From: Paraburkholderia sp. FT54
GTDB taxonomy: Bacteria > Pseudomonadota > Gammaproteobacteria > Burkholderiales > Burkholderiaceae
Length of the DNA stretch: 64,000 nt
Reading direction: 5' to 3'
Assembly (NCBI RefSeq): GCF_031585635.1
Contig: NZ_CP134195.1
Coordinates: 2,418,001-2,482,000 of the forward strand
Within the stretch, counting starts at the first letter, position 1; each line of letters begins with the position of its first letter. The notes below the pieces were generated by a model. It had not been told where the DNA came from. It did no database searches and worked only from the letters and a program-made list of their open reading frames with translations. Shown here in pieces: positions 1 to 64,000 of this stretch. The translations under genes were made by a program, and so were the position numbers.

Positions 1-189
1 GAACTGAAGCCCGCGCTGTTGAAGGCGCAGTCGATGCTCTCCGAGTTCAACGTGCCGGTGATCGTGGAAGTGATTCTGGAACGTGTGACCAATATCTCGA
101 TGGGCACCGAGATCGACGCGATCAACGAGTTCGAAGAGCTGGCCGCGAAGCGCGAAGACGCACCGACCGCGATCAGTATGCTCGACTAA
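1..189 (+). CDS. gcl: Glyoxylate carboligase (tartronate-semialdehyde synthase), C-terminal end
   Basis: This is the last 62 codons of a gene that begins before the window. The enzyme is ThDP-dependent and joins two glyoxylates to make tartronate semialdehyde and CO2. The visible tail contains VPVIVEVILERVTNISMGTE, which matches the C-terminus of enterobacterial Gcl as I remember it, followed by a short acidic tail ending in TAA. The next genes are hydroxypyruvate isomerase and tartronate semialdehyde reductase, the usual partners. No catalytic residues fall inside the window, so the call rests on the tail and the context. Confidence 0.9.
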   Translation, partial: ELKPALLKAQSMLSEFNVPVIVEVILERVTNISMGTEIDAINEFEELAAKREDAPTAISMLD

Positions 190-223
190 GCAAGTCGACT
201 GATGCATTAAAAAATGAGCATTA

Positions 224-259
224 CGTGAGCGCGGTTCAGCAACTCCGAACCGCCTCACG
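224..259 (+). terminator. Intercistronic hairpin between gcl and hyi
   Basis: CGTGAG + GCGGTTC at 224-237 pairs with GAACCGC + CTCACG at 247-259, with one bulged base (C230) and a 9-nt loop. No U-run follows, only GAAAATTA. It is more likely an mRNA stabiliser or partial terminator that sets the gcl to hyi ratio than a full stop. Confidence 0.5.
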
Positions 260-298
260 AAAATTATCCCACTGACCGACCAGAGAGACAGACGCACC

Positions 299-1108
299 AT
301 GCCGAAATTCGCAGCGAATCTCACCATGCTATTCAACGAAGTCCCGTTCCTCGACCGCTTTTCGGCTGCGGCGGACGCGGGCTTTCAAGCCGTCGAATTC
401 CTGTTTCCGTATCCGTTTCAGATCGCTGAGTTGAGCGAACGTCTGCAGCAGAACCGCCTGAAGCTGGTGCTGCACAACCTGCCCGCCGGCAACTGGGAAG
501 CGGGCGAACGCGGCATTGCGTGCTTGCCGGATCGCGTGAGCGAGTTCCAGGAAGGCGTGGGCCGCGCGATCGAATACGCGAAAGCACTGAAGGTGCCGCA
601 ACTGAATTGCCTCGTCGGCATTCCGACGGCCGGCGTGGATGCGGACAAGGCACGCTCGACGATCGTCGACAACCTGGGTTTTGCCGCCGGCGAACTGAAG
701 AAGGTCGGCATCAAGCTGCTGGTCGAGCCGTGCAACTCCTACGATATTCCGGGCTTCGCACTGAACCGTTCGGGCGAAGGCCTCGACGTGATTCGCGCCG
801 TCGGTTCGGACAATCTGTTCCTGCAATACGACATCTATCACATGCAACGGATGGAAGGCGAACTCGCGGCGACCATCAAGAAGAACCTGCCGCAGATCGC
901 ACACATCCAGCTCGCCGACAACCCCGGCCGCAACGAACCGGGCACCGGCGAAATCAACTACCCGTTCCTGTTCGATCTGCTCGACTCGCTCGGCTATGAC
1001 GGCTACGTCGGCTGCGAATACAAACCGCGCACGACGACCACCGCCGGCCTCGGCTGGGTGCAGAGCGTGGCCGGGCAAAGCCGCGGCGCGGCGCAGGCCG
1101 CCGCCTGA
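299..1108 (+). CDS. hyi: Hydroxypyruvate isomerase
   Basis: A 269-aa TIM-barrel protein of the xylose isomerase-like/AP endonuclease 2 fold. It interconverts hydroxypyruvate and tartronate semialdehyde in glyoxylate use. The start MPKFAANLTMLF and the metal/catalytic Glu motifs LLVEPCNSYD (about residue 141) and GCEYKP (about residue 240) are typical of Hyi. The length fits the family (about 258-270 aa). The ATG is preceded by a purine-rich AGAGAGACAG. It lies 110 bp after gcl and 96 bp before glxR on the same strand, so the three are probably cotranscribed. Confidence 0.92.
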   Translation: MPKFAANLTMLFNEVPFLDRFSAAADAGFQAVEFLFPYPFQIAELSERLQQNRLKLVLHNLPAGNWEAGERGIACLPDRVSEFQEGVGRAIEYAKALKVPQLNCLVGIPTAGVDADKARSTIVDNLGFAAGELKKVGIKLLVEPCNSYDIPGFALNRSGEGLDVIRAVGSDNLFLQYDIYHMQRMEGELAATIKKNLPQIAHIQLADNPGRNEPGTGEINYPFLFDLLDSLGYDGYVGCEYKPRTTTTAGLGWVQSVAGQSRGAAQAAA

Positions 1109-1204
1109 GCGCCGCCTTGCTTCATTGATCGCTCGGATCAGGCGCTTCCCGTCCCGAAGAACGTCCTCTTGCGGGACACCAAACAACACTGGAGATTTAG
1201 ACAC

Positions 1205-2113
1205 ATGGCAAAGATCGGTTTCATCGGCCTCGGCATCATGGGCGCGCACATGGCGCGCAACCTCATCAAGGGCGGCCACTCGCTGTTCGTGACTGGCGCG
1301 TACCCGGTGCCGGAAGATCTGAGCAAGACGACGAGCGTTGTCGCCGATTCGACCGCTGTCGCGCAGGCCGCCGACATCGTCATCATCATGGTGCCGGACA
1401 CGCCTGATGTCGCCAACGTGCTGTTCGCCGACGACGGCGTCGCCGCCGGCCTCACGAAGGGCAAGCTCGTGATCGACATGAGCTCGATCTCGCCGCTCGA
1501 CACGCAAGCGTTCGCGAAGAAGATCAACGCGCTAGGCGTGGACTACCTGGACGCGCCGGTCTCCGGTGGCGAAGTCGGTGCACGTGAAGCGTCGTTGACG
1601 ATCATGGTGGGCGGCCCGGAAAAAGCGTTCGCCACGGCGAAGCCGCTGTTCGAACTGATGGGCAAGAACATCTCGCTGATCGGCGAGAACGGCGCGGGTC
1701 AAACCTGCAAGGTCGCGAACCAGATCATCGTCGCGCTGAACATCGAAGCCGTGGCCGAAGCGCTGCTGTTCGCGTCGCGCTCGGGCGCCGATCCGGAACG
1801 TGTGCGCAAGGCGTTGATGGGTGGCTTCGCATCGTCGCGCATTCTGGAAGTGCACGGCGAGCGCATGACCAAGCGCAAGTTCGATCCGGGCTTCCGCATC
1901 GAACTGCACCAGAAGGATCTGAATCTCGCACTCGACGGCGCGCGCAAGCTCGGTATCGCCCTGCCGCATACGGCGAGCGCGCAACAACTGTTCAGCGTGT
2001 GCGCGGCGAACGGCGGCAAGGCATGGGATCACTCGGCGATGGTGCGCGCGCTCGAAATCATGGCGAACTACGAAGTCGCGCAAGCGCCGGGTAGCGAAGC
2101 CAAGGCCGCTTAA
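1205..2113 (+). CDS. glxR: 2-hydroxy-3-oxopropionate (tartronate semialdehyde) reductase
   Basis: A 302-aa beta-hydroxyacid dehydrogenase that reduces tartronate semialdehyde to D-glycerate with NAD(P)H. Visible are the N-terminal Rossmann motif GFIGLGIMGAHMARNL, the substrate motif DAPVSGGEVGA, and the catalytic-lysine segment GAGQTCKVANQ. I chose ATG 1205, with GGAG at 1191-1194, rather than an in-frame start 36 bp upstream, because family members begin MAKIGFIGLG. As the last gene of the gcl-hyi-glxR set it should be followed in the pathway by glycerate kinase, which is not adjacent here. garR is a paralogous name. Confidence 0.92.
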   Translation: MAKIGFIGLGIMGAHMARNLIKGGHSLFVTGAYPVPEDLSKTTSVVADSTAVAQAADIVIIMVPDTPDVANVLFADDGVAAGLTKGKLVIDMSSISPLDTQAFAKKINALGVDYLDAPVSGGEVGAREASLTIMVGGPEKAFATAKPLFELMGKNISLIGENGAGQTCKVANQIIVALNIEAVAEALLFASRSGADPERVRKALMGGFASSRILEVHGERMTKRKFDPGFRIELHQKDLNLALDGARKLGIALPHTASAQQLFSVCAANGGKAWDHSAMVRALEIMANYEVAQAPGSEAKAA

Positions 2114-2669
2114 GGAAGTGATAGGGACTGCCCTGATCGTTGCGATATCAACGTCATGACAGTCGCAGGTGGGGCGCCCGGTTCGTCGTGCGGCATGCAC
2201 GGCGGAACGGGCAAATCGTGCCGCTCTGGGCTGAGAGCGGTAAGTGGGGTCCGCAGCGGCACCCGGCGGCGCCGGGGAAGCCTTGGTCGGTCAGACGTCG
2301 TCGTCGGGTGTCCGGCTGTCGGATTTCATGTTTAACGATGCTTATGCTTTTTCGGCCAAACTCTCGCAGCGGGTGCATCAGGCACGCCGCCCACCAGCAT
2401 CTCTCTTTGCGGCTCCCCTCGTGCGCGTGCTCGCAAGTCCGCTTGCATTTGCTTGCAACTCCGTCCCCTTTGCTCGACCTTTTTTGACACATCGGTCCGC
2501 GCTTTTCTCCTACACTCGTTGAGTCTGGTTGCGGGCGGGTCAGCGTTCAAGTGCGGCTTGCCGATCAAGGCAACGCATGTCCTCTGCGTCATTCGCCCGA
2601 TTCCCAATCAGTGTTCAACCCGTAAGCGGAACGTGCTTGCGCCAGTAACCCATCTGCAAAGGACTCAGA
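2114..2669. other. Intergenic stretch, no supported gene
   Basis: These 556 bp separate glxR from the DUF3597 gene. Open frames exist on both strands but have Arg/Ser/Cys-rich compositions typical of GC-rich non-coding DNA, and none has a good ribosome site. A TTGACA hexamer at 2484-2489 is followed by TACACT at 2511-2516, a spacing of 21 bp, too long for a standard sigma70 promoter. I see no tRNA or repeat. Confidence 0.5.
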
Positions 2670-3065
2670 ATGAGCATCTTCGGTACCATCGTCAACAAGC
2701 TCTTCGGCAAAGCGAAGCCCGACCAGCCTGCTCCCGCGGTTGAGGCAACACCGGATCCGGCAGCGGCGCAAGCTGCCGCGGCTGCGCCGGCGCCCGCGCC
2801 GCTGGCCGATGTCGACGTCGCTGCCATCATGGACCAGTTCGTGAGCGAGAGCGGTCAAACGTTGAACTGGCGCACGTCGATCGTCGACACGCTCAAAGCG
2901 CTCGGCGTGGACAGCAGCCTCGATCATCGCAAGGAGCTCGCCAAGGAGCTGAAGTACAGCGGCGACACGAACGATTCGGCGAGCATGAACATCTGGCTGC
3001 ACAAGCAGGTCATGCAGGCGCTGGCGGCGAACGGCGGCAAGCTGCCGCCGGATCTGGCGAACTGA
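2670..3065 (+). CDS. DUF3597 domain protein
   Basis: 131 aa. It starts MSIFGTIVNKLFG, passes through an Ala/Pro-rich linker (about residues 20-45), then a C-terminal helical domain with LNWRTSIVDTLKALGVDSSL and a KLPPDLAN end. This is the layout of DUF3597 proteins, some of which resemble LysM-associated or YgaU-like proteins. The function is unknown. The ATG has AAGGA about 8 bp upstream. It is monocistronic: a long gap lies before it and a strong hairpin with a convergent gene after it. Confidence 0.8.
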   Translation: MSIFGTIVNKLFGKAKPDQPAPAVEATPDPAAAQAAAAAPAPAPLADVDVAAIMDQFVSESGQTLNWRTSIVDTLKALGVDSSLDHRKELAKELKYSGDTNDSASMNIWLHKQVMQALAANGGKLPPDLAN

Positions 3066-3119
3066 CTGCTTGCCGACGCCGCTTCGTCGCGGCGATAGCG
3101 GTAAGCCTCAAGCAGAAAC

Positions 3120-3162
3120 GACAACGCGGCGCTCCGGTCGATCACCTGGGCGCCGCGTTGTC
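3120..3162. terminator. Bidirectional hairpin between convergent genes
   Basis: A perfect 13-bp stem: GACAACGCGGCGC (3120-3132) pairs with GCGCCGCGTTGTC (3150-3162) across a 17-nt loop. It sits between the DUF3597 gene (+) and asparaginase (-). There is no good U-run on the plus side. On the minus side the tail reads GTTTCTGC. It probably serves both genes as a weak bidirectional terminator. Confidence 0.6.
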
Positions 3163-3225
3163 ATTCAAGCTTCATGAGCGGGACACGGTTCTGACTTTGA
3201 ACCTGGCCTGTCCGCGCTGAATCGG

Positions 3226-4269
3226 TCAGTACGTATCGAAGAACTTCTGCAACACCACCGGCCCCGTGCCACCCGCGGCCAACGCCAGCATCAGCAGCAC
3301 GCGCGCCTTGTACGGATTCAGCGAACCCGCGCTGACGAAGCCGAGCGCGTCGTCGGCGGCCGCGCCGTTGCGCATCACATGCCCCGAACCCACGCGCGAC
3401 GCACGCACCACCGCGACGCCTTGCGAAGCGGCATCAGCCAGCGCCTGCTGCATCGAGGCGTGAATCGAACCATTGCCCGTGCCCGCCACGACAATACCGC
3501 GTACACCGGCGGCCACCAACGCATCCACGGCAATCCGCGAAACGCCCGCGTAGCTCACGACGATCTCCACATGCGGCCACTTCGCGCCGATCACGAATTC
3601 GGTGGCGAGCGTATGCGGACGCATCACGCTGCGCTGGAATTCGACGCGGCCGTCCTGCACCCAGCCGAGAGCGCCGATCTCGGGCGATTGAAACGCATCG
3701 ACCGCGTAGGTACTCGTCTTGACCACGTCGCGCGCGCTATGAATCCTGTTGTTGAAGGCCACCAGCACGCCCTGCCCGCGCGAGGCTGCGTGCGCCGCGA
3801 CCGTCACCGCGTTCAGCAGATTCAGCGGACCGTCGGCGGACAGCGCCGAGGCCGGGCGCATGGCCGCCGTCAACACGACCGGCTTGTCTGACTTGACGGT
3901 CAGATGCAGCAGGTAAGCGGTTTCTTCGAGCGTGTCGGTGCCGTGCGTGACCACCACACCGTCGATGTCGTCGGTGGCAAGCAGCGTGTTGATGCGTTGC
4001 GCGAGCGTGGTCCACAGCGGCATGGCCATGTCCTTGCTGTCGACGCTCGCAATCTGCTCGCGCTCGATTCGCGCCACCGTGGACAAGGCCGGCACCGCGG
4101 CCAGCAATTGCTCGACGCCGATCACACCGGCCTGATAACCGGATGTGTTGGTAGCGCTCGCGGCCGCCCCGGCAATCGTGCCGCCGGTCGCCAGGACGAC
4201 GATGCGCGGCAGCGGCGGCGTGGCGCCTTCGTCTGAAGGTATAGCGGAAGAAGAAGTCGAAGTATTCAT
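3226..4269 (-). CDS. L-asparaginase (asparaginase/glutaminase family)
   Basis: It hydrolyses L-asparagine to aspartate and ammonia. Both catalytic threonine motifs are present: VVLATGGTIAGAAAS near the N-terminus and VVVTHGTDTLEETAYLL about 80 residues later. I chose the start at 4269 (347 aa, MNTSTSSSAIPSDEG) because the upstream in-frame extension is only 12 residues and not family-like. No convincing signal peptide is seen, so it is probably cytoplasmic despite type II-like length. It reads toward the DUF3597 gene and is followed upstream by cysB in the same direction, with a terminator-like hairpin between them. Confidence 0.88.
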   Translation of the reverse strand: MNTSTSSSAIPSDEGATPPLPRIVVLATGGTIAGAAASATNTSGYQAGVIGVEQLLAAVPALSTVARIEREQIASVDSKDMAMPLWTTLAQRINTLLATDDIDGVVVTHGTDTLEETAYLLHLTVKSDKPVVLTAAMRPASALSADGPLNLLNAVTVAAHAASRGQGVLVAFNNRIHSARDVVKTSTYAVDAFQSPEIGALGWVQDGRVEFQRSVMRPHTLATEFVIGAKWPHVEIVVSYAGVSRIAVDALVAAGVRGIVVAGTGNGSIHASMQQALADAASQGVAVVRASRVGSGHVMRNGAAADDALGFVSAGSLNPYKARVLLMLALAAGGTGPVVLQKFFDTY

Positions 4270-4310
4270 GGCGGCGATTGTAAGCGATGCGCCGCGCGCC
4301 GCCACGCGTG

Positions 4311-4335
4311 GAAAAACAAATGGCCGTCAACGGCC
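4311..4335 (-). terminator. Rho-independent-type terminator after cysB
   Basis: On the minus strand GGCCG-TTGA-CGGCC is followed by ATTTGTTTTTC. It lies just downstream of the cysB stop and upstream of the asparaginase start, and would end cysB transcription. Confidence 0.6.
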
Positions 4336-4345
4336 CGCCCCATTC

Positions 4346-5272
4346 TCAAACCGCTTCGCGCAACTGCGCGGCGATATCCGCTTCGTTCAATTGCGGCGCG
4401 AACATCTCGATCAACCGGTACGCGTACGCGCGCAGGAACGCACCCTTGCGCAAACCGACCCGCGTCGTGCTCGCTTCGAACAGATGCTGCGTGTCGAGTG
4501 CGACCAGTTCCGTGTCGCGCTTCGGATCGTAGGCCATCGCCGCGACCACGCCGATGCCCATGCCGAGTTCGACGTAAGTCTTGATCACGTCGGCGTCGAT
4601 CGCGGTCAGCACGACGTCGGGCAACGCGCCCGCTTTCGCGAACGCCTGATCGATATGCGAGCGGCCCGTGAAATCCTGGTCGTAAGTGACGATCGGGAAT
4701 TCGGCGACCTCGTCGAGCGTCAGATTCGGGCGGCCCACCAGCGGATGATCCTTCGGCACGACCACGACGTGATGCCACGAATAGCACGGGAACGTGACGA
4801 TATCCGGGAAGCGGTCGAGCGCTTCGGTGGAGATGCCGATGTCCGCTTCGCCGTTGATGATCATCTGCGCGATCTGTTGCGGACTGCCCTGACGCAGCGC
4901 CAGATGCACTTTCGGGAACACCTCGGTGAACTGACGGATCACCTTCGGCAACGCGTAGCGCGCCTGCGTGTGGGTGGTCGCCACGACGAGGTGGCCGCTA
5001 TCCTGGTCAGCGTACTGGCGCGCGACGCGCCGCAGATTCTCGGCATCGAGCAGCATCCGTTCGATCAGCTGATGCACCGCCTTGCCCGGCTCGGTGAGGC
5101 CCGTCAGACGCTTGCCGCGTCGAATGAAAATGTCGACGCCGAGTTCGTCCTCCAGATCCTTGATCTGCTTCGATACGCCCGACTGCGACGTGTACAGCAC
5201 GTTCGCCACTTCGGTCAGATTCATGTTCTGACGCACGGCTTCGCGCACGAAGCGCAATTGCTGAAAATTCAT
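4346..5272 (-). CDS. cysB: LysR-type regulator of sulfur assimilation, CysB-like
   Basis: 308 aa. It has an N-terminal winged helix-turn-helix, MNFQQLRFVREAVRQNMNLTEVANVLYTSQSGVSKQIKDLEDELG in two halves (about residues 1-45), then a periplasmic-binding-like effector domain with TTHTQARYALP and GMGIGVVAAMAYDP. These are CysB/Cbl features: CysB activates sulfate uptake genes when N-acetylserine is present. It lies 93 bp downstream of cysA at the end of the sulfate transporter block, which supports CysB over the paralogous sulfonate regulator SsuR known in Burkholderia. Both are close relatives, so the choice rests on the neighbours. Confidence 0.88.
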   Translation of the reverse strand: MNFQQLRFVREAVRQNMNLTEVANVLYTSQSGVSKQIKDLEDELGVDIFIRRGKRLTGLTEPGKAVHQLIERMLLDAENLRRVARQYADQDSGHLVVATTHTQARYALPKVIRQFTEVFPKVHLALRQGSPQQIAQMIINGEADIGISTEALDRFPDIVTFPCYSWHHVVVVPKDHPLVGRPNLTLDEVAEFPIVTYDQDFTGRSHIDQAFAKAGALPDVVLTAIDADVIKTYVELGMGIGVVAAMAYDPKRDTELVALDTQHLFEASTTRVGLRKGAFLRAYAYRLIEMFAPQLNEADIAAQLREAV

Positions 5273-5365
5273 CTTGATGTCTCCGGTTCAGCCAGAGTTG
5301 AGTTATTTGAGTTTGCTTGAAACACCGAGTCGTGTTGGTGCAAGTTGCTACGCGTTCGACCGCGC

Positions 5366-6424
5366 TTACTGCGCCGGGAACACGCGTAAAGCACGCGGCA
5401 CCGCCGTCACGCCGTCGCCGATCGAGAGCTGCAGATCGCGCCACGCTTCGCGATCGAGTTCGGCTTCGAGCAGGTTGCCCTCGCGGCCCGCGAGTTCGAC
5501 CCGCACCGAGCCGCCCAGCGTCACCACGCGCCGCACGTCGACGACGATGCCCTCGCGATGGCCCGACGCCTGCGGATACAACTGCAGATCGTGCGGACGC
5601 ACATAGGCAAACGCGGGGCCGCTGAAATCGGCCTTGATCGAGACCGGCAGCGCCGCGCCGTCCACCACGAAACCGCTCGCATCGACCTTGCCATGCAGAC
5701 GGTTGGCCGCGCCGAGAAACTCGTAGACGAACGAAGTCTGCGGATGATCGTACACGTCCTGCGGACTGCCCACCTGTTCGACATGCCCGCGATTGAGCAC
5801 GACGATACGGTCGGCCACTTCGAGCGCTTCTTCCTGATCGTGTGTGACGAAAATCGTCGAGATATGCAGATCGTCGTGCAGACGCCGCAGCCAGCTGCGC
5901 AGTTCCTTGCGCACTTTCGCATCCAGCGCGCCGAACGGTTCGTCGAGCAGCAGCACTTTCGGTTCGACGGCCAACGCGCGCGCAAGCGCGATTCGTTGCC
6001 GCTGGCCGCCCGACAATTCCGACGGATAGCGTTGCGCGAGCCAGTCGAGTTGCACGAGCTTGAGCAGTTCATGCACCTTCTCGCGAATCACCGCTTCCGA
6101 GGGACGCTCCTTGCGCGGTTTCACCCGCAAGCCGAACGCCACGTTCTCGAACACCGTCATATGGCGGAACAGCGCGTAATGCTGGAACACGAAGCCCACT
6201 TCCCGCTCGCGTGCGCCGACCGTCGCCACGTCCTGGCCTTGCAGCACGACCTGGCCGCCGTCCGCGTATTCGAGTCCGGCGATCACGCGCAGCAAGGTCG
6301 TCTTGCCACAACCCGACGGCCCGAGCAGCGCAACCAGTTCGCCCGGCGGAAAGTCGAGTGAGACGTTATCGAGCGCGACGAAATCGCCGAAGCGCTTCTG
6401 CAGGTTACGAACGGTGATACCCAT
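5366..6424 (-). CDS. cysA: Sulfate/thiosulfate ABC transporter ATP-binding protein
   Basis: 352 aa. The ABC ATPase has Walker [11 protein letters not shown] (residues 34-43), signature [15 protein letters not shown] and Walker [17 protein letters not shown]-terminal TOBE-like region follows, with [11 protein letters not shown]. It powers sulfate and thiosulfate import through CysTW. The open frame extends far upstream, but the family start [15 protein letters not shown] is at 6424. There the ATG overlaps the cysW stop by one base (TAATG), so translation is coupled. Members are usually 340-365 aa. Confidence 0.95.
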
Positions 6425-7455
6425 TACAGCTCTCCTTGCTTGAGCGGGTGTTGCTGCGATGCATGCGTTGCGTGCGTTGATTGCGTTGCCGGTGCTGCAA
6501 TGGCTGCCGGCGTGACGGGACCGGCGTACGCGGGCACATCGCGCGCGGCCGACAGTTCCGCCGACATATGGCGCTCGGCGAGCAGCTTCAGGCCGAGCGT
6601 CACGAGTGCGAGCAGAGCCAGCACCGACGCCACGGCGAATGCCGCCGAGAAGTTGTATTCGTTGTAGAGAATTTCGACGTGCAGCGGCATCGTGTCGGTC
6701 TGGCCGCGAATATGGCCCGACACCACCGACACCGCGCCGAACTCGCCCATCGCCCGCGCGTTGCACAGAATCACGCCGTACAGCAGGCCCCATTTGACGT
6801 TGGGCAGCGTGACGCGGCGGAAAATCTGCCAGCCCGACGCGCCGAGCACATGCGCGGCTTCTTCTTCGTCGTTGCCTTGTGCCTGCATCAGCGGAATCAG
6901 TTCACGCGCGACGAATGGGAATGTCACGAAGATCGTCGCCATCACGATGCCCGGCACCGCGAAAATGATCTGCACGTTGTGGTCCTGCAGCCACGGGCCG
7001 AACCAGCCCTGCGCGCCGAACATCAGCACATAAATCAAACCGGAGATCACCGGCGACACCGAGAACGGCAGATCGATCAGCGTGGTCAGCAACGCCTTGC
7101 CGCGGAAATCGAACTTGGCGATACACCATGAAGCCGCGAGACCGAATACGAGGTTCAGCGGCACCGCGATCGCGGCGGTGATCACGGTGAGCTTGATCGC
7201 CGAGAGCGCGTCCGGATCGGCGAGCGATTCCAGATAGAAACCGAGCCCCTTGTTCAATGCCTGATAGAACACAGCGACGAGCGGCACCACGAGAAACAGC
7301 GCGAGAAACAGCAGCGCGACGCCGGTCAGGATCCAGCGCACGACGGGCGGTTCGGTGACCGGATCGGGCCGGCGCGCAACGTTCAGCGGCGCGCGCGGCG
7401 CCACGGCTACGGCAGCGGCTGATGCACCTGCATTCTTCACGGAGTCGCGGCTCAT
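6424..7455 (-). CDS. cysW: Sulfate ABC transporter permease CysW
   Basis: 343 aa inner-membrane permease with about six hydrophobic segments and the EAA-type cytoplasmic loop, seen here as [21 protein letters not shown]. The motif [20 protein letters not shown] is characteristic of CysW. The N-terminus carries a 40-residue Ala/Pro-rich extension before the first membrane segment, longer than in enterobacteria. The C-terminus ends in an Ala/His/Gln-rich tail of about 40 residues. It overlaps cysT by 4 bp (ATGA) and cysA by 1 bp, so it lies in one operon. Confidence 0.94.
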
Positions 7456-8354
7456 TGCGCACCTCCGCCGACACCAATCGCGGCGACACTCGCAACGGCA
7501 GGCGCCGGACCCGCTCCGCCACGGCTAGTGCGGCGCTGCAAAAACCACTGCAAGGTATTGATGAAGAGCAGCATCAGGAACGACACGACCAGCATCACCA
7601 CCGCCAGCGCCGTCGCGCCCGCATAGTCGTATTGTTCGAGCTTGGTGATGATGAGCAGCGACGTGATCTCCGACTTCATCGGCACATTGCCGGCGATGAA
7701 GATCACCGAACCGTACTCGCCGAGCGCGCGCGCGAAAGCCAGCGCGAAACCCGTCAGCAAAGCCGGAAACACCGCCGGCAACACCACACGGCGAAACGTC
7801 AGCCAGCGCGAGGCGCCCAGGCACGCAGCCGCCTCTTCCTGTTCGCGCTCGAACTCTTCGAGCACCGGCTGCACCGTGCGCACGACGAACGGCAAACCGA
7901 TGAAGGTCAGCGCGACCAGCACGCCCGCCGGCGTGAACGCGATCTTCAGGCCGAGCGGTTCGAGGAACTGCCCGATCCAGCCGTTACCCGCGTACACGGC
8001 CGCGAGCGAAATGCCGGCGACCGAGGTGGGCAGCGCGAACGGCAGATCGACCACGGCATCGACGATGCGCTTGAACGGAAACGTGTAGCGCACCAGCACC
8101 CACGCGACCAGAAAGCCGAACACCGCGTTGATCAGCGCGCCGCCGAGCGCGGAAAAGAACGTCAGGCGATACGACGCGAGCACGCGTGGCGAGCTCACCG
8201 CCCGCACGAACTGGCTCCAGTCGAGCGTCGCTGTCTTGAGAAAGGTCGCCGCAAGCGGAATCAGCACCACGAGGCTCAGATAAGCCACCGTGATGCCGAG
8301 TGTCAGGCCAAAACCGGGCAACGCGCTCGGTTTTCGGAAAGTCAACGTCGTCAT
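7452..8354 (-). CDS. cysT: Sulfate ABC transporter permease CysT (CysU)
   Basis: 300 aa. It starts [20 protein letters not shown] and has about six membrane segments. The EAA loop reads [21 protein letters not shown], and the motif [20 protein letters not shown] is typical of CysT. I chose 8354 because the upstream open frame is low-complexity and overlaps an intergenic hairpin. It pairs with CysW to form the sulfate channel. It is separated from sbp by 150 bp that hold palindromes and overlaps cysW by 4 bp. Confidence 0.94.
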
Positions 8355-8392
8355 GCTCGTTACTCGTTCAGGTTGATGCTCGTGTTGCCGGT

Positions 8393-8432
8393 CGCCGGGC
8401 CCGGCGGCCAAAAGCGCGCCCATGGGCGCGCT
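8393..8432. repeat. Two adjacent palindromes between sbp and cysT
   Basis: CGCCGGGCCCGGCG at 8393-8406 is a perfect 14-bp palindrome. AGCGCGCC-CATG-GGCGCGCT at 8413-8432 is an 8-bp stem with a tetraloop. They lie between the binding-protein gene and its permease. Such intercistronic hairpins often protect the upstream mRNA, so that binding protein is made in excess over membrane parts; that role is inferred here. Confidence 0.55.
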
Positions 8433-8504
8433 CGGGAGTGACGCGTTGCCGCGCCGTTTTCTTGCCAACGCCGGTGACGGCAGAGGCCTGTTCGTGCCTG
8501 TGCG

Positions 8505-9545
8505 TTACTGCGGTTGATAGATCGAATCGAACACGCCGCCGTCGGCAAAGTGCGTCTTCTGCGCGTTGGCCCAGCCGCCGAACGAATCGTCCACGGTGTA
8601 CAGCTTCAGCTTCGGAAACTTGGCGGTCAGCTCGGCCGGCACCTTGTTCGAACGCGGACGGTAGAAGTTCTTCGCCGCGATCTCCTGGCCCTGCTCGCTA
8701 TACAGAAAGTTCAGATACGCCTCGGCCAGCTTGCGCGTGCCGTGCTTGTCGACCACCTTGTCCACCACCGCCACCGGCGGCTCCGCCAGAATGCTGACCG
8801 ACGGCACCACGATCTCGAACTTGTCCGGACCGAACTCCTTCAGCGACAGGAACGCTTCGTTTTCCCATGCGATCAGCACGTCGCCGATACCGCGTTGCAC
8901 GAAGCTGGTGGTCGCGCCGCGCGCGCCCGAATCCAGCACGCCGGCATTCTTGTAGAGCTTGCCGACGAATTCCTTGGCCTTCTGGTCATTGCCGCCCGGT
9001 TGATGCTCCGCATACGCCCACGCCGCGAGGTAGTTCCAGCGCGCGCCGCCCGATGTCTTCGGATTCGGCGTGACGATGGACACGCCCGGCCTGGTCAGAT
9101 CGTCCCAATCCTTGATGTGCTTCGGGTTGCCCTTGCGCACCAGAAACACGATCGTCGACGTGTACGGCGACGCGTTATCCGGCAAACGCTTTTGCCAGCC
9201 CTTGTCCAGCAAACCCTTGTTGGCCAGCGCGTCGATGTCGTAAGCGAGCGCGAGCGTCACGACGTCGGCCTGCAGGCCGTCGAGCACCGAGCGCGCCTGG
9301 GCGCCCGAGCCGCCGTGCGACTGCTTGAAGGTGATCGTCTCACCCGTCTTCGCCTTCCATTCCTTGCCGAACGCCTGATTGACCTCCTGATACAGCTCGC
9401 GCGTCGGGTCGTAGGAGACATTCAGCAGCGTCGTGTCGGCGGCATGCGCCTGCGCCATCACGCCGAGCGCGCTCGCCGCGCCCAACGCGAGCGCCGCGAT
9501 CAGTTTCTTCGTCCTGCCTGCCAGCCCCGTACCTTGGTGATTCAT
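8505..9545 (-). CDS. sbp: Periplasmic sulfate-binding protein
   Basis: 346 aa. A signal peptide (residues 1-35, basic start then [14 protein letters not shown], cleavage near AHA-AD) leads into [20 protein letters not shown]. Sulfate-binding motifs follow: [35 protein letters not shown] and [19 protein letters not shown]. It captures sulfate for CysTWA. It is the first gene of the minus-strand block and is divergent from lexA. CysP would be the thiosulfate paralogue; the motifs fit Sbp better. Confidence 0.93.
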
Positions 9546-9815
9546 GTCAACTTTCTCCGCGTTGTGTCCGCTGAAACAGCGTGTGGTGTCTTATTGCGTC
9601 GCGGTCACGTGCACATGAACGTCAACTGGAGGCCAGTCTATCGAAGGGCTTTCATCATTAAAAATAATGTTTCTTCATTCTTTAATACGCAAAAGTGGTA
9701 ATGACAGCTAGATAAGGCGTTGCGGCATGAAAACGGGTGTTCAAGCGTCGCTTGACGACGCTCGAACGCCGTCCTTCACCGCGAACTTAAAGTAAAGCTT
9801 GAATTGCGCCGAATA

Positions 9816-9831
9816 CTGTATAAAAATACAG
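9816..9831 (+). promoter_or_regulatory. LexA (SOS) box 1
   Basis: CTGTATAAAAATACAG matches the proteobacterial consensus CTG-N10-CAG with an AT-rich core, close to CTGTATATATATACAG. It lies 28 bp upstream of the lexA start and should mediate autoregulation. Confidence 0.92.
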
Positions 9832-9835
9832 TCAC

Positions 9836-9851
9836 CTGTTCATACATACAG
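9836..9851 (+). promoter_or_regulatory. LexA (SOS) box 2
   Basis: CTGTTCATACATACAG begins exactly 20 bp after box 1 and ends 7 bp before the lexA ATG. The spacing of about two helical turns places both boxes on one face of DNA, as in other double-box lexA promoters. Confidence 0.9.
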
Positions 9852-9858
9852 TGGCGCC

Positions 9859-10509
9859 ATGACCAAACTCACCGCACGACAGCAGCAGGTTTTCGATCTG
9901 ATCCGCCGGGCTATCGAACGCACCGGCTTTCCGCCCACCCGCGCGGAGATCGCCGCCGAGCTGGGTTTCAGCTCGGCCAACTCGGCAGAAGAGCATCTGC
10001 GCGCGCTCGCTCGCAAGGGCGTGATCGAACTCGCGGCCGGCGCGTCGCGCGGCATTCGCCTGCTGGCCGGCCCGGAAGATTCGCCGTACCAGTTCACGTT
10101 GCCGCACGCCAGCATCATGCAACTGTCGCTGCCGCTGATCGGACGGGTGGCCGCGGGCAGTCCGATTCTCGCGCAGGAACATATCTCGCAGCACTACGCG
10201 TGCGACCCGGCGCTGTTCTCGAGCAAGCCCGATTACCTGCTCAAGGTGCGCGGACTGTCCATGCGCGACGCGGGCATCTTCGACGGCGACCTGCTCGCGG
10301 TGCAAAAGCGCAGCGAAGCCAAAGACGGCCAGATCATCATTGCCCGGCTGGGCGACGACGTCACGGTCAAGCGCCTGAAGCGCCGGCCGAACGGGCTCGA
10401 ACTGATCGCCGAGAACCCCGATTACGAAAACATCTTCGTTGAAACCGGCAGTGCGGAGTTCGCGCTGGAAGGCATCGCCGTGGGGCTCATTCGCCCCGGC
10501 GAGTTTTGA
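9859..10509 (+). CDS. lexA: LexA repressor, SOS response
   Basis: 216 aa. The N-terminal winged helix has [19 protein letters not shown] and [17 protein letters not shown], then the autoprotease domain: cleavage site VAAG (Ala99-Gly100), catalytic Ser134 in RGLSMRDAG, and Lys171 in DVTVKRLKR. RecA-stimulated self-cleavage lifts repression of DNA repair genes. I chose ATG 9859, directly after SOS box 2, over an in-frame start 60 bp upstream that would put both operators inside the coding region. Confidence 0.97.
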
Positions 10510-10581
10510 CCCTCCCGCTCGTTCGACAAAATAAAACGCCGCGCCAACGCCGCATCAACGCTGCATTGTCTGGAGAGTCTC

Positions 10582-10926
10582 ATGGAACGTCTTGCCCGCC
10601 TGCTGCCCTTTCGCCAGTTCGGTCGTCTGCGCCATCTTCGCAAGCTGGTACCCTGCTCATTGATCGAGGCGGCCACGCTCAGCACGCCGTCGCTGTTCGA
10701 TTCGCCCGACGCTGTGCCGAGCCTGCCGTCGTCGTTGCCGGCGTTTGCCCGCGTGTCGTTGAATTCGGGTTTGAATACGGCTGAACCGGCGCGTCGCGCA
10801 CCGGTGCGTGTTTATCACGGACCGTCGCGTCTCATCATGGTCGGCACGATGGAAGCCGTATGCCGCATGATCGACCGCTGCATCGCCGACGAGGCCAACG
10901 TGCATGGCGCGGTATTCGAGTCTTGA
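10582..10926 (+). CDS. Small hypothetical protein downstream of lexA
   Basis: 114 aa, family not recognised. The N-terminus is basic (MERLARLLPFRQFGRLRHLRK) and the middle is Ser/Pro/Ala-rich and probably disordered. The C-terminal 40 residues look folded: VRVYHGPSRLIMVGTMEAVC and RMIDRCIADEANVHGAVFES. The ATG follows GGAGAG in the 12-bp string TGGAGAGTCTCA, which recurs before the next gene. It lies 72 bp after lexA on the same strand with no clear terminator, so it may be part of the lexA transcript and SOS-inducible. It is not SulA by any motif I can see. Confidence 0.6.
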   Translation: MERLARLLPFRQFGRLRHLRKLVPCSLIEAATLSTPSLFDSPDAVPSLPSSLPAFARVSLNSGLNTAEPARRAPVRVYHGPSRLIMVGTMEAVCRMIDRCIADEANVHGAVFES

Positions 10927-11044
10927 TCTGTCTTGATGGCACTCGGCGAGTCTTGAACCGGACGGCAAGAGATTGCATTGCGTGGGATCGTTTTCGCGTG
11001 GCCGCGGTCCACGTTAGATCACACCTGATGGAGAGTCTCACTCG

Positions 11045-11713
11045 ATGGCAGTTCCGCAACTTACCAAAAGCGGCACCAAGGGCGGTGCTACCCGGCCGCT
11101 GATCATCACGCTGATCGTGATTGTAGTCATCGCCGCGCTGGGGTTCGCTTACGCGTCACCGTACATCGCGCTGAACAATCTCAAACGCGCTGCCGACGCG
11201 CGCGACGCGCAAACCGTCAATCAATACGTTGATTTCCCCGCATTGCGTGAGAGCCTGAAGCAGCAGGTCGCCGGCTTGCTGACGCGCCGGCTTGACGCGC
11301 ATGGCAACGGGAATCCGTTGGCCGCGATTGGCGCGATGATCGGCGTCGCGTTGATTGGTCCGCTCGTGGATGCCTATGCCACACCGGACGGCGTGGCGGC
11401 CTTGCTGAACGGCATGCCGCCGCGCGGCGATCCGGGCGAGCGGCCGCCCGCGCCGCCCGCCGCGAACAATCCGCCGGACGCCGCTGCGACTTCGCCCGCG
11501 CCAGCGCCGGCAGCGCCCACGGCCGGCAACGCACCCAATGGCAATGCCAACGCCGCGCCACCACAACCGCCGCAAACCACGGCGGGCTATCGCGGCATCA
11601 ACGAGTTCGTGGTCACCTACCAGCATGGCGCCGGCGACGCGCATTACTCGGCGATTTTTCAGCGCGAGGGTGCATTTACCTGGAAGCTGGCCGCGGTCAA
11701 CCTTAACGAGTGA
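11045..11713 (+). CDS. DUF2939 membrane-anchored protein
   Basis: 222 aa. One N-terminal membrane segment (about residues 19-38, LIITLIVIVVIAALGFAY) is followed by SPYIALNNLKRAADARDAQT, the start of the DUF2939 domain. A Pro/Ala/Asn-rich low-complexity linker runs from about 118 to 175, and a C-terminal piece reads FVVTYQHGAGDAHYSAIFQR. The bulk probably faces the periplasm. Function is unknown. GGAGAG precedes the ATG. Confidence 0.75.
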   Translation: MAVPQLTKSGTKGGATRPLIITLIVIVVIAALGFAYASPYIALNNLKRAADARDAQTVNQYVDFPALRESLKQQVAGLLTRRLDAHGNGNPLAAIGAMIGVALIGPLVDAYATPDGVAALLNGMPPRGDPGERPPAPPAANNPPDAAATSPAPAPAAPTAGNAPNGNANAAPPQPPQTTAGYRGINEFVVTYQHGAGDAHYSAIFQREGAFTWKLAAVNLNE

Positions 11714-11866
11714 TCACGGGACGTCCGCTTTGTTTGGCGCGGCATCATCTGGCCGCGCCAATTCCCGGAGAGTCGTGCGACGACTCCATTGCGACGTCAA
11801 AGCCACCCGCCCAATGTCGTCAGGCCGAGGCCATTAGTCAGCCGCGCTGCAAACGACCACCACCCG

Positions 11867-12331
11867 TCAAGCCGCCACTTGCTGCTGTTCCTGCGCGGAA
11901 GAACAGGCCACCAGAATGCTGCACGAGACACGGTCGAGTAGCGGCGTATTGCCCGCACCCATCCACCAGCGCGACAAACCCGTGCGGCAGCGGTGGCCGA
12001 CCACGACCAGGTCGACATGCAATTCATTGGCGAGGTTCGCGATCTCGTCGATCGGATGACCGAATGCGAAATGCCCCTGTGCGGTAACGCCTCGCTCGGT
12101 GAGCCAGTCCACGCCTTCCTGCAGGATGTCGCGTGCGGTCTTCTCGAAACTGCCGCACGCCACATCGGTCAGCAGGCCCGCGCTTTGCGCGATACTCGAA
12201 CGCATGTCGACCACCGACAACAAGTGCGTTTCCGCTTTCAGATCCAACGCCAGGTCGGCGCCGCAGCGTAGTGCTTTGCGGCCTTCGCGCGAGCCGTCGT
12301 AGCACAGCAGGATCTTCTGGTAGCTCGCCAT
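11867..12331 (-). CDS. Universal stress protein, UspA family
   Basis: 154 aa, one Usp domain. It starts MASYQKILLCYDGSREGRKAL, with the alpha/beta core ending in DLVVVGHRCRTGLSRWWMG and a C-terminal VSCSILVACS strand. The ATP-binding consensus G-2X-G-9X-G(S/T) is only partly kept (GHRCRTG...GAGN), so nucleotide binding is uncertain. It is monocistronic, on the minus strand. Confidence 0.88.
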   Translation of the reverse strand: MASYQKILLCYDGSREGRKALRCGADLALDLKAETHLLSVVDMRSSIAQSAGLLTDVACGSFEKTARDILQEGVDWLTERGVTAQGHFAFGHPIDEIANLANELHVDLVVVGHRCRTGLSRWWMGAGNTPLLDRVSCSILVACSSAQEQQQVAA

Positions 12332-12619
12332 GATTTTCTCCCTTCGCGCGGGACGCGCGATCTGAATTAATCATGGTGCGCCGCAATTCAGGTTGCAAGG
12401 GATGGAAAACGCTAACTGCGCGCTCACTGCATCTCAACGACGCCCTAAACAGGTGCGCGCGCTGCCCGGGGTCGCACGCATGCCAATGCCGCAGTGCACT
12501 AAAACCCGTTACGGACTGTCGGGCGCGGACCAACACCGTCCTGCCGATGCCCTAGAATAGGCGGCCTTCCCGGCCATTCGCGTCATTCACGTCTTTTCCC
12601 CCGGAGACTCGTTCGATCC

Positions 12620-13534
12620 ATGCCCGAAGCCGCCATCGAATTTCATCAGGTCAGAAAAAGCTACGGCGAGAAAACAGTGGTCGACGGACTGTCGTTCCAT
12701 GTCAACGCCGGCGAATGCTTTGGCCTGCTCGGCCCGAACGGCGCCGGCAAGACCACCACGTTGCGCATGCTGCTCGGCATTGCGGCGCCGGATGCGGGCG
12801 TGATCCGTCTGTGCGGCGAGCCGATCCCCGGCCGCGCGCGCGTGGCGCGAGCGCGCGTCGGCGTGGTGCCGCAGTTCGACAATCTCGATCCCGACTTCAC
12901 GGTGCGCGAGAATCTGCTCGTGTTCGGCCGCTACTTCGGTTTGAGCGCCGCGCAATGCCGTGCGATGGTGCCGTCGCTGCTCGAATTCGCGCGTCTCGAA
13001 AGCAAGGCGGACGCGCGGGTGAGCGAGCTGTCCGGCGGCATGAAGCGGCGCCTCACGCTGGCGCGCGCGCTCGTCAACGACCCCGACGTGCTGATCATGG
13101 ACGAGCCGACCACCGGCCTCGATCCTCAGGCGCGGCATCTCATCTGGGAGCGGCTGCGCTCGTTGCTCGCGCGCGGCAAGACCATTCTGCTGACCACGCA
13201 CTTCATGGAAGAAGCCGAACGGCTCTGCCACCGGCTGTGCGTGATCGAGGAAGGGCGCAAGATCGCGGAAGGCGCGCCGAGCGCATTGATCGCTTCCGAG
13301 ATCGGTTGCGATGTGATCGAGATCTTCGGACCCGATCCGGTGGCCTTGCGCGATGAACTGGCGCCGCTTGTCGAGCGCACCGAGATCAGCGGCGAGACGC
13401 TGTTCTGCTATGTCAACGACGCCCAGCCCGTGCATGCGCGGCTCAAGCAGCGCGCGGATCTGCGCTATCTGCATCGACCGGCGAATCTGGAGGATGTGTT
13501 CCTGCGGCTCACCGGGCGCGAGATGCAGGATTGA
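12620..13534 (+). CDS. NodI-like ABC transporter ATP-binding protein
   Basis: 304 aa. Walker [13 protein letters not shown] (about residues 35-46), signature [15 protein letters not shown] and Walker [15 protein letters not shown], with a C-terminal extension like that of the ABC-2/DrrA-NodI class. Burkholderia genomes commonly annotate this pair as nodI/nodJ, from the lipooligosaccharide (Nod factor) exporters of rhizobia. There are no nod biosynthesis genes here, so the substrate is unknown. The partner permease starts 68 bp downstream. Confidence 0.88.
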
Positions 13535-13601
13535 AGGCCCACCGAGACCGGCATCGTACGCAGCGCTAGCGCTATAAACAGGACACCGCACGAGACACGC
13601 A

Positions 13602-14429
13602 ATGGACGCACGCACTTACGAACCCCCGGGTGATACGCCGTCGAAACAGGAAGCCTTCGGCGCCTTTCCCGCGAACGCAAGCAACTGGATCGCCGTGTGG
13701 CGCCGCAATTATCTGGTGTGGAAAAAGCTCGCGATCGCCTCGATGTTCGGCAATCTGGCTGATCCCATGATCTATCTGTTCGGCCTCGGCTTCGGGCTGG
13801 GGCTGATGGTCGGCCAGGTCGACGGCGTGTCGTATATCGCGTTTCTCGCGGCGGGGACGGTGGCCTCGAGCGTGATGATGTCGGCGAGTTTCGAGTCGAT
13901 GTATTCGGGGTTCTCGCGCATGCATGTGCAGCGCACCTGGGAAGCGATCATGCATACGCCGCTGACGCTCGGCGACATCGTGCTCGGCGAGGTGATATGG
14001 GCAGCCAGCAAATCGGTGCTCTCCGGCGCGGCGATCATGCTGGTGGCGGGCGCGTTGGGCTACGCGAATTTTCCGTCGATGCTGCTGGCGTTGCCGGTCA
14101 TCGTATTGACCGGGCTCGCGTTCGCGAGCATCGCGATGGTCGTGACGGCGCTCGCACCCTCGTACGACTTCTTCATGTTTTACCAGACGCTGGTGTTGAC
14201 GCCGATGCTGTTGTTATCCGGCGTGTTCTTTCCGGTGTCGCAATTGCCCGCCGTAGCGCGGGGCGTCACCCAGGTGTTGCCGTTGGCGCATGCCGTCGAC
14301 TTGATGCGGCCCGCCATGCTGGGTCGGCCTGTCGACAATGCGTGGTTGCATGTGGCCGTGCTGGCGGCCTATGCGGTGGGCGGGTTTGTCGTTGCAGCGA
14401 TTCTGTTCCGGCGCAGGATGATGAAGTAG
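13602..14429 (+). CDS. NodJ-like ABC-2 transporter permease
   Basis: 275 aa with about six membrane segments and the ABC-2 layout. Features are [20 protein letters not shown] near the start, [39 protein letters not shown], and the [18 protein letters not shown] loop near the end. It forms an exporter with the preceding ATPase. Its function may be lipo-oligosaccharide or another surface molecule; nothing in the sequence decides this. Confidence 0.87.
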
Positions 14430-14440
14430 GTTCGGGCCAC

Positions 14441-14476
14441 AGGCGCTGACATCGGCAAAGCGTCCGGTCAGCGCCT
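14441..14476. terminator. Hairpin between convergent genes
   Basis: AGGCGCTGAC (14441-14450) pairs perfectly with GTCAGCGCCT (14467-14476) across a 16-nt loop. It lies between the NodJ-like gene (+) and a hypothetical gene (-). There is no U-run, so the strength is unclear. Confidence 0.5.
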
Positions 14477-14494
14477 GCCGCACATCAATCCTGC

Positions 14495-14917
14495 TCAGTC
14501 CTCGTCATCCGTCCACGGAATATCCACGTCGGAAATAAAGGCCACCGTCGCGAACGGCCCGCCGTCCTGGCGCCCGATCTTGCCGTCGGCGCGCTGCCAC
14601 TCGACCCGGAACACCGTGCCCGGATCGTCGGCGATCAGGCGGACCGTGCGCACTTCGTCCGGATCGGCTTCTTCGACCGGACCGTCGAGCGAGATCTGCA
14701 GTTCCTGAGGCCACAGCCCATCGGCCGGATCGTAGATCTTGTCGCCGTCGGGAATCAGCGTGAAGGCTTCCACGCCGATCGTCGCCGACGCGTCCACGAT
14801 CATCTTGCCCAGCGCGCGCAGCAATGCCGTGGCCCGCGCCGAATTCGCCTGACGGATGGCCAGATCCCCGCGCGTCAGCGCCTGCTCAAGTTTTGGGTTT
14901 GTTTTTTGTTGCGCCAT
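14495..14917 (-). CDS. Hypothetical protein
   Basis: 140 aa, acidic, with no membrane segment or signal peptide. It starts MAQQKTNPKLEQALTRGDLA and ends VAFISDVDIPWTDDED. The pattern reads as a small cytoplasmic alpha/beta protein with an LRALGKMIVDASATIG helix. I do not recognise the family. Coding character is good on this strand, and the frame is flanked by a hairpin downstream and decayed DNA upstream. Confidence 0.7.
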   Translation of the reverse strand: MAQQKTNPKLEQALTRGDLAIRQANSARATALLRALGKMIVDASATIGVEAFTLIPDGDKIYDPADGLWPQELQISLDGPVEEADPDEVRTVRLIADDPGTVFRVEWQRADGKIGRQDGGPFATVAFISDVDIPWTDDED

Positions 14918-15285
14918 TCGATGTCCTGAGTCCTATCGCTCCGTTGTGGACGACGCGCCGCATCGAGCACGCGCCGCTCTCCATTTTTCGGGCTGAATGC
15001 TACCACCGGTGTCCCTCAGAGGTACGTCCTCCAAGAGACGTCCTCCAAGAGCGTGCACTGCAGCATTGCCAACCGCGCACTTCAGCAGTTCCAGCGCCTT
15101 CAGCCCTCCCCGTCCACCACAGTTTAGGTCGTGATTCGCGATCCGGCTGGGACATTTGCCTTTCATCTCGTAGTGCATGGATCGCTATCGCACACACGCC
15201 GCCCTCGTGGCTCGTGGTGCGCCGGTGGTGGCAAACGTTGTCCTGCCGCGTTGGCGTCCTCTGGATTTTCCGTGCCCTGCCGCCG
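14918..15285. other. Non-coding or decayed stretch
   Basis: I see no gene here. Open frames are Arg/Ser/Cys-rich shadows. Two near-repeats of CCTCCAAGAG with CGTCCTCCAAGAG lie around 15025-15055. It borders pseudogene remnants and is probably the leftover of a lost gene neighbourhood. Confidence 0.45.
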
Positions 15286-15575
15286 TCAGCGCCTGGTCCT
15301 GCCGCGCTTTCGAGCGGTCTTCGACGCAGCGGCATCCGCCTGCTTCGCGCCGGCGATTTCCACGATCAGATGATCGCGGAAGGCCCTCGCCGATGGCGGC
15401 AGTTCACGTCCCGCCATGGTCTGCACTGCATGCTGCGCTGACACATCTGCGGATGCGTCAGCCGCATCACGACGACGCCCTCGCCGGCATAACGATCGCG
15501 CACGGACAGCAGGCCCGTGAACATGATCGCGCCGGACTTCTGCGCGTAGCGATACATCGCGCCGCTGTTGTTGCA
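15286..15575 (-). pseudogene. LysR-family regulator, 3' remnant with frameshift
   Basis: Read on the minus strand from 15575, the frame gives NNSGAMYRYAQKSGAIMFTG and then LSVRDRYAGEG, a LysR effector-domain C-terminal region. Near 15426 the frame breaks. The expected SMQVQTMAGR is restored by adding one G (CAGTGCAG for CAGGTGCAG). The second frame then continues QTMAGRELPPSARAFRDHLI to a stop near 15286. The N-terminal two thirds, including the HTH, are missing. The truncated edge meets an MFS remnant at 15575-15580. Confidence 0.75.
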
Positions 15576-15577
15576 TC

Positions 15578-15733
15578 GGCGTGACGGTGTTCGGCGGCTT
15601 TGCGCCGTTCGTGATTACCTGGCTGATCGATGCAAGCGGCAATAAGCTCCCGCCCGGGTTCTATCTGATGTTCTGTGCGGTGGCGAGTTTGCTGGCGCTT
15701 CAGGCCGTGCGCGGGAAGTTGAACTTGCGCTGA
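15578..15733 (+). pseudogene. MFS transporter (MHS-type), C-terminal remnant
   Basis: About 51 codons, beginning near GTG 15581 and ending TGA 15731-15733, read VTVFGGFAPFVITWLID, then ASGNKLPPGFYLMF, then a final hydrophobic helix and KLNLR. This is the penultimate and last membrane segment of a metabolite:H+ symporter-like protein (FGGFAPF...TWLI...G...P.FY). The other 350 or so residues are absent, and no start or ribosome site fits. It is the divergent neighbour of the LysR remnant. Confidence 0.75.
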
Positions 15734-15806
15734 GCGCGCGGTGGCCAGGCTACTCGCGTTCTATGCCGTGCGCAGGAAATTGAAAATCCGCTGAGGGCGC
15801 AGTGGC
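15683..15806. repeat. Degenerate tandem duplication of the MFS gene end
   Basis: The 42-bp block at 15704-15745 (from GCCGTGCGCGGGAAGTTGAA) recurs at 15765-15806 with about 7 mismatches, a period of 61 bp. Upstream flanks also match (TGGCGCTTCAGGCC against TCGCGTTCTATGCC). A third, weaker copy of GTGCGCGGAA...TTGA starts near 15807. It is an old duplication now diverging. Confidence 0.65.
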
Positions 15807-15966
15807 GTGCGCGGAACATTGATAATCGGCCAAAGAGCGGGCCAACGCGGCTGCTTCGCAGAAGCGAAGCGTGAACCGCCTGTGAGCGCCCCGGCCACAA
15901 CGCCGGGGCTACACCACTCGCGCATGATTCGAACCGAACCCGAAGCACGCGCTCAACGCTGATACA

Positions 15967-17019
15967 TCAAGGCGCCGGATTCGGCTGCAACTCGTGCAGC
16001 GCGTCGATTTCCGCGAGCACTTCCGGCGCGAGTTTCACCTCGACGCTGGCGATGTTTTCCTTCAACTGATCGAGCGAGGTCGCACCGATCAGATTGCTGG
16101 TCACGAACGGCCGGCTATTGACGAACGCAAGCGCGAATTGCGCGGGCGACAAACCGTGACGCCTGGCCAGCTCGACGTAACGCGTAATCGCCTGCACCGC
16201 CTGCGGCTTGCTGTAGCGCTTAAAGCGCTCGAACAGCGAGATGCGGGCGCCGGCCGGACGCGCACCGCCTTCGTACTTGCCCGACAGCCAGCCGAAAGCC
16301 AGCGGCGAATAAGCCAGCAAGCCGATGTTGTCGTGATGCGCGTACTCGGACAGACCGACTTCGTACGTGCGATTCACGAGACTGTACGGATTCTGAATGC
16401 TGACGATGCGCGGCAAGCCGAGCTTTTCAGCGGCGCGCAGAAACTGCGCGACGCCCCACGGCGTTTCGTTCGACACGCCGACGTGACGCACCTTCCCCGC
16501 CTTGACGAATTCCGCGAGCACTGACAGCGTCTCTTCGATCGGCACCGTATAGGCGTCGTCGACCCACGGATACGCCGGACGGCCGAACGTCATCGTGCTG
16601 CGATCCGGCCAGTGCAGCTGATAAAGATCGACGTAATCCGTTTGCAGGCGCTTGAGGCTGTCGTTGAGCGCTTCGGTCAGATTCTTGCGGTCGAACTGAT
16701 TGCCTTCGCCACGAATATGGGTCGGGTTGTGCGGTTGACGCGCCGGGCCGGCGATCTTGGTGGCGAGCACGATTTTCTCGCGCGCGCTGCGATGCTGCGC
16801 GAGCCATGTGCCGATGAAGCGCTCCGTCGAACCCTGCGTCTCGGCACGCGGCGGCACCGGGTACATTTCAGCGGTGTCGATCAGATTGACGCCGTGATCG
16901 AGTGCGTAATCGATCTGCGCGTGCGCTTCCTGCTCCGTGTTCTGCTCGCCCCACGTCATGGTGCCGAGACCGATCAGGCTGACCTGCACATCGGAATCGC
17001 CGAGTCTGCGGTAATCCAT
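15967..17019 (-). CDS. tas: NADP(H)-dependent aldo-keto reductase, Tas-like
   Basis: 350 aa. It starts MDYRRLGDSDVQVSLIGLGT, then MTWGEQNTEQEAHAQIDYAL and the catalytic-Tyr segment DTAEMYPVPPRAETQGSTE, which are diagnostic of the Tas subgroup. The NADP-binding end reads FVTSNLIGATSLDQLKENI. It reduces carbonyls; the physiological substrate of Tas is not settled. The open frame extends 255 bp further upstream, but 17019 is the family start. It lies alone on the minus strand. Confidence 0.92.
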   Translation of the reverse strand: MDYRRLGDSDVQVSLIGLGTMTWGEQNTEQEAHAQIDYALDHGVNLIDTAEMYPVPPRAETQGSTERFIGTWLAQHRSAREKIVLATKIAGPARQPHNPTHIRGEGNQFDRKNLTEALNDSLKRLQTDYVDLYQLHWPDRSTMTFGRPAYPWVDDAYTVPIEETLSVLAEFVKAGKVRHVGVSNETPWGVAQFLRAAEKLGLPRIVSIQNPYSLVNRTYEVGLSEYAHHDNIGLLAYSPLAFGWLSGKYEGGARPAGARISLFERFKRYSKPQAVQAITRYVELARRHGLSPAQFALAFVNSRPFVTSNLIGATSLDQLKENIASVEVKLAPEVLAEIDALHELQPNPAP

Positions 17020-17184
17020 CGAACTTGTCCTGTTGATTGATTGAACGAAAAACGCAGACGTTACCACGCCCGCGTGAGCTCTGCTGCGCACGCTAAAATG
17101 CGGTTCCAGCGGGCGCCGCCCGTTTTTCCACACATCAGCGCGCTGCCGCGGTGACTTCGCGGTTTCCCCGCGTCCCCTTTTGCG

Positions 17185-17397
17185 ATGAACCCTGAACATC
17201 TCGAACTGCTCGTCACGCGCATCATGCCTTACGGGAAATATAAGGGCCGCGTGATTGCGGACCTGCCCGGTCATTATCTAAACTGGTTCGCTAGTCAAGG
17301 CTTCCCGCCGGGCGAAATCGGCCGATTGCTGGCCTTGATGCACGAGATCGATCACAACGGTTTGAAGTCGCTGCTCGAGCCTTTGCGCAAGCGCTGA
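17185..17397 (+). CDS. DUF3820 family small protein
   Basis: 70 aa, full length for the family. MPYGKYKGRVIADLPGHYLN and WFASQGFPPGEIGRLLALMH are the DUF3820 core, also seen fused to exonucleases elsewhere. No membrane segment. The function is unknown; a nucleic-acid role is suggested only by fusions. It is divergent from tas, with a 165-bp shared upstream region. Confidence 0.88.
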   Translation: MNPEHLELLVTRIMPYGKYKGRVIADLPGHYLNWFASQGFPPGEIGRLLALMHEIDHNGLKSLLEPLRKR

Positions 17398-17604
17398 TCG
17401 CCTCGCGGTGAAAGCGGCGTGAAGCACTGTGAATCATGGATGAAAGCTGCGCCGCAGGCATCGTGCAAGCAATGCCGGCCTGTACAAATTTATACAGTCT
17501 TTTGCTTGTACGTTGCCGTCTGAATGGACTTTAATCCACGTAGGTCTTCGCGCGAACCCCCGTGGTTCGTGCCATCATCCGCATGTCATCTTGTCTGTCT
17601 GTCC

Positions 17605-17850
17605 ATGTCTGAATTCAGCTTGTCCGCGCTGCTCGAATTTATCGGCCACGACCTGTCGCCCGTGCGGGCGGTCATCGTATTCTTTTTGATCGGCTACCTC
17701 GTCGTCGGGCTGCCGGTGCATTTCCGCCAGGGCGCCGCATCTCGCGACATCTGGGGTACCGCCGCCGGCGTGACCATGGCCGCGATCTACGCGGCGTTCA
17801 TCATCGGCGTGTATCCGGCTCTGCATCATTCAGCCGGGTTGTTGCGGTGA
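17605..17850 (+). CDS. Small membrane protein, hypothetical
   Basis: 81 aa. Two predicted membrane segments: VRAVIVFFLIGYLVVGLPVH (about residues 20-39) and DIWGTAAGVTMAAIYAAFII (about 48-67). I chose ATG 17605 (MSEFSLSALLEF) over an upstream start because the 27 added residues are Arg/Cys/Ser-rich and shadow-like. Family not recognised. Confidence 0.65.
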   Translation: MSEFSLSALLEFIGHDLSPVRAVIVFFLIGYLVVGLPVHFRQGAASRDIWGTAAGVTMAAIYAAFIIGVYPALHHSAGLLR

Positions 17851-18024
17851 CGCAAAGCCGTTTCGAACTGGCTTCAAAACGTGCCGTGCACGTGCGTGCC
17901 TGCGCTCGACGCGCATCACCCCCGAGAAATCGAACGGTATAGCGATACGTCGCGGGCGGAGTGAAAAACCTGCGCGAGCGGCACCGTGCTGCGCGTGGCT
18001 TGCCGGGCTTCGTGACGAAGCGCG

Positions 18025-18564
18025 CTAGCTGCCCAGATACCCTGTCGCGACCAGATGCGCGAGCAGGCGGTCGACGGATTCGTCGACCGGCATCCGGTCA
18101 GTCTCGATCACGACATCGGACGTCAGCGGCGCTTCGAAAGGTCCGGAAATCCCCGTGAAATGCGGGATCTCGCCGCGCCGCGCGCGAGCGTAGAGTCCTT
18201 TGGCATCGCGAGCTTCGCAGACTTGCAGCGGGGCCTTCACGAACACTTCGACGAAACCGTCGCCGACGATTTCGCGCGCCAAGCGCCGATGCCGATGCTC
18301 CGGCGAGATCACCGCGGCAATCACGATAAAGCCCTGCTGCATGAAGAGCGCGGCGACGTGTGCGACTCGCCGCAGGTTTTCCGTGCGGTCCTCGGGCGTG
18401 AAGCCGAGGTCGGCGTTCAGTCCGCGCCGCAACACGTCGCCATCGAGCACGATCGCGGCATGTCCCGCTTCCTTCAGCCGCTCATACAAGGCGTTGGCCA
18501 GCGTCGATTTGCCGGCGCCGGAAAGTCCCGTCATCCATATCACGGCACCGCGGCACGCGCTCAT
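18025..18564 (-). CDS. cysC: Adenylylsulfate (APS) kinase
   Basis: 179 aa, the full size of a stand-alone CysC. Walker A is GLSGAGKST (residues 13-21). Other marks are [20 protein letters not shown] and RENLRR-type helix ([14 protein letters not shown]), [17 protein letters not shown], and [20 protein letters not shown]. It phosphorylates APS to PAPS, the universal sulfate donor. The ATG overlaps the stop of the upstream sulfotransferase gene (ATGA), so the two are coupled. This suggests a dedicated PAPS supply rather than cysteine synthesis. Confidence 0.94.
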
Positions 18565-20153
18565 GAGCGACACTCCATGGCGCTGGCCGCAAGCTCGCCG
18601 GGCGCGTGGCGATGCGCCGGGGCCAACTCCGGACCGAGGCCGTCGAACAGCGGTTGAAGCAAGTCCTGCTGTGGCTGCCAACGTTGCAGCGACGTCTTGT
18701 ACAGCGGACGGCGCACCTGCGCGGAACTGGCGGTAGTCACCTGGCGAGTGGTCTGATGGAACGACAGACAGCGTTCGTCCCAACCGAGCCCGCAATGCGC
18801 GAGCAAGCGGCGTACATTGCCTTCGAAATCGTCGACCAGTTCTTCATACTTGACCTCGATCATCACGCCTTCCGGAAGCACGCGTTGCCAGTGAGCCATC
18901 AAGGCGTCGTACGCGCGATAGTAACGGCCCAGTTCGCCGAGATCATAGCCGAACGGCACGTCGTGAAAGATCCGCGAAAAAATCGACAGGCAGGTTGGCA
19001 ATGGCGCGCGGCTGCTGTGAATGAAGCGGGCGTTCGGCAACGCGAGATGGATCAGACCGAGGTTGATGAAGTTGAACGGATATTTGTCGGTGAAGTGCGT
19101 GTAGTTTGCAGCCGGACTGCGTTCGTCGTTTTGCGTGAAGCTCCGGAGTTCCGGCACCGCATTGCGCATGCGACGCAGATAGTCCGCACCGAGCGTGCTC
19201 AACGGCGGGCCGTCCACGTTCTGCAATGCTTCGATATCGATCCGCAACGGATCGCCGAGATCGCGGCGGATGCAGTTCACCAGCGCCTCACCGAATTCCG
19301 TGCGCTCGCCTGCGCCAAACACCTGTGGATGGCTCGCGAGAATCTGTTCGATCAAGGTCGACCCCGAGCGCGGCATGCCGATGATAAAGATCGGCGCCTG
19401 CGATGAGTCGCCCAGACCGCGCTTCGCCGCCAGCACCTCCGAGGTCATCAACTCAGGCAGATGCGCGAACAGGCCGAGCGTCTCCGCTTCGTTATAAGGC
19501 ACGTTGGCGCGGTGCAACGCGTTGCCCTTCAGAAACTGATCGAACGACGCGTCGTTGCGGCCCACGTCGGACAGCGCCTGGCCATACGCGAAGTGAAGCT
19601 CCGCCTGATTGGCCGGCGTGAGCGAAGCGGCGTTGTCGACGAGGCGCTCCATCGCGAGGAACACCGGATCGTCGGCGGCAAGGCGCTTGGACTGCACGAA
19701 GTTGCGGTAATACAGCGGCACGTGCGGCGCGGCGTCGATCGCACGGCGATACGCCTCATGCGCTTCGTCGAATCGGCCGAGTGCCTGCAGGCAATTGCCC
19801 ATGTTGTTGTGCGAGCCGTCGGCTCGCGGACTCACGCGCGTCGCCTCGCGATAGGCCTCCACCGCCTGTTCGAGTCGATGCATCTGTTCGAGCGTCCAGC
19901 CGAGGCCGTGATGCGAATCCGTGTGGCGCGGATCGAGTGCGATCGCTTCGTGATAGCGGATCACGGCTTCGGGAAAACGGTTCAGGGCGGCGAGCGTGGC
20001 CGCGACGCGCTGTTGGCTGAGCGCATCGGCGGGGTCGAGCACGCGGGCAATTTCGAAACGTTGGAGCGCGGCGTCGAGTTCGCCGCGCGCGGCGCAGGCG
20101 TCGCCTTCGGCTCGCCATTGCGATGCGGTAGCCGGCTGTGGATCTTGCTTCAT
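18561..20153 (-). CDS. TPR-repeat sulfotransferase
   Basis: 530 aa. The N-terminal half (residues about 13-150) holds tetratricopeptide repeats ([40 protein letters not shown]). The C-terminal half is a sulfotransferase: 5'-phosphosulfate loop [20 protein letters not shown] (residues 255-274) and 3'-phosphate segment [20 protein letters not shown]. The usual Arg of the second motif is present but the Asp-Pro of many members is replaced. It transfers sulfate from PAPS to an unknown acceptor. It is followed by cysC with 4-bp overlap. No signal peptide is seen, so it is cytoplasmic. Confidence 0.9.
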
Positions 20154-20502
20154 TGACGACTGGTTTTTTGCAGGCTTCGCATGGAGCGGTCCTGACAGTA
20201 AGCGAGTGTGATCTTTTCATCCAGCCCGGCAGATGGCAGGGTCTGGGTTCGAAGGTAATTGTCGGAAGGGAAATTAACAGGCGCGCCCTACAGTTTCGTT
20301 GCGAGAATTTAACTAACTGTTACAGCGTGATGCATGGGTAAGGTCTGGAAAGTTAGGCGCCGAGCCTCACCGTCATGGTCTTCGATTTGCCGTGTCTGTC
20401 CGAAGCACGCCATTTCACGCGCGGACCGTAATTTGCGGACACAAATGCTGCTGAACTCCTGAGCGCGCGATTCTTCTTAATCAAATAATGTGGGAGAAAA
20501 TC
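20154..20502. other. Intergenic region between divergent genes
   Basis: These 349 bp hold no supported gene. They contain AT-richer sequence near 20260-20330 (GAATTTAACTAACTGTTACAG) and near 20475, suitable for promoters in both directions. I found no defined operator. Confidence 0.45.
20492..20497 (+). promoter_or_regulatory. Ribosome binding site that decides a GTG start
   Basis: GGGAGA lies five bases before GTG 20503 and overlaps the codons after ATG 20488. It favours the GTG as the true start of the lipoprotein gene. Confidence 0.6.
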
Positions 20503-20850
20503 GTGAGCAGGCTCATTGCATCAATGGCGCTGTTGGCGGTGGTAGCCAGTTTGACCGGATGCGCTGTTGCACCCGGATATGACTATGGCTACGCGCAACC
20601 TTATTATCCTGGCTACGGCTATGGCTACGGGCCACCGTATGCGCCGGTTTATGGCAGCATCGGCATCTATGGAGGCTGGGGCGGGTCCTGCTGTTATCAC
20701 GGCGGATACTGGCATGGCGGCCATGGATGGCACGGCGGAAATGGCTGGCATGGCGGTGGATACGGCGGATCTCACGGCGGCAGCAGCGCCAGCGGCGGGG
20801 GAAGTTCGTGGAGCAGCGGTGGCGGCGGCCACGGTGGACATGGCCATTGA
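20503..20850 (+). CDS. Gly/His/Tyr-rich lipoprotein, hypothetical
   Basis: About 115 aa if translation starts at GTG 20503, which has GGGAGA at 20492-20497 five bases upstream. The in-frame ATG at 20488 lacks such a site and would put that Shine-Dalgarno inside the gene. The GTG product begins with a clean lipoprotein signal, SRLIASMALLAVVASLTGC, lipidated Cys after LTG. The mature part is Tyr/Gly/Pro-rich, then His/Gly-rich (repeats like HGGHGWHGGNGWHGGG), then Ser/Gly-rich. The His-rich repeats could bind metal ions; that is inference. Confidence 0.7.
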   Translation: MSRLIASMALLAVVASLTGCAVAPGYDYGYAQPYYPGYGYGYGPPYAPVYGSIGIYGGWGGSCCYHGGYWHGGHGWHGGNGWHGGGYGGSHGGSSASGGGSSWSSGGGGHGGHGH

Positions 20851-20870
20851 AACTACGAACCCAAAACAAA

Positions 20871-20900
20871 AACGGCGCTGTGATTTCTCACAACGCCGTT
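20871..20900 (-). terminator. Terminator of tRNA-His (minus strand)
   Basis: AACGGCG (20871-20877) pairs with CGCCGTT (20894-20900), with an inner TGTGA/TCACA pairing and TTTC loop. Read on the minus strand it is followed by TTTTGTTTTGGG, a proper U-rich tail. It also lies after the lipoprotein gene and may stop that transcript too. Confidence 0.75.
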
Positions 20901-20926
20901 CGCAAAACTTTACCGCCTGAATTCTT

Positions 20927-21003
20927 TGGGGTGGCTGATGGGGCTCGAACCCACGACAACAGGAATCACAATCCTGGACTCTACCAACTGAGCTACAGCC
21001 ACC
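20927..21003 (-). tRNA. tRNA-His (anticodon GTG)
   Basis: 77 nt including encoded CCA and the extra G at position -1 that marks tRNA-His. On the minus strand it starts GGTGGCTGTAGCTCAGTTGG, anticodon loop TTGTGAT (anticodon GTG at 20967-20969), T-arm GGGTTCGAGCCC, acceptor end GCCACCCCA. It nearly matches the E. coli gene. Transcription runs away from dusA's 3' end and ends at the 20871-20900 hairpin. Confidence 0.97.
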
Positions 21004-21090
21004 ACTGACATCTGCTTGACTTGCCGTAAAACTTGGCTCGCCGATGAAGAAACGAGATTATACGAACAAGAATCCCGTTTGCCTAGTCCT

Positions 21091-22092
21091 TTATTCAAAA
21101 ATCTCGACGGGCTCGCGCAGATGCTGTCTTGCCTCGTCGAAGATGGTCAGATCGCGCGCGGCGAGTCGCTTGCTATCGGACAAGACGCGACGCCATCCAC
21201 GTGCACCCGCTTCACCACGATAGAGGCCGAGCGCATGGCGCGTGATGGCGCCGAGATAAGTGCCGCGCGCCATTTCAGCGGCGCAATACTCGATCAGCTT
21301 TGCTTCGACCTGCTCGCGAGTGAGCGGCGTCTGCGTCGCGCCGTAGAAGCGTGCGTCGACATCGGCGAGCACATACGGGTTGTGATAGGCCTCACGTCCG
21401 AGCATCACACCGTCGACGTGTTGAAGATGCGCCTGTGCTTCATCAAGCGTCTTGATGCCGCCATTGATGATGATCTCCAGATGCGGAAAGTCGCGCTTCA
21501 ACTGATACGCGTAGTCGTATTTGAGCGGCGGAATCTCGCGGTTTTCTTTCGGGCTCAAGCCCTTGAGAATCGCGTTGCGCGCGTGCACGACGAACACATT
21601 GCAGCCGGCGTCCGCAATCGTGCCGACGAAATCGCGCACGAAACCGTACTCCTCGACGGCATCGACGCCGATGCGGTGCTTCACGGTCACCGGCACCGAC
21701 ACTGCATCGCGCATGGCCTTCACGCAGTCGGCGACAAGTTGCGGTTCGTTCATCAGGCACGCACCGAATGCGCCGCGTTGCACGCGCTCGGATGGGCAGC
21801 CGCAATTCAGATTGATTTCGTCGTAGCCCCATTGCTCGCCCAGCTTTGCCGAGCGCGCGAGGTCGTCGGGTTCGCTGCCGCCAAGTTGCAGCGCGACGGG
21901 TGCTTCTTCGGGTGTGAACGCGAGATGGCGCGGCACGTCGCCGTGCAGCAGCGCGCCGGTCGTCACCATTTCCGTGTAAAGCCACGTATGGCGAGAGATC
22001 ACGCGATGCAGGGAACGGCAATGACGATCGGTCCAGTCCATCATCGGGGCGACCGATATGCGGCGCGGACTGGAGATGTGAGGTGAAGACAT
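21091..22092 (-). CDS. dusA: tRNA-dihydrouridine(20/20a) synthase
   Basis: 333 aa. FMN TIM-barrel enzyme that reduces uridine in the tRNA D-loop. Seen: RRISVAPMMDWTDRHCRSLH, the active-site motif INLNCGCPSERVQRGAFGAC (catalytic Cys), VKHRIGVD, FVVHARNAILKGLSPKENRE, a DusA-specific stretch, and IINGGIKTLDEA. The length fits DusA. The gene lies 87 bp upstream of tRNA-His in the same direction; a shared transcript is possible. Confidence 0.95.
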   Translation of the reverse strand: MSSPHISSPRRISVAPMMDWTDRHCRSLHRVISRHTWLYTEMVTTGALLHGDVPRHLAFTPEEAPVALQLGGSEPDDLARSAKLGEQWGYDEINLNCGCPSERVQRGAFGACLMNEPQLVADCVKAMRDAVSVPVTVKHRIGVDAVEEYGFVRDFVGTIADAGCNVFVVHARNAILKGLSPKENREIPPLKYDYAYQLKRDFPHLEIIINGGIKTLDEAQAHLQHVDGVMLGREAYHNPYVLADVDARFYGATQTPLTREQVEAKLIEYCAAEMARGTYLGAITRHALGLYRGEAGARGWRRVLSDSKRLAARDLTIFDEARQHLREPVEIFE

Positions 22093-22169
22093 GGGGCGGC
22101 CAGACGGCTTGATTCAAAACACCGATTTTACCGCAAGCCGTGAAATCGCCGGCCCGGGCGGAATACCCG

Positions 22170-22454
22170 TCAGCCGCGCTTCAATTGTTTGGCGGCAATA
22201 CGCTGGGCTTCAGCGAGTCGCGCCCGGGATGCCTGCTCCGCCTCATCCGTTTCAGTCGGAAGCAGTCCAGTGTTGCGCATGGCCGATAGCACGTCCTCGG
22301 TCCGCGCGTCCTCGATCAGGCGCCGGCCGGCGCGCAGGCGTCGTGTGTTCGTCAGGTCGATGGCGCGCTGCAGATCCGACGTTTCAGCGGCGATATACAC
22401 GGCCATTCCATAGCCATACCGCTCGGCGAGCTTGTAGTCGAAGAAGTATTTCAT
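22170..22454 (-). CDS. Hypothetical protein
   Basis: 94 aa. MKYFFDYKLAERYGYGMAVY opens it, followed by charged helices (TSDLQRAIDLTNTRRLRAGR, EQASRARLAEAQRIAAKQLK). No membrane segment. A longer open frame reaches 22574, but its N-terminus looks random. The ATG at 22454 follows GGGAG closely. Family not recognised. It lies 78 bp downstream of the dusA start side, on the same strand as dusA. Confidence 0.6.
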   Translation of the reverse strand: MKYFFDYKLAERYGYGMAVYIAAETSDLQRAIDLTNTRRLRAGRRLIEDARTEDVLSAMRNTGLLPTETDEAEQASRARLAEAQRIAAKQLKRG

Positions 22455-22543
22455 GCTCCCGTTTTCGGCAGCCGCGCCGAAAACTTTAAAGCACGCTGGC
22501 GAGGGCTTGCGCAATGGCCGCACTTCGCCAAACCGGCCAGCCG

Positions 22544-22768
22544 TCAATGCTGACCCGCGTTCACCAGCATCCATATCCGTTTTCGAGGTTCACCGGCGAG
22601 GATGCGCGCGAACGCCGCTCCGCAACGCGCGCACGTGTAGTGCTCGGCGATTCGCACGTCCTTCACCGCCCCGCGAGTATTCAGCGTCAGATTGTCGTGC
22701 GGGCGATGGGCGGCCGGCTGGCCATAAAGGTCGAAGCAGGCAGTGCACGGTTGAATCCACAACTCCAT
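22544..22768 (-). CDS. Small zinc-ribbon-like protein, hypothetical
   Basis: 74 aa. Two Cys pairs, CTAC (residues 8-11) and CARC (about 47-50), are spaced like a zinc ribbon, with a Trp-rich C-terminal IWMLVNAGQH. I chose ATG 22768 with GGAGAG upstream. Function unknown. It reads in the same direction as the 22170-22454 gene. Confidence 0.6.
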   Translation of the reverse strand: MELWIQPCTACFDLYGQPAAHRPHDNLTLNTRGAVKDVRIAEHYTCARCGAAFARILAGEPRKRIWMLVNAGQH

Positions 22769-23083
22769 CGAAGTGCTCTCCAAAGCAACGAGTCCAAGAC
22801 CCAAATTCGACTCGCACCACGCTTGCCGCCGCGATTAACCCACGCTGCGACCTGGGTCTTTCACGCCCAAATACGCTTGTCCCACGGGGTCGGACCACCG
22901 CCGACGCTTGTCGCGTCTATCCTCGACCGATTATTTCAGAATCGAGAATAGTAATTTCGGATTATCGATACAAATTTTCGATAGTAGGGGTATACACTGC
23001 CCTCCATCGACGTTGCAGGCACACCTCACCGGCCCCTGCGACGCCTTCCTGCAATGAAGTCGAAACGTTATCGGAGTCACACC
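22769..23083. promoter_or_regulatory. Intergenic region upstream of the DUF4148 gene
   Basis: 315 bp without a gene. The part at 22935-23000 is markedly AT-rich for the genome, with TCGATACAAATTTTCGATAG (an imperfect inverted pair TCGAT.../...TCGATA) and TATACACT near 22991. A sigma70 promoter for the secreted DUF4148 protein probably lies here. Confidence 0.45.
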
Positions 23084-23350
23084 ATGAAGACCAAGCTCAT
23101 CGCCGCCCTGCTGGTTGCTGTTTCTGCCTCGATCGCCGCTCCCGCTTTTGCTAGCGGCTACGGTCCGGCACCGTACTACCGTCCGTCGGTCGGCGCACCG
23201 GCTTCGCAACAAGGCCAGAATGCACAAACCGTCGCGGCTGAACGCGCCAACGCGGAATCGAATGCTTACGGCGGCGTGAACAACGTGTCGTCGCAATCGG
23301 GTGCCAAGGAGCCGGTTTCGGGCCCGCAATCGGTTTTCTTCGGCCACTAA
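23084..23350 (+). CDS. DUF4148 small secreted protein
   Basis: 88 aa. Signal peptide KTKLIAALLVAVSASIAAPA with cleavage near AFA, then a mature chain rich in Gly, Pro, Ser and Asn, with AERANAESNAYGGVNNVSSQ. DUF4148 proteins are abundant multi-copy secreted proteins in Burkholderia, of unknown role. ATG 23084 has GGAG upstream; the in-frame start 30 bp earlier would break the signal peptide. Confidence 0.82.
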   Translation: MKTKLIAALLVAVSASIAAPAFASGYGPAPYYRPSVGAPASQQGQNAQTVAAERANAESNAYGGVNNVSSQSGAKEPVSGPQSVFFGH

Positions 23351-23719
23351 GCAGTTGCCGTTGAACCGGCTGCCTCACGAGGGCAACCGGTAAACTGGGC
23401 GCCGCGCATGCAGTATCGATGCCGGCGCCCAGTTGCGTTTACGCGGCGTTAAAGCCGCACCTTTGCACTCCGCTCACCACTGCGCAACTGATCGGCGGGG
23501 TGCGCCTGTTTCGGTGATTCGCAAAACCGGATCCGGTTACTGAACAGATCGACTGTCTCCAGTACCCTTCCGTCGGCAACGTCTCAACGCCCGGGAAAGG
23601 CTACGGATGATCGGGACAGCACGCGCGAAATGCACAGCGGTCTCCAGCGGGCCATGAAGGAACAGCCAGCTTGATCGAACGCGTTCGCGATTTCACCCTG
23701 ATGCGCAAGGAACTCGCAG
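23351..23719. other. Intergenic region with a terminator
   Basis: 369 bp. The left part holds the hairpin at 23393-23434. The rest shows no gene I can support: frames are short and Arg/Pro/Ser-rich. Confidence 0.45.
23393..23434 (+). terminator. Terminator after the DUF4148 gene
   Basis: AACTGGGCGCCG (23393-23404) pairs perfectly with CGGCGCCCAGTT (23423-23434), a 12-bp stem with an 18-nt loop. The tail is GCGTTT. It lies 43 bp after the DUF4148 stop. Confidence 0.65.
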
Positions 23720-23965
23720 CTAGGCGGCAAGGCCGCCCGCGTCGATCGCTGCACGCGCCGCCCGGAAAGCCGCCTCGGCGGCGGCATGCTCGGTGGACCA
23801 CAAGGTGTCGATATGCACGAGCCGCCAGTCGATCACCACCGCCTCACCCCGCAGCACCCGAAAATGCGCTTTTACGCCCGTCAATACCTGTTCGACGGCG
23901 ACTTCGATGTCGTAGTCCTGATAGCGCTCCTGGTAGTCCCCCATGTCGAGGCCCTTCGGCTCCAT
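23720..23965 (-). CDS. Hypothetical protein
   Basis: 81 aa. It starts MEPKGLDMGDYQERYQDYDI at 23965 with GGAGG four bases upstream; a second possible start is the next Met. A compact alpha/beta pattern follows: VLTGVKAHFRVLRGEAVVID, then a helix AAAEAAFRAARAAIDA. Family not recognised, but the good ribosome site and composition support a real gene. Confidence 0.65.
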   Translation of the reverse strand: MEPKGLDMGDYQERYQDYDIEVAVEQVLTGVKAHFRVLRGEAVVIDWRLVHIDTLWSTEHAAAEAAFRAARAAIDAGGLAA

Positions 23966-24077
23966 GTCGCCTCCGTGGTGTCGCCACCAATGTGACGGCC
24001 AGACTTGTCCGGCGAGCACGCTCGACGGCTCGCGGAAACGTTTCGGCCTGAGCGTCAGGCCAACGCTGCGCTGACGA

Positions 24078-24275
24078 TCAATCGCAATCGCCAGAAAGAT
24101 ATTGCCGGCCGTTGCAGGTGATTTCGACGTCGCCGCCGCTCGCTTTGGCAACCAGGCCGCCCGCCAGCAATTCGGCGGTCACGGACTGCGCCAGTTTCGG
24201 CGCGTCCTGTCCGACGCCGACGTCGTTCAGACGCCGCAAGGCTTCAACCGCTTCGGGACTCAATGACTTCGACAT
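24078..24275 (-). CDS. Small hypothetical protein
   Basis: 65 aa. MSKSLSPEAVEALRRLNDVG then a helix-strand pattern ending GGDVEITCNGRQYLSGDCD. The composition is balanced and unlike shadow frames. It could be a winged-helix-like fragment (helix-helix-strand-strand), but this is weak. It lies 112 bp upstream of the 23720-23965 gene on the same strand. Confidence 0.55.
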   Translation of the reverse strand: MSKSLSPEAVEALRRLNDVGVGQDAPKLAQSVTAELLAGGLVAKASGGDVEITCNGRQYLSGDCD

Positions 24276-24425
24276 GGCCGTCTCCGTCTACATGCTCAAT
24301 TCATCCTAGCAAGTTTCGGGGACGTATGCAGGCGCGCGTGGAGGCACGCGAGTTGCGTGGCGGAAGTCATCCCACCAGCGTGATAGCGGCGCAACCGGCA
24401 GGCGGCGACGCGAAGGAGGACGGAG

Positions 24426-24731
24426 ATGGAGCGAAGCAGATGGGCAGTGCTGACGGCGTGCGTCGCGTTGGCGATAGCCGGCGCGAACGGCGCAGCGGCA
24501 TTCGCGCAGACGGCCAAGCCGGAACAGGCTCACCAAGCGGAACAAACGACGCAAAAAACGGCACAGGCAGCGCCGCAAACCGACAACTCACCGATGGTCA
24601 AACCGCCCGAGGCCGCTTCCGGTTCAGGCGGTTCGAGCAATCCTGACAATATGCCGATCAAGCGTCCGCGCCAGCCGCCCAACGACAAAATGATGCACGC
24701 GCCGCCCGCCAGCGGCGCGAATGCAAAATAG
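24426..24731 (+). CDS. Secreted hypothetical protein
   Basis: 101 aa. Signal peptide MERSRWAVLTACVALAIAGA with cleavage near AFA-QT, then a Gln/Thr/Pro/Asn-rich, probably disordered mature part (KPPEAASGSGGSSNPDNMPI and KRPRQPPNDKMM). A strong GAAGGAGGACGGAG precedes the ATG. It is convergent with ssuF, 8 bp apart. Function unknown. Confidence 0.65.
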   Translation: MERSRWAVLTACVALAIAGANGAAAFAQTAKPEQAHQAEQTTQKTAQAAPQTDNSPMVKPPEAASGSGGSSNPDNMPIKRPRQPPNDKMMHAPPASGANAK

Positions 24732-24739
24732 CGCGAGCC

Positions 24740-24955
24740 TCACAGGCGCGCGATCGACACCTCCGTCGACTTCACCAGCGCGATGACTTCCGAGCCGACC
24801 GTCAGCTCGAGTTCGTCGATAGAGCGCGTGGTGATCACCGAGGTGACGATACCGAACGGTGTATCCACATCGACTTCGGACACCACCGGTCCGCGGATGA
24901 TTTCCTTGACCTTGCCTTTGAACTGATTGCGCACGTTGATTGCGGAAATGCTCAT
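24740..24955 (-). CDS. ssuF: Molbindin-like TOBE protein of the sulfonate operon
   Basis: 71 aa, a single mop/TOBE domain: MSISAINVRNQFKGKVKEII, VVSEVDVDTPFGIVTSVITT, and VGSEVIALVKSTEVSIARL. Such domains bind molybdate or similar oxyanions. In Pseudomonas putida a protein of this size closes the ssuEADCBF operon and is needed for sulfonate use; its biochemical role is unclear. Here it follows ssuB by 47 bp in the same direction, which supports the name. Confidence 0.82.
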   Translation of the reverse strand: MSISAINVRNQFKGKVKEIIRGPVVSEVDVDTPFGIVTSVITTRSIDELELTVGSEVIALVKSTEVSIARL

Positions 24956-25002
24956 ATCGAGTGACTCCAGAGAAGCGGTTGAAAACAGTCAGTCAAGGAA
25001 TG

Positions 25003-26016
25003 TCAGACGGCCCAGCGGACGTCTGTCGGCCGCGTGGTGCGGCCTGCTTCACGTGCGTCGTACGCACGATGGGATAGCGCGTCGTCGTTCGGCGCCGTCT
25101 TCAGTACGCGTTGCAACACATGGTCTTCGAGCGCGGCGAAACCGGCCGATGCGCGAGCCCGCGGACGCGCCAGCGGCACCGGCTGGTCGAGCGCGATGCG
25201 CCCCTCTTCGATCAGCAGAATGCGCTCGCCGAGCGCCACGGCTTCATGCACGTCGTGCGTGACCAGCAGCGCGGTAAATTGATGTTCGCGCCACAGGCGC
25301 TCAATCAAGGCGTGCATTTCGATGCGCGTCAACGCGTCGAGCGCGCCGAGCGGTTCGTCAAGCAACAGCAATTGCGGCCGATGCACGAGCGCCCGCGCGA
25401 GCGCCACCCGCTGACGCTGGCCGCCGGAAAGCTGCGCGGGCCAGTCGTTGGCGCGCTCCAGCAAGCCGACTTCGGCGAGTACGGCGCGGGCGTCCTCGCG
25501 CGCGCTGCTCCCGAGGCCGAGCATCACGTTTTGCAGCACGCTCTTCCAGGGCAACAGACGCGCGTCCTGAAACATGATGCGGGTGTCGAGCGGGCCGCCG
25601 TCTTCGCTGCGCTTTTCGAGCACGCCCGCAGTGGTCTTGTCCAATCCGGCGACGAGCCGCAGCAAGGTGGATTTCCCGCAGCCGCTGCGCCCGACGATCG
25701 CCACGAAACTGCCGCGTCCGATGGACAGATTGAAATCGGACAGCACCTGGCGTTCGCCGTACCGTTTGCCGACGCCGCGCAATTCCACCGAATGATCCGA
25801 GGCGCGGCGGGCGTCGTTGCGCGCGAGCGCGCCAGCCGACAACCCCATCTCGACACGCGCCTCCACGCGCACCTGATGACGATGCGTCGCATCCGCGTAC
25901 TCGACATCCGCGGCTTCGTTCGCGTCGTGATCGACATTGCGCGCTTGCGCCAACTCGGCTTCGAGATCGCTGCCGGCAATCCCACCGAACGACGCGGACA
26001 AAGTCGTTGCATTCAT
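25003..26016 (-). CDS. ssuB: Aliphatic sulfonate ABC transporter ATP-binding protein
   Basis: 337 aa. Walker [10 protein letters not shown], signature [15 protein letters not shown], Walker [16 protein letters not shown], then [18 protein letters not shown]. Start 26016 overlaps the ssuC stop (ATGA). About 78 residues precede the ABC domain; they are Ala/Glu/Asp/Arg-rich and absent from E. coli SsuB (about 255 aa). A C-terminal tail of about 40 residues is also extra. It powers sulfonate import. Confidence 0.92.
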
Positions 26017-26855
26017 GATTTCGCTCCGCGCTGATAGGCCGGGTGCCAGCGCAGCGACACGCGTTCGAGACTTTTGGCCAGCACGTCGGCGAGTTTGCCG
26101 AGCGCCGCATAGAGCAGAATGCCGACCACCACCACGTCCGTCTGCAGGAATTCGCGCGCGTTCATCGTCATGTAGCCGATGCCCGATTGCGCGGAAATGG
26201 TTTCGGCGACGATCAGCGTGACCCACATCAGACCGAACGCGAAGCGCACGCCGACCAGAATCGACGGCAACGCGCCCGGCAGAACCACATGCCGGTACAG
26301 CGCGAAACCCTTCACGCCGTAACTGCGCGCCATTTCGATCAGGTTGGCGTCGACGGAACGAATGCCGTGAAAGGTGTTCACGTAGATCGGGAAAAACACG
26401 CCCAGCGCGACGAGAAACACCTTTGCTTCCTCCTCGATGCCGAACCATAGAATCACGAGCGGAATCATCGCCAGCGCCGGGATGTTGCGGATCATCTGCA
26501 CGGTGGAATCGAGCGCGATTTCGGCGGGTCTGAACAGCCCCGTCGCGAGCCCGAGCACGAGGCCGATGCCGCCGCCGATCGCGAAACCCGACACCGCGCG
26601 CCACGTGCTCACCTTCACGTCCGCCCACATTTCACCGGACTGGATCAGCGACCACGCGGCCTTCACGACTGCGAGCGGTTCAGGGAGCACGCGCGTCGAC
26701 AGCACGCCGCTGCGCGCGGCGAATTCCCACGCCAGCAGAATCGCGAGCGGCGCGAGCCACGGCGCAAGATGCGCGCCGATACGGCGCAACGTGTTCAAAC
26801 CCGCACCGGCCTCGGCGCCTTCGTCCCGCCGGGCGCTCACTGTGGATTGAGCCAT
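26013..26855 (-). CDS. ssuC: Aliphatic sulfonate ABC transporter permease
   Basis: 280 aa, six membrane segments: [20 protein letters not shown] first, then [20 protein letters not shown]. The EAA loop reads [20 protein letters not shown], followed by [20 protein letters not shown] and [18 protein letters not shown], typical of SsuC. I chose ATG 26855 ([13 protein letters not shown]) with GAGGAA upstream over a start 60 bp earlier. It overlaps ssuB by 4 bp. Confidence 0.92.
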
Positions 26856-26923
26856 GCTTGCGTTCCTCATTGCCTGTCGATGATCGTGCATGCCGTTTGC
26901 AGCACGCGAGTTCAACCCGAGAC

Positions 26924-28084
26924 TCAGCTCGAACTCGCCGCGTTCGGCAGATAGTTGTTGCCGACGATCTCGCCGAACGGCCCCGACAGCGGTCCATTCG
27001 ACACCTTGTTCCGCCGATCCGGCAGCAGCGGAAACACGAGTTCAGCGAAGCGATACGACTCTTCCAGATGCGGATAGCCCGACAGAATGAAGGTGTCGAT
27101 GCCGAGCCCGGCGTACTCCTTCATGCGCGCCGCCACCTGTTCCGGACTGCCGACCAGCGCCGTGCCCGCGCCGCCGCGCACGAGACCTACGCCCGCCCAC
27201 AGATTCGGATAGACCTCCAGTTCGGCGCGGCCGCCGCGCTTGCCGCCGTGCAGCGCGGCCATGCGTCGCTGGCCTTCGGAGTCCATCTTCGAGAACGACG
27301 TTTGGGCGCGCGAGATGGTTTCGTCGTCGAGTTTGCTGATGAGCTTGTCGGCGGCGGCCCACGCTTCCTCTTCCGTTTCGCGCACGATCACGTGAAGACG
27401 AATCCCGAACTTGATCTGGCGGCCATGCGCCGCGGCGCGCGCGCGAATGTCGGCGATCTTCTTCGCCACCGCGGCAGGCGGCTCGCCCCACGTCAGATAG
27501 GTATCGATATGCTCGCCCGCCATGTCGTGCGCGGCCGGCGACGAACCGCCGAACCACAGCGGCGGATGCGGGTTCTGCACCGGCGGATACAACGCCTTGC
27601 CGCCCTTGGAGCTGAGATGCCTGCCTTCGAAATCGATCGCCTCTTTGGTGTGCGAGGCGGCGAGCAGCTTGCGCCAGATGTGCAGGAATTCGTCGGTGAT
27701 TTCATAGCGCGTGTCGTGGTCGACGAATACGCCGTCGCCTTCCAGTTCGGCCGCGTCGCCGCCCGTCACGACATTGATCAGCAGACGCCCGTTCGACAGC
27801 CGGTCGAAGGTCGCCGCCATGCGCGCGGCCAGACCCGGCGACGAGATACCGGGACGAATCGCCACCAGGAACTTCAGCCGTTTGGTCGCGGCGATCAGGC
27901 TCGACGCGACGACCCATGCGTCCTCGCACGAGCGGCCGGTCGGCAGCAGCACGCCCTCGTAGCCGAGCGTATCGGCGGCGACGGCGATCTGCTGGAAATA
28001 GTCGTAGTCGGCTGCGCGTGCGCCTTGGGACGTACCGAGATAGCGGCTGTCGCCGTGAGTCGGAATGAACCAGAACACATTCAT
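26924..28084 (-). CDS. ssuD: FMNH2-dependent alkanesulfonate monooxygenase
   Basis: 386 aa, the family length. It oxidises alkanesulfonates with O2 and FMNH2 to aldehyde and sulfite. It starts [20 protein letters not shown], and contains [37 protein letters not shown] and [20 protein letters not shown], all SsuD hallmarks of the bacterial luciferase-like fold. ATG 28084 has GGAG upstream. It heads the operon ssuD-ssuC-ssuB-ssuF. The flavin reductase SsuE and binding protein SsuA are not adjacent. Confidence 0.95.
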
Positions 28085-28666
28085 TTGCTGCTCCTGCAGG
28101 TTCGAAACTGGATTGAATGGAGACGGTGCGTCGAGCCTTCGCGCACACACCGGCCGCGCGCATCCCTCCGGCACACAGCCGGACGGTGCATCGCAAGGAG
28201 GCGGAAAAATACGGAAGCGGCGCTGGTTAGCGGCGACAGCAGGCAAACCGGTGCGCGTGCGCCATGCGGCGGGTGAAGATCGGCATCAGGCAGGACATCG
28301 CGACGGCTTCCCTCGACCAAACGTGCGCGTCATGCGCTCGATTAAACGGCGACGGCGGCAAACGCCGTCTGCATGGAGAAACAGTCTATGGACCGGGCTG
28401 CGGCTTTTGAACGATTTTTTTTAGCTTAGGTTTTCCACTTTCGTGATTAGCCCGACGCTAAAGCATACGGACGTTGCGCACGACGTGTCCGCTGGAAAGC
28501 GGGTACGCCTCCCGGGAAAACGCCGGGCCACCCCAAGTTTTCTCGCGCCCTTTGAGGCCTGCCGCGAAGCGACAGGTTGGGAGGCGCTCTATATAATGGC
28601 GCACGTTTCCAATAACCCGGTGCAGGCCCCGCGAACCACGCCGCCTGTACCCTGGCGGTGCAATGC
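28085..28666. promoter_or_regulatory. Divergent upstream region of ssuD and a membrane protein gene
   Basis: 582 bp without a supported gene. An AT-rich stretch at about 28405-28445 (GATTTTTTTTAGCTTAGGTTTTCC) stands out and could hold the ssu promoter and a CysB/SsuR site, reading left. Open frames here are shadows with Arg/Cys-rich products. Confidence 0.5.
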
Positions 28667-29092
28667 ATGCAAAAACTCATCCTGCCGTTCGTCGCCGGTT
28701 TTCTGGCTTCCCTGTTCTTCCACGAATCGACGCTGGCGCTGCTGCACGCAGCCGGGATGATCGACCCGACCGGTTTTTCGACCGCGCCGTTTTTACCGCT
28801 CGGGCTGCCTGAGTTCATCGCCAATGCGATCTGGAGCGCGTTCTGGGCCGTGCTGATGGCGTGGCTGCTGCGCGTCGCGCCGCATCGGCGTGCGCCGTGG
28901 GTGCCTGCCTTCGTGTTCGGCGGCGTCGTGTTGACGGCGGCGGGCGTGTTCGTCGTCGATCCGCTGCGCGGTATCTGGCCGAGCGGCAATATGCTGCCGC
29001 GCCTCGCGGTGGGATTCGCCGGAAATGCGATGTGGGGCTGGGGCGCGCTGGTGTTCATGCGCGCATTCATGGCGAACGAAGACGAGGAATGA
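28667..29092 (+). CDS. Conserved membrane protein, hypothetical
   Basis: 141 aa from ATG 28667, or three more from GTG 28658. Four membrane segments: LILPFVAGFLASLFFHESTL, FIANAIWSAFWAVLMAWLLR, WVPAFVFGGVVLTAAGVFVV, and LAVGFAGNAMWGWGALVFM. No family recognised with confidence. The stop codon is directly followed by an 8-bp tandem repeat. Confidence 0.7.
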   Translation: MQKLILPFVAGFLASLFFHESTLALLHAAGMIDPTGFSTAPFLPLGLPEFIANAIWSAFWAVLMAWLLRVAPHRRAPWVPAFVFGGVVLTAAGVFVVDPLRGIWPSGNMLPRLAVGFAGNAMWGWGALVFMRAFMANEDEE

Positions 29093-29201
29093 GCGGCTCG
29101 GCGGCTCGGCGGCTCGGCGGCTCGGCGGCTCGGCGGCTCGGCGGCTCGGCGGCTCGGCGGCTCGGCGGCTCGGCGGCTCGGCGGCTCGGCGGCTCGGCGG
29201 C
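29093..29201. repeat. Tandem repeat of GCGGCTCG, about 13.6 copies
   Basis: The 8-bp unit GCGGCTCG repeats without visible error from the base after the TGA of the preceding gene to 29201, ending at CAAG. The array has no stop in any frame, which creates long false open frames on both strands. It lies between convergent genes. Confidence 0.95.
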
Positions 29202-29269
29202 AAGTTAGTCGCAACGCTATGCCGCCGGCAAGGGCCGCATAGCATGCTGAAACGCCATTCCCTCTCGCC

Positions 29270-30412
29270 TTAACCTCGCAGATCGCGCAGCGGATGTTCG
29301 TTCGCCGGCCACGGGCTGTCGAACATCTTCTCGACCTCGGCGGCGTTGACGTCTTCAATGCGCGCAAAGCGCCAGCGCGGCGCGTTGTCTTTGTCGATGA
29401 TGCGCGCGCGAATACCTTCGATCGTGTCGCCATGCTGAAAGCTCGAGCGCGTCAGATCGAGATCGCCACGCAGCACGTCCGCCATCGAACCCTCGGCGCG
29501 CGTCACCACTTCCAGCGACACCGCCATGGACAACGGCGAACGCTCGCGCAACACCGCGATCATCTGTTCAGCCCAATCGGCCGCTTCGCCATTGCCATCG
29601 CTGTGACGCTCGCGTTTGAGTGAATCGAGAATCCGCGCGACGTCCGGCAGCGCGAAGTGACGATCGATCAAAGCACGCGCGTTCGCCAGCGACGAGGCCT
29701 CGCGCCGCGGCACGACCCGATGCGCGAGCGTCTCGCGTTCGACGCACGCCACCACGTCCGCACCACGCTCGAACCGCTCGCCGCGCAAGGTATCGACCAG
29801 CGCGGGCAACGCCGCGTCGTCGATGTAGGTGTCGGCGAGACCCGCGTAGAGCGCGTCGGCCGCGCCGATCGTCGCGCCGGTCACCGCCAGATAGCGCCCG
29901 ATCGCGCCGGGCGTGCGGGCCAGAAACCAGCCCGCGCCGACGTCGGGAAAGAGTCCGATGCGGGTCTCGGGCATCGCCATCTTCGTCGAACTGGTGACCA
30001 CTCGCAGGCCGCCGGTACGGTGCGCGCCCTGCGAAATACCCATGCCCCCACCCATCACGATGCCGTTCAGCAACGCGATATACGGCTTCGGATAGGTGAA
30101 GATCGCGTGATTGAGCCGGTATTCCTCGATGAAAAACGTGTCGCGCGCAGCATGCTCGCCGCGTAGTGCCGACTCGTACAGGAAGCGGATGTCGCCGCCC
30201 GCGCAGAACGCGCGCGGGTGCTGGCTGCGCACCACGACGGCGAGCACATCGGGATCTGCGCGCCACTGGTCGAGCGCCGCGTGCATCGCGCGAATCATGC
30301 CGGTCGACAGCGCGTTGAGCGCCTTCGGCCTTTCCAGCTCGATGAAACCGATGCGGTTGGCTACGTAAGTCGCGACTTCGTCGCTGACGGCGGGCGAGGC
30401 GGAGATGGACAT
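29270..30412 (-). CDS. 3-hydroxyisobutyryl-CoA hydrolase (enoyl-CoA hydratase/isomerase superfamily)
   Basis: 380 aa. Crotonase fold with oxyanion-hole motifs FCAGGDIRFLYESALRGE and NGIVMGGGMGISQGAHRT, then MAMPETRIGLFPDVGAGWFL with the catalytic Glu and Asp of HIBYL-CoA hydrolases, and the long C-terminal domain (FARIEDVNAAEVEKMFDSPW) that separates them from hydratases. It releases 3-hydroxyisobutyrate in valine breakdown. No other valine genes are adjacent. It lies 46 bp downstream of the tetR stop, on the same strand. Confidence 0.9.
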   Translation of the reverse strand: MSISASPAVSDEVATYVANRIGFIELERPKALNALSTGMIRAMHAALDQWRADPDVLAVVVRSQHPRAFCAGGDIRFLYESALRGEHAARDTFFIEEYRLNHAIFTYPKPYIALLNGIVMGGGMGISQGAHRTGGLRVVTSSTKMAMPETRIGLFPDVGAGWFLARTPGAIGRYLAVTGATIGAADALYAGLADTYIDDAALPALVDTLRGERFERGADVVACVERETLAHRVVPRREASSLANARALIDRHFALPDVARILDSLKRERHSDGNGEAADWAEQMIAVLRERSPLSMAVSLEVVTRAEGSMADVLRGDLDLTRSSFQHGDTIEGIRARIIDKDNAPRWRFARIEDVNAAEVEKMFDSPWPANEHPLRDLRG

Positions 30413-30458
30413 GGAGAGCTACGCGCCACGGCGCAAAGTGAGGTGGAATTGAACGTTA

Positions 30459-31322
30459 TCACGCACTCGCGGCTTTGCGCCTGGGTGCGGGCCCGGTGAT
30501 ACGGCTTGCTGCTTTCGCCGATTTTTTGCTGGACGGCTGAGCGGCAGGTTCGTGGCCCGACTCCGCCGGCGACGCGGTGCCCGCGCCGGGGGATTTTTTC
30601 TCGCGCGTGCCGCCGGCGGTCGCGCTGCTCTGCGATTGCGTTGAATGTGATACGCCCAGCCAGGCGTCGAGCGCGAGGCCGACGACTGTGTCGAGCGGTG
30701 CGCTCGGAAACACGGGGCACGTGAGATTCAGCGCGACGATGCCGTGCAAGGTCGCCCAGAACGCCTCGGCCCACACTGCCACATCTGTGGACGCCGACAG
30801 ATGCCCCGCCGCTTTGAGCTCCTCGAGCGCGGAAATCATGATGTGCAACGCGGCCGCGCCGGGGTCGTCCTCGGGTTCGACCGCGTCGCCGCTGGTCGCC
30901 TCCGACGCCGTGATGCCGGCCTCCTCGTGCGCCGCCTGATTTTTCGCCGCGCCGCCCAATGCCGCGCCGGTATAGCTCGGATCTTCCATGAAGATCAGCC
31001 GATACGTCTGCGGATGCGCAACGCCGAACGCCACATAGGCCCGCCCAAGCGCCTTAAGCCGCTCGGCCGGATCGGCGATGTCCGCGAGCGGCACGAACGT
31101 CTCCAGCAGTTGCGCGTAGCCTTCCGCGCACAAAGCCTGCGCGATCTCGTCGCGGCTCGCGAAGTGAAGATACAGCGTGGCCGGTGAATATTCGATGGCG
31201 TCGGCGATTTTGCGCATGGACAGTGCGGCAAAGCCTTCGCGCATCACGATGCGCCGCGCGGCATCGAGGATGCGTTCGCGCAGTGCCTGTTTCTGGCGGT
31301 TCTTTCGTTCAGCGATTCCCAT
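30459..31322 (-). CDS. TetR-family repressor
   Basis: 287 aa. The TetR DNA-binding domain is RERILDAARRIVMREGFAAL then MRKIADAIEYSPATLYLHFA. A WHG-type C-terminal domain follows (LGRAYVAFGVAHPQTYRLIF, LHGIVALNLTCPVFP). The C-terminal 50 residues are Ser/Ala/Lys-rich and probably disordered, unusual in length. I chose ATG 31322; ATG 31331 is also possible. It is divergent from the epimerase gene and should bind the two palindromes between them. Confidence 0.88.
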   Translation of the reverse strand: MGIAERKNRQKQALRERILDAARRIVMREGFAALSMRKIADAIEYSPATLYLHFASRDEIAQALCAEGYAQLLETFVPLADIADPAERLKALGRAYVAFGVAHPQTYRLIFMEDPSYTGAALGGAAKNQAAHEEAGITASEATSGDAVEPEDDPGAAALHIMISALEELKAAGHLSASTDVAVWAEAFWATLHGIVALNLTCPVFPSAPLDTVVGLALDAWLGVSHSTQSQSSATAGGTREKKSPGAGTASPAESGHEPAAQPSSKKSAKAASRITGPAPRRKAASA

Positions 31323-31338
31323 GACGAACATTCTCGGG

Positions 31339-31366
31339 TTGACAAACTGAAAAGTCAAATTAAACT
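31339..31366 (+). promoter_or_regulatory. Predicted sigma70 promoter of the epimerase gene
   Basis: TTGACA at 31339-31344 is a perfect -35; TAAACT at 31361-31366 is a -10 matching 4 of 6 bases, with a 16-bp spacer. The first operator palindrome begins on the last base of the -10. Confidence 0.6.
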
Positions 31367-31378
31367 GAACAATGTTCA
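31366..31378. promoter_or_regulatory. Operator palindrome 1 (TetR-type)
   Basis: TGAAC-AAT-GTTCA is a perfect inverted repeat around a 3-bp centre. It overlaps the -10 end of the predicted epimerase promoter, so a bound repressor would block transcription. Confidence 0.75.
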
Positions 31379-31379
31379 C

Positions 31380-31392
31380 TGAACGGTGTTCA
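31380..31392. promoter_or_regulatory. Operator palindrome 2 (TetR-type)
   Basis: TGAAC-GGT-GTTCA has the same half-sites as palindrome 1, with centres 14 bp apart. The tandem arrangement suggests two TetR dimers binding side by side. Confidence 0.75.
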
Positions 31393-31457
31393 TTAAATTT
31401 CCCAGCATCAGTCACTATTTGTGCGAGCGCGGTACGGCGCCGCTTCGAGGAGTCGTC

Positions 31458-32456
31458 ATGCAAGCCACAGGCAAGGTGGGTTTATTCGGAGCCGCGGGCG
31501 CGGCCGGTCAAAGCATCGCGGCGGCGCTCAGCGCGGCGGGCCTTGACTATCGGGTGGTCGGCCGCTCGCGCCAGGCGCTCGAAGCCGCGTTTGGCCACGA
31601 TCCGCACGCGCAGATCGTCACGTGGAATCCGGACGACCCGGCTTCGATCCGCGCGGCGGCGCAAGGTTTGCAGACGGTGATCTATCTGGTCGGCGTGCCC
31701 TACGACCAGTTCGCCGCGCATCCGCCGCTCATGGAGCGAACGCTTGCGGGTGTGACGGCGGCGGGCGTCGAGCGCTTCATTCTGGTCGGCACGGTGTATC
31801 CGTACGGCCGCACGCGCGGCAATCCGATCAACGAAAATCATCCGCGCGAGCCGCACACGTTCAAGGGCCGGATGCGGCTGGCGCAAGAGAATCTGGTGCT
31901 GGCGGCGCATGGGCAGGGCGGCCTCTCGGCCCTCGTGCTGCGCCTGCCCGACTTCTACGGTCCGGGTATCGAGCGCAGCCTGCTGAACGGTGTGTTCGAA
32001 GGCGCCGCGAACGGCAAGCGCGCGCAGGTGATCGGCCCCGTGGACGTGCCGCACGAATTCATCTATCTGCCCGATATTGGGCCGGTGGTCGAAAAACTCA
32101 CGCGCACGCCCGAGGCGTATGGGCGCTGGTGGCACCTCGCCGGCGCGGGCACCATCACGCAGCGCGAAGTGGCGCGGCAGGCCTACGCGCTGGCGGGCCG
32201 CGAACCGAAGCTGATGGTGGCCGGCAAGACTCTGCTGCGGGTGCTCGGCCTGTTCAATCCGCTGATGCGGGAACTGGTGGAGATGAACTACCTGATGACC
32301 GATCCGGTCGTCCTCGACGATTCGGCGTTGACGAAACTGATCGGCCCGATCGCCAGGACGTCTTATGAGGATGGGATCCGGCATGCTTTCGATGCCGCGC
32401 GCAAGGTGGCATCGGCGAACGCCGGAGCAAACGGAACCGCCGCGAACGCGGCTTGA
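31458..32456 (+). CDS. NAD(P)-dependent epimerase/NmrA-like SDR protein
   Basis: 332 aa. An atypical SDR: Rossmann start GKVGLFGAAGAAGQSIAAAL, then ERFILVGTVYPYGRTRGNPI with the extended-SDR Tyr region, RLPDFYGPGIERSLLNGVF, and PHEFIYLPDIGPVVEKLTR. GAGGAG precedes ATG 31458; the upstream in-frame extension is not SDR-like. The substrate is unknown. It is controlled by the divergent TetR through two palindromes. Confidence 0.85.
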   Translation: MQATGKVGLFGAAGAAGQSIAAALSAAGLDYRVVGRSRQALEAAFGHDPHAQIVTWNPDDPASIRAAAQGLQTVIYLVGVPYDQFAAHPPLMERTLAGVTAAGVERFILVGTVYPYGRTRGNPINENHPREPHTFKGRMRLAQENLVLAAHGQGGLSALVLRLPDFYGPGIERSLLNGVFEGAANGKRAQVIGPVDVPHEFIYLPDIGPVVEKLTRTPEAYGRWWHLAGAGTITQREVARQAYALAGREPKLMVAGKTLLRVLGLFNPLMRELVEMNYLMTDPVVLDDSALTKLIGPIARTSYEDGIRHAFDAARKVASANAGANGTAANAA

Positions 32457-32678
32457 ATGAGGACGCGAGGACCGTTGGGTGTGGCGAGCGGCGTTGGCGA
32501 GCTATGCTGTGCGCGGTTGTCCAGTCTTCCAGTCTTTCAGGCGGGCGCATGACGACCAGCCTTGGCCGCATTGCTCGCCCAGCCGCAATTTGCTCATCGA
32601 CGTACCGCGTCTATCTATCGAATCCGGTGTCGATGCGATGGACCCCGCATGGCCGCATTCTCTTTCGGGCGAGCGCGA

Positions 32679-32963
32679 TCAACCCGCCATGTTGCCCGGC
32701 GGAAAATGTCCGCTCTTGAGCAGCACGGGCGTGCCGTTACTGATCTGCAGGTGCTCGCGCGCCACGGCTTCGATGCGCGGACGTCCGGCGTCGAACGCGC
32801 GCATCCAGCCTTCGAGATCCTCGGAGTAGGCGCCGAAGTGATCTTCGAGCGCTTCGACCGAGATCGCGCACGGCACCGGCTGGCCGTCCACCAAAGCGGG
32901 AAAGACAACGGTCAGATTGGAGTCGCGGTAGGCAGGCGCGTCCGCGGGAAACCGAATTTCCAT
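32679..32963 (-). CDS. DUF1488 protein
   Basis: 94 aa. It starts MEIRFPADAPAYRDSNLTVV and contains PCAISVEALEDHFGAYSEDL, the DUF1488 core (FPALVDGQPVPCAIS). No known function. GAGG precedes the ATG at 32963; the longer open frame adds a low-complexity N-terminus. It lies 176 bp downstream of the next gene on the same strand. Confidence 0.78.
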   Translation of the reverse strand: MEIRFPADAPAYRDSNLTVVFPALVDGQPVPCAISVEALEDHFGAYSEDLEGWMRAFDAGRPRIEAVAREHLQISNGTPVLLKSGHFPPGNMAG

Positions 32964-33139
32964 GGTCGCCTCATCAGAATGATCCGGCAGGAAACCGGCG
33001 CCGGCGAGAACCGGCCGGCCCCGGACAACGTCGCTATGGTACTCGCGCGGCCGGACCGCGGTCCAGCCTGCCGCGGCGCTTTCATCAGCGGTTTCGCCGA
33101 TGCTCCCGGCGCCGCTTTTCTCCTCCTCACGCCGCGCCA

Positions 33140-33418
33140 TCAAGCGCCTCCCAACAAGCGATCGACGTAATCGCGCGCCGCCTGCTCGACGAAGACGAGT
33201 GCCTCCTCTTCGCTGCTGAAGCGCTGCCCGTCGCCGAGTTCAAGCAAAGTTTCCATGCGGTGAGGATCGTCCGGGCCGTGCTCAGCGAGACTCACCGAGC
33301 CGACGTAAGTCCCGCTCGCGCCACCGGCGGCCGTGGCCGGTGAGTCGACCGCCGGCACGAGGCGAGCGGCGGCGCTGATGTAATAACCACGGTAGGGGCC
33401 GCTGACCCGTTCAGCCAT
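33140..33418 (-). CDS. Hypothetical protein
   Basis: 92 aa. MAERVSGPYRGYYISAAARL, a Gly/Ala/Thr-rich middle, then a helix SSEEEALVFVEQAARDYVDR. GAGGAGAACGA precedes the ATG. Not recognised. It runs in the same direction as the DUF1488 gene and may share its transcript. Confidence 0.65.
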   Translation of the reverse strand: MAERVSGPYRGYYISAAARLVPAVDSPATAAGGASGTYVGSVSLAEHGPDDPHRMETLLELGDGQRFSSEEEALVFVEQAARDYVDRLLGGA

Positions 33419-33707
33419 ATTCGTTCTCCTCGTTGCAATTCATGGGCGAACGCCGCGTGGCGCCGCATTCGATATGTCTGCCTGCTCGCTGACCTTCGTG
33501 TCGCCGGCTGCGTCCGCGCGGCCGGTGCAGCACCCGCGCCGGCGCGCGGCCAGCCAGTAGGTAAGGCGCCTCGCGAGCGGATTAGTTCTGTCGAGCCACG
33601 CAGCGATGCACCCGAAACGCACTTGTTCGGCCCGCGCCGGTCGAACTGGATCATCGGCACGGTCCGTGCTGCCGCCACGACGCCTTTTTCAGTTCAGCGA
33701 GCGCAAT

Positions 33708-33899
33708 ATGGGAAAATATTTTCTGCAAAACCACGAACTGCCCGAGCCGGATGCGGCTAACACATGGTTTGCGTACGCCGAAAGCCACGGGATCGACATT
33801 CCGAAAGCCATCAGCATCTGGGAAGACGCGGCCACCAGGGAAGGCGCGGAAAGCCGCCGGATGGTCAGCGCGGCGGGCATTACGATCGAAACGTCCTGA
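33708..33899 (+). CDS. Small hypothetical protein
   Basis: 63 aa. MGKYFLQNHELPEPDAANTW then FAYAESHGIDIPKAISIWED, a helical pattern. The ATG sits after GCGCAAT with little ribosome signal. Composition is balanced and coding-like. Family not recognised. Confidence 0.55.
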   Translation: MGKYFLQNHELPEPDAANTWFAYAESHGIDIPKAISIWEDAATREGAESRRMVSAAGITIETS

Positions 33900-33975
33900 A
33901 CGTCTTGCGATCCTCAACAGGCGCTCCCCGGTCTACGTGGCAAGCCCGAATATCAATCTGAAAGGAAACAACACG

Positions 33976-34365
33976 ATGCATTTCATGACGCAACTGCGCC
34001 GCGCCGGCCGCTTCAACCGCCTCCGAACCAGCTCAGCACTTGCTCTCGTTCGCCGGACGTCGTTGTCGGCCGCCCTTCCCGCCGCCGTGCTGCTCGGCGC
34101 GGGCCTCGCCGGCTGCGCATCGTCGAATACCACGTCGCTGATCAATCTGCCGAACGGCCAGACCGGCTTCGCCGTGAATTGCAGCGGCGCCGACGCCGCT
34201 TCCAGCTGGGCTTCATGCTACGTGCAGGCCGGCAAGGCATGCGGCGCGACGGGCTACGACATCGTGTCGAAAGACAATGACGAAGGCGGCACGGCGGGCG
34301 GCAGCGTCACGAACGTCGTCTCGGCCAACGTGAAAAACCGTTCGATGATCGTACGCTGCAAATAG
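33976..34365 (+). CDS. Putative lipoprotein, hypothetical
   Basis: 129 aa. A long basic N-region (about 30 residues) precedes the hydrophobic LPAAVLLGAGLAGCASS with a lipobox LAGC near residue 47. The mature part has NLPNGQTGFAVNCSGADAAS and ends SANVKNRSMIVRCK, with four or five Cys that could pair in the envelope. AAAGGAAAC precedes the ATG. The N-region is longer than usual for a lipoprotein signal. Confidence 0.7.
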   Translation: MHFMTQLRRAGRFNRLRTSSALALVRRTSLSAALPAAVLLGAGLAGCASSNTTSLINLPNGQTGFAVNCSGADAASSWASCYVQAGKACGATGYDIVSKDNDEGGTAGGSVTNVVSANVKNRSMIVRCK

Positions 34366-34396
34366 GCGTCCACGGCGCCTGCGTCCATGCGACGAC

Positions 34397-34735
34397 TCAG
34401 TGCGCCTGCATCTTCGAAAATATGTTCAGTACGGCGACGCCCGCGATGATCAGGCCGAGCCCGATAATGGCCGGCACGTCGGGCACCTGCCCGTACAGCA
34501 GAACCGCAACCAGCGTGATCAGCACGATGCCGGCGCCGGACCATATCGCGTACACAATGCCGACCGGAATGCTCTTGAGCGTGAGTGACAGACAATAGAA
34601 CGCCACGCCATAGCCGAGCACGACCACTGCGGAAGGCCACAGCCGCGAGAAACCCTCCGAAGCGCGCATCGCGGAGGTGGCGATCACCTCGGCCACGATG
34701 GCAATACCGAGCAAGGCATAAGGAGGCACCCGCAT
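34397..34735 (-). CDS. SMR-family multidrug efflux protein
   Basis: 112 aa, four membrane segments. The essential Glu is present (E16 in [17 protein letters not shown]). Other SMR marks are [40 protein letters not shown] and a final [17 protein letters not shown]. It resembles EmrE/QacE: exports lipophilic cations using protons. ATG 34735 lies 4 bp after the stop of the UPF0303 gene, so the two are coupled. Confidence 0.9.
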
Positions 34736-34739
34736 CGCC

Positions 34740-35237
34740 TCAAGCCTTTGCAAGCGCGAGCTTGCTGAAGTCGTGGCCGAGATGCGCGCACAGCGCTTCC
34801 ACCACCAGCTCGTGATCGGCGCGCTGCGGCAGACCCGACACCGTGATCGAACCGATCACGCCCGCGCCCGCCACCGTCAACGGGAACGCGCCGCCATGCG
34901 ACGCATATTCCGTGGCGAGCAAGCCGTGCTTGTCAGCGAGCGTGCCGCCGGCCTGCTGCATCTTCAGGCCAATCGCGTACGAACTGCGGCGGAAATGCGC
35001 GACCGTGTTGCTCTTGCGGCGCACCCAATCGACATTGTCCGGCGTCGCGCCGTCGAGCAGGCTGAAAAACAGCGGCTGACCGAAGGTGCGCACGTCGATC
35101 GCAACGGGAATGCCCCGCGCCTTGGCGACCTCGTGCAGATAAGCGCCGACTTGCCATGCGCGGTCGGCGTCGAATTGTGGGAACACCAGCGCGTGTTCCT
35201 GAGCGGCAATCATCTGCAGATCGTGAGCGATATCCAT
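34740..35237 (-). CDS. UPF0303 family protein
   Basis: 165 aa. [20 protein letters not shown] opens it; then [40 protein letters not shown] and [20 protein letters not shown], the conserved core of UPF0303 (HbpS/GlcG-like fold, YBR137W relatives). The biochemical role is unknown. I chose ATG 35237 over one 45 bp upstream. It lies directly before the SMR gene in one operon. Confidence 0.85.
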
Positions 35238-35476
35238 GGAGTTCAGAGCAAGGTAAGAGGTGAAGCGTGCGCCGTCGTGCATGCATGGCGGCGCCGCGAG
35301 AAGAACCTGAATTCTAGCGTAGCGCCTGACGCTGGCATTCCGGCATGCGGCGCGGGCAATGCATGCGGCGACCCGGAAGACAACCCACGTGGATGCATCG
35401 CCCGTGGATTGAAGCCGGTTCTTACATAGCTATTGCGTCGGTATCCGCTTTGTCCTATAATCTTTTCTTCGACGGA

Positions 35477-35553
<77 letters not shown>

Positions 35554-35654
35554 ATACCAGCAAGGCTTTGTGCGGCTTCCCGGATTTTCGCGAACAGCAT
35601 TTTTCCCGCATGTGGGCAAAGTCGGCAAATTTTCGGCAACACCGTCGCACCATC

Positions 35655-35686
35655 AAACCCGCCTTCGAGCGGGTTTTTTGTTTTTC
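35655..35686 (+). terminator. Rho-independent terminator
   Basis: AACCCGC (35656-35662) pairs with GCGGGTT (35669-35675), followed by TTTTGTTTTT. It ends the tRNA-fMet transcript about 100 bp downstream of the tRNA. Confidence 0.88.
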
Positions 35687-35719
35687 GGTCCGGAGGTACG
35701 GAAAGTTTCCGCGAGCGCT

Positions 35720-36268
35720 TTATAGGTCGTCGCTTTTCCTGGGCCCGCTGAGAAGATCGCGGTCACGTTTCGTGGAAAACATGGCGGACGACTTGTCGAC
35801 CCTGGCCGCATACTTGCTCAGCACGAGAGCGACACCGTTGAGGTCCCCCCACACAATACGTTCGTTTTCGTATGTCGCTCCGTATCTGTTTTGGACTGTC
35901 GAGTGATCCGTCGAAGTTGGGGGATCGAACTTCTTGTGAAAAGCGTCCGCGACTGCGGCGTAGTGGTACGAATCCATTCTTATCGCGATGCGATCGAGTA
36001 TCCCGTCGGCTCCTACAACTACATTGAAGCTTGCTGGAAAGCCGAGAATGGTCCCCTGCCCGTTACAAACCTGCTTCTGTTCTGCGCCGATGCCGCACGA
36101 AATGCCGAGCGCTGACTGAATCTGTTGTGTAGTTGCCGCTTGACCAACTACCAAGCCTTTAAATTCAAGAGTCGCGGATGTCGGTGCTCCCGCGTCGGCG
36201 AACGAACTAACGGGAAAGACAGCGGCACAAGTCAACAGGGCCGCAACCGCTATCCAAGAGGTACGCAT
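35720..36268 (-). CDS. Secreted hypothetical protein
   Basis: 182 aa. Signal peptide MRTSWIAVAALLTCAAVFPV with cleavage near SFA-DA. The mature part reads GLVVGQAATTQQIQSALGIS, with two Cys (CGIGAEQKQVC), then FKKFDPPTSTDHSTVQNRYG-like sequence and IVWGDLNGVALVLSKYAARV. Family not recognised; the pattern of a G-x-V-G-x-T start recalls small envelope proteins such as SmpA-like folds, but this is weak. Base use is less GC-rich than neighbours. It lies between a tRNA and 620 bp of empty DNA. Confidence 0.65.
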   Translation of the reverse strand: MRTSWIAVAALLTCAAVFPVSSFADAGAPTSATLEFKGLVVGQAATTQQIQSALGISCGIGAEQKQVCNGQGTILGFPASFNVVVGADGILDRIAIRMDSYHYAAVADAFHKKFDPPTSTDHSTVQNRYGATYENERIVWGDLNGVALVLSKYAARVDKSSAMFSTKRDRDLLSGPRKSDDL

Positions 36269-36891
36269 AGTCGCCCCTCATGTCAGGTTTGGGATTCGCT
36301 ATATTCAGAGGATAGTAACTCTGGCGAGTTGCGGCGAATATATCGTGACGGAGGCGAGACGAAAGGCGCGGGCAGGTGACAGCTCCTGCACGGATCGCGA
36401 AAGGCCATCCATGGATGGAGTGTCAGAGCATCCCGTTCGCGCGGGAGATAAAAAGCACCGCCCGCACGATCCAATTCAAAATCGCGAACCCGTCGACTAG
36501 CAGAGAAACGCCCAGGGGCGTTTGCACGGGCTTGGAGATGTGCCGCACCACCTGAAAGCGAAAGTTTTTGGCGGGGCCATCCGGCAGGTCTTTTTCGTTT
36601 TCTTTCCAAATATTTCACAGCGTGTTGTCCTCCTTTCCCGTTTCCCCACTCTGATTCCATCGGCGGTTCGCGACGGCAAATCGTCCCGCCCACGCCCACG
36701 CCCACGGCTCAAGCCTCGCGCGCAAGATACTCCGGATTCCGAACAAAATCGTTGCGCCTTTTGACAGCAGTCTTCGGCGTACTCTCCGCGCCGACTTCGG
36801 CCGCCGCACAATCCCGCGCGATGCTATTTGTGACCTGAGACAAATCGCGCCCCAGTGATAAACTCCTATCACCCTTTCTCGTCCCCTTCCT
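36269..36891. other. Intergenic region, no supported gene
   Basis: 623 bp. Open frames are Arg/Pro-rich shadows. It contains a short CCCACG repeat (three copies near 36688-36705) and a small GTGATA/TATCAC inverted repeat at 36855-36872, just before the Nudix gene. Pyrimidine-rich stretches near 36600-36660 stand out. Confidence 0.45.
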
Positions 36892-37437
36892 ATGAAATTC
36901 TGTTCTGTCTGCGGCCAGGGCGTCAGCCTGAGCATTCCGCCTGGCGACAATCGCGAGCGCTTCGTATGCGGCAGTTGCGGCACGGTGCACTATCAGAATC
37001 CGCGCAACGTGGTCGGCACCGTCCCGGTCTGGGACGAGAAAGTGCTGCTGTGCCGTCGCGCGATCGAACCGCGCTACGGCTACTGGACGCTGCCCGCGGG
37101 CTTCATGGAAATGGGCGAGACGACCGCCGAAGCGGCGTCGCGCGAAACGCTGGAAGAAGCCGGCGCGCGCGTCGAAGTGCAAAACCTCTTCTCGCTGCTG
37201 AACGTGCCACACGTGCATCAGGTGCATCTGTTCTATATGGCGCGCCTGCTCGATCTCGACATTGCCGCCGGCGAAGAAAGCCTCGAAGTGAAGCTCTTCG
37301 AAGAACACGAAATCCCTTGGGACGAGATTGCCTTTCCCACGGTCGGCCAGACCCTGCGTTTCTTTTTCGCCGACCGCGCCGCCGGCAGCTTCGGCCTGCA
37401 TACGGGCGACATCTTCCGCTCGCTGCGTGAAGGTTGA
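36892..37437 (+). CDS. Nudix hydrolase with N-terminal zinc ribbon
   Basis: 181 aa. Zinc ribbon CSVCGQG (residues 4-7) and CGSC (about 26-29), then Nudix box GFMEMGETTAEAASRETLEE with AG following. Such proteins hydrolyse nucleoside diphosphates linked to other groups; ADP-ribose or FAD-type substrates are common. It lies 9 bp before aat, in the same direction, so they are likely cotranscribed. Confidence 0.9.
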   Translation: MKFCSVCGQGVSLSIPPGDNRERFVCGSCGTVHYQNPRNVVGTVPVWDEKVLLCRRAIEPRYGYWTLPAGFMEMGETTAEAASRETLEEAGARVEVQNLFSLLNVPHVHQVHLFYMARLLDLDIAAGEESLEVKLFEEHEIPWDEIAFPTVGQTLRFFFADRAAGSFGLHTGDIFRSLREG

Positions 37438-37446
37438 GCGGCGCGC

Positions 37447-38184
37447 ATGGTTCCCTGGCTCGGACCCGACGATCCGTTTCCGCCCGTCGAGCGCGCCCTC
37501 GGCGCGACGAGTGGCGCGCCGGGCCTGCTCGCCGCGAGCGGCGATCTGATGCCGTCGCGCCTGATCGACGCCTATCGGCGCGGCATTTTCCCGTGGTATT
37601 CCGATGGCCAGCCGGTGTTGTGGTGGAGTCCCGACCCGCGCATGGTGCTGCGTCCCGCCGAATTCAAAGTGGCGCCGTCGCTGCGCAAGACGCTCAAGCG
37701 CGTGCTGCGCGAAGACGCGTGGGAAATCCGCGTCGATCATGATTTCGCCGCGGTGATGCGCGCCTGCGCGCAGGCGCCGCGACGCGGACAGCGCGGCACA
37801 TGGATCACCGCGGATGTGGTCGAAGCGTACTCGTCGCTGCATCGCGTGGGCGACGCGCACAGCATCGAAACCTGGTTCGAAGGCAAGCGCGTGGGCGGTT
37901 TGTACGGCGTGTCGTTCGGCAAGATGTTCTTCGGCGAATCCATGTTCGCGGAGGTCACGGATGCGTCGAAAATGGCGCTGGCCGCGCTTGTCGGACACTT
38001 GCGCCGTCACGAAATAGAAATGATAGACTGCCAGCAGAACACGTCGCATCTGGCGTCGCTAGGCGGTCGCGAGATAGCGCGCAAGGCGTTCATCGCGCAT
38101 GTTCGCGCGTCGGTCGAGGCGCCGCCGATTCCCTGGCGTTTCGACAAAACCGCGTTGCTCGAGGTCGTTGCGCCAGCGGCGTAG
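37447..38184 (+). CDS. aat: Leucyl/phenylalanyl-tRNA--protein transferase
   Basis: 245 aa. [60 protein letters not shown] and [17 protein letters not shown] are the Aat hallmarks. It adds Leu or Phe to N-terminal Lys/Arg, marking proteins for ClpS-ClpAP. The next gene, bpt, extends the same pathway to acidic N-termini. Confidence 0.95.
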
Positions 38185-38300
38185 GAAGAATCAGGCCGAA
38201 TCCGGATCCGCCGCCCACCGAGCCGCGGGTCACGAGCCGCGGGTCGTCCACCGCAAGGCGCCGGGTTTGCATTACCAGAGACGCTTCGAGAGCTGCCAAC

Positions 38301-39122
38301 GTGACTCATCCCAACGAGCTGCCTCTTTCTCCGCTTTCGGCGCTGCAATTTTATGCAACGGCGCCCTATCCCTGCAGTTACCTCGATGGGCGCATCGCAC
38401 GCTCGCAAGTTGCCACGCCGAGTCACCTGATCAACTCCGACGTCTACACCGACCTCGTCAAGGCCGGCTTCCGGCGCTCGGGCGTGTTCACGTACCGGCC
38501 GTATTGCGACGGCTGCCGCGCCTGTGTGCCGGTGCGCGTGCCGGTCGACCAGTTCGAGCCTAACCGCACCCAGCGCCGCATCTGGAAGAAACACGGCGAA
38601 CTAGTCGCTACCGTCGCGCCGCTCCACTACGACGAAGAACACTACGCGCTCTACATGCGCTATCAATCGGCGCGGCATGCGGGCGGCGGCATGGATCGCG
38701 ACAGCCGCGATCAATATGAACAGTTCCTGCTGCAAAGCCGGATCAACTCGCGGCTGGTCGAATTCCGCGAGCCGCGGCACGACCACCCGGATGCGCCCGG
38801 CATTCTGCGCATGATCAGCATGATCGATATCCTCGGTGACGGGCTCTCGTCGGTGTACACGTTTTTCGAACCGGGGCTGCCGAACACGAGCTTCGGCACC
38901 TACAACATCTACTGGCAGATCGAGCAGGCGCGCAGTCTCAAGCTGCCTTACGTGTACCTCGGCTACTGGATTCGCGAGAGTCCGAAGATGGCGTACAAGG
39001 CGAATTTCCGGCCGCTCGAGGGTTTGATCGACGGCGCCTGGCGCGTGCTGGATCCCAAGGGCGTGGACCTGCCGCCGGTCGATCTGGCGATTCACGGCAA
39101 GCGCCCGCCGTTCAAGCCGTAG
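38301..39122 (+). CDS. bpt: Aspartate/glutamate leucyltransferase (Bpt)
   Basis: 273 aa. The N-terminal [20 protein letters not shown] and [20 protein letters not shown] hold the conserved Cys of the ATE family. [40 protein letters not shown] and [16 protein letters not shown] follow. It transfers Leu to N-terminal Asp or Glu. The start is GTG 38301 ([10 protein letters not shown]), since no ATG gives a family-like N-terminus. Aat and Bpt together widen the N-degron range. Confidence 0.93.
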
Positions 39123-39126
39123 CCTG

Positions 39127-39146
39127 GGCGGCCCGCGCGGGCCGCC
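39127..39146. terminator. 20-bp perfect GC palindrome after bpt
   Basis: GGCGGCCCGCGCGGGCCGCC is a perfect palindrome starting five bases after the bpt stop. No U-run follows. It may act as a partial terminator or RNA stabiliser before pyrD. Confidence 0.5.
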
Positions 39147-39231
39147 GCCCGATCCCGTCAGTTGGTCTCATTAGAGCCTCAAAGCCGGTAAAATGGCGGG
39201 TTCCCATTTTTCGGCCGTCCGGCTTCGTCCC

Positions 39232-40254
39232 GTGTTCAGTTCCCTCTACCCGCTTGTACGCGCCCAACTCTTTCGCATGGACGCGGAAGACGCTCACCAT
39301 CTCACCTTGCGCATGCTCGGCGCCGCCGGCCGCACCGGCTTGGCCGGCGCGCTCGCACCGCATGTGCCGGATGCGCCGCGCACCGTGATGGGGCTGACGT
39401 TCCGCAATCCGGTGGGACTCGCCGCGGGCCTCGACAAGGACGGCGCCTGCGTCGACGGCCTCGCCGCGCTCGGCTTCGGCTTCATCGAGGTGGGCACGGT
39501 CACGCCGCGCGCGCAGCCGGGCAACCCGCGCCCGCGCATGTTCCGTCTGCCGCAGGCGAACGCCGTGATCAACCGGATGGGCTTCAACAACGCGGGCGTC
39601 GACCAGTTCGTGAAGAACGTGCAGGCCGCGCGCTATCGCGGCATTCTCGGCCTGAACATCGGCAAGAACGCCGATACGCCGATCGAACGCGCCGCCGAAG
39701 ACTACCTGTACTGTCTCGAACGCGTGTATCCGTTCGCCAGCTACGTGACGGTCAACATCTCGTCGCCGAATACGAAGAATCTGCGCCAGCTGCAAGGCGC
39801 GGGCGAACTCGACGCGCTGCTCGCGGCACTCAAGGAGAAGCAGCAGCGCCTCGCCGACCTGCACGGCAAGCTCGTGCCGCTCGCGTTGAAGATCGCGCCG
39901 GACCTCGACGACGAACAGATCAAGTCGATCGCCGACACGCTGTTGCGCCACCAGTTCGAAGGCGTAATCGCCACCAACACCACGCTCTCGCGCACGGCCG
40001 TCGCCGGCATGCAATACGGCGACGAGGCCGGCGGCCTGTCGGGCAAGCCGGTGTTCGACGCGTCCAATGAAGTGATCCGCAAGCTGCGCGCGGAAGTCGG
40101 CGAAGCGGTGCCGATCATCGGCGTCGGCGGGATTTTTTCCGGCGACGACGCGCGCGCGAAGATCGCGGCCGGCGCATCGCTGGTGCAGCTCTACACCGGG
40201 TTTATCTACCGCGGACCGGCGCTGGTCGCCGAATGCGCGCAAGCGCTGCGGTAA
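39232..40254 (+). CDS. pyrD: Dihydroorotate dehydrogenase (quinone), class 2
   Basis: 340 aa. FMN TIM-barrel enzyme of pyrimidine synthesis bound to the inner membrane by its N-terminal helix. Seen: [60 protein letters not shown] (class 2 Ser), [13 protein letters not shown] and [13 protein letters not shown] [16 protein letters not shown] chose GTG 39232 ([13 protein letters not shown] follows), the usual start in relatives; ATG 39193 sits on a TAAAAT -10-like string. Confidence 0.94.
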
Positions 40255-40426
40255 ATCTAGTTCCGCTGAGCGCCGCGCCGGCCCCTCGGCTTCAGGCCCG
40301 CAGTCGCACTCCCACGCCCGCGGGCGCGCCAGTAATATAGACATAAACAAACGATATTTAGGTTTCGATAGTCTGCTTTGTTATGCTTTCGTCTGTTAAA
40401 ACGCCAGACGAACAAAAAGGAACTCG

Positions 40427-41221
40427 ATGAAAGTTGGCTTGCTGAAAAAAATTCTCGTCGCCGGTCTGATCGGTGCGTCGTTCACCGCCGTCGCCGCCCA
40501 CGCCGACGACCTGCTCGATCAGGTCAAACAGCGCGGTACGCTGCGCATCGGTCTCGAAGGTACCTTCCCGCCGTTCAATTCGAAAGCGCCGTCGGGCGAA
40601 CTGGTCGGCTACGACGTCGACATCGCCAAGGCCGTGGCCGCCAAACTCGGCGTGAAGCCGGAATTCGTCACGACGGAGTGGAGCGGCATCATCGCCGGTT
40701 TGCAGGCGAACAAGTTCGACGTGATCGTCAACCAGGTCGGCATCACCGACGCGCGCAAGCAGGCGCTCGACTTCTCGCCGGCCTACACGTACTCGGCCGC
40801 GCAGCTGATCCAGCGCAAGGACGACACGCGCCAGTTCAAGTCGCTCGACGACCTGAAGGGCAAGAAGCTCGGCGTCGGTCTGGGCACGAACTACATGGAC
40901 ATGGCGAAGTCGGTGCCGGGCATCGACGTGAAGACGTATCCGGGCGCGCCCGAGTACCTGCGCGACCTGGCCGCCGGCCGTCTGGACGCGGCGCTCAACG
41001 ACCGCCTGATGCTTGCCTACCTGATGAAGAACTCGCAGCTGCCGCTGCGCACGGGCGCGAACGTCGGCGCGGGCAATCCTTCCGGCATTCCGTTCCGGAA
41101 GGGCAATCCGAAGTTCGCCAAGGCGATCGACGACGCGATGACCCAGCTCGAAGCAGACGGCACGTTCTCGAAGATCTCGGACAAGTGGTTCGGCATCGAC
41201 GTTAGCAAGCCGATCAAGTAA
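40427..41221 (+). CDS. tcyJ: Amino-acid ABC transporter binding protein, cystine type
   Basis: 264 aa. Signal peptide MKVGLLKKILVAGLIGASFT, cleavage near AHA-DD. SBP family 3 motifs: GTLRIGLEGTFPPFNSKAPS, GYDVDIAKAVAAKLGVKPEF, FDVIVNQVGITDARKQALDF, and the FliY/TcyJ-like end FSKISDKWFGIDVSKP. It probably binds cystine in the periplasm. It is followed by a matching permease; the ATPase is not adjacent. Confidence 0.85.
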   Translation: MKVGLLKKILVAGLIGASFTAVAAHADDLLDQVKQRGTLRIGLEGTFPPFNSKAPSGELVGYDVDIAKAVAAKLGVKPEFVTTEWSGIIAGLQANKFDVIVNQVGITDARKQALDFSPAYTYSAAQLIQRKDDTRQFKSLDDLKGKKLGVGLGTNYMDMAKSVPGIDVKTYPGAPEYLRDLAAGRLDAALNDRLMLAYLMKNSQLPLRTGANVGAGNPSGIPFRKGNPKFAKAIDDAMTQLEADGTFSKISDKWFGIDVSKPIK

Positions 41222-41241
41222 GACGCGCTGACTGAAACCAG

Positions 41242-41267
41242 GGGCGGCATCGTCGGCGATGCCGCCC
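41242..41267 (+). terminator. Intercistronic hairpin between binding protein and permease
   Basis: GGGCGGCATCG (41242-41252) pairs perfectly with CGATGCCGCCC (41257-41267) around a TCGG tetraloop; TTCGCGCTTATA follows. It would let the binding protein be made in excess over the permease. Confidence 0.7.
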
Positions 41268-41333
41268 TTCGCGCTTATACAGCAATGTTTATGAAGGCCG
41301 CGCTTGCGCGCCAAACCGACCACCGCCCCGCTC

Positions 41334-41993
41334 ATGTCCACCACTTCCCTGCTCGTCCAATCGCTTCCTGTGCTCGCGCAGGGCGCCGTCCTGACGGTCA
41401 AGTTCGCGGTTCTGTCGATGATCTTCGGCCTGATCGCCGGCGCCGTGCTCGCGTTGATGGGCGTGAGCCACAACCGCGTGCTGAACTGGATCGCGCGCAT
41501 TTATGTGAGCGTGATGCGCGGCACGCCGCTGCTGGTGCAGATCTTCGTGATCTATTACGGCTTGCCGAGTTTCGGCATTTCACTCGACCCGACGCCGGCC
41601 GGCGTAATCGCCTTGTCGGCGAATGTGGCGGCCTACCTCTCGGAGAGCATGCGCGGTGCGATTCTGGGGATTCACAAGGGCCAGTGGCTCGCCGCCTACA
41701 GTCTCGGACTCTCGCGCCGCCAGACGCTGCGCTACGTGATCGCGCCGCAGGCCTTGCGCATTGCCGTGCCGAGCCTGTCGAACAGCCTGATCAGCCTGAT
41801 CAAGGACACCTCGCTGGTGTCGGTGATCACCGTGACCGAACTGCTGCGCAGCGCGCAGGAGATCATCGCTTCGACCTATCAGCCGCTGCCGCTGTATCTC
41901 GCCGCGGCCGCGGTCTACTGGGTGCTGTGCCAGGTGCTTGAAAGCGTGCAGCGCTGGTACGAACGGCGCCTTGCGCTGCCGTCGCGCCACTGA
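41334..41993 (+). CDS. tcyL: Amino-acid ABC transporter permease, cystine type
   Basis: 219 aa. His/Glu/Gln-type permease: GAVLTVKFAVLSMIFGLIAG, VSVMRGTPLLVQIFVIYYGL, then SESMRGAILGIHKGQWLAAY and SLGLSRRQTLRYVIAPQALR with the EAA loop. SLISLIKDTSLVSVITVTEL is typical of YecS/TcyL. I chose ATG 41334 over one 30 bp upstream. It forms a pair with the cystine-type binding protein. Confidence 0.87.
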   Translation: MSTTSLLVQSLPVLAQGAVLTVKFAVLSMIFGLIAGAVLALMGVSHNRVLNWIARIYVSVMRGTPLLVQIFVIYYGLPSFGISLDPTPAGVIALSANVAAYLSESMRGAILGIHKGQWLAAYSLGLSRRQTLRYVIAPQALRIAVPSLSNSLISLIKDTSLVSVITVTELLRSAQEIIASTYQPLPLYLAAAAVYWVLCQVLESVQRWYERRLALPSRH

Positions 41994-42011
41994 ACACGTG
42001 GCGCTTCTGAT

Positions 42012-42752
42012 TTAGCGGCTGGCGACAGAAGACGCCGCATCCAGCGACGCGCCGAAGCGCTCGAAGCGCGGTTCGTAGTAATGATCCGGGTCGAGCGAAA
42101 ACGCGACGTGACGCGTGCGGCCCATCAGTTCCTTGCGCGGAAAGAAGCCGAAGTAACGCGAGTCGGCGCTGTCGTCGCGATTGTCGCCGAGCATCAGATA
42201 CTCGCCGGGCGGCACGACCACCGGCCCGAACGAGTCACGCGGGCTCGGCGCCTGCGGCGCGAGCCGCACGGTGTGCGCGACGCCGTCGAAGCGCTCGGTC
42301 AGATACTCGCCGGGTGAGCTTGCGTCGCCGGTCAGCGGCTTGAGCTTGAGCGGCTGGTAATCGGCGCGCACGCCGTTCACGTACAGCACGTTCTCGCGCA
42401 TCGCCACGCTGTCGCCGGGCAAGCCGATCAGACGCTTGACGATCAGCTCATGCGCCGCCGAAGAATCGATCGTCACGATATCGCCGCGCTGCGGATCGTG
42501 CAGATGTGCGATGGTGATGTGCGTGAGCGGCACGCGCAGATCGTAGGCCATCTTGTCGACGAAAATCCGGTCGCCCTCACGGATGGTCGGCAGCATCGAG
42601 CCGCTCGGCACAACGTTCCAGTCGGCCACGGCGCTGCGAAACAGCACCATCAAGAAGAGAAACGCGACGAGGCTCTTGTTCTCGCGCCACAGTTTTCCAG
42701 GCATGCGCATGGCAGGCGGCTCCATTGGAAGGAATTCGAAAGCGGCGGACAT
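42012..42752 (-). CDS. lepB: Signal peptidase I
   Basis: 246 aa. One N-terminal membrane segment (KSLVAFLFLMVLFRSAVADW, about residues 26-45), catalytic Ser52 in VVPSGSMLPTIREGD and Lys106 in IVKRLIGLPGDSVA, and box E GDNRDDSADSRYFGFFP. It cleaves signal peptides on the periplasmic side. It has one membrane span and is not beside lepA, so it is likely an extra signal peptidase besides a housekeeping copy. It is convergent with the cystine permease. Confidence 0.93.
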   Translation of the reverse strand: MSAAFEFLPMEPPAMRMPGKLWRENKSLVAFLFLMVLFRSAVADWNVVPSGSMLPTIREGDRIFVDKMAYDLRVPLTHITIAHLHDPQRGDIVTIDSSAAHELIVKRLIGLPGDSVAMRENVLYVNGVRADYQPLKLKPLTGDASSPGEYLTERFDGVAHTVRLAPQAPSPRDSFGPVVVPPGEYLMLGDNRDDSADSRYFGFFPRKELMGRTRHVAFSLDPDHYYEPRFERFGASLDAASSVASR

Positions 42753-42905
42753 GTGGAGGTTTTCTCTCTCCCCATGCCCGCGCAAATCCTACCACCGCTG
42801 CTCGAAGCCACGCATGAACACCAGCGGCGGACCGGCATGGCGCGATAGCGGGATGGCAGAGCGGCCGCACGGCCCCACGCACCTCGACGCACGCTCAGCC
42901 CGCTC

Positions 42906-43904
42906 TCATTCGCCCGCGAACTTCAGCCCGAGCGCCGCGCGCGCCGCGTCAGCCATCGCGATCATCTGCAACGACTTGCGATGCGGCATGACGGGGCTTT
43001 CCACCTGTCCGGCCCGGATCAGCTCGCAGAAGTGCGCGGTCTCGTAGTTCAGGCCGCCGCCTTCGAACGGCTCGTCGAGTTCGACCACGCGTGCGTCGGC
43101 ATAACGGATCGTCGCGCGCGACGGATTCCACCACGGCTCGTGAATCGTGACGTGGCCCCCTTTGGCCATCAGCAGCGCATCGCCCTTGCCGTGCAGATCG
43201 AGCCCGCAGAACAACTGGGCGATGCCGCCCTCGTGCTGGCTGTTCAGGCTCGCGAACGTATCGACGCCGGTCGAGCCGAGCCGCCCGAGCGTCTGCACCT
43301 CACGCGGCGCGCCCAGCCAGTCGACGGCGAGAAACATCTCGTAGATGCCGATGTCGAGCAGCGCGCCGCCCGCGTGCTCGAACGACAGCGACGGGTGATC
43401 GTCCGGCACGCCCGGCACCGAGCAGCCGGCCCGCACCAGTCCCACTGCGCCGATCGGATCGGCATCCAGATGCGCGCGCAACTTTCTGTAGAGCGGATAA
43501 AAGGGCGGCTTCATGGCTTCCATGAACAGCCGTTGCGCGGCGCGCGCGGCATCGAGCACGCGCTCGAGCTGCGGCTGATTGATGGTGGCGGGTTTTTCGC
43601 ACAGCACGTGCAGACCGGCTTGCAGCGCGGCGATCGCGTAGTCGGCGTGACTGTCCTGGACGGTGGCGATATAGAGCGCGTCGATGCCGCTCGCGAGCAG
43701 CGCGTCGAAACTCGCGCACACCTCGCCGCCGAATTCTCCGGCGAAAGCCATGGCAGGTGCCGCGCGGCGTGACCACAGCGCGGTCAGTTGCGCGTGCGGC
43801 ACATGAGCGAGACCAAGAGCAAAGCGACGGGCAATGCGCCCCGTGCCGACGATTCCCCAGCGGATCGTGCCGCCCGTGGGGATTTCCTGCGTTGCGATTG
43901 TCAT
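42906..43904 (-). CDS. Gfo/Idh/MocA-family oxidoreductase
   Basis: 332 aa. NAD(P)-binding WGIVGTGRIARRFALGLAH, the catalytic-Lys motif HVLCEKPATINQPQLERVL, MEAMKPPFYPLYRKLRAHLD and LDIGIYEMFLAVDWLGAPRE. This resembles trans-dihydrobenzenediol/sugar dehydrogenases. ATG 43904 has AAGGAACG upstream. It lies 147 bp downstream of a GntR regulator on the same strand; the regulator may control it. Confidence 0.87.
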   Translation of the reverse strand: MTIATQEIPTGGTIRWGIVGTGRIARRFALGLAHVPHAQLTALWSRRAAPAMAFAGEFGGEVCASFDALLASGIDALYIATVQDSHADYAIAALQAGLHVLCEKPATINQPQLERVLDAARAAQRLFMEAMKPPFYPLYRKLRAHLDADPIGAVGLVRAGCSVPGVPDDHPSLSFEHAGGALLDIGIYEMFLAVDWLGAPREVQTLGRLGSTGVDTFASLNSQHEGGIAQLFCGLDLHGKGDALLMAKGGHVTIHEPWWNPSRATIRYADARVVELDEPFEGGGLNYETAHFCELIRAGQVESPVMPHRKSLQMIAMADAARAALGLKFAGE

Positions 43905-44051
43905 CGTTCCTTGGAGTCCATGCAGTTCAGAACAGGCGCTATTGTCGCGCATGCCGCACGCTCACGCGTGGACGTGAACTCGCGCCTTTTCGTACCGCAC
44001 AGTCTCACAGGGAAAGATAAAAGACCCAGCGTGCCGCCGCGGCGGCGACGC

Positions 44052-44771
44052 TCAGCCGTGTGGCGGCGGTTCCGGTGAAAACTGGCTGCCGACTTCTTCC
44101 GCGGTGTAGTCGATCATCGCGAGCGAGGCGAGTTCCGCTTCCTTCGGATCGTGCCGTTCGATCGCTTCGACCACGCGTCGATGTGAATTCACCGCCGTTT
44201 CCCACAGCCCCTCCTTGTCGGTGACGATGGGATTGACGGTCGACAGTGCGCCGCGAATGATCGCCGCCATCTGCTTGAAGAACTGATTGCCGCTCGCCAC
44301 CACGATGCGGGCATGGAACAGTTCGTCCGCTTCCTGATAGCCCGGCTCGCCCGGCTGGATCGTGCGGAACGCCTCGAACGCCTCGCGGATCGCGGCAATA
44401 TCCGCCGCGCTGCCGCGCGCGGCCGCCTGCGCCGAGGCGCGCGGTTCGATCAGGATACGAAATTCGATCACGTCGCGCAGAAACAGCGGATCGGGTTTCG
44501 CGCGAAAACGCCAGTTCACGACGTCCTCGTCGATCATGCGCCAATCGCTCATCGGCCGGATGCGCGTGCCGATTTTCGGCCGCACGTCCAGCATGTCGCG
44601 CGCGAGCAGCATCGACAGCGCCTCGCGCATGACGGTGCGGCTCACGTCGAACTCCTTCGACAGCACATCCTGCGGTGGCAGTATGGCGCCGTACTTCTCT
44701 TCGACGATGCCCGTGACCAGTCCATCCATGACTTTGCTCACGAGCGATCGATCTTTGTTTGCCTGTTCCAT
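44052..44771 (-). CDS. GntR-family regulator, FadR subgroup
   Basis: 239 aa. Winged helix GAILPPQDVLSKEFDVSRTV and MREALSMLLARDMLDVRPKI, then the FCD all-helical ligand domain (RDVIEFRILIEPRASAQAAA, DELFHARIVVASGNQFFKQM, and a HRRVVEAI His). Such regulators often sense organic acids or sugar acids. It may control the adjacent oxidoreductase. Confidence 0.88.
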   Translation of the reverse strand: MEQANKDRSLVSKVMDGLVTGIVEEKYGAILPPQDVLSKEFDVSRTVMREALSMLLARDMLDVRPKIGTRIRPMSDWRMIDEDVVNWRFRAKPDPLFLRDVIEFRILIEPRASAQAAARGSAADIAAIREAFEAFRTIQPGEPGYQEADELFHARIVVASGNQFFKQMAAIIRGALSTVNPIVTDKEGLWETAVNSHRRVVEAIERHDPKEAELASLAMIDYTAEEVGSQFSPEPPPHG

Positions 44772-45104
44772 GACACTCTCCCCGAAGCGGTGTTTGTCCC
44801 CGCGTAGCCTGTTGATCGAGCGGCCCTTATGTGTCGCTTTATCGACGTCACTTAGTTCTTCTACGATACGTTGCTAGCTTCAAAACGGTTGCGCCAGTTG
44901 GGAAACTTCCTAACAGGGTTATCCCTCTGAAGAATTGTTTCTTCCTTGTAACGCCGCATATCTTGATGGGCCATAAGCTTGCGCCACAAGCGTGCCTGCA
45001 TTGCGGAATTTGCATAGTGCGAAGACGCACGTTGTGCGATGAATTGTCTGATCCACCCGCGTCGGCGGACAGGAACTGGCGGGAAATGACAGAGGACGCT
45101 CGCA
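44772..45104. other. Intergenic region
   Basis: 333 bp between the GntR start and the end of the polysaccharide cluster. It is less GC-rich than the flanks, with a TTCTACGATACGTTG and CCTTGTAACG stretch. I see no gene or clear terminator. Confidence 0.4.
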
Positions 45105-45695
45105 TCAACAGGTGCTCGCGGCCAGCGGTGACGAGTCCTGCGTGGCAACCGCCGGCGATCCCTGAATGGGAGCCGGCGCCGCGACCGAACCATAACGCCC
45201 GCCGAAAAAGATCAGCGGCGCGTGTTCATCGAGCGAGAACACCAGCACCTCGCCGACGAACAGCGTATGGTCGCCGCAAGGATGCCGGTCCACCACGCGC
45301 GCCGCGAAACGCGCCGCCGCGTGTTCGAGCAGCACCACGTCCGGCAGCCCTTCGACCGCCGCGAAACGTGGCGCGAGCCGGCTCTGCGGCTCGCCGGCGA
45401 AGTGGCGGCTATGCGGCTCCTGCGCCTCGGACAACACGCTCACGCCGAACAGCGCGCTGTCCATCAGGCGCTCGTGCATGCGCGCCCGGTGTCCGACCGA
45501 GACGACGATCAACGGCGGCTTGAGCGAACCCGACATGAAGGCATTGGCGGTCATCGCGTGCATGCCGTCGCCGCTGCCGGTCGAGATCACCACGACGCCC
45601 GTCGCGAAGCGCCCCAACGCGTGGCGAAAGCGCCGCTCGTCGAAAGCCGCCTGTGAGGCCCGCGGCGCCTCAGCGTGAAGTACCCGTGCCTGCAT
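45105..45695 (-). CDS. Flavin reductase-like domain protein
   Basis: 196 aa. FRHALGRFATGVVVISTGSG then NAFMSGSLKPPLIVVSVGHR and GVSVLSEAQEPHSRHFAGEP, DHTLFVGEVLVFSLDEHAPL and FFGGRYGSV: an FMN reductase of the HpaC/flavin_Reduct class. It supplies reduced flavin to partner oxygenases. Its start lies inside the last 26 bp of the mannose-1-P guanylyltransferase gene, so the two are coupled, which is an odd partner for a flavin reductase. Confidence 0.85.
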   Translation of the reverse strand: MQARVLHAEAPRASQAAFDERRFRHALGRFATGVVVISTGSGDGMHAMTANAFMSGSLKPPLIVVSVGHRARMHERLMDSALFGVSVLSEAQEPHSRHFAGEPQSRLAPRFAAVEGLPDVVLLEHAAARFAARVVDRHPCGDHTLFVGEVLVFSLDEHAPLIFFGGRYGSVAAPAPIQGSPAVATQDSSPLAASTC

Positions 45696-47262
45696 GGCCG
45701 TCCCCCAGATCGCGACCGTACTGGTCGTCGAAGCGCACGATGTCGTCTTCGCCGAGATAGCCGCCTGATTGCACCTCGATCATTTCAAGCGGCGTCTTGC
45801 CCGGATTTTCGAGCCGGTGCGTGACGCCGAGCGGAATGTACGTCGACTGGTTCTCCGTGAGCAGGAAGCATTCGTCGCCGCGCGTGACGCGCGCCGTGCC
45901 GCGCACCACGATCCAGTGTTCGGCGCGATGGTGATGCATCTGCAGAGAAAGACGCCCGCCCGGTTTGACGACGATGCGCTTCACCTGAAAGCGCGCGCCG
46001 CGTTCGAGCGAGTCGTAAAACCCCCACGGCCGCCCGACCTTGCGATGCTCCTGCGCTTCCGCGCCGTGTTCCAGCTTGAGACGGCTGACAATCGCCCTGA
46101 CGTCCTGAACGCGATCTTTCGCGGCGACCAGCACCGCGTCGGCGGTTTCGATCACCACCATGCCGCTCACGCCGACACAGGCGACGAGCCGGCCCTCCGA
46201 ATGCGCGAAGCTGTCGGTCGAGCCTTCGAACATCACGCGGCCGCGCGCGACATTGCCGTCGGCGTCCTTGGCGGACGCTTCCCACACCGAATCCCACGCG
46301 CCCACGTCCGACCACCCGGCGACGAGCGGCACCGCGACGCCGACCAGCCGCGCGTCGGTGGCGACGCGCTCCATGACCGCGTAGTCGATCGAATCGGATG
46401 GACACAGCGCGAACGCTTCGCGCGCGAGATGCAGCGCGCCGTCGCCATCGACCGTGGCATTCTCGAACGCGGCCGCGCAGGCCCCGGCGATCGCCGGCTG
46501 GCAGAGTTCGATGGCCGCGAGCCACACCGACGCGCGCACCACGAACATGCCGCTGTTCCACCAGTAATCGCCGGAGGCGACATAGCGCTCGGCGAGTTCC
46601 GGATCGGGCTTCTCGACGAACCGTTCGATGGCGCGCGCGCCCCGCGTACCGAGCGCCGCACCCGTGCGGATATAGCCGTAGCCGGTTTCCGCGCGCTTGG
46701 GCGGCACGCCGAGCGTGACGATCGCGCCGCGCGCCGCGTGCTCGAGCGCCTCGGCGAGCGCCGCGCCGAACGCAACGTGATCGGCAATCAGGTGATCTGC
46801 CGGCAACGCCACGATGAGCGGGTCGTCGCCCTCCACCGCCGCCGCGCGCGCGGCGAGCGCCGCGACCGTCAGCGCGGGTGCGGTATTGCGCGCCACCGGC
46901 TCGAGCACCATGCGCACCGGCCGGCCGGATCGTTCGAGCCGTTCCAGGCGTTCGAGCGTTTGCAGGCGCAGGTCCTCGCAGCAGACCACCAGCGGCGCGG
47001 CGATGGATCGCGTGCCGGACGCCGGTGTCGTATGCTCCGCCGCGGCAAACGACGCATCGAGCCGGCTTAGCGTGGCTTCGAGCAGCGATTCGTCGCCCAT
47101 CAAGCCGATGAGCTGTTTCGGATTGCGCTCGCGCGACAGCGGCCACAATCGCGTGCCCGAACCGCCTGCGAGAATCACCGGCTGCACGGACAAACGCGTG
47201 GCCGTTTCGATGACGCCCGCGGTCGACGCGAGCGGGTTGCCTGGTTCTACGATGCGATTCAT
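45670..47262 (-). CDS. manC: Mannose-1-phosphate guanylyltransferase/mannose-6-phosphate isomerase
   Basis: 530 aa, bifunctional type II enzyme. Nucleotidyltransferase PVILAGGSGTRLWPLSRERN then PKQL near residue 30; FVEKPDPELAERYVASGDYW for sugar binding; isomerase cupin with LSLQMHHHRAEHWIVVRGTA near the C-terminus. It makes GDP-mannose for the glycan. It is cotranscribed with the methyltransferase upstream (105-bp gap) and overlaps the flavin reductase gene downstream. cpsB, algA and xanB are synonyms. Confidence 0.93.
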   Translation of the reverse strand: MNRIVEPGNPLASTAGVIETATRLSVQPVILAGGSGTRLWPLSRERNPKQLIGLMGDESLLEATLSRLDASFAAAEHTTPASGTRSIAAPLVVCCEDLRLQTLERLERLERSGRPVRMVLEPVARNTAPALTVAALAARAAAVEGDDPLIVALPADHLIADHVAFGAALAEALEHAARGAIVTLGVPPKRAETGYGYIRTGAALGTRGARAIERFVEKPDPELAERYVASGDYWWNSGMFVVRASVWLAAIELCQPAIAGACAAAFENATVDGDGALHLAREAFALCPSDSIDYAVMERVATDARLVGVAVPLVAGWSDVGAWDSVWEASAKDADGNVARGRVMFEGSTDSFAHSEGRLVACVGVSGMVVIETADAVLVAAKDRVQDVRAIVSRLKLEHGAEAQEHRKVGRPWGFYDSLERGARFQVKRIVVKPGGRLSLQMHHHRAEHWIVVRGTARVTRGDECFLLTENQSTYIPLGVTHRLENPGKTPLEMIEVQSGGYLGEDDIVRFDDQYGRDLGDGHAGTGTSR

Positions 47263-47367
47263 GTCCGAGTCCCGTATGTGGTCAAGCTGGTCAAGCTGGT
47301 CCAGTGCATTGTTCGAGGTTGTCGTGCGCGCTACGTGTGAAGCCGTGTCCTGGTTCAGTGGTCGTTG

Positions 47368-48201
47368 TCAGTCGAAGCGGTAAGCGGCGAGCGGTTTGTG
47401 GGCGATGAAGTGAAACCACCACGCGCCGCTCTCTTCCACGTTCTCGGGAATGCGATTGCCCGCGCAACTGCCGAACACCGCGTCGCTTTGCAAGCCGACC
47501 TGCGCGAGTTGCCGGCGCTGCTCACGCAGCGTCGTGTAGACGATCACAATGCCGAAGTTGTGGGCCGCCGCGGTCTTGACCGCATAGTCGCCGTAGTCGC
47601 GATTCAGCTTCACGTTGCGCACATAGTTCAGCGTGCCGAGTTGGAAGCGCCGCGCGGAGCGCAGCGTGCGCCAGCCAAGTCGCAGCGGATTGAACGTGAA
47701 TTGCGGCAGCAGTTGCCAGATGTTTTCGCCGTAGCCGGGCCCGCCGCGGTTGTGCGACGAAAACAGCACATAACCGCCGGGCCGCACCACGCGATACATC
47801 TCTTCGAGAATCCTCACGCGATCGCCGTAGTCGACGCAGTCGATACCATTCCAGCTGAATCCGGCGAGCCCGAAGTGACCCGAGGGCAACGCGGACATGT
47901 CGCGCGCATCCATATGCCGAAGGTCCCGTTCGGGATAGCGCGCCTTCGCGAGATCGAGCAGCTTCTGCGTATAGTCGATGCCGGTGTAGTCGTCGGAGAT
48001 CGCCGTCATCAACGGAATCGTGCGGCCGGTGCCGACACCGATATCGAGCACGGGCTCACCCGCGCAACGTGGTGCGAGCCAGTCGAAGGCAGCCTGCTCG
48101 CCCGGATCGGAGTAGGTCTTCTCGAGCGTGAAAACGCGTGCGGCGTCCGGCGAATTCCACGCAACTCGATTGATGCGGTCCAGCTCGGATTGACTGTTCA
48201 C
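47368..48201 (-). CDS. Class I SAM-dependent methyltransferase
   Basis: 277 aa. Motif I VLDIGVGTGRTIPLM, an acidic loop YTGIDYTQKLLDLAKARYP, then GFSWNGIDCVDYGDRVRILE and EMYRVVRPGGYVLFSSHNRG (motif III). The start is GTG 48201 with GGGAG upstream. It lies in a glycan cluster, so it may methylate a sugar or a carrier-bound intermediate; the acceptor is unknown. Confidence 0.87.
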   Translation of the reverse strand: MNSQSELDRINRVAWNSPDAARVFTLEKTYSDPGEQAAFDWLAPRCAGEPVLDIGVGTGRTIPLMTAISDDYTGIDYTQKLLDLAKARYPERDLRHMDARDMSALPSGHFGLAGFSWNGIDCVDYGDRVRILEEMYRVVRPGGYVLFSSHNRGGPGYGENIWQLLPQFTFNPLRLGWRTLRSARRFQLGTLNYVRNVKLNRDYGDYAVKTAAAHNFGIVIVYTTLREQRRQLAQVGLQSDAVFGSCAGNRIPENVEESGAWWFHFIAHKPLAAYRFD

Positions 48202-48250
48202 AGCGCGCTCCCTTCAAGCGTATGTGCGCCGGACAATCCGTGCGCAGGCA

Positions 48251-50146
48251 TTACGCTTCCCCGAATAGACGAAACGCGCGCGCACGCTTTACAAGCCATT
48301 GCGTGGCTCTGGCACGCCGCCCACCGGCGCGCCGCGCGAGCGGTTCGCGGGCGGCGACGGTGTCGGGCACGCGGCTCTCGCTGAAGGTGCTGCGATAAAA
48401 CTGCTCGAAATACGACATCACGTTTTCCTGCGCGCTGGCTGACAGGATCGCGTGATCGGTGTGCTCGCAAAACGCCGCGCGAACGTGGTTAAAGCGCTGC
48501 AGCCGCGCGCCACGCACGCCGAAATGGCGTTCGAGTTCTTCGACGCCCTCGTCGAGCACGCCGTAGAGAAGCCGTGTCTCGACACGCTGATCATCCACCG
48601 CGGCGATGAGGCTACGCTCTTCCCGCGCACCGAGTTCGACGCCGCAAACACGTTCGATACGATCAGCGAGCGTCGCGCCGAAGCGCGCCGCGAAACGTCC
48701 CGCGAGTTCGCGCGCGACCGGCCATCCGCCCGACTGGCCCTTCAGCACGCGCAGCCATTTGCGCGGCTGGCACATCGAACGCAGATAAGTGCGCGTCGAA
48801 CCGAAAGCGGCCACCGCGACGCTCGGCTTGCCATGTTCGTCGCAGATGTTCTGCCATGTGAACTTCTGCAAATTGACCAGCACCGCGCCGGCCACTGCCG
48901 CTTCGCGCGCCGCGGCATGCAAGCCGACGTACGCGCCCGCGCAGATGCCGAGCAGCACCGCGCCGCGATGTCCTTGCGCGCTCAGCCAGCGTGCCGCGCA
49001 GGCGGCGTCGTCGACGCCCGACTGCGCGTACAGCGCGTCGAGGCTCAATGCATCCAGCGACGGCATGCTGTCGCCCAGACCGCCGAGATCGACGCGCAGC
49101 GACGCGATGCCCTGTTGCGCGAGACGCCTTGCAAAGCGCACGCCGAGCCGCGCATTGCCGATTCGGGAGACCGCCCCGGTATTGAGCAGCAGTGCTGCCG
49201 GCGCGGTGGCGGCGGTGCGAGCGTCAGGCCGGCAATAGATGCCGAACAGTCTGCCGCCGTCGATCCATACCGGCGTTTCGACTACACCGGGCTCAACGAC
49301 GTGAGCCGTGTCGTGATCGGCGGCGAAGTGGGCATTGTCGTTAGTGTCGCTAGTTGTGCCTGCATGCCCGGATGCAATCGCGCCGACCGTCAACCAGTTC
49401 TCTATGGACTGGAATGCCGCCTGCGGAATCTCGCTATCGAGCGACTCCATCATGAACTTGCCGTACTCGTCGAACGACTGCCGCTCGACTTCGATGCCTT
49501 GCTCGCGGTAGTGCGCGGCCAGTGCGTCGATCCGCACGGGGTCCAGCGAATCGAGCATGAGCACGCGACCGGCAGGCCGCGGTGCATCGCGTTTCAGATC
49601 GACGGCGCGCAGACTCTCCAACGTATCCTGATAGAGACGGAAGCCATATGCCTCGACAAAGGCATCGCCATCGGGTTCGGGCACGCAATCCATCGCGGCC
49701 GGAATCGACAGCCACTGTCGATAATGCGCGCGCAACTCGCGCTGATAGTTCCTGCCGGACAGCACGGGCGCGAGCAGCACGAGGCCGTCCACGCCACCGA
49801 GTTCCTGAGCGGCCAGCGCGGCGAGCGTGCCGCCGAGCCGCATGCCGCACAACGTCACGCGTTCGACACCGGTGGACTCGCGTAGCAGCGCCACGGCCTG
49901 CTTCACGCTGTCGATCCATGCGCGCCAGCGGCCGGGTTCGCTCGTCTCGCCTGCCGAATCGCCGGTGCCCGGATAGTCGAAGCGCAGCACCGGCATGCCG
50001 CGCGCGGCGAGCCGCTCGGCCAGCCTGCGCATGCCGCGATAAGTGCACAGCGAGTCGTAGCCGAACGGATAACACACCACCACGCCGTGCGGCCCGCTCG
50101 CCGGATGCAACCAGCCGAACTGGCCATCGAAGACTACTGGCCTCAC
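48251..50146 (-). CDS. Two-domain alpha/beta-hydrolase-like protein, nucleophiles replaced
   Basis: 631 aa. Domain 1 (about 1-250): VVCYPFGYDSLCTYRGMRRL, LRFDYPGTGDSAG, and the nucleophile elbow LCGMRLGGTLA, where Ser is Arg103. Domain 2 (about 285-500): LLLNTGAVSRIGNARLGVRF, LRVDLGGLGDSMPS and elbow LLGICAGAYVGLH with Cys402 for Ser. The C-terminal 130 residues are less clear. It recalls exosortase-A-associated hydrolases of glycan clusters, here fused in one chain. Start GTG 50146 with GGAG. No exosortase gene is visible. Confidence 0.8.
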   Translation of the reverse strand: MRPVVFDGQFGWLHPASGPHGVVVCYPFGYDSLCTYRGMRRLAERLAARGMPVLRFDYPGTGDSAGETSEPGRWRAWIDSVKQAVALLRESTGVERVTLCGMRLGGTLAALAAQELGGVDGLVLLAPVLSGRNYQRELRAHYRQWLSIPAAMDCVPEPDGDAFVEAYGFRLYQDTLESLRAVDLKRDAPRPAGRVLMLDSLDPVRIDALAAHYREQGIEVERQSFDEYGKFMMESLDSEIPQAAFQSIENWLTVGAIASGHAGTTSDTNDNAHFAADHDTAHVVEPGVVETPVWIDGGRLFGIYCRPDARTAATAPAALLLNTGAVSRIGNARLGVRFARRLAQQGIASLRVDLGGLGDSMPSLDALSLDALYAQSGVDDAACAARWLSAQGHRGAVLLGICAGAYVGLHAAAREAAVAGAVLVNLQKFTWQNICDEHGKPSVAVAAFGSTRTYLRSMCQPRKWLRVLKGQSGGWPVARELAGRFAARFGATLADRIERVCGVELGAREERSLIAAVDDQRVETRLLYGVLDEGVEELERHFGVRGARLQRFNHVRAAFCEHTDHAILSASAQENVMSYFEQFYRSTFSESRVPDTVAAREPLARRAGGRRARATQWLVKRARAFRLFGEA

Positions 50147-50288
50147 GCTACGCTCCTCACGGGGTTCCCCCTTTCCAACGCATTACAACAAACGTCGCAT
50201 GCTTGCTCTGTACGTCCCGCCACATTGTCTCGGAGTCCAATGCAATGGCGAATGCACGTCGGGCGTGTCATCAGAAGCGGCTGCGTGG

Positions 50289-51281
50289 TCAGTTGCCATG
50301 TGGCGCGCGCAGCGCGAACGTCGAGCGCGCGGCGAGCAGCACGTGATAGAAGAAACGCGCGCGCAGCCGGTCGCGCATCGGGTAATGCTTCGACAGCAGC
50401 ACACGCCACGCGGCAGCGGATTCGCCCGCACGTGCATAAGCGGAAGCCGCGCGCGGCGCCACGCGCCGCAACGCATCTTCGCGCGCGGCCTGCGCCGCGG
50501 CGGGCACACGACTCTCGCGCAACTGCGCAAACGCGTGCATCGCAGGCAACGCATGGGTCGAGATCGACAGCGCCGTTTCGCGCGATACCGACACGAACTC
50601 ATCCACGAAGCAGATAGCGGTTGCATCGACACCGAGCCGCAAGCCGAAATCGAAATCACATGCTTCGCCGACTTCGGCGGCTGGGCGATAACCGATGCGG
50701 CGCGCGTCCACGGTATTCACCAGATAGCCGTTGTTCGGGAACATCTGGTCGATGCCGGCCAGCGCGGGCACCGGCAAACGGCCGGCGCGCTCAGGCACGC
50801 GCCGGTAATCGCGGTTCAGGCGTTCGCTGGCGTCGGGCCGCGGCGTACCGTCGTCGGCGATCACACGCTGCTTGCCGAACGCCGCCGTCAACTCGGGATA
50901 TGTTTGCCAGCATGCGTCGAGACGGCTCAATGCATCCGGTTCGAGCAGATCGTCGTCGTGCAGCAGCACGAGCCGTGCACCTCGTGCACGCGTGAACAGG
51001 CGGTTGACGTTGGACGCCTGACCGAGTCGCGGCAGGTTGCGTTCGTAGCGAATGGGCCGGTCGCTGCGCAAGCGGCAGCGGTCCACGACCTGTTGCGCGC
51101 TGTCGTCGGTCGAGTCGTCGCCGATCACGATTTCAAACTCGCGGTAGGTCTGCGCGTGGCAACTGTCGATGGCCTGTTCGAGCAACGCGGGCCGGTTGCA
51201 GGTGGGAATGCAGATGGAGATCAGCCGCGCGTGCAGTTCACTCCCGGCGCTGGCGCGCTGTTCGGACGTGGAATCAACCAT
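50289..51281 (-). CDS. Glycosyltransferase family 2
   Basis: 330 aa. GT-A fold: LISICIPTCNRPALLEQAID, EIVIGDDSTDDSAQQVVDRC, then the metal-binding acidic cluster LVLLHDDDLLEPDALSRLDA. It adds a sugar to the growing glycan on its lipid carrier, in the cytoplasm. It is the first gene of a minus-strand group that runs to the flavin reductase, and is divergent from the flippase. Confidence 0.9.
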   Translation of the reverse strand: MVDSTSEQRASAGSELHARLISICIPTCNRPALLEQAIDSCHAQTYREFEIVIGDDSTDDSAQQVVDRCRLRSDRPIRYERNLPRLGQASNVNRLFTRARGARLVLLHDDDLLEPDALSRLDACWQTYPELTAAFGKQRVIADDGTPRPDASERLNRDYRRVPERAGRLPVPALAGIDQMFPNNGYLVNTVDARRIGYRPAAEVGEACDFDFGLRLGVDATAICFVDEFVSVSRETALSISTHALPAMHAFAQLRESRVPAAAQAAREDALRRVAPRAASAYARAGESAAAWRVLLSKHYPMRDRLRARFFYHVLLAARSTFALRAPHGN

Positions 51282-51614
51282 GGATGCCCCGAATACAGTT
51301 GTCGCTCAGGCTGCGTTGCGCTCTGGCTGACGAGCGGCGCTGGAGTCCGGCACGCTTCATTGTTAAACCCCGTTTGATGAATACGCGGGAAAACGCCGCC
51401 GCGCAGCACTACCTTCTGATGATTTGCATTTAACCCTGCCCGATGGAGAGTATCTGTACGGCCACACACATAGGCGTGCTGGGGCCTGAGGCAATATCGA
51501 AACCTGCGACGGGCCGACGCCGTCGAGTGAAGCGCGCTACAGGGTGCGACTGCGCACCGACAGCAGCCAGGGCTAACCACATCATTGCAGGAATTCAGAC
51601 CCGGACAGCGCACC
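51282..51614. promoter_or_regulatory. Divergent upstream region of the flippase and GT2 genes
   Basis: 333 bp without a supported gene. It is AT-richer near 51355-51435 (ATTGTTAAACCCCGTTTGATG, TTGCATTTAACC). Promoters for both directions are expected, but I cannot place them. Confidence 0.45.
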
Positions 51615-53078
51615 ATGGAAAGAAGTATCGTCAGGAACATCGTCATCAACTTCGCCGGAGCGATCGCTCCAACGTTCATCTCCCTCGTCACCGTGCCCGC
51701 CTACATTCACCTGATGGGCGTCGAGCGATACGGGGTGATCAATCTGGTGTGGACCCTGATCGGCTACTTCAGCGTGCTGGATCTCGGCACGAGTCTCGCC
51801 ACGGAAAATCAGATCTCCAAAGCGCGCGCCGCCAACGACGACTCGATAGAACGCATCTTCTGGAGCGCGTGGTTCATGAACCTGGCCACCGGCATCGTGG
51901 GCGGCCTGCTCATCTATCTCGGCACGGTCGTCTATATCACGCATGGCGTGAAGATCGAACCCGCCTTCCAGCGCGAAGTCATGGCGAGCCTGCCGTGGAT
52001 CGCGATCGCCGTGCCGATCGCCAATGTCTCCTGGGTGTTCGCCGGCGCGATCAACGGCGTGGAGCGCTTCACCAGTTTCAACATCAACCAGACGCTGGGC
52101 ACGGCTCTATTCCAGTTGCTGCCGTTGGCGGCGATCTTCTGCTTTTCGCCTTCGCTCGCGGTCGTGATTCCCGCGGCCGTGGTGGCGCGCCTCGTCGCCG
52201 GACTGATGCTCGGCGCGGCGGCATTTCGCGCGCTCGGGATTCGCCGCGTGCGGATGCCGCAATGGCCGGTGATGGTCGAACTCTTCCGCTATGGCCGCTG
52301 GATGCTGATGTTCTCGGGCGCCAACATGCTTGCCTCGACGCTCGACCGCGTGCTGGTCGGCGCGCTGCTCGGCGCGCGCTACGTGACTTACTACGCGACA
52401 CCGCAGAACCTCATTACGCGCCTGAATCTCTTGCCTGTCGCGATGGTGCGCACGCTATTCCCACGGCTGTCGGCCGTATCCCGTGCGGATGCCGACGCAT
52501 TGGCGCACAGCGCCCTCGCCTTTCTCAACGGCACGTTCACGCCGTGCGTGATCGTCGCGCTATTCGCGCTCAAGCCTTTCCTGTTGCTCTGGCTCGGACC
52601 GACGGTCGCGGCCGCCGCGCCAGTCGCGAGCGTGCTCGTGCTCGGCGTGTGGCTGAGCGGTCAATGCGGGATTCTGGGGATTCTGATCCAGGCGCAGACC
52701 AGTCCGGCCTCCCTCGCCACGGTAAGCTGGCTCGAATTGCCGGTGTTCGCCGGCGCGCTGTGGTGTGGGATTCACTGGTTCGGGATCATGGGCGCGGGCG
52801 TCGTCGTCACGCTGAAAATGCTATTCGACTACGCGGTGCTGCTGGTGTTCGCGAAACTGCACGCGTGGACCATCGTGCGCAATATGCTCGCTCACCTTGC
52901 GTTCCTGCTGGTGGCGCTAGTGCTCGCTGATTCGCTAAGCGAGTTGCCGGCACTCATCGTCGCGCCGCTGGTGCTGGTGCTCGCGAATCTGGGGATGTCG
53001 CTGCATGGGTCGAGTGAACTTCGCGGCGTGGTCTACAAGCTCTGGGCGCGGCTTACGCCGTCTACCAGCAGCAGTTGA
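51615..53078 (+). CDS. Wzx-like lipid-linked oligosaccharide flippase
   Basis: 487 aa, about 12-14 membrane segments. ATG 51615 (MERSIVRNIVINFAGAIAPT) matches the MATE/Wzx family start; MGVERYGVINLVWTLIGYFS, DLGTSLATENQISKARAAND and LARYVTYYATPQNLITRL-like sequence follow. It moves the lipid-linked repeat unit across the inner membrane. It is the only plus-strand gene inside the minus-strand glycan block and converges with a GT4 gene 49 bp away. Confidence 0.9.
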   Translation: MERSIVRNIVINFAGAIAPTFISLVTVPAYIHLMGVERYGVINLVWTLIGYFSVLDLGTSLATENQISKARAANDDSIERIFWSAWFMNLATGIVGGLLIYLGTVVYITHGVKIEPAFQREVMASLPWIAIAVPIANVSWVFAGAINGVERFTSFNINQTLGTALFQLLPLAAIFCFSPSLAVVIPAAVVARLVAGLMLGAAAFRALGIRRVRMPQWPVMVELFRYGRWMLMFSGANMLASTLDRVLVGALLGARYVTYYATPQNLITRLNLLPVAMVRTLFPRLSAVSRADADALAHSALAFLNGTFTPCVIVALFALKPFLLLWLGPTVAAAAPVASVLVLGVWLSGQCGILGILIQAQTSPASLATVSWLELPVFAGALWCGIHWFGIMGAGVVVTLKMLFDYAVLLVFAKLHAWTIVRNMLAHLAFLLVALVLADSLSELPALIVAPLVLVLANLGMSLHGSSELRGVVYKLWARLTPSTSSS

Positions 53079-53126
53079 TCCGCGAGTTCGATCGAAGAAG
53101 CGAGCCGCTCGATGCGGCCCGCTCGA

Positions 53127-54266
53127 TCAGATCGTAGTGGACTGCGTCACCGTGTCCGAAGCCGCCATACCACGCGTCGCAATACTCGCAAAACGGCGCG
53201 GCTGGCAACTGGCCAGCGTGCGTTCGTAAATCGACATATAGCCGTTGGTCACCCGCTGCACGCTGAATCGTTCGAGTTTGAGCGGCGCGCGCGCGGTGAG
53301 CGCCGCGTGTGCGGCCCGCTCGGTCAGGAGATGCCCGATCGCCTGCGCCAACGCTGCGGGATTTCTAGCCGGCACCAACAAACCGGCTTCGCCGCCGTCG
53401 AGCATCTCCGGATTGCCGTCCACGCGCGTCGCCACGATCGCACGTCCCAATTCACGCGCTTCGCACAGCACCAACCCGGCCGGTTCGTTGTGCGAGGCGA
53501 GCACGAACACGTCGGCCTGCGCGAGATACGCACGCGGGTCGGTGACAAAACCTTCGAAACGTACTCGCTCGGCGACACCCAGTTGTCCGGCCAGCGCTTC
53601 CATCGCGGCGCGGTCAGGACCATCGCCGACGAGATACAGCACCGCCTCCGGCACGCTTTCGCGCAACAGCGCAAAAGCATGCAGCAGATCGGCGATACCC
53701 TTGCGCTCATTCATGCCCGCCACGGTGACGATGCACGGATGCGCAAGCTGCGGCCCAACGGGCACCGGCGTGTCGGCAAAACGCGGCGTGCCGACCGTGC
53801 CGTTGCGCACGACGCTCAGACGCGCATTCGGAATGCCGCGCCGCTCCATCGCCACGGCCACCGCGGCGCTCACCGCCACCACGTGATCGCCGACGCCCAT
53901 CAGCGTGGCGCTGCGCTGAAACTCGTTGTGCACCGTCGTGATCAGCACGTAGCGCCGCCGCAGCACGCTCACGCGAGCGATCAGCGCGCCGGTCATCATG
54001 TGAGCGTGCACGACATCGGGATCATATTGCGCGACGAGCCGCCTGAAACCCGCCACCATCCCCGCGACGCGCGACGGTTTGGGCAATTGCGGCAGCAGCA
54101 CATGACGCACACCGTATCGCGCCAGCAGCGTTTCAAAGCCGCCGCCCGCCGACGCCACCGTCACGTCGTGGCCGGCGCGCGCCTGCGTGCAGGCAAGGTC
54201 GATCATCACGTTGACGATGCCGTTGCCGATGCATTGCGCGTGATTAGCTAGATGGATGATTTTCAT
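53127..54266 (-). CDS. Glycosyltransferase family 4
   Basis: 379 aa. GT-B fold: MKIIHLANHAQCIGNGIVNV then VVHAHMMTGALIARVSVLRR, VAGMNERKGIADLLHAFALL, YLVGDGPDRAAMEALAGQLG and the donor Glu motif ASHNEPAGLVLCEARELGRA. ATG 54266 lies inside the last 23 bp of the upstream secreted-protein gene. It ends the GNAT-to-GT operon. Confidence 0.9.
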   Translation of the reverse strand: MKIIHLANHAQCIGNGIVNVMIDLACTQARAGHDVTVASAGGGFETLLARYGVRHVLLPQLPKPSRVAGMVAGFRRLVAQYDPDVVHAHMMTGALIARVSVLRRRYVLITTVHNEFQRSATLMGVGDHVVAVSAAVAVAMERRGIPNARLSVVRNGTVGTPRFADTPVPVGPQLAHPCIVTVAGMNERKGIADLLHAFALLRESVPEAVLYLVGDGPDRAAMEALAGQLGVAERVRFEGFVTDPRAYLAQADVFVLASHNEPAGLVLCEARELGRAIVATRVDGNPEMLDGGEAGLLVPARNPAALAQAIGHLLTERAAHAALTARAPLKLERFSVQRVTNGYMSIYERTLASCQPRRFASIATRGMAASDTVTQSTTI

Positions 54267-56676
54267 GGAGTCCACGCAACAGTAGTGAAATGGGAAGAGC
54301 CGCGGCAAGCGGCGCGCTCGGTGGGGTGAAGCGATACATCAGCGCTTTGCCGTATGCGTCTTCTTCCACCAATACGAGGTATTCGCCCGAGGCGAGGCGA
54401 TGGGCCGTCATCGGCATCGGCACGTCGACCCAGCCGCTCGTCGAGCCGACTTCCTTGCCGGGTGAGAGGCGACCCACATCGCGTCCGGTGGCGCGGTCGT
54501 AGACACGCACCACGGCGCCGCGCGTTTCGACGGCGAACACGTAGTCGCCCGCCACGGCGAAACCGTTGATCGACGACCAGTCCGGCGCGCCGCGATCGGG
54601 CAAGCCGATCACATAGCGCAGCACGGGTTTGCCGCTCTTCCAGTGGTCGTAGCGCGCCAGCTGCGAACCCGCGCCATTCCAGTTCTCCCTGACGAAGGGA
54701 TGCGCGGGCGTCGAACCGGAGACGAACATCGTGTCCTCGTCGGGGAAGTAATTCAGGCGCGCGATCCGGGTGAACGGCGCGGGCGCCGCGTATTGCCGCA
54801 TCGACGCGTAGCGGTAGACCGGATTGCCGACGCGGTCGAAGCCCTGCAACGGAAAGCAGCGAATGCCCTGCGACTCCGTGCCCTGCCAGATGTCGCCGTG
54901 GCTATCCACCCACCAGCCGCGCATTTGCGGCGCGTCGGTATCGTGGGCGTTCTGGTCGAATGCCGCAGCGGAAAAGTCACCCTTGCCCGTCACGTCGCGC
55001 CAGATCCATTCGCCTTGCGGCGGCTGGTTGGGCGGCCACGCGCCGTCGATATGCGCCTGCGTGAAGAGTCCCGAAGGAATCGCGGTCTCGCGATCGTCGG
55101 CGAAACGATAGATCCTCAGAAACGACGAGTACATGTCCGTCGTATAGAGCAGCCGGTGACCGCGCACGTCGCGCACCATCGGCATGCCGCGCTGAGCGCC
55201 GAGGTACAGATGAAAATACGGATCGTACGGATAGCGGAAACGGTCCGCGGTGTAGCCGGCATACGACCACTCCTGCCCGGGCGGACGCGAAAGGTCGAGC
55301 TTGAAGCGCTTACTGCCGCTATACACCGAAGGCGGCTCGCCATCCACGAACTGCGCGCCGTCGACGAACAGCAGCCCCTGCAAACTGAAGCGCTGCTTGC
55401 CGTCGGGCGTATAGCTTTCGAGCAATGCGCCGTCGTAGGTGCTCGGGCCCGTGCCGAACGGGCGCGGACCCGCGCCGTTCATCGACACATAGAGGTTGCC
55501 GCTGCGATCGACACCCACGCCGGTCAGGCCATTGAAGCGCCGCGGTCCTGGCGCGCCGGCGCGGCCTGCGTAGATGCCGCCCTCCTGTCCGAAGCTCGCT
55601 GACAGTTGCATGCCTGCTCCCTGTTGAGACGCGGCGCCCGCCGTTGCACCGCGGGCCGCGGTGAAGATCAGGATCTGCTGACGCACGCCGTTGTCGGCGA
55701 TCAACAGGCGTCCACGCGTGTCGACCGTCAGATCCACCGGCACCACGCCGTCGGGCAATGCGAGTTCGCCAATGCGTGTGCCATCGCGCGCATGGTGAAC
55801 CACGCGGCGCGCGCCGTCTGTGCGGCTGTTCTCAATGATCCACAGCGAGCCGTCAGGCGCGAGCGCAAGCCGGCTGGGCTCGTGCACCGGGAATGCGCCG
55901 ACCGCCTGCATGGTTTGAGCGTCATACACCTGCACGCGGTTATCGAGCAGGTTCGAGACAAAGAGCCGCGTGTCGTCCGCCGCGAGGCCGCGCACCGCAT
56001 AGTCGGTCTTGTCGGAATAGGTGGAGATCAGCAGATACGCCAGCCGGCTGCCGGCGGGAAATTTCACCTGGCCGGCGAACGGCACGCCGTCGCGAATGTC
56101 GGCGCGGCTGCGGCGCGCCACGCCCGTCCATGCTTCGCCCTCATGCGGCGTCGCGCGATGCTTCGCCTCCTCGTTGCCGAGGCTGACCATGGTTTGCGCG
56201 ACGTACACGTATTCGCTGTTCACGGCAATCGCGTCGCCGCCCATCACGCCCCAGCCGTGCGACTCGCCGCCGTGGCGCACCAGTTGGCCGTTGCGGTATT
56301 GGCCGACTTCTCCGCCGCCTTCGTCCCAGGGCGCGTTCGTGAATACGTCGCCGTCCGGCGTGACGGCGAGTGCCTGCACGTCGATCTGCATCCAGCGATG
56401 ATCGGCGTAGCCCCACGTGTTGCCGATCCACGAGGTTCGGTAGGAAAGCGAAGGATGTGCCGACGCCGCTTGCGCCTCGGCGGCGGGGCGGCTGGCTGCG
56501 GCCACGGTCGTTGCGGTTGTCGGTGCCGTGGCCGTGGCTGCCGCGGCTTCCGTGGCTAGCGCCGGTTCATGCAGCGTGCCGTCCGAACCGCCCACCGCGA
56601 TCAGCACCAGCACCGGCAACACCACGGCTGCGACGCACACGAGGCGTTCGAAGGTTTTGCGTGCCGGGCTTCGCAT
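54244..56676 (-). CDS. Large secreted or anchored beta-propeller-like protein
   Basis: 810 aa. ATG 56676 (MRSPARKTFERLVCVAAVVL) begins a signal anchor (about residues 9-29). An Ala/Thr-rich linker follows to about 70, then repeated propeller-like blades (LAVTPDGDVFTNAPWDEGGG, VRGLAADDTRLFVSNLLDNR, LALAPDGSLWIIENSRTDGA, DLTVDTRGRLLIADNGVRQQ, VGVDRSGNLYVSMNGAGPRP). These resemble NHL/SMP-30-type repeats. It probably sits in the periplasm and may bind the glycan. No catalytic motif seen. Confidence 0.75.
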   Translation of the reverse strand: MRSPARKTFERLVCVAAVVLPVLVLIAVGGSDGTLHEPALATEAAAATATAPTTATTVAAASRPAAEAQAASAHPSLSYRTSWIGNTWGYADHRWMQIDVQALAVTPDGDVFTNAPWDEGGGEVGQYRNGQLVRHGGESHGWGVMGGDAIAVNSEYVYVAQTMVSLGNEEAKHRATPHEGEAWTGVARRSRADIRDGVPFAGQVKFPAGSRLAYLLISTYSDKTDYAVRGLAADDTRLFVSNLLDNRVQVYDAQTMQAVGAFPVHEPSRLALAPDGSLWIIENSRTDGARRVVHHARDGTRIGELALPDGVVPVDLTVDTRGRLLIADNGVRQQILIFTAARGATAGAASQQGAGMQLSASFGQEGGIYAGRAGAPGPRRFNGLTGVGVDRSGNLYVSMNGAGPRPFGTGPSTYDGALLESYTPDGKQRFSLQGLLFVDGAQFVDGEPPSVYSGSKRFKLDLSRPPGQEWSYAGYTADRFRYPYDPYFHLYLGAQRGMPMVRDVRGHRLLYTTDMYSSFLRIYRFADDRETAIPSGLFTQAHIDGAWPPNQPPQGEWIWRDVTGKGDFSAAAFDQNAHDTDAPQMRGWWVDSHGDIWQGTESQGIRCFPLQGFDRVGNPVYRYASMRQYAAPAPFTRIARLNYFPDEDTMFVSGSTPAHPFVRENWNGAGSQLARYDHWKSGKPVLRYVIGLPDRGAPDWSSINGFAVAGDYVFAVETRGAVVRVYDRATGRDVGRLSPGKEVGSTSGWVDVPMPMTAHRLASGEYLVLVEEDAYGKALMYRFTPPSAPLAAALPISLLLRGLHENHPSS

Positions 56677-56689
56677 GATCACAGGTGCA

Positions 56690-57847
56690 TCAGAACGCGC
56701 TGATCGCTTCGCGATAGACGTCCGCGACCTGCGCGGCGACCACCGGCCGGTCGAAATGCGCGCTCGCGTACGCGCGGCACGCCTCGGCATCCGGCAGCAC
56801 GCGCCGGCCGAGCAGGACATCGGTAATCCCTTCGGCGATCGACCGGAACCCGCTCGAAGGCAGCACCAGTTCGGACGACAGCGGCGCCACCGCTTCCGGC
56901 AGGCCGCCGACCGGCGTCACCAGCACCGGCGTGCCGGTCGCGAGCGATTCGATCGTGGTGAGCCCGAAGCCTTCGAGCGACACCGTCGGCACCACCGACA
57001 GATCCGAGGCGCGATACCACAGCGGCACTGTCTCGTCCGGCACGAAGCCCGCCAACCGGACATTGCGCTCCAGGCCGCGCGAGACGATGCGCGCCCGCAA
57101 CTGTTCTTCCAGCGGACCCTTTCCGGCGATGATCAGCAGTACGTCCGGGATTGTCGGCTTGACGAGCGCCATGGCGTCGATCAGATCCTCGAGTCCCATA
57201 CGCGACACGAGACGCCGCATGCAAAACAGCAGCGGCCGGTCCTGCGGCAAACGCAGGCGAGCGCGCGCCTGCTGCTGCGTCGCTCGCGGATTGAAATGCG
57301 CCACGTCGACACAACCCGGCACGATACGAATGCTGTCCTCGCTTACGCCATAGGTCTCGTGCAGCAGCCGGCCGAACGCCCGCGAGAGCACGATATGCCG
57401 CGTCCCGCTGCGATACACGAAGCGCTCCAGCGCGACCCGCGCCGCGCGCGTCCAGCCGCCACCGCCGCCCGGAAACGATTCGGCCGCCCACGGTCCGTGA
57501 AAATGCACGACTTTCGGCACGCGGCGGAATACGCCCACGGTCGGCGCCGTGTACAGCGCGAAATGCGAGGCGACGACATCGGGCATCTTCGCCGCCCGCA
57601 GCGCGCGCGATTGCACACGCGAGCCCCACAGCCGCGTGCCGAGTTGCGACTGCGCGCCGGCGAAGGCCAGCACGCGGCCACCCGACGCGTCGAACACGCC
57701 CGGCGTGCCCGCCACCATGCCGCGTACATTGACGCCCTGGGCGGGCAGCGTATCGATCAGCGCCTTGAACATGCGGTCGAGGCCGCCCGGCCTCTCGTTG
57801 AACCAGTGCATACCGATTTGCAGCGACTCGATCGGCGTATCGCTCAT
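56690..57847 (-). CDS. Glycosyltransferase family 4
   Basis: 385 aa. GT-B fold: GMHWFNERPGGLDRMFKALI, VVHFHGPWAAESFPGGGGGW, HIVLSRAFGRLLHETYGVSE, PLLFCMRRLVSRMGLEDLID, and the donor Glu motif SLEGFGLTTIESLATGTPVL. ATG 57847 overlaps the upstream gene stop by 4 bp. It lies 13 bp before the propeller gene. Confidence 0.92.
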   Translation of the reverse strand: MSDTPIESLQIGMHWFNERPGGLDRMFKALIDTLPAQGVNVRGMVAGTPGVFDASGGRVLAFAGAQSQLGTRLWGSRVQSRALRAAKMPDVVASHFALYTAPTVGVFRRVPKVVHFHGPWAAESFPGGGGGWTRAARVALERFVYRSGTRHIVLSRAFGRLLHETYGVSEDSIRIVPGCVDVAHFNPRATQQQARARLRLPQDRPLLFCMRRLVSRMGLEDLIDAMALVKPTIPDVLLIIAGKGPLEEQLRARIVSRGLERNVRLAGFVPDETVPLWYRASDLSVVPTVSLEGFGLTTIESLATGTPVLVTPVGGLPEAVAPLSSELVLPSSGFRSIAEGITDVLLGRRVLPDAEACRAYASAHFDRPVVAAQVADVYREAISAF

Positions 57848-59037
57848 AGCTCCACCGACGCGGTTGCGCGAGCCGTCGGCAACTCGCGCGACGTGCGCCG
57901 CGCATGCACCTGTTCATAGACCGACAGATACCGCCCGGCCATGGCCTGCCAGCTCAGGTTGCCCGCCACCGCGCGTGCGGCGAGGCCAAGACGCCGCGCG
58001 TAATCCGGTTCCCTGGCGAGATGTTCGATCGCCACGGCGAGCGCGGCGGCGTCGTTGGGGTCGTCGAGCACGATCCCGCTGCCGCACGTGATCACTTCCG
58101 CGCCGCCCGCGGTGCGCACGGTGATGACCGGCAGTCCGGCGGACAGCGCTTCGAGCAGCACGAGTCCCATCGGTTCGTAGCGCGAGGGAAATACGAACGC
58201 GTCGACCGAACGCATCAACGCGGCCATGTCCATCACCATGTCGGTGAAGTGAACCCGGTGCGTCAACCCGAGCGACTCCACCAGCGCGGGATACGGACTG
58301 TTGTGGAGAATCCCCGCGACTGCCAGGTGCACGTCAGGGGACGTGCGCGCGAGCGCATGCAGGACCGTGTCGAGATTCTTGCGCGACATGCGCAGGTCGC
58401 CGGCGAACAGCAGCATGAACGGCGCTTGCGGCAGGTTGAAGCGCGCGCGTTCCGGCGCACCGGGCGTAAATTCGCCGACATCGACACCGTTATGAATCAC
58501 CTCCACGCGTGCCTTGCCGATGCCGAGCGCGCGAACCTCGCCGGCCACTTTCTGCGAGACCGGCACGATCACTTCGGCGTGCCGGAACGCCCATTTCTCG
58601 CACACGATATTCAGCAACGTGTAGACGACCTGGTAAGCGTGATACAGGTTGTGCAGCAGCCGGAACGGATAGAAGCCGCAGCGATACCAGCCGTCGTGAA
58701 CGAAATGCACCGCGTTGACATCGGCACGCGCCCACGCAATGAAGCCGTTCACGTGCACCACATCGAATTCGTCGCGATGTCCGCGAATCCATGCGCCGCA
58801 GTGCCACGCGAACATCTGGTACTGGAGCAGCCTGCTCGGCAAGCGGCTGGTGGCGACCTGCACGAAACGCACGTGCGGATGCTCCACCAGCTCAGGCGCC
58901 GCCTCGGCGGCGAGCAGCGTCACCGAATGGCCGGCGGCGAGCGCCGCGCGCACGATCTCGTAGTTGACCCGCCCCTGTCCGTCGTTTTTGCGCACGACAT
59001 GGGTGACGATCAGAATCCGCATCCTCTTGTCCTTCAT
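57844..59037 (-). CDS. Glycosyltransferase family 4
   Basis: 397 aa. GT-B fold: MRILIVTHVVRKNDGQGRVN, VVHVNGFIAWARADVNAVHF, VEVIHNGVDVGEFTPGAPER, FMLLFAGDLRMSRKNLDTVL and donor motif PSRYEPMGLVLLEALSAGLP. ATG 59037 (MKDKRMRILI) overlaps the preceding stop (ATGA); the second Met is possible. Confidence 0.92.
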   Translation of the reverse strand: MKDKRMRILIVTHVVRKNDGQGRVNYEIVRAALAAGHSVTLLAAEAAPELVEHPHVRFVQVATSRLPSRLLQYQMFAWHCGAWIRGHRDEFDVVHVNGFIAWARADVNAVHFVHDGWYRCGFYPFRLLHNLYHAYQVVYTLLNIVCEKWAFRHAEVIVPVSQKVAGEVRALGIGKARVEVIHNGVDVGEFTPGAPERARFNLPQAPFMLLFAGDLRMSRKNLDTVLHALARTSPDVHLAVAGILHNSPYPALVESLGLTHRVHFTDMVMDMAALMRSVDAFVFPSRYEPMGLVLLEALSAGLPVITVRTAGGAEVITCGSGIVLDDPNDAAALAVAIEHLAREPDYARRLGLAARAVAGNLSWQAMAGRYLSVYEQVHARRTSRELPTARATASVEL

Positions 59038-60593
59038 CTGGATATCTTGTGGTTTCGCAGCGAAGCGACGGCGGCGGCGCCCTGGCGTTCACGCGCGTAG
59101 CGCAGCGAAATCACCGGCAGCGTCACGCCAAGAAAGAAAAACATCCCCGACACGGAGACGAGCGTGTTGATGAAAATCATCATCGAGAAAATCGCCACGG
59201 CTACGCCGACGCCGGAAATCGCCAGCAGGTCGGTCGGATGCAGACGGCTCGCGCGGTACGCGCGCCACAGCAGCATGAGGACGCCGGTGGCGTACAGCAG
59301 CGTGCCTGGCCAGCCCATCACGAAGGGCACTTCCATCAGCCCGCTGTCGAAATCGAGCATCGCCGTCGACGATTTATCGTCGGACAGCTTGGTGCCGAGA
59401 CCGGTAGTGCCGAGCCCCTGCCCCGCGATGTCGGTGAACGCCGAGGAGAAAAAGGTCTTGTAGAACTCCGCGCGCGCCTGATAGCTGTTGTCCTGGCCGA
59501 GGTTCTGCATCGTGCTGAAGCGCTGCATCACCGGTTCGGCGACCTGATCGATCATCAACAGCGGCGTCGCCATCACGGCCAGTCCCAGCACGCCGGCAAC
59601 CAGACGCATACGGCTCTTGCCGTCGAGCATGAGGAACGAATACGCGAGCGCAATCGCAAAGCCGCCCCACGTGCTGCGCGCGCTGGTGAGCAGCAGCACG
59701 GGAATCCCCACGCAGCCCAGCACGATGCGCGTTTTGCCGCGCGCCGCGAGCGACATCAGCAGAATCGTCATGAGCGTGACCGCGAACGGGCCGCACGAAT
59801 TCATCGTGCTGCTCACGCGCATGCCGAATGGCACCGGCTGTCCTTCGGATTGCATCTTCGAGGCGATCAGCCAGAACGCGTCCCACGGCATCGGCGAAAC
59901 GAATTCGATGATGCCGTACACGCTCATCAGCAGTCCGCCATACACGAACGTCTTCAACAACACGCGGTGATAGGCGGGATAGTGGCGCCACGTGACGGTG
60001 AGATAGAACGCCACCATCACGGGATACAGCCAGTTGATGAGCGTGTAGGTCGCGGGCGCCGGACCGGCCTGCGCGACGCCGACCACATACGCATACAGCA
60101 ACGCGGCCACGATCAGCACGAGCGGCGCCGCGCGGCGCTGCCCGAGCAGCGAGACATGTTTGAGCAAGGTCAGGCCGGTGAGCGCGACGGCCAGCAACGG
60201 CGCGATCATGATCGGACTCTGATCATTGAACGCACCATTGACGAAGTCCGCGAGACGGCGCACTTCCGGCGTCAGGAAAAACAGCCAGCAGACAAAGCCG
60301 AGGTAATGCGCGGGCGAGCGCCAATACAGCACCAACGCGACACCGAACGCGCCGAGCGGAAAGAAGTATTCGACCAGCCTGCCCTGATGCAGCGCGATCA
60401 GTCCCAACGTCACTGCGAAGAGCAGCAACGGCAGCCGCAGTGGATGACGCAAGCCCCTGGCCTGCGAGCGAGCGGCCGGCGCGGCGAGCGTGGACGAAAA
60501 CGCCGCGCCGGGCGCAGCGCGTGGCTTGTCCGGCATCGGGCCCGGGAGTGCGACCTGTGCGCTGGAAGGCGTGACGAGCATGCGGTCCATCAC
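59034..60593 (-). CDS. O-antigen ligase/polymerase-type membrane protein
   Basis: 519 aa, about 10-12 membrane segments and a large periplasmic loop (about 330-390: QRFSTMQNLGQDNSYQARAE, LGTTGLGTKLSDDKSSTAML). TSARSTWGGFAIALAYSFLM resembles the Wzy_C/WaaL domain (RSTW..). It could polymerise repeat units (Wzy) or ligate them. As the only such gene beside a Wzx, polymerase is more likely. ATG 60593 overlaps the GNAT stop. Confidence 0.83.
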   Translation of the reverse strand: MMDRMLVTPSSAQVALPGPMPDKPRAAPGAAFSSTLAAPAARSQARGLRHPLRLPLLLFAVTLGLIALHQGRLVEYFFPLGAFGVALVLYWRSPAHYLGFVCWLFFLTPEVRRLADFVNGAFNDQSPIMIAPLLAVALTGLTLLKHVSLLGQRRAAPLVLIVAALLYAYVVGVAQAGPAPATYTLINWLYPVMVAFYLTVTWRHYPAYHRVLLKTFVYGGLLMSVYGIIEFVSPMPWDAFWLIASKMQSEGQPVPFGMRVSSTMNSCGPFAVTLMTILLMSLAARGKTRIVLGCVGIPVLLLTSARSTWGGFAIALAYSFLMLDGKSRMRLVAGVLGLAVMATPLLMIDQVAEPVMQRFSTMQNLGQDNSYQARAEFYKTFFSSAFTDIAGQGLGTTGLGTKLSDDKSSTAMLDFDSGLMEVPFVMGWPGTLLYATGVLMLLWRAYRASRLHPTDLLAISGVGVAVAIFSMMIFINTLVSVSGMFFFLGVTLPVISLRYARERQGAAAVASLRNHKISR

Positions 60594-61123
60594 AGCAACT
60601 CGAACGTGTTGACGAGCACCGCGCTGCCGCGCTCACGGCACCGCCCACCGAAAAGCGGCTGACTGGCGCGCAGCTGGCGCGTGAGCCCGATGAACGGCAC
60701 GCCGTGTTCGAGGTACGGCCCTTCCGTCTTGCGAAAGCCGAATTGCTCATAGAAGCCGCGCAGATTGAGCGGCGCGCTGACCCGCGCGGCATGTCCCGGC
60801 CAACGCTCGGCGATCGCCTGCAGCACGCGTTCGAGCAGCAGTTCGGCGGTGCCGTCACCGCGGCGCAGCGGGCTCGTCAGCACCTTGTCGATGGTGATCT
60901 CCGGATCTTCCGCGTCGCCGGGTTGCAGGCGCGCGTAAGCGAGAATCGGCATCGACCGCGACATGTCCTCCACGGCGAACACGTGCAGCGCGTTCTCGTC
61001 ACGGCCATCCGCATCGAGACAAACATGCGATTGTTCGACCACGAACACCGCGCTGCGCGCCCGCAAGATCAGATACAACTCGCGAGCCGAAAGCTGATCG
61101 AATTCCAGCGTTTTCCAGTTCAT
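60590..61123 (-). CDS. GNAT-family acetyltransferase, ElaA-like
   Basis: 177 aa. MNWKTLEFDQLSARELYLIL then RSAVFVVEQSHVCLDADGRD (ElaA-like start), the acetyl-CoA segment VLTSPLRRGDGTAELLLERV, and LNLRGFYEQFGFRKTEGPYL with EHGVPFIGLTR. It is the first gene of the minus-strand glycan operon and shares a promoter region with the carrier-protein module. It could use acetyl-CoA or, less conventionally, an aminoacyl-carrier as donor. Confidence 0.85.
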   Translation of the reverse strand: MNWKTLEFDQLSARELYLILRARSAVFVVEQSHVCLDADGRDENALHVFAVEDMSRSMPILAYARLQPGDAEDPEITIDKVLTSPLRRGDGTAELLLERVLQAIAERWPGHAARVSAPLNLRGFYEQFGFRKTEGPYLEHGVPFIGLTRQLRASQPLFGGRCRERGSAVLVNTFELL

Positions 61124-61483
61124 CACGTTCCCCAGCGGTCAATAAGTTCATCGAGGCCGGCATCGCGTGCCGGCTTTGACGGCCTGGCTGCATAGGCCGG
61201 CCCGTTCTGATGGCTACACGGTACGTCCGCGAAACGCGTGTTTCCGTGCGCCATCGCACTGACGCTGGGCTTTGACAATTCTTAAATACGGACATCGGGG
61301 CACGGCATGGCAGGACGCCCCCTGACACCGCACGCAGTCACTGTGAACGCGCCGCGTCCGGCAAACGGGGACCACGCGGGGACCACGCCGGCCCGCGCGC
61401 GGCAATCGACACAAATAACGATCACGTGCGTTCGATCGATGTTCGCAACATCCGAGACCGTTGAACAACTGGGGGACCACACC
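61124..61483. promoter_or_regulatory. Bidirectional region between the glycan operon and the carrier-protein module
   Basis: 360 bp with no supported gene. TTGACAATTCTTAAATACGG (61273-61292) holds a perfect TTGACA -35 but no clear -10 within 16-18 bp. An AT-richer ATAACGATCACG stretch lies at 61415. Promoters for both operons should lie here. Confidence 0.45.
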
Positions 61484-61735
61484 ATGAAAACCGCATTGCG
61501 ACGCATCCTTTCCGAATCGGCCCGCCTGGATGTCCCGCCGGACACCCTGGCCGACGACGCCGACCTGTACGCCGCGGGGCTTTCCTCGCTCGCGACCGTG
61601 CATCTGATGCTGGCAATCGAAGATGAATTCGGCATTGAGATCCCGGACCGTCTGTTGACGCGCCGGCTGTTCTCCAGCATCGATTCGATGGCTGCCGCGG
61701 TCACCGAGCTGCAACAGGCGAAGGCGGCAGCATGA
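61484..61735 (+). CDS. Acyl/aminoacyl carrier protein
   Basis: 83 aa, the size of an ACP. Four-helix pattern with the phosphopantetheine site DADLYAAGLSSLATVHLMLA; Ser34 of GLS is the attachment residue, in a GLSS rather than DSL context. EDEFGIEIPDRLLTRRLFSS is the typical acidic helix II-III. GGGGGACC precedes the ATG. Its stop overlaps the dehydrogenase start (ATGA). It is the likely substrate of the amino acid:CP ligase two genes on, by context. Confidence 0.9.
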   Translation: MKTALRRILSESARLDVPPDTLADDADLYAAGLSSLATVHLMLAIEDEFGIEIPDRLLTRRLFSSIDSMAAAVTELQQAKAAA

Positions 61736-63018
61736 ACGCCCCGCTGCTGGACGCGGCGGCGGCAGCCGCCCCTATGCAGGCGCACGATGCGGTTGCAGGC
61801 GCCGACGCGTCGGTGGTGCTGACCGCTGTCGAAACCGAACCGGGCTGGCGCGCGGCCGCGCAACGCTGTGCAGCGGTGGCCGCGCAGTTCGCGGACTCCG
61901 TGGACCGCGAGGCGCGTTTTCCGAGCGAAGCATTCGAGGCGCTCAAGCGCGAGTGCCTGCTCTCGGTGATGGTGCCTGCCGAGTTCGGTGGCGCCGGCCT
62001 GTCGCTCGCGGACGTCGGCGCGATTTGCGAAACGCTCGCGCAAGGCTGCGCGTCCACCGCCATGGTGTATGCGATGCACCAGATCCAGGTGGCGTGTATC
62101 GAGGCGCATGGCAGCGACGCGGTATGGCATCGGCAGTTGCTCGTGCAACTGGTCAAGCAGCAGTGGCTGCTGGCGTCGGCCACTTCCGAGGAAACCATCG
62201 GCGGCAATATGCGCACCAGCGCCTGCTCGGTCGAATTCGACGCTGCGCGCTTTCGCATCGAAAAGCTCGCACCGACGATTTCGTACGGCGCGCACGCCGA
62301 CGGCATTCTCGTCACCGCGCGCCGCACCGCTGAATCGGCAGCCGCCGACCAGGTGCTGATCGTCGCGTTGCGCGGCGATACGCAACTGGAAAAGCGCGGC
62401 GGCTGGGATTCGATGGGCATGCGCGGCACCTGCAGCGAGGGCTTCCGGCTCGTCGCCACGGGTCTGGCCGAACAGATCCTGCCGACACCCTTCGCCGAGA
62501 TCGCCGATCAGACCATGCTGCCGGTCTCGCACACGTTGTGGGCCTCGGTTTGGACCGGCGTGGCCACTGACGCCGTCAATCGCGCGAAAGCGTTCTTCCG
62601 CGCACAAGCGCGTTCGAAGCCCGGTGCGATTCCACCCGCTGGTTTGCGCCTCGCTGAAGCGGTCGGTCTGCTGCAAATGATGCAGGCGCGCCTAGCGGTT
62701 GCGCTGGAGGCGGCACGCGCCGCTCACCAGGCACGCCACGGCGGCTCGCAGGCCGATGCGCCGCTCGCGGCCATGCTCGGCTTCGCCTCCGACATGAACA
62801 CGCTGAAGACGAGCATTTCCACCACCGCGCTGCAGGTCGTTCACGAGGTGCTGATGATCTGCGGCATGGCGGGCTACAAGAACGGCACACCGTACAGCGT
62901 CGGGCGCCATTTGCGCGATCTGCACTCCGCGCCGCTGATGATCAATAACGACCGTATTGCGCAGAACACCGCGAGCCTGTTGCTCGCGCAACGTCCTGCC
63001 GCCCCGGGGAGAGCCTGA
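61732..63018 (+). CDS. Acyl-CoA dehydrogenase-like flavoprotein
   Basis: 428 aa. N-terminal helical domain (EAFEALKRECLLSVMVPAEF, GGAGLSLADVGAICETLAQG, TAMVYAMHQIQVACIEAHGS), middle domain LLASATSEETIGGNMRTSAC, and C-terminal helices with VHEVLMICGMAGYKNGTPYS then GRHLRDLHSAPLMINNDRI. Such enzymes oxidise acyl-CoA or, in the PltE/RedW type, prolyl groups on carrier proteins. Placed between a carrier protein and an aminoacyl:CP ligase, a carrier-bound substrate is likely here. It lies one base before the next gene. Confidence 0.88.
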   Translation: MNAPLLDAAAAAAPMQAHDAVAGADASVVLTAVETEPGWRAAAQRCAAVAAQFADSVDREARFPSEAFEALKRECLLSVMVPAEFGGAGLSLADVGAICETLAQGCASTAMVYAMHQIQVACIEAHGSDAVWHRQLLVQLVKQQWLLASATSEETIGGNMRTSACSVEFDAARFRIEKLAPTISYGAHADGILVTARRTAESAAADQVLIVALRGDTQLEKRGGWDSMGMRGTCSEGFRLVATGLAEQILPTPFAEIADQTMLPVSHTLWASVWTGVATDAVNRAKAFFRAQARSKPGAIPPAGLRLAEAVGLLQMMQARLAVALEAARAAHQARHGGSQADAPLAAMLGFASDMNTLKTSISTTALQVVHEVLMICGMAGYKNGTPYSVGRHLRDLHSAPLMINNDRIAQNTASLLLAQRPAAPGRA

Positions 63019-63019
63019 C

Positions 63020-64000
63020 ATGAATACGATGACCGATACCGCCGCCCTCGCAGCCGCCGCTCAGCAAGCCGAGGCGCCGAACTTTCGCGACGAACTGCTG
63101 GCCGCGGGCCTGTTGATCGATACAGGCGAAAACGGCCTGTACGGCCGCAGCCAGGTTTTCGAAGACGTGGTGGACCGTCTGAATGTGGCGATCACGCATC
63201 TGGGCGCGGACCAGCAGCCGGAAGTGCTGCGCTTTCCGCCCGCCATGCGCCGCACCGACTTCGAAGACAGCGAGTATCTGAAGAGCTTCCCGAATCTGGC
63301 GGGCACGATCCACTCGTTCTGCGGCAACGACATGGGCCATCAGCGCCTGTTGCGCGCCCTCGACGACGCCATGACCGAACGCGACGACGACCGCAGCGAC
63401 GACTGGATGGCGCAGCAGAAGCCGACCCGCGTGGTGCTCACGCCGGCCGCCTGCTACCCGATCTACCCGGTGATGGCGCGGCGCGGTCCGTTGCCCGCCG
63501 ACGGCCGCACGATCGACGTGCTGTCGTATTGCTTCCGTCACGAACCCTCGCTCGATCCCGGCCGCATGCAGATGTTCCGCCAGCGCGAGTACGTGCGACT
63601 CGGCAGCGGCGAACAGGTGATGGCATTCCGGCAGATGTGGATCGAGCGCGGCTCGCTACTCGTGAAGCTGCTGCAATTGCCGGTCGAAGTGGACCTCGCC
63701 AACGACCCGTTCTTCGGCCGCGGCGGCAAGATTGTCGCCGATAGCCAGCGTGCCCAGGCGCTCAAGTTCGAACTGCTGATTCCGGTCGCCGACCCGCGCG
63801 GCAAGACCGCGTGCCTGTCGTTCAACTATCACATGGAACACTTCGGCGCGATCTGGAAGATCGCGTGCGAAGACGGCACGGTTGCGCATACCGGCTGTGT
63901 TGGTTTCGGCATGGAACGCATCACACTCGCGCTATTCCGTCATCATGGACTCGACGTCGACACGTGGCCGGACGACGTGCGCGCGCTGCTGTGGGGCGAT
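63020..64000 (+). CDS. Amino acid:[carrier protein] ligase (truncated seryl-tRNA synthetase homologue), cut by the window end
   Basis: 327 codons are visible with no stop. The chain has class II synthetase motifs: a motif 2 region YCFRHEPSLDPGRMQMFRQR with EYV next, and motif 3 TGCVGFGMERITLALFRHHG. It lacks a tRNA-binding coiled-coil arm. Cys145, Glu190 and Cys293 have the same spacing (45 and 103) as the zinc ligands I recall for the Bradyrhizobium glycine:CP ligase (131, 176, 279). Those enzymes activate a small amino acid with ATP and load it on a carrier protein. This sits one base after the dehydrogenase gene, in the carrier module. Confidence 0.92.
   Translation, partial: MNTMTDTAALAAAAQQAEAPNFRDELLAAGLLIDTGENGLYGRSQVFEDVVDRLNVAITHLGADQQPEVLRFPPAMRRTDFEDSEYLKSFPNLAGTIHSFCGNDMGHQRLLRALDDAMTERDDDRSDDWMAQQKPTRVVLTPAACYPIYPVMARRGPLPADGRTIDVLSYCFRHEPSLDPGRMQMFRQREYVRLGSGEQVMAFRQMWIERGSLLVKLLQLPVEVDLANDPFFGRGGKIVADSQRAQALKFELLIPVADPRGKTACLSFNYHMEHFGAIWKIACEDGTVAHTGCVGFGMERITLALFRHHGLDVDTWPDDVRALLWGD

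Follow-up and report, generated by a model that had tools for sequence, protein, structure and literature searches.

What is made by a carrier protein, a flavoprotein and a tRNA-synthetase-like ligase that are encoded together at the edge of a polysaccharide locus? The three genes lie at the end of the window, that is, the whole 64,000-nucleotide stretch analyzed (G000:C1:2418001-2482000 of the 8.6-Mb genome of Paraburkholderia sp. FT54), and the next 20 kb downstream were read as well. On the plus strand, the carrier protein (CP) gene (61484..61735, 83 aa) shares a 4-bp ATGA overlap with the gene of a flavoprotein with an acyl-CoA dehydrogenase (ACAD) fold (61732..63018, 428 aa, PF02771). The latter is separated by 1 bp from the gene of an amino acid:[carrier protein] ligase (63020..64084, 354 aa; L001:2021-3085), which starts with ATG at 63020 and runs past the window end at 64000; up to the window end, these coordinates read as the first, sequence-only reading gave them. 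That reading took the three genes as the module, which is correct for its CP, ACAD and ligase but missed two genes beyond the window: a DUF1839 gene (window-equivalent 64081-65154; PF08893, 445 bits), whose product is a likely transferase and which overlaps the ligase gene by another 4-bp ATGA, and a gene with GH2 domains (65171-67828), whose start codon is unsure, TTG or GTG. The presence of DUF1839 and GH2 past the window end rules out the window as the whole unit. From the gene set, its linkage, the domains, the conserved residues and the predicted fold, we infer the reactions, the amino acid and the acceptor of a five-gene aminoacyl-conjugation module, in which a small amino acid would be loaded on the CP, oxidized, and handed to an amine, most likely of a surface-polysaccharide sugar (probability of about 0.5).

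The module is separated from a divergent GNAT acetyltransferase gene (60590..61126, minus strand; below the NF007644 cut-off) by an intergenic stretch (61127..61483, plus strand), which is the presumed promoter region. No sigma-70-like site was found in a scan of this stretch, and a sigma-54-like scan of the window gave one match at 23293, far from the module and at chance level (0.36 expected). Upstream of the CP, mostly on the opposite strand, the GNAT gene is followed by genes for an O-antigen polymerase/ligase-like protein (Wzy_C, below the Pfam cut-off; 59034..60593, minus), two group-1 glycosyltransferases (56690..59037, minus), an NHL-repeat protein, a third group-1 glycosyltransferase (53127-54308, minus), a Wzx-type flippase (51585-53078, plus), a GT2, a double alpha/beta hydrolase (48251..50146, minus), and ManC. 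Downstream of GH2 are a Crp-like regulator (L001:7189-8193), a WcaJ-type sugar transferase, a GT2, and a Wzc-type kinase. With EPS genes on both flanks, the module therefore lies inside an EPS locus.

We found the five genes in the same order, on one strand and within 8 kb in 75 of 78 named loci, which come from Paraburkholderia, Caballeronia and their kin; an order recurring this often is not due to chance. The three exceptions are L107, without a CP match, and the short loci L087 and L109 (3.5 and 10.5 kb). A GNAT homologue is present in 60 of the 78. The order is also the same in all 19 further loci with DUF1839 and ligase, comprising L138-L150 (n = 13) and six plasmid loci (L158-L163) of Caballeronia, Mycetohabitans, Azospirillum, Rhizobium, and Phyllobacterium. 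One genome, G123 (L215), has its DUF1839 gene displaced from the ligase, and this counts against the proposed conjugation module. Among 398 genomes of the phylum, the ligase exceeds its cut-off in 28 and DUF1839 occurs in 16, all inside those 28; in a denser sample of 200 genomes of the family, both occur in 79, DUF1839 alone in six, and the ligase alone in five. Hence, the co-occurrence of ligase and DUF1839 is not strict at close range.

The CP scores 125 bits against NCBIfam NF005480 (cut-off 72) and matches PF00550; its phosphopantetheine serine, Ser35 in a GLSSL motif, is kept in 101/101 rows. The ligase scores 535 bits against NF005479 (cut-off 357) and 282-288 bits to the Bll0957 chains 3mey and 4h2w. 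The zinc-ligand spacing noticed earlier at 145/190/293 corresponds to Cys145, Glu190, and Cys293, kept in 103, 105, and 105 of 105 rows, respectively; the two rows that miss Cys145 are truncated and have a gap there. The L145 row, absent from alignment A2, was included in frame in the residue-conservation counts. Cys145 aligns onto C151 of the tagged chain 3mey, presumably native C131 and one of the published zinc ligands if the tag has 20 residues. The absence of a tRNA-binding arm was also borne out, as the SerRS match of the 354-aa ligase is confined to the C-terminal core (residues 137-322) and the N-terminal tRNA-binding domain is missing. The family scores and the recurrent gene order thus uphold the earlier assignment of an amino acid:CP ligase with a partner CP and a flavoprotein. 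Structures and in vitro activity of such ligases date back to 2010, and we know of no established end product. In the first step of the proposed pathway, the ligase would adenylate Gly or Ala and transfer it to the phosphopantetheine of the 83-aa CP.

The ligase family extends beyond this gene set. Six ligase loci without DUF1839 (L151-L156) contain the ACAD and the ligase but no GH2; five of them have a weak CP match, encoded on the opposite strand, and none was found in the sixth. The L151 ligase scores 714 bits to 3mey and is very close to Bll0957. In a 37-row ligase tree, rooted for drawing only, L151-L156 form a clade with support of 100/100, apart from the module type, which has 94/92, slightly below the 95 mark. 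On a Priestia megaterium plasmid (L165, 712-15686), CP-ACAD-ligase genes are accompanied by genes for a holo-ACP synthase, a thioesterase, an L-amino acid ligase-like ATP-grasp enzyme, a D-Ala-D-Ala ligase, an alanine permease, and an alanine racemase, and a ComX-type gene set is interposed; the arrangement resembles a cluster that makes an antimetabolite of alanine and confers self-resistance. A Streptomyces sp. NBC_00984 plasmid (L239, 6353-11222) carries a SerRS-like ligase (32% identical), a 3-hydroxyacyl-CoA dehydrogenase, a CP, a RedW-like ACAD, and an acyltransferase, which resembles an aminomalonyl-ACP cassette whose adenylation domain has been replaced by a tRNA-synthetase-like enzyme. 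On a Tsukamurella plasmid (L164, 5731-15900), a ligase, a CP, and a phosphopantetheinyl transferase are situated amid EPS genes, and ACAD, DUF1839, and GH2 were not found in this stretch.

The flavoprotein presumably acts on the carrier-bound amino acid. The sequence-only reading likened it to PltE/RedW, prolyl-CP dehydrogenases with a catalytic Glu at the base position, and this parallel is not supported. The ACAD has Ser266 at the IVD-E254 position and Ile404 at the MCAD-E376 position, so that neither canonical base position holds a carboxylate; across the aligned rows, the former is S/A/T/C in 101/102 (one gap) and the latter I/V in 102/102. It scores 24.4 bits against the RedW family (cut-off 650), compared with 373 bits for the Streptomyces ACAD beside the ligase relative. 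This score and the absent catalytic Glu rule out PltE/RedW membership. They also make unlikely a PltE/RedW-type dehydrogenation of the carrier-bound amino acid by the flavoprotein, with an unsaturated or imino acyl group then decorating the glycan, even though 7p98, the top profile match, is named a dehydrogenase with Thr at the second base position. In the fold comparison of the ACAD model with the PDB, class D flavin monooxygenases (DszC, KijD3) and dehydrogenases tie. In the proposed conjugation module, the second step would be oxidation of the CP-bound aminoacyl group by the flavoprotein, for which oxygenation seems likelier than alpha,beta-dehydrogenation; no flavin reductase is found among the five module genes, which counts against this reading. 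We tentatively put forward, as a possibility on the doubtful side, that a CcbD-like synthetase attaches an oxygenated (e.g., N-hydroxylated) glycyl or alanyl group, made on the CP by a flavin oxygenase, to an amino sugar, either in EPS or in a glycan intermediate. To our knowledge, such an oxygenated-aminoacyl surface decoration has not been described so far.

The fold of the DUF1839 protein was modeled with the P. xenovorans copy (89% identical to that of the window genome; 79 sequences, pLDDT 85.6); P. xenovorans LB400 (L034) carries the same module. The predicted fold matches the structures of CcbD, AziU3, and CtaG far above all else, whereas a DUF1839 sequence profile against the PDB gave no CcbD at E up to 10, and the likeness rests on the fold. 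We therefore do not file DUF1839 as a member of the CcbD/LmbD family, and the model suggests that it may work like CcbD. In the available text of its description, CcbD is a carrier-dependent amide synthetase that takes CP-tethered proline onto its cysteine and then transfers it to a sugar amino group (PMC12945683). In the DUF1839 model, Cys71 (Cys61 in the window genome) is at the start of a helix, Thr169/170 are part of a strand, and the strand that follows ends with His187. Cys71, His166, Thr169/170, and His187 are conserved in the locus set and are candidates for a triad like the Cys-His-Glu of CcbD; the accessible part of a published DUF1839 analysis gives the triad as C-(T/S)-H, not Cys-His-Glu (PMC10318531). 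In the third step of the conjugation pathway, the papain-like DUF1839 would accept the aminoacyl group on Cys61 (Cys71 in P. xenovorans) and pass it to an amine in the cytoplasm, most likely of an amino sugar or a lipid-linked glycan intermediate. We propose an amino-sugar acceptor because of CcbD and a note added in proof in 2010, as far as its text is available (PMC2922099). Independently of that note, DUF1839 had been read as a possible BtrH-like acyltransferase and the flavoprotein as a possible monooxygenase. It is very unlikely that DUF1839 is instead a thioesterase or protease that frees the oxidized amino acid or processes a glycan-linked peptide, an option in keeping with the papain-like fold in general and with glycan processing at the cell wall, as suggested in the consulted part of a 2023 survey (PMC10318531).

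The distribution of this cysteine bears on the transferase role. It is present in 118 of 124 ligase-adjacent DUF1839 rows (some genomes repeated) and in 57 of 79 relatives chosen irrespective of context; an alternative count of 94/96 takes the best-scoring DUF1839 per locus and favors intact copies, so that 118/124 is preferred. Genomes with two copies belong to genus g3, Cupriavidus-like going by a matching named record, plus one g24 genome (n = 17 read; G166, with fragments, left out). The second, opposite-strand copy has the Cys in 17/17, located on another contig in G002, and the ligase-adjacent copy has Arg or Gln instead in 16/16. The same split between two copies is observed in Cupriavidus metallidurans CH34. 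In G123, the displaced copy retains the Cys and no longer has the K-T-T motif. The Cys is retained in two g3 genomes that have a ligase and a single DUF1839 gene (G079, G115; L236, L237). Among 19 loci where DUF1839 occurs without ligase and GH2, 18 have lost it (14 of genus g10, plus L213, L214, L217, and L218), and L238, also without ligase, retains it. These loci cover 14 of the 16 Cys-poor second copies in g10, whose genomes have a complete ligase elsewhere, and four of the six family genomes that have DUF1839 only (G006, G098, G152, and G167; G166 and G179 left out). Judging from these sequences, the cysteine is probably tied to a working ligase, with few independent events behind the pattern.

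Cys-less DUF1839 genes persist without a ligase in L199-L212 and L218 (genus g10), L217, L214, and L213. In L199-L212, the gene adjoins WcaJ and group-1 glycosyltransferase homologues in 14/14; EPS-type matches lie nearby in L217 and L214, and none in L213. The Crp-like regulator was found in 62/78 named loci and in every one of the 19 DUF1839 loci without ligase that were examined, and it thus outlasts the rest of the module.

The GH2 protein aligns to beta-mannosidases and is predicted to be beta-mannosidase-like. Its residues E462 and E543, each kept in 94/95 rows, align to residues of 2je8 that we take to be the catalytic acid/base and the nucleophile; no hydrophobic signal stretch was seen in the GH2 sequence. 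A double alpha/beta hydrolase, resembling fused exosortase-A-associated hydrolases 2 and 1 and below both cut-offs, accompanies the module in 13/16 distant loci, against 0/20 control regions and 0/7 loci without DUF1839, and in 17/77 named loci within the sequence stretch covered. A 40% identical homologue, with a hydrolase 2 and a hydrolase 1 half, lies in the window (48251-50146). A second paralogue exists in the same genome (G000:C1:1898572-1900275), and in Rhizobium sp. NLR16a (L163:14776-18087), a polysaccharide-transporter (Wzx-like) domain is fused to the double hydrolase. A 591-aa ORF beside GH2 in L240 was considered as a double hydrolase, and comparison showed otherwise. In the last step, GH2 and, in many loci, the double hydrolase might trim or proof-read the conjugate.

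We searched for glycan-type ORFs with 13 query proteins in 77 named loci of at least 10 kb (one of the 78, below 10 kb, was left out) and in 20 control regions, chosen by hand and partly from the same genomes. Such ORFs occur in 70/77 named loci compared with 3/20 controls (p = 8e-11, relatedness ignored), in 5/16 more distant loci (one Mycetohabitans; p = 0.22 against the same controls, not significant), and in 1/7 loci without DUF1839. The glycan link that had been read from the window alone therefore holds in the named Burkholderiaceae and is unproven elsewhere. By the refuting condition of the sequence-only reading, namely related genomes that have the module and lack polysaccharide genes, it is not obligate, since the 13-protein query found no glycan-type ORF in 7/77 named and 11/16 distant loci. 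Complete modules without recognized glycan ORFs, such as those of Caballeronia grimmiae, Azospirillum, Phyllobacterium, and Rhizobium rhizoryzae, leave some room for another reading, namely that the module makes a free small molecule (a signal, antimetabolite, or protected metabolite), with DUF1839 coupling the aminoacyl group with a small amine, the glycan genes then being incidental neighbors. The Priestia core beside its ATP-grasp, D-Ala-D-Ala ligase, racemase, and permease genes points the same way, as does CtaG, matched by the DUF1839 model, which acts on non-sugar amines. However, Priestia showed neither DUF1839 nor GH2 and seems to represent another pathway built on the same core, GH2 is present in 19/19 of the further DUF1839 and ligase loci (L138-L150, L158-L163), and most named Burkholderiaceae copies are surrounded by EPS genes; we regard the small-molecule product as rather improbable. 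Conjugation to a surface glycan remains the preferred reading, against which it counts that no amino-sugar pathway gene was recognized among the window genes scanned, which cover part of the window.

Hints of a phenotype come from related clusters. In the B. pseudomallei EPS cluster becA-R, as far as its report is accessible, becG codes for an acyl-CoA dehydrogenase and lies two genes away from the gene of a cyclic-nucleotide regulator. Its transposon mutant forms less biofilm (0.84 compared with 1.25), and only three of the 18 genes were missed in the screen, namely becF, plus becM and becO, the latter two being absent from the library (PMC5507470). The B. cenocepacia record L240 has the order WcaJ, Crp, Crp, CP, ACAD, ligase, DUF1839, GH2; by analogy, this suggests that becF-becJ may be the present module, and the becG mutant phenotype possibly involves polar effects. 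According to the available text, the biofilm polysaccharide of B. cenocepacia H111 has a repeating unit without amino sugar and without amino acid (PMC7084887). The Bep cluster table, in its accessible part, lists no module genes (PMC3584217), so the H111 composition is no test of glycan aminoacylation. In a Bradyrhizobium phaR mutant, bll0957 and the acd gene bll0958 are both up, according to the portion of the report at hand (PMC10888616).

If true, the proposed pathway would give a concrete, testable job to a long-puzzling family of tRNA-synthetase-like ligases and would connect the evolution of tRNA synthetases with the chemistry of surface glycans in Burkholderiales of soil, plant-associated, and clinical origin. 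A literature search, with most subscription papers outside its reach, found no experimental test of the pathway. The CcbD-like predicted fold and the cysteine loss tracking ligase loss provide named components and a defined acceptor class for reconstitution.

There are both similarities and differences between this module and known systems. The ligases Bll0957 and Atu2573, reportedly described by Mocibob et al. in 2010, share NF005479, the zinc ligands, the missing tRNA-binding arm, and a partner CP with the window ligase, but Bll0957 belongs to the sister clade without DUF1839 and GH2. In the Dlt and AlmEFG systems, an amino acid is first bound to a CP and then transferred to a surface glycan, as is proposed here, with other ligase and transferase families and without a redox step. 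ZmaGHIJ, an aminomalonyl-ACP cassette, and the Streptomyces relative (L239) likewise have a CP, an ACAD, and amino acid activation next to each other, but the L239-type cassette has a RedW/PigA-like ACAD with, by our own reading, Glu at the base position, plus a 3-hydroxyacyl-CoA dehydrogenase. In exosortase-A EPS loci, hydrolases 1 and 2 (TIGR03100, TIGR03101) resemble the halves of the double hydrolase, which scores below both cut-offs. The lincosamide condensation systems (LmbC/LmbN-CP/LmbD and CcbC/CcbZ-CP/CcbD) also combine a stand-alone activation enzyme, a CP, and a papain-like enzyme; they use an adenylation domain instead of a tRNA-synthetase-like ligase, whereas the flavoprotein and GH2 are additional here and DUF1839 has no detected sequence similarity to CcbD. 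Their papain-like amide synthetase, in the accessible parts of the reports, joins the amino acid to an amino sugar (PMC12945683, PMC4351081). Agrobacterium Atu2573, whose neighbor Atu2574 is named in the available text of the 2010 paper, appears to be of the window's type (PMC2922099). The note added in proof to that paper placed a CP, a redox enzyme, a conserved unknown protein, a glycosidase, and liposaccharide genes around the ligase family, and predicted that Atu2574 attaches the amino acid to an amino group on a sugar of the cell surface and that the redox enzyme probably performs monooxygenation (PMC2922099). Compared with that note, the present analysis adds the fold prediction that likens DUF1839 to CcbD, the pattern of its cysteine, the lack of a catalytic base in the ACAD, the split of the ligases into two clades, the double hydrolase, and the controlled counts.
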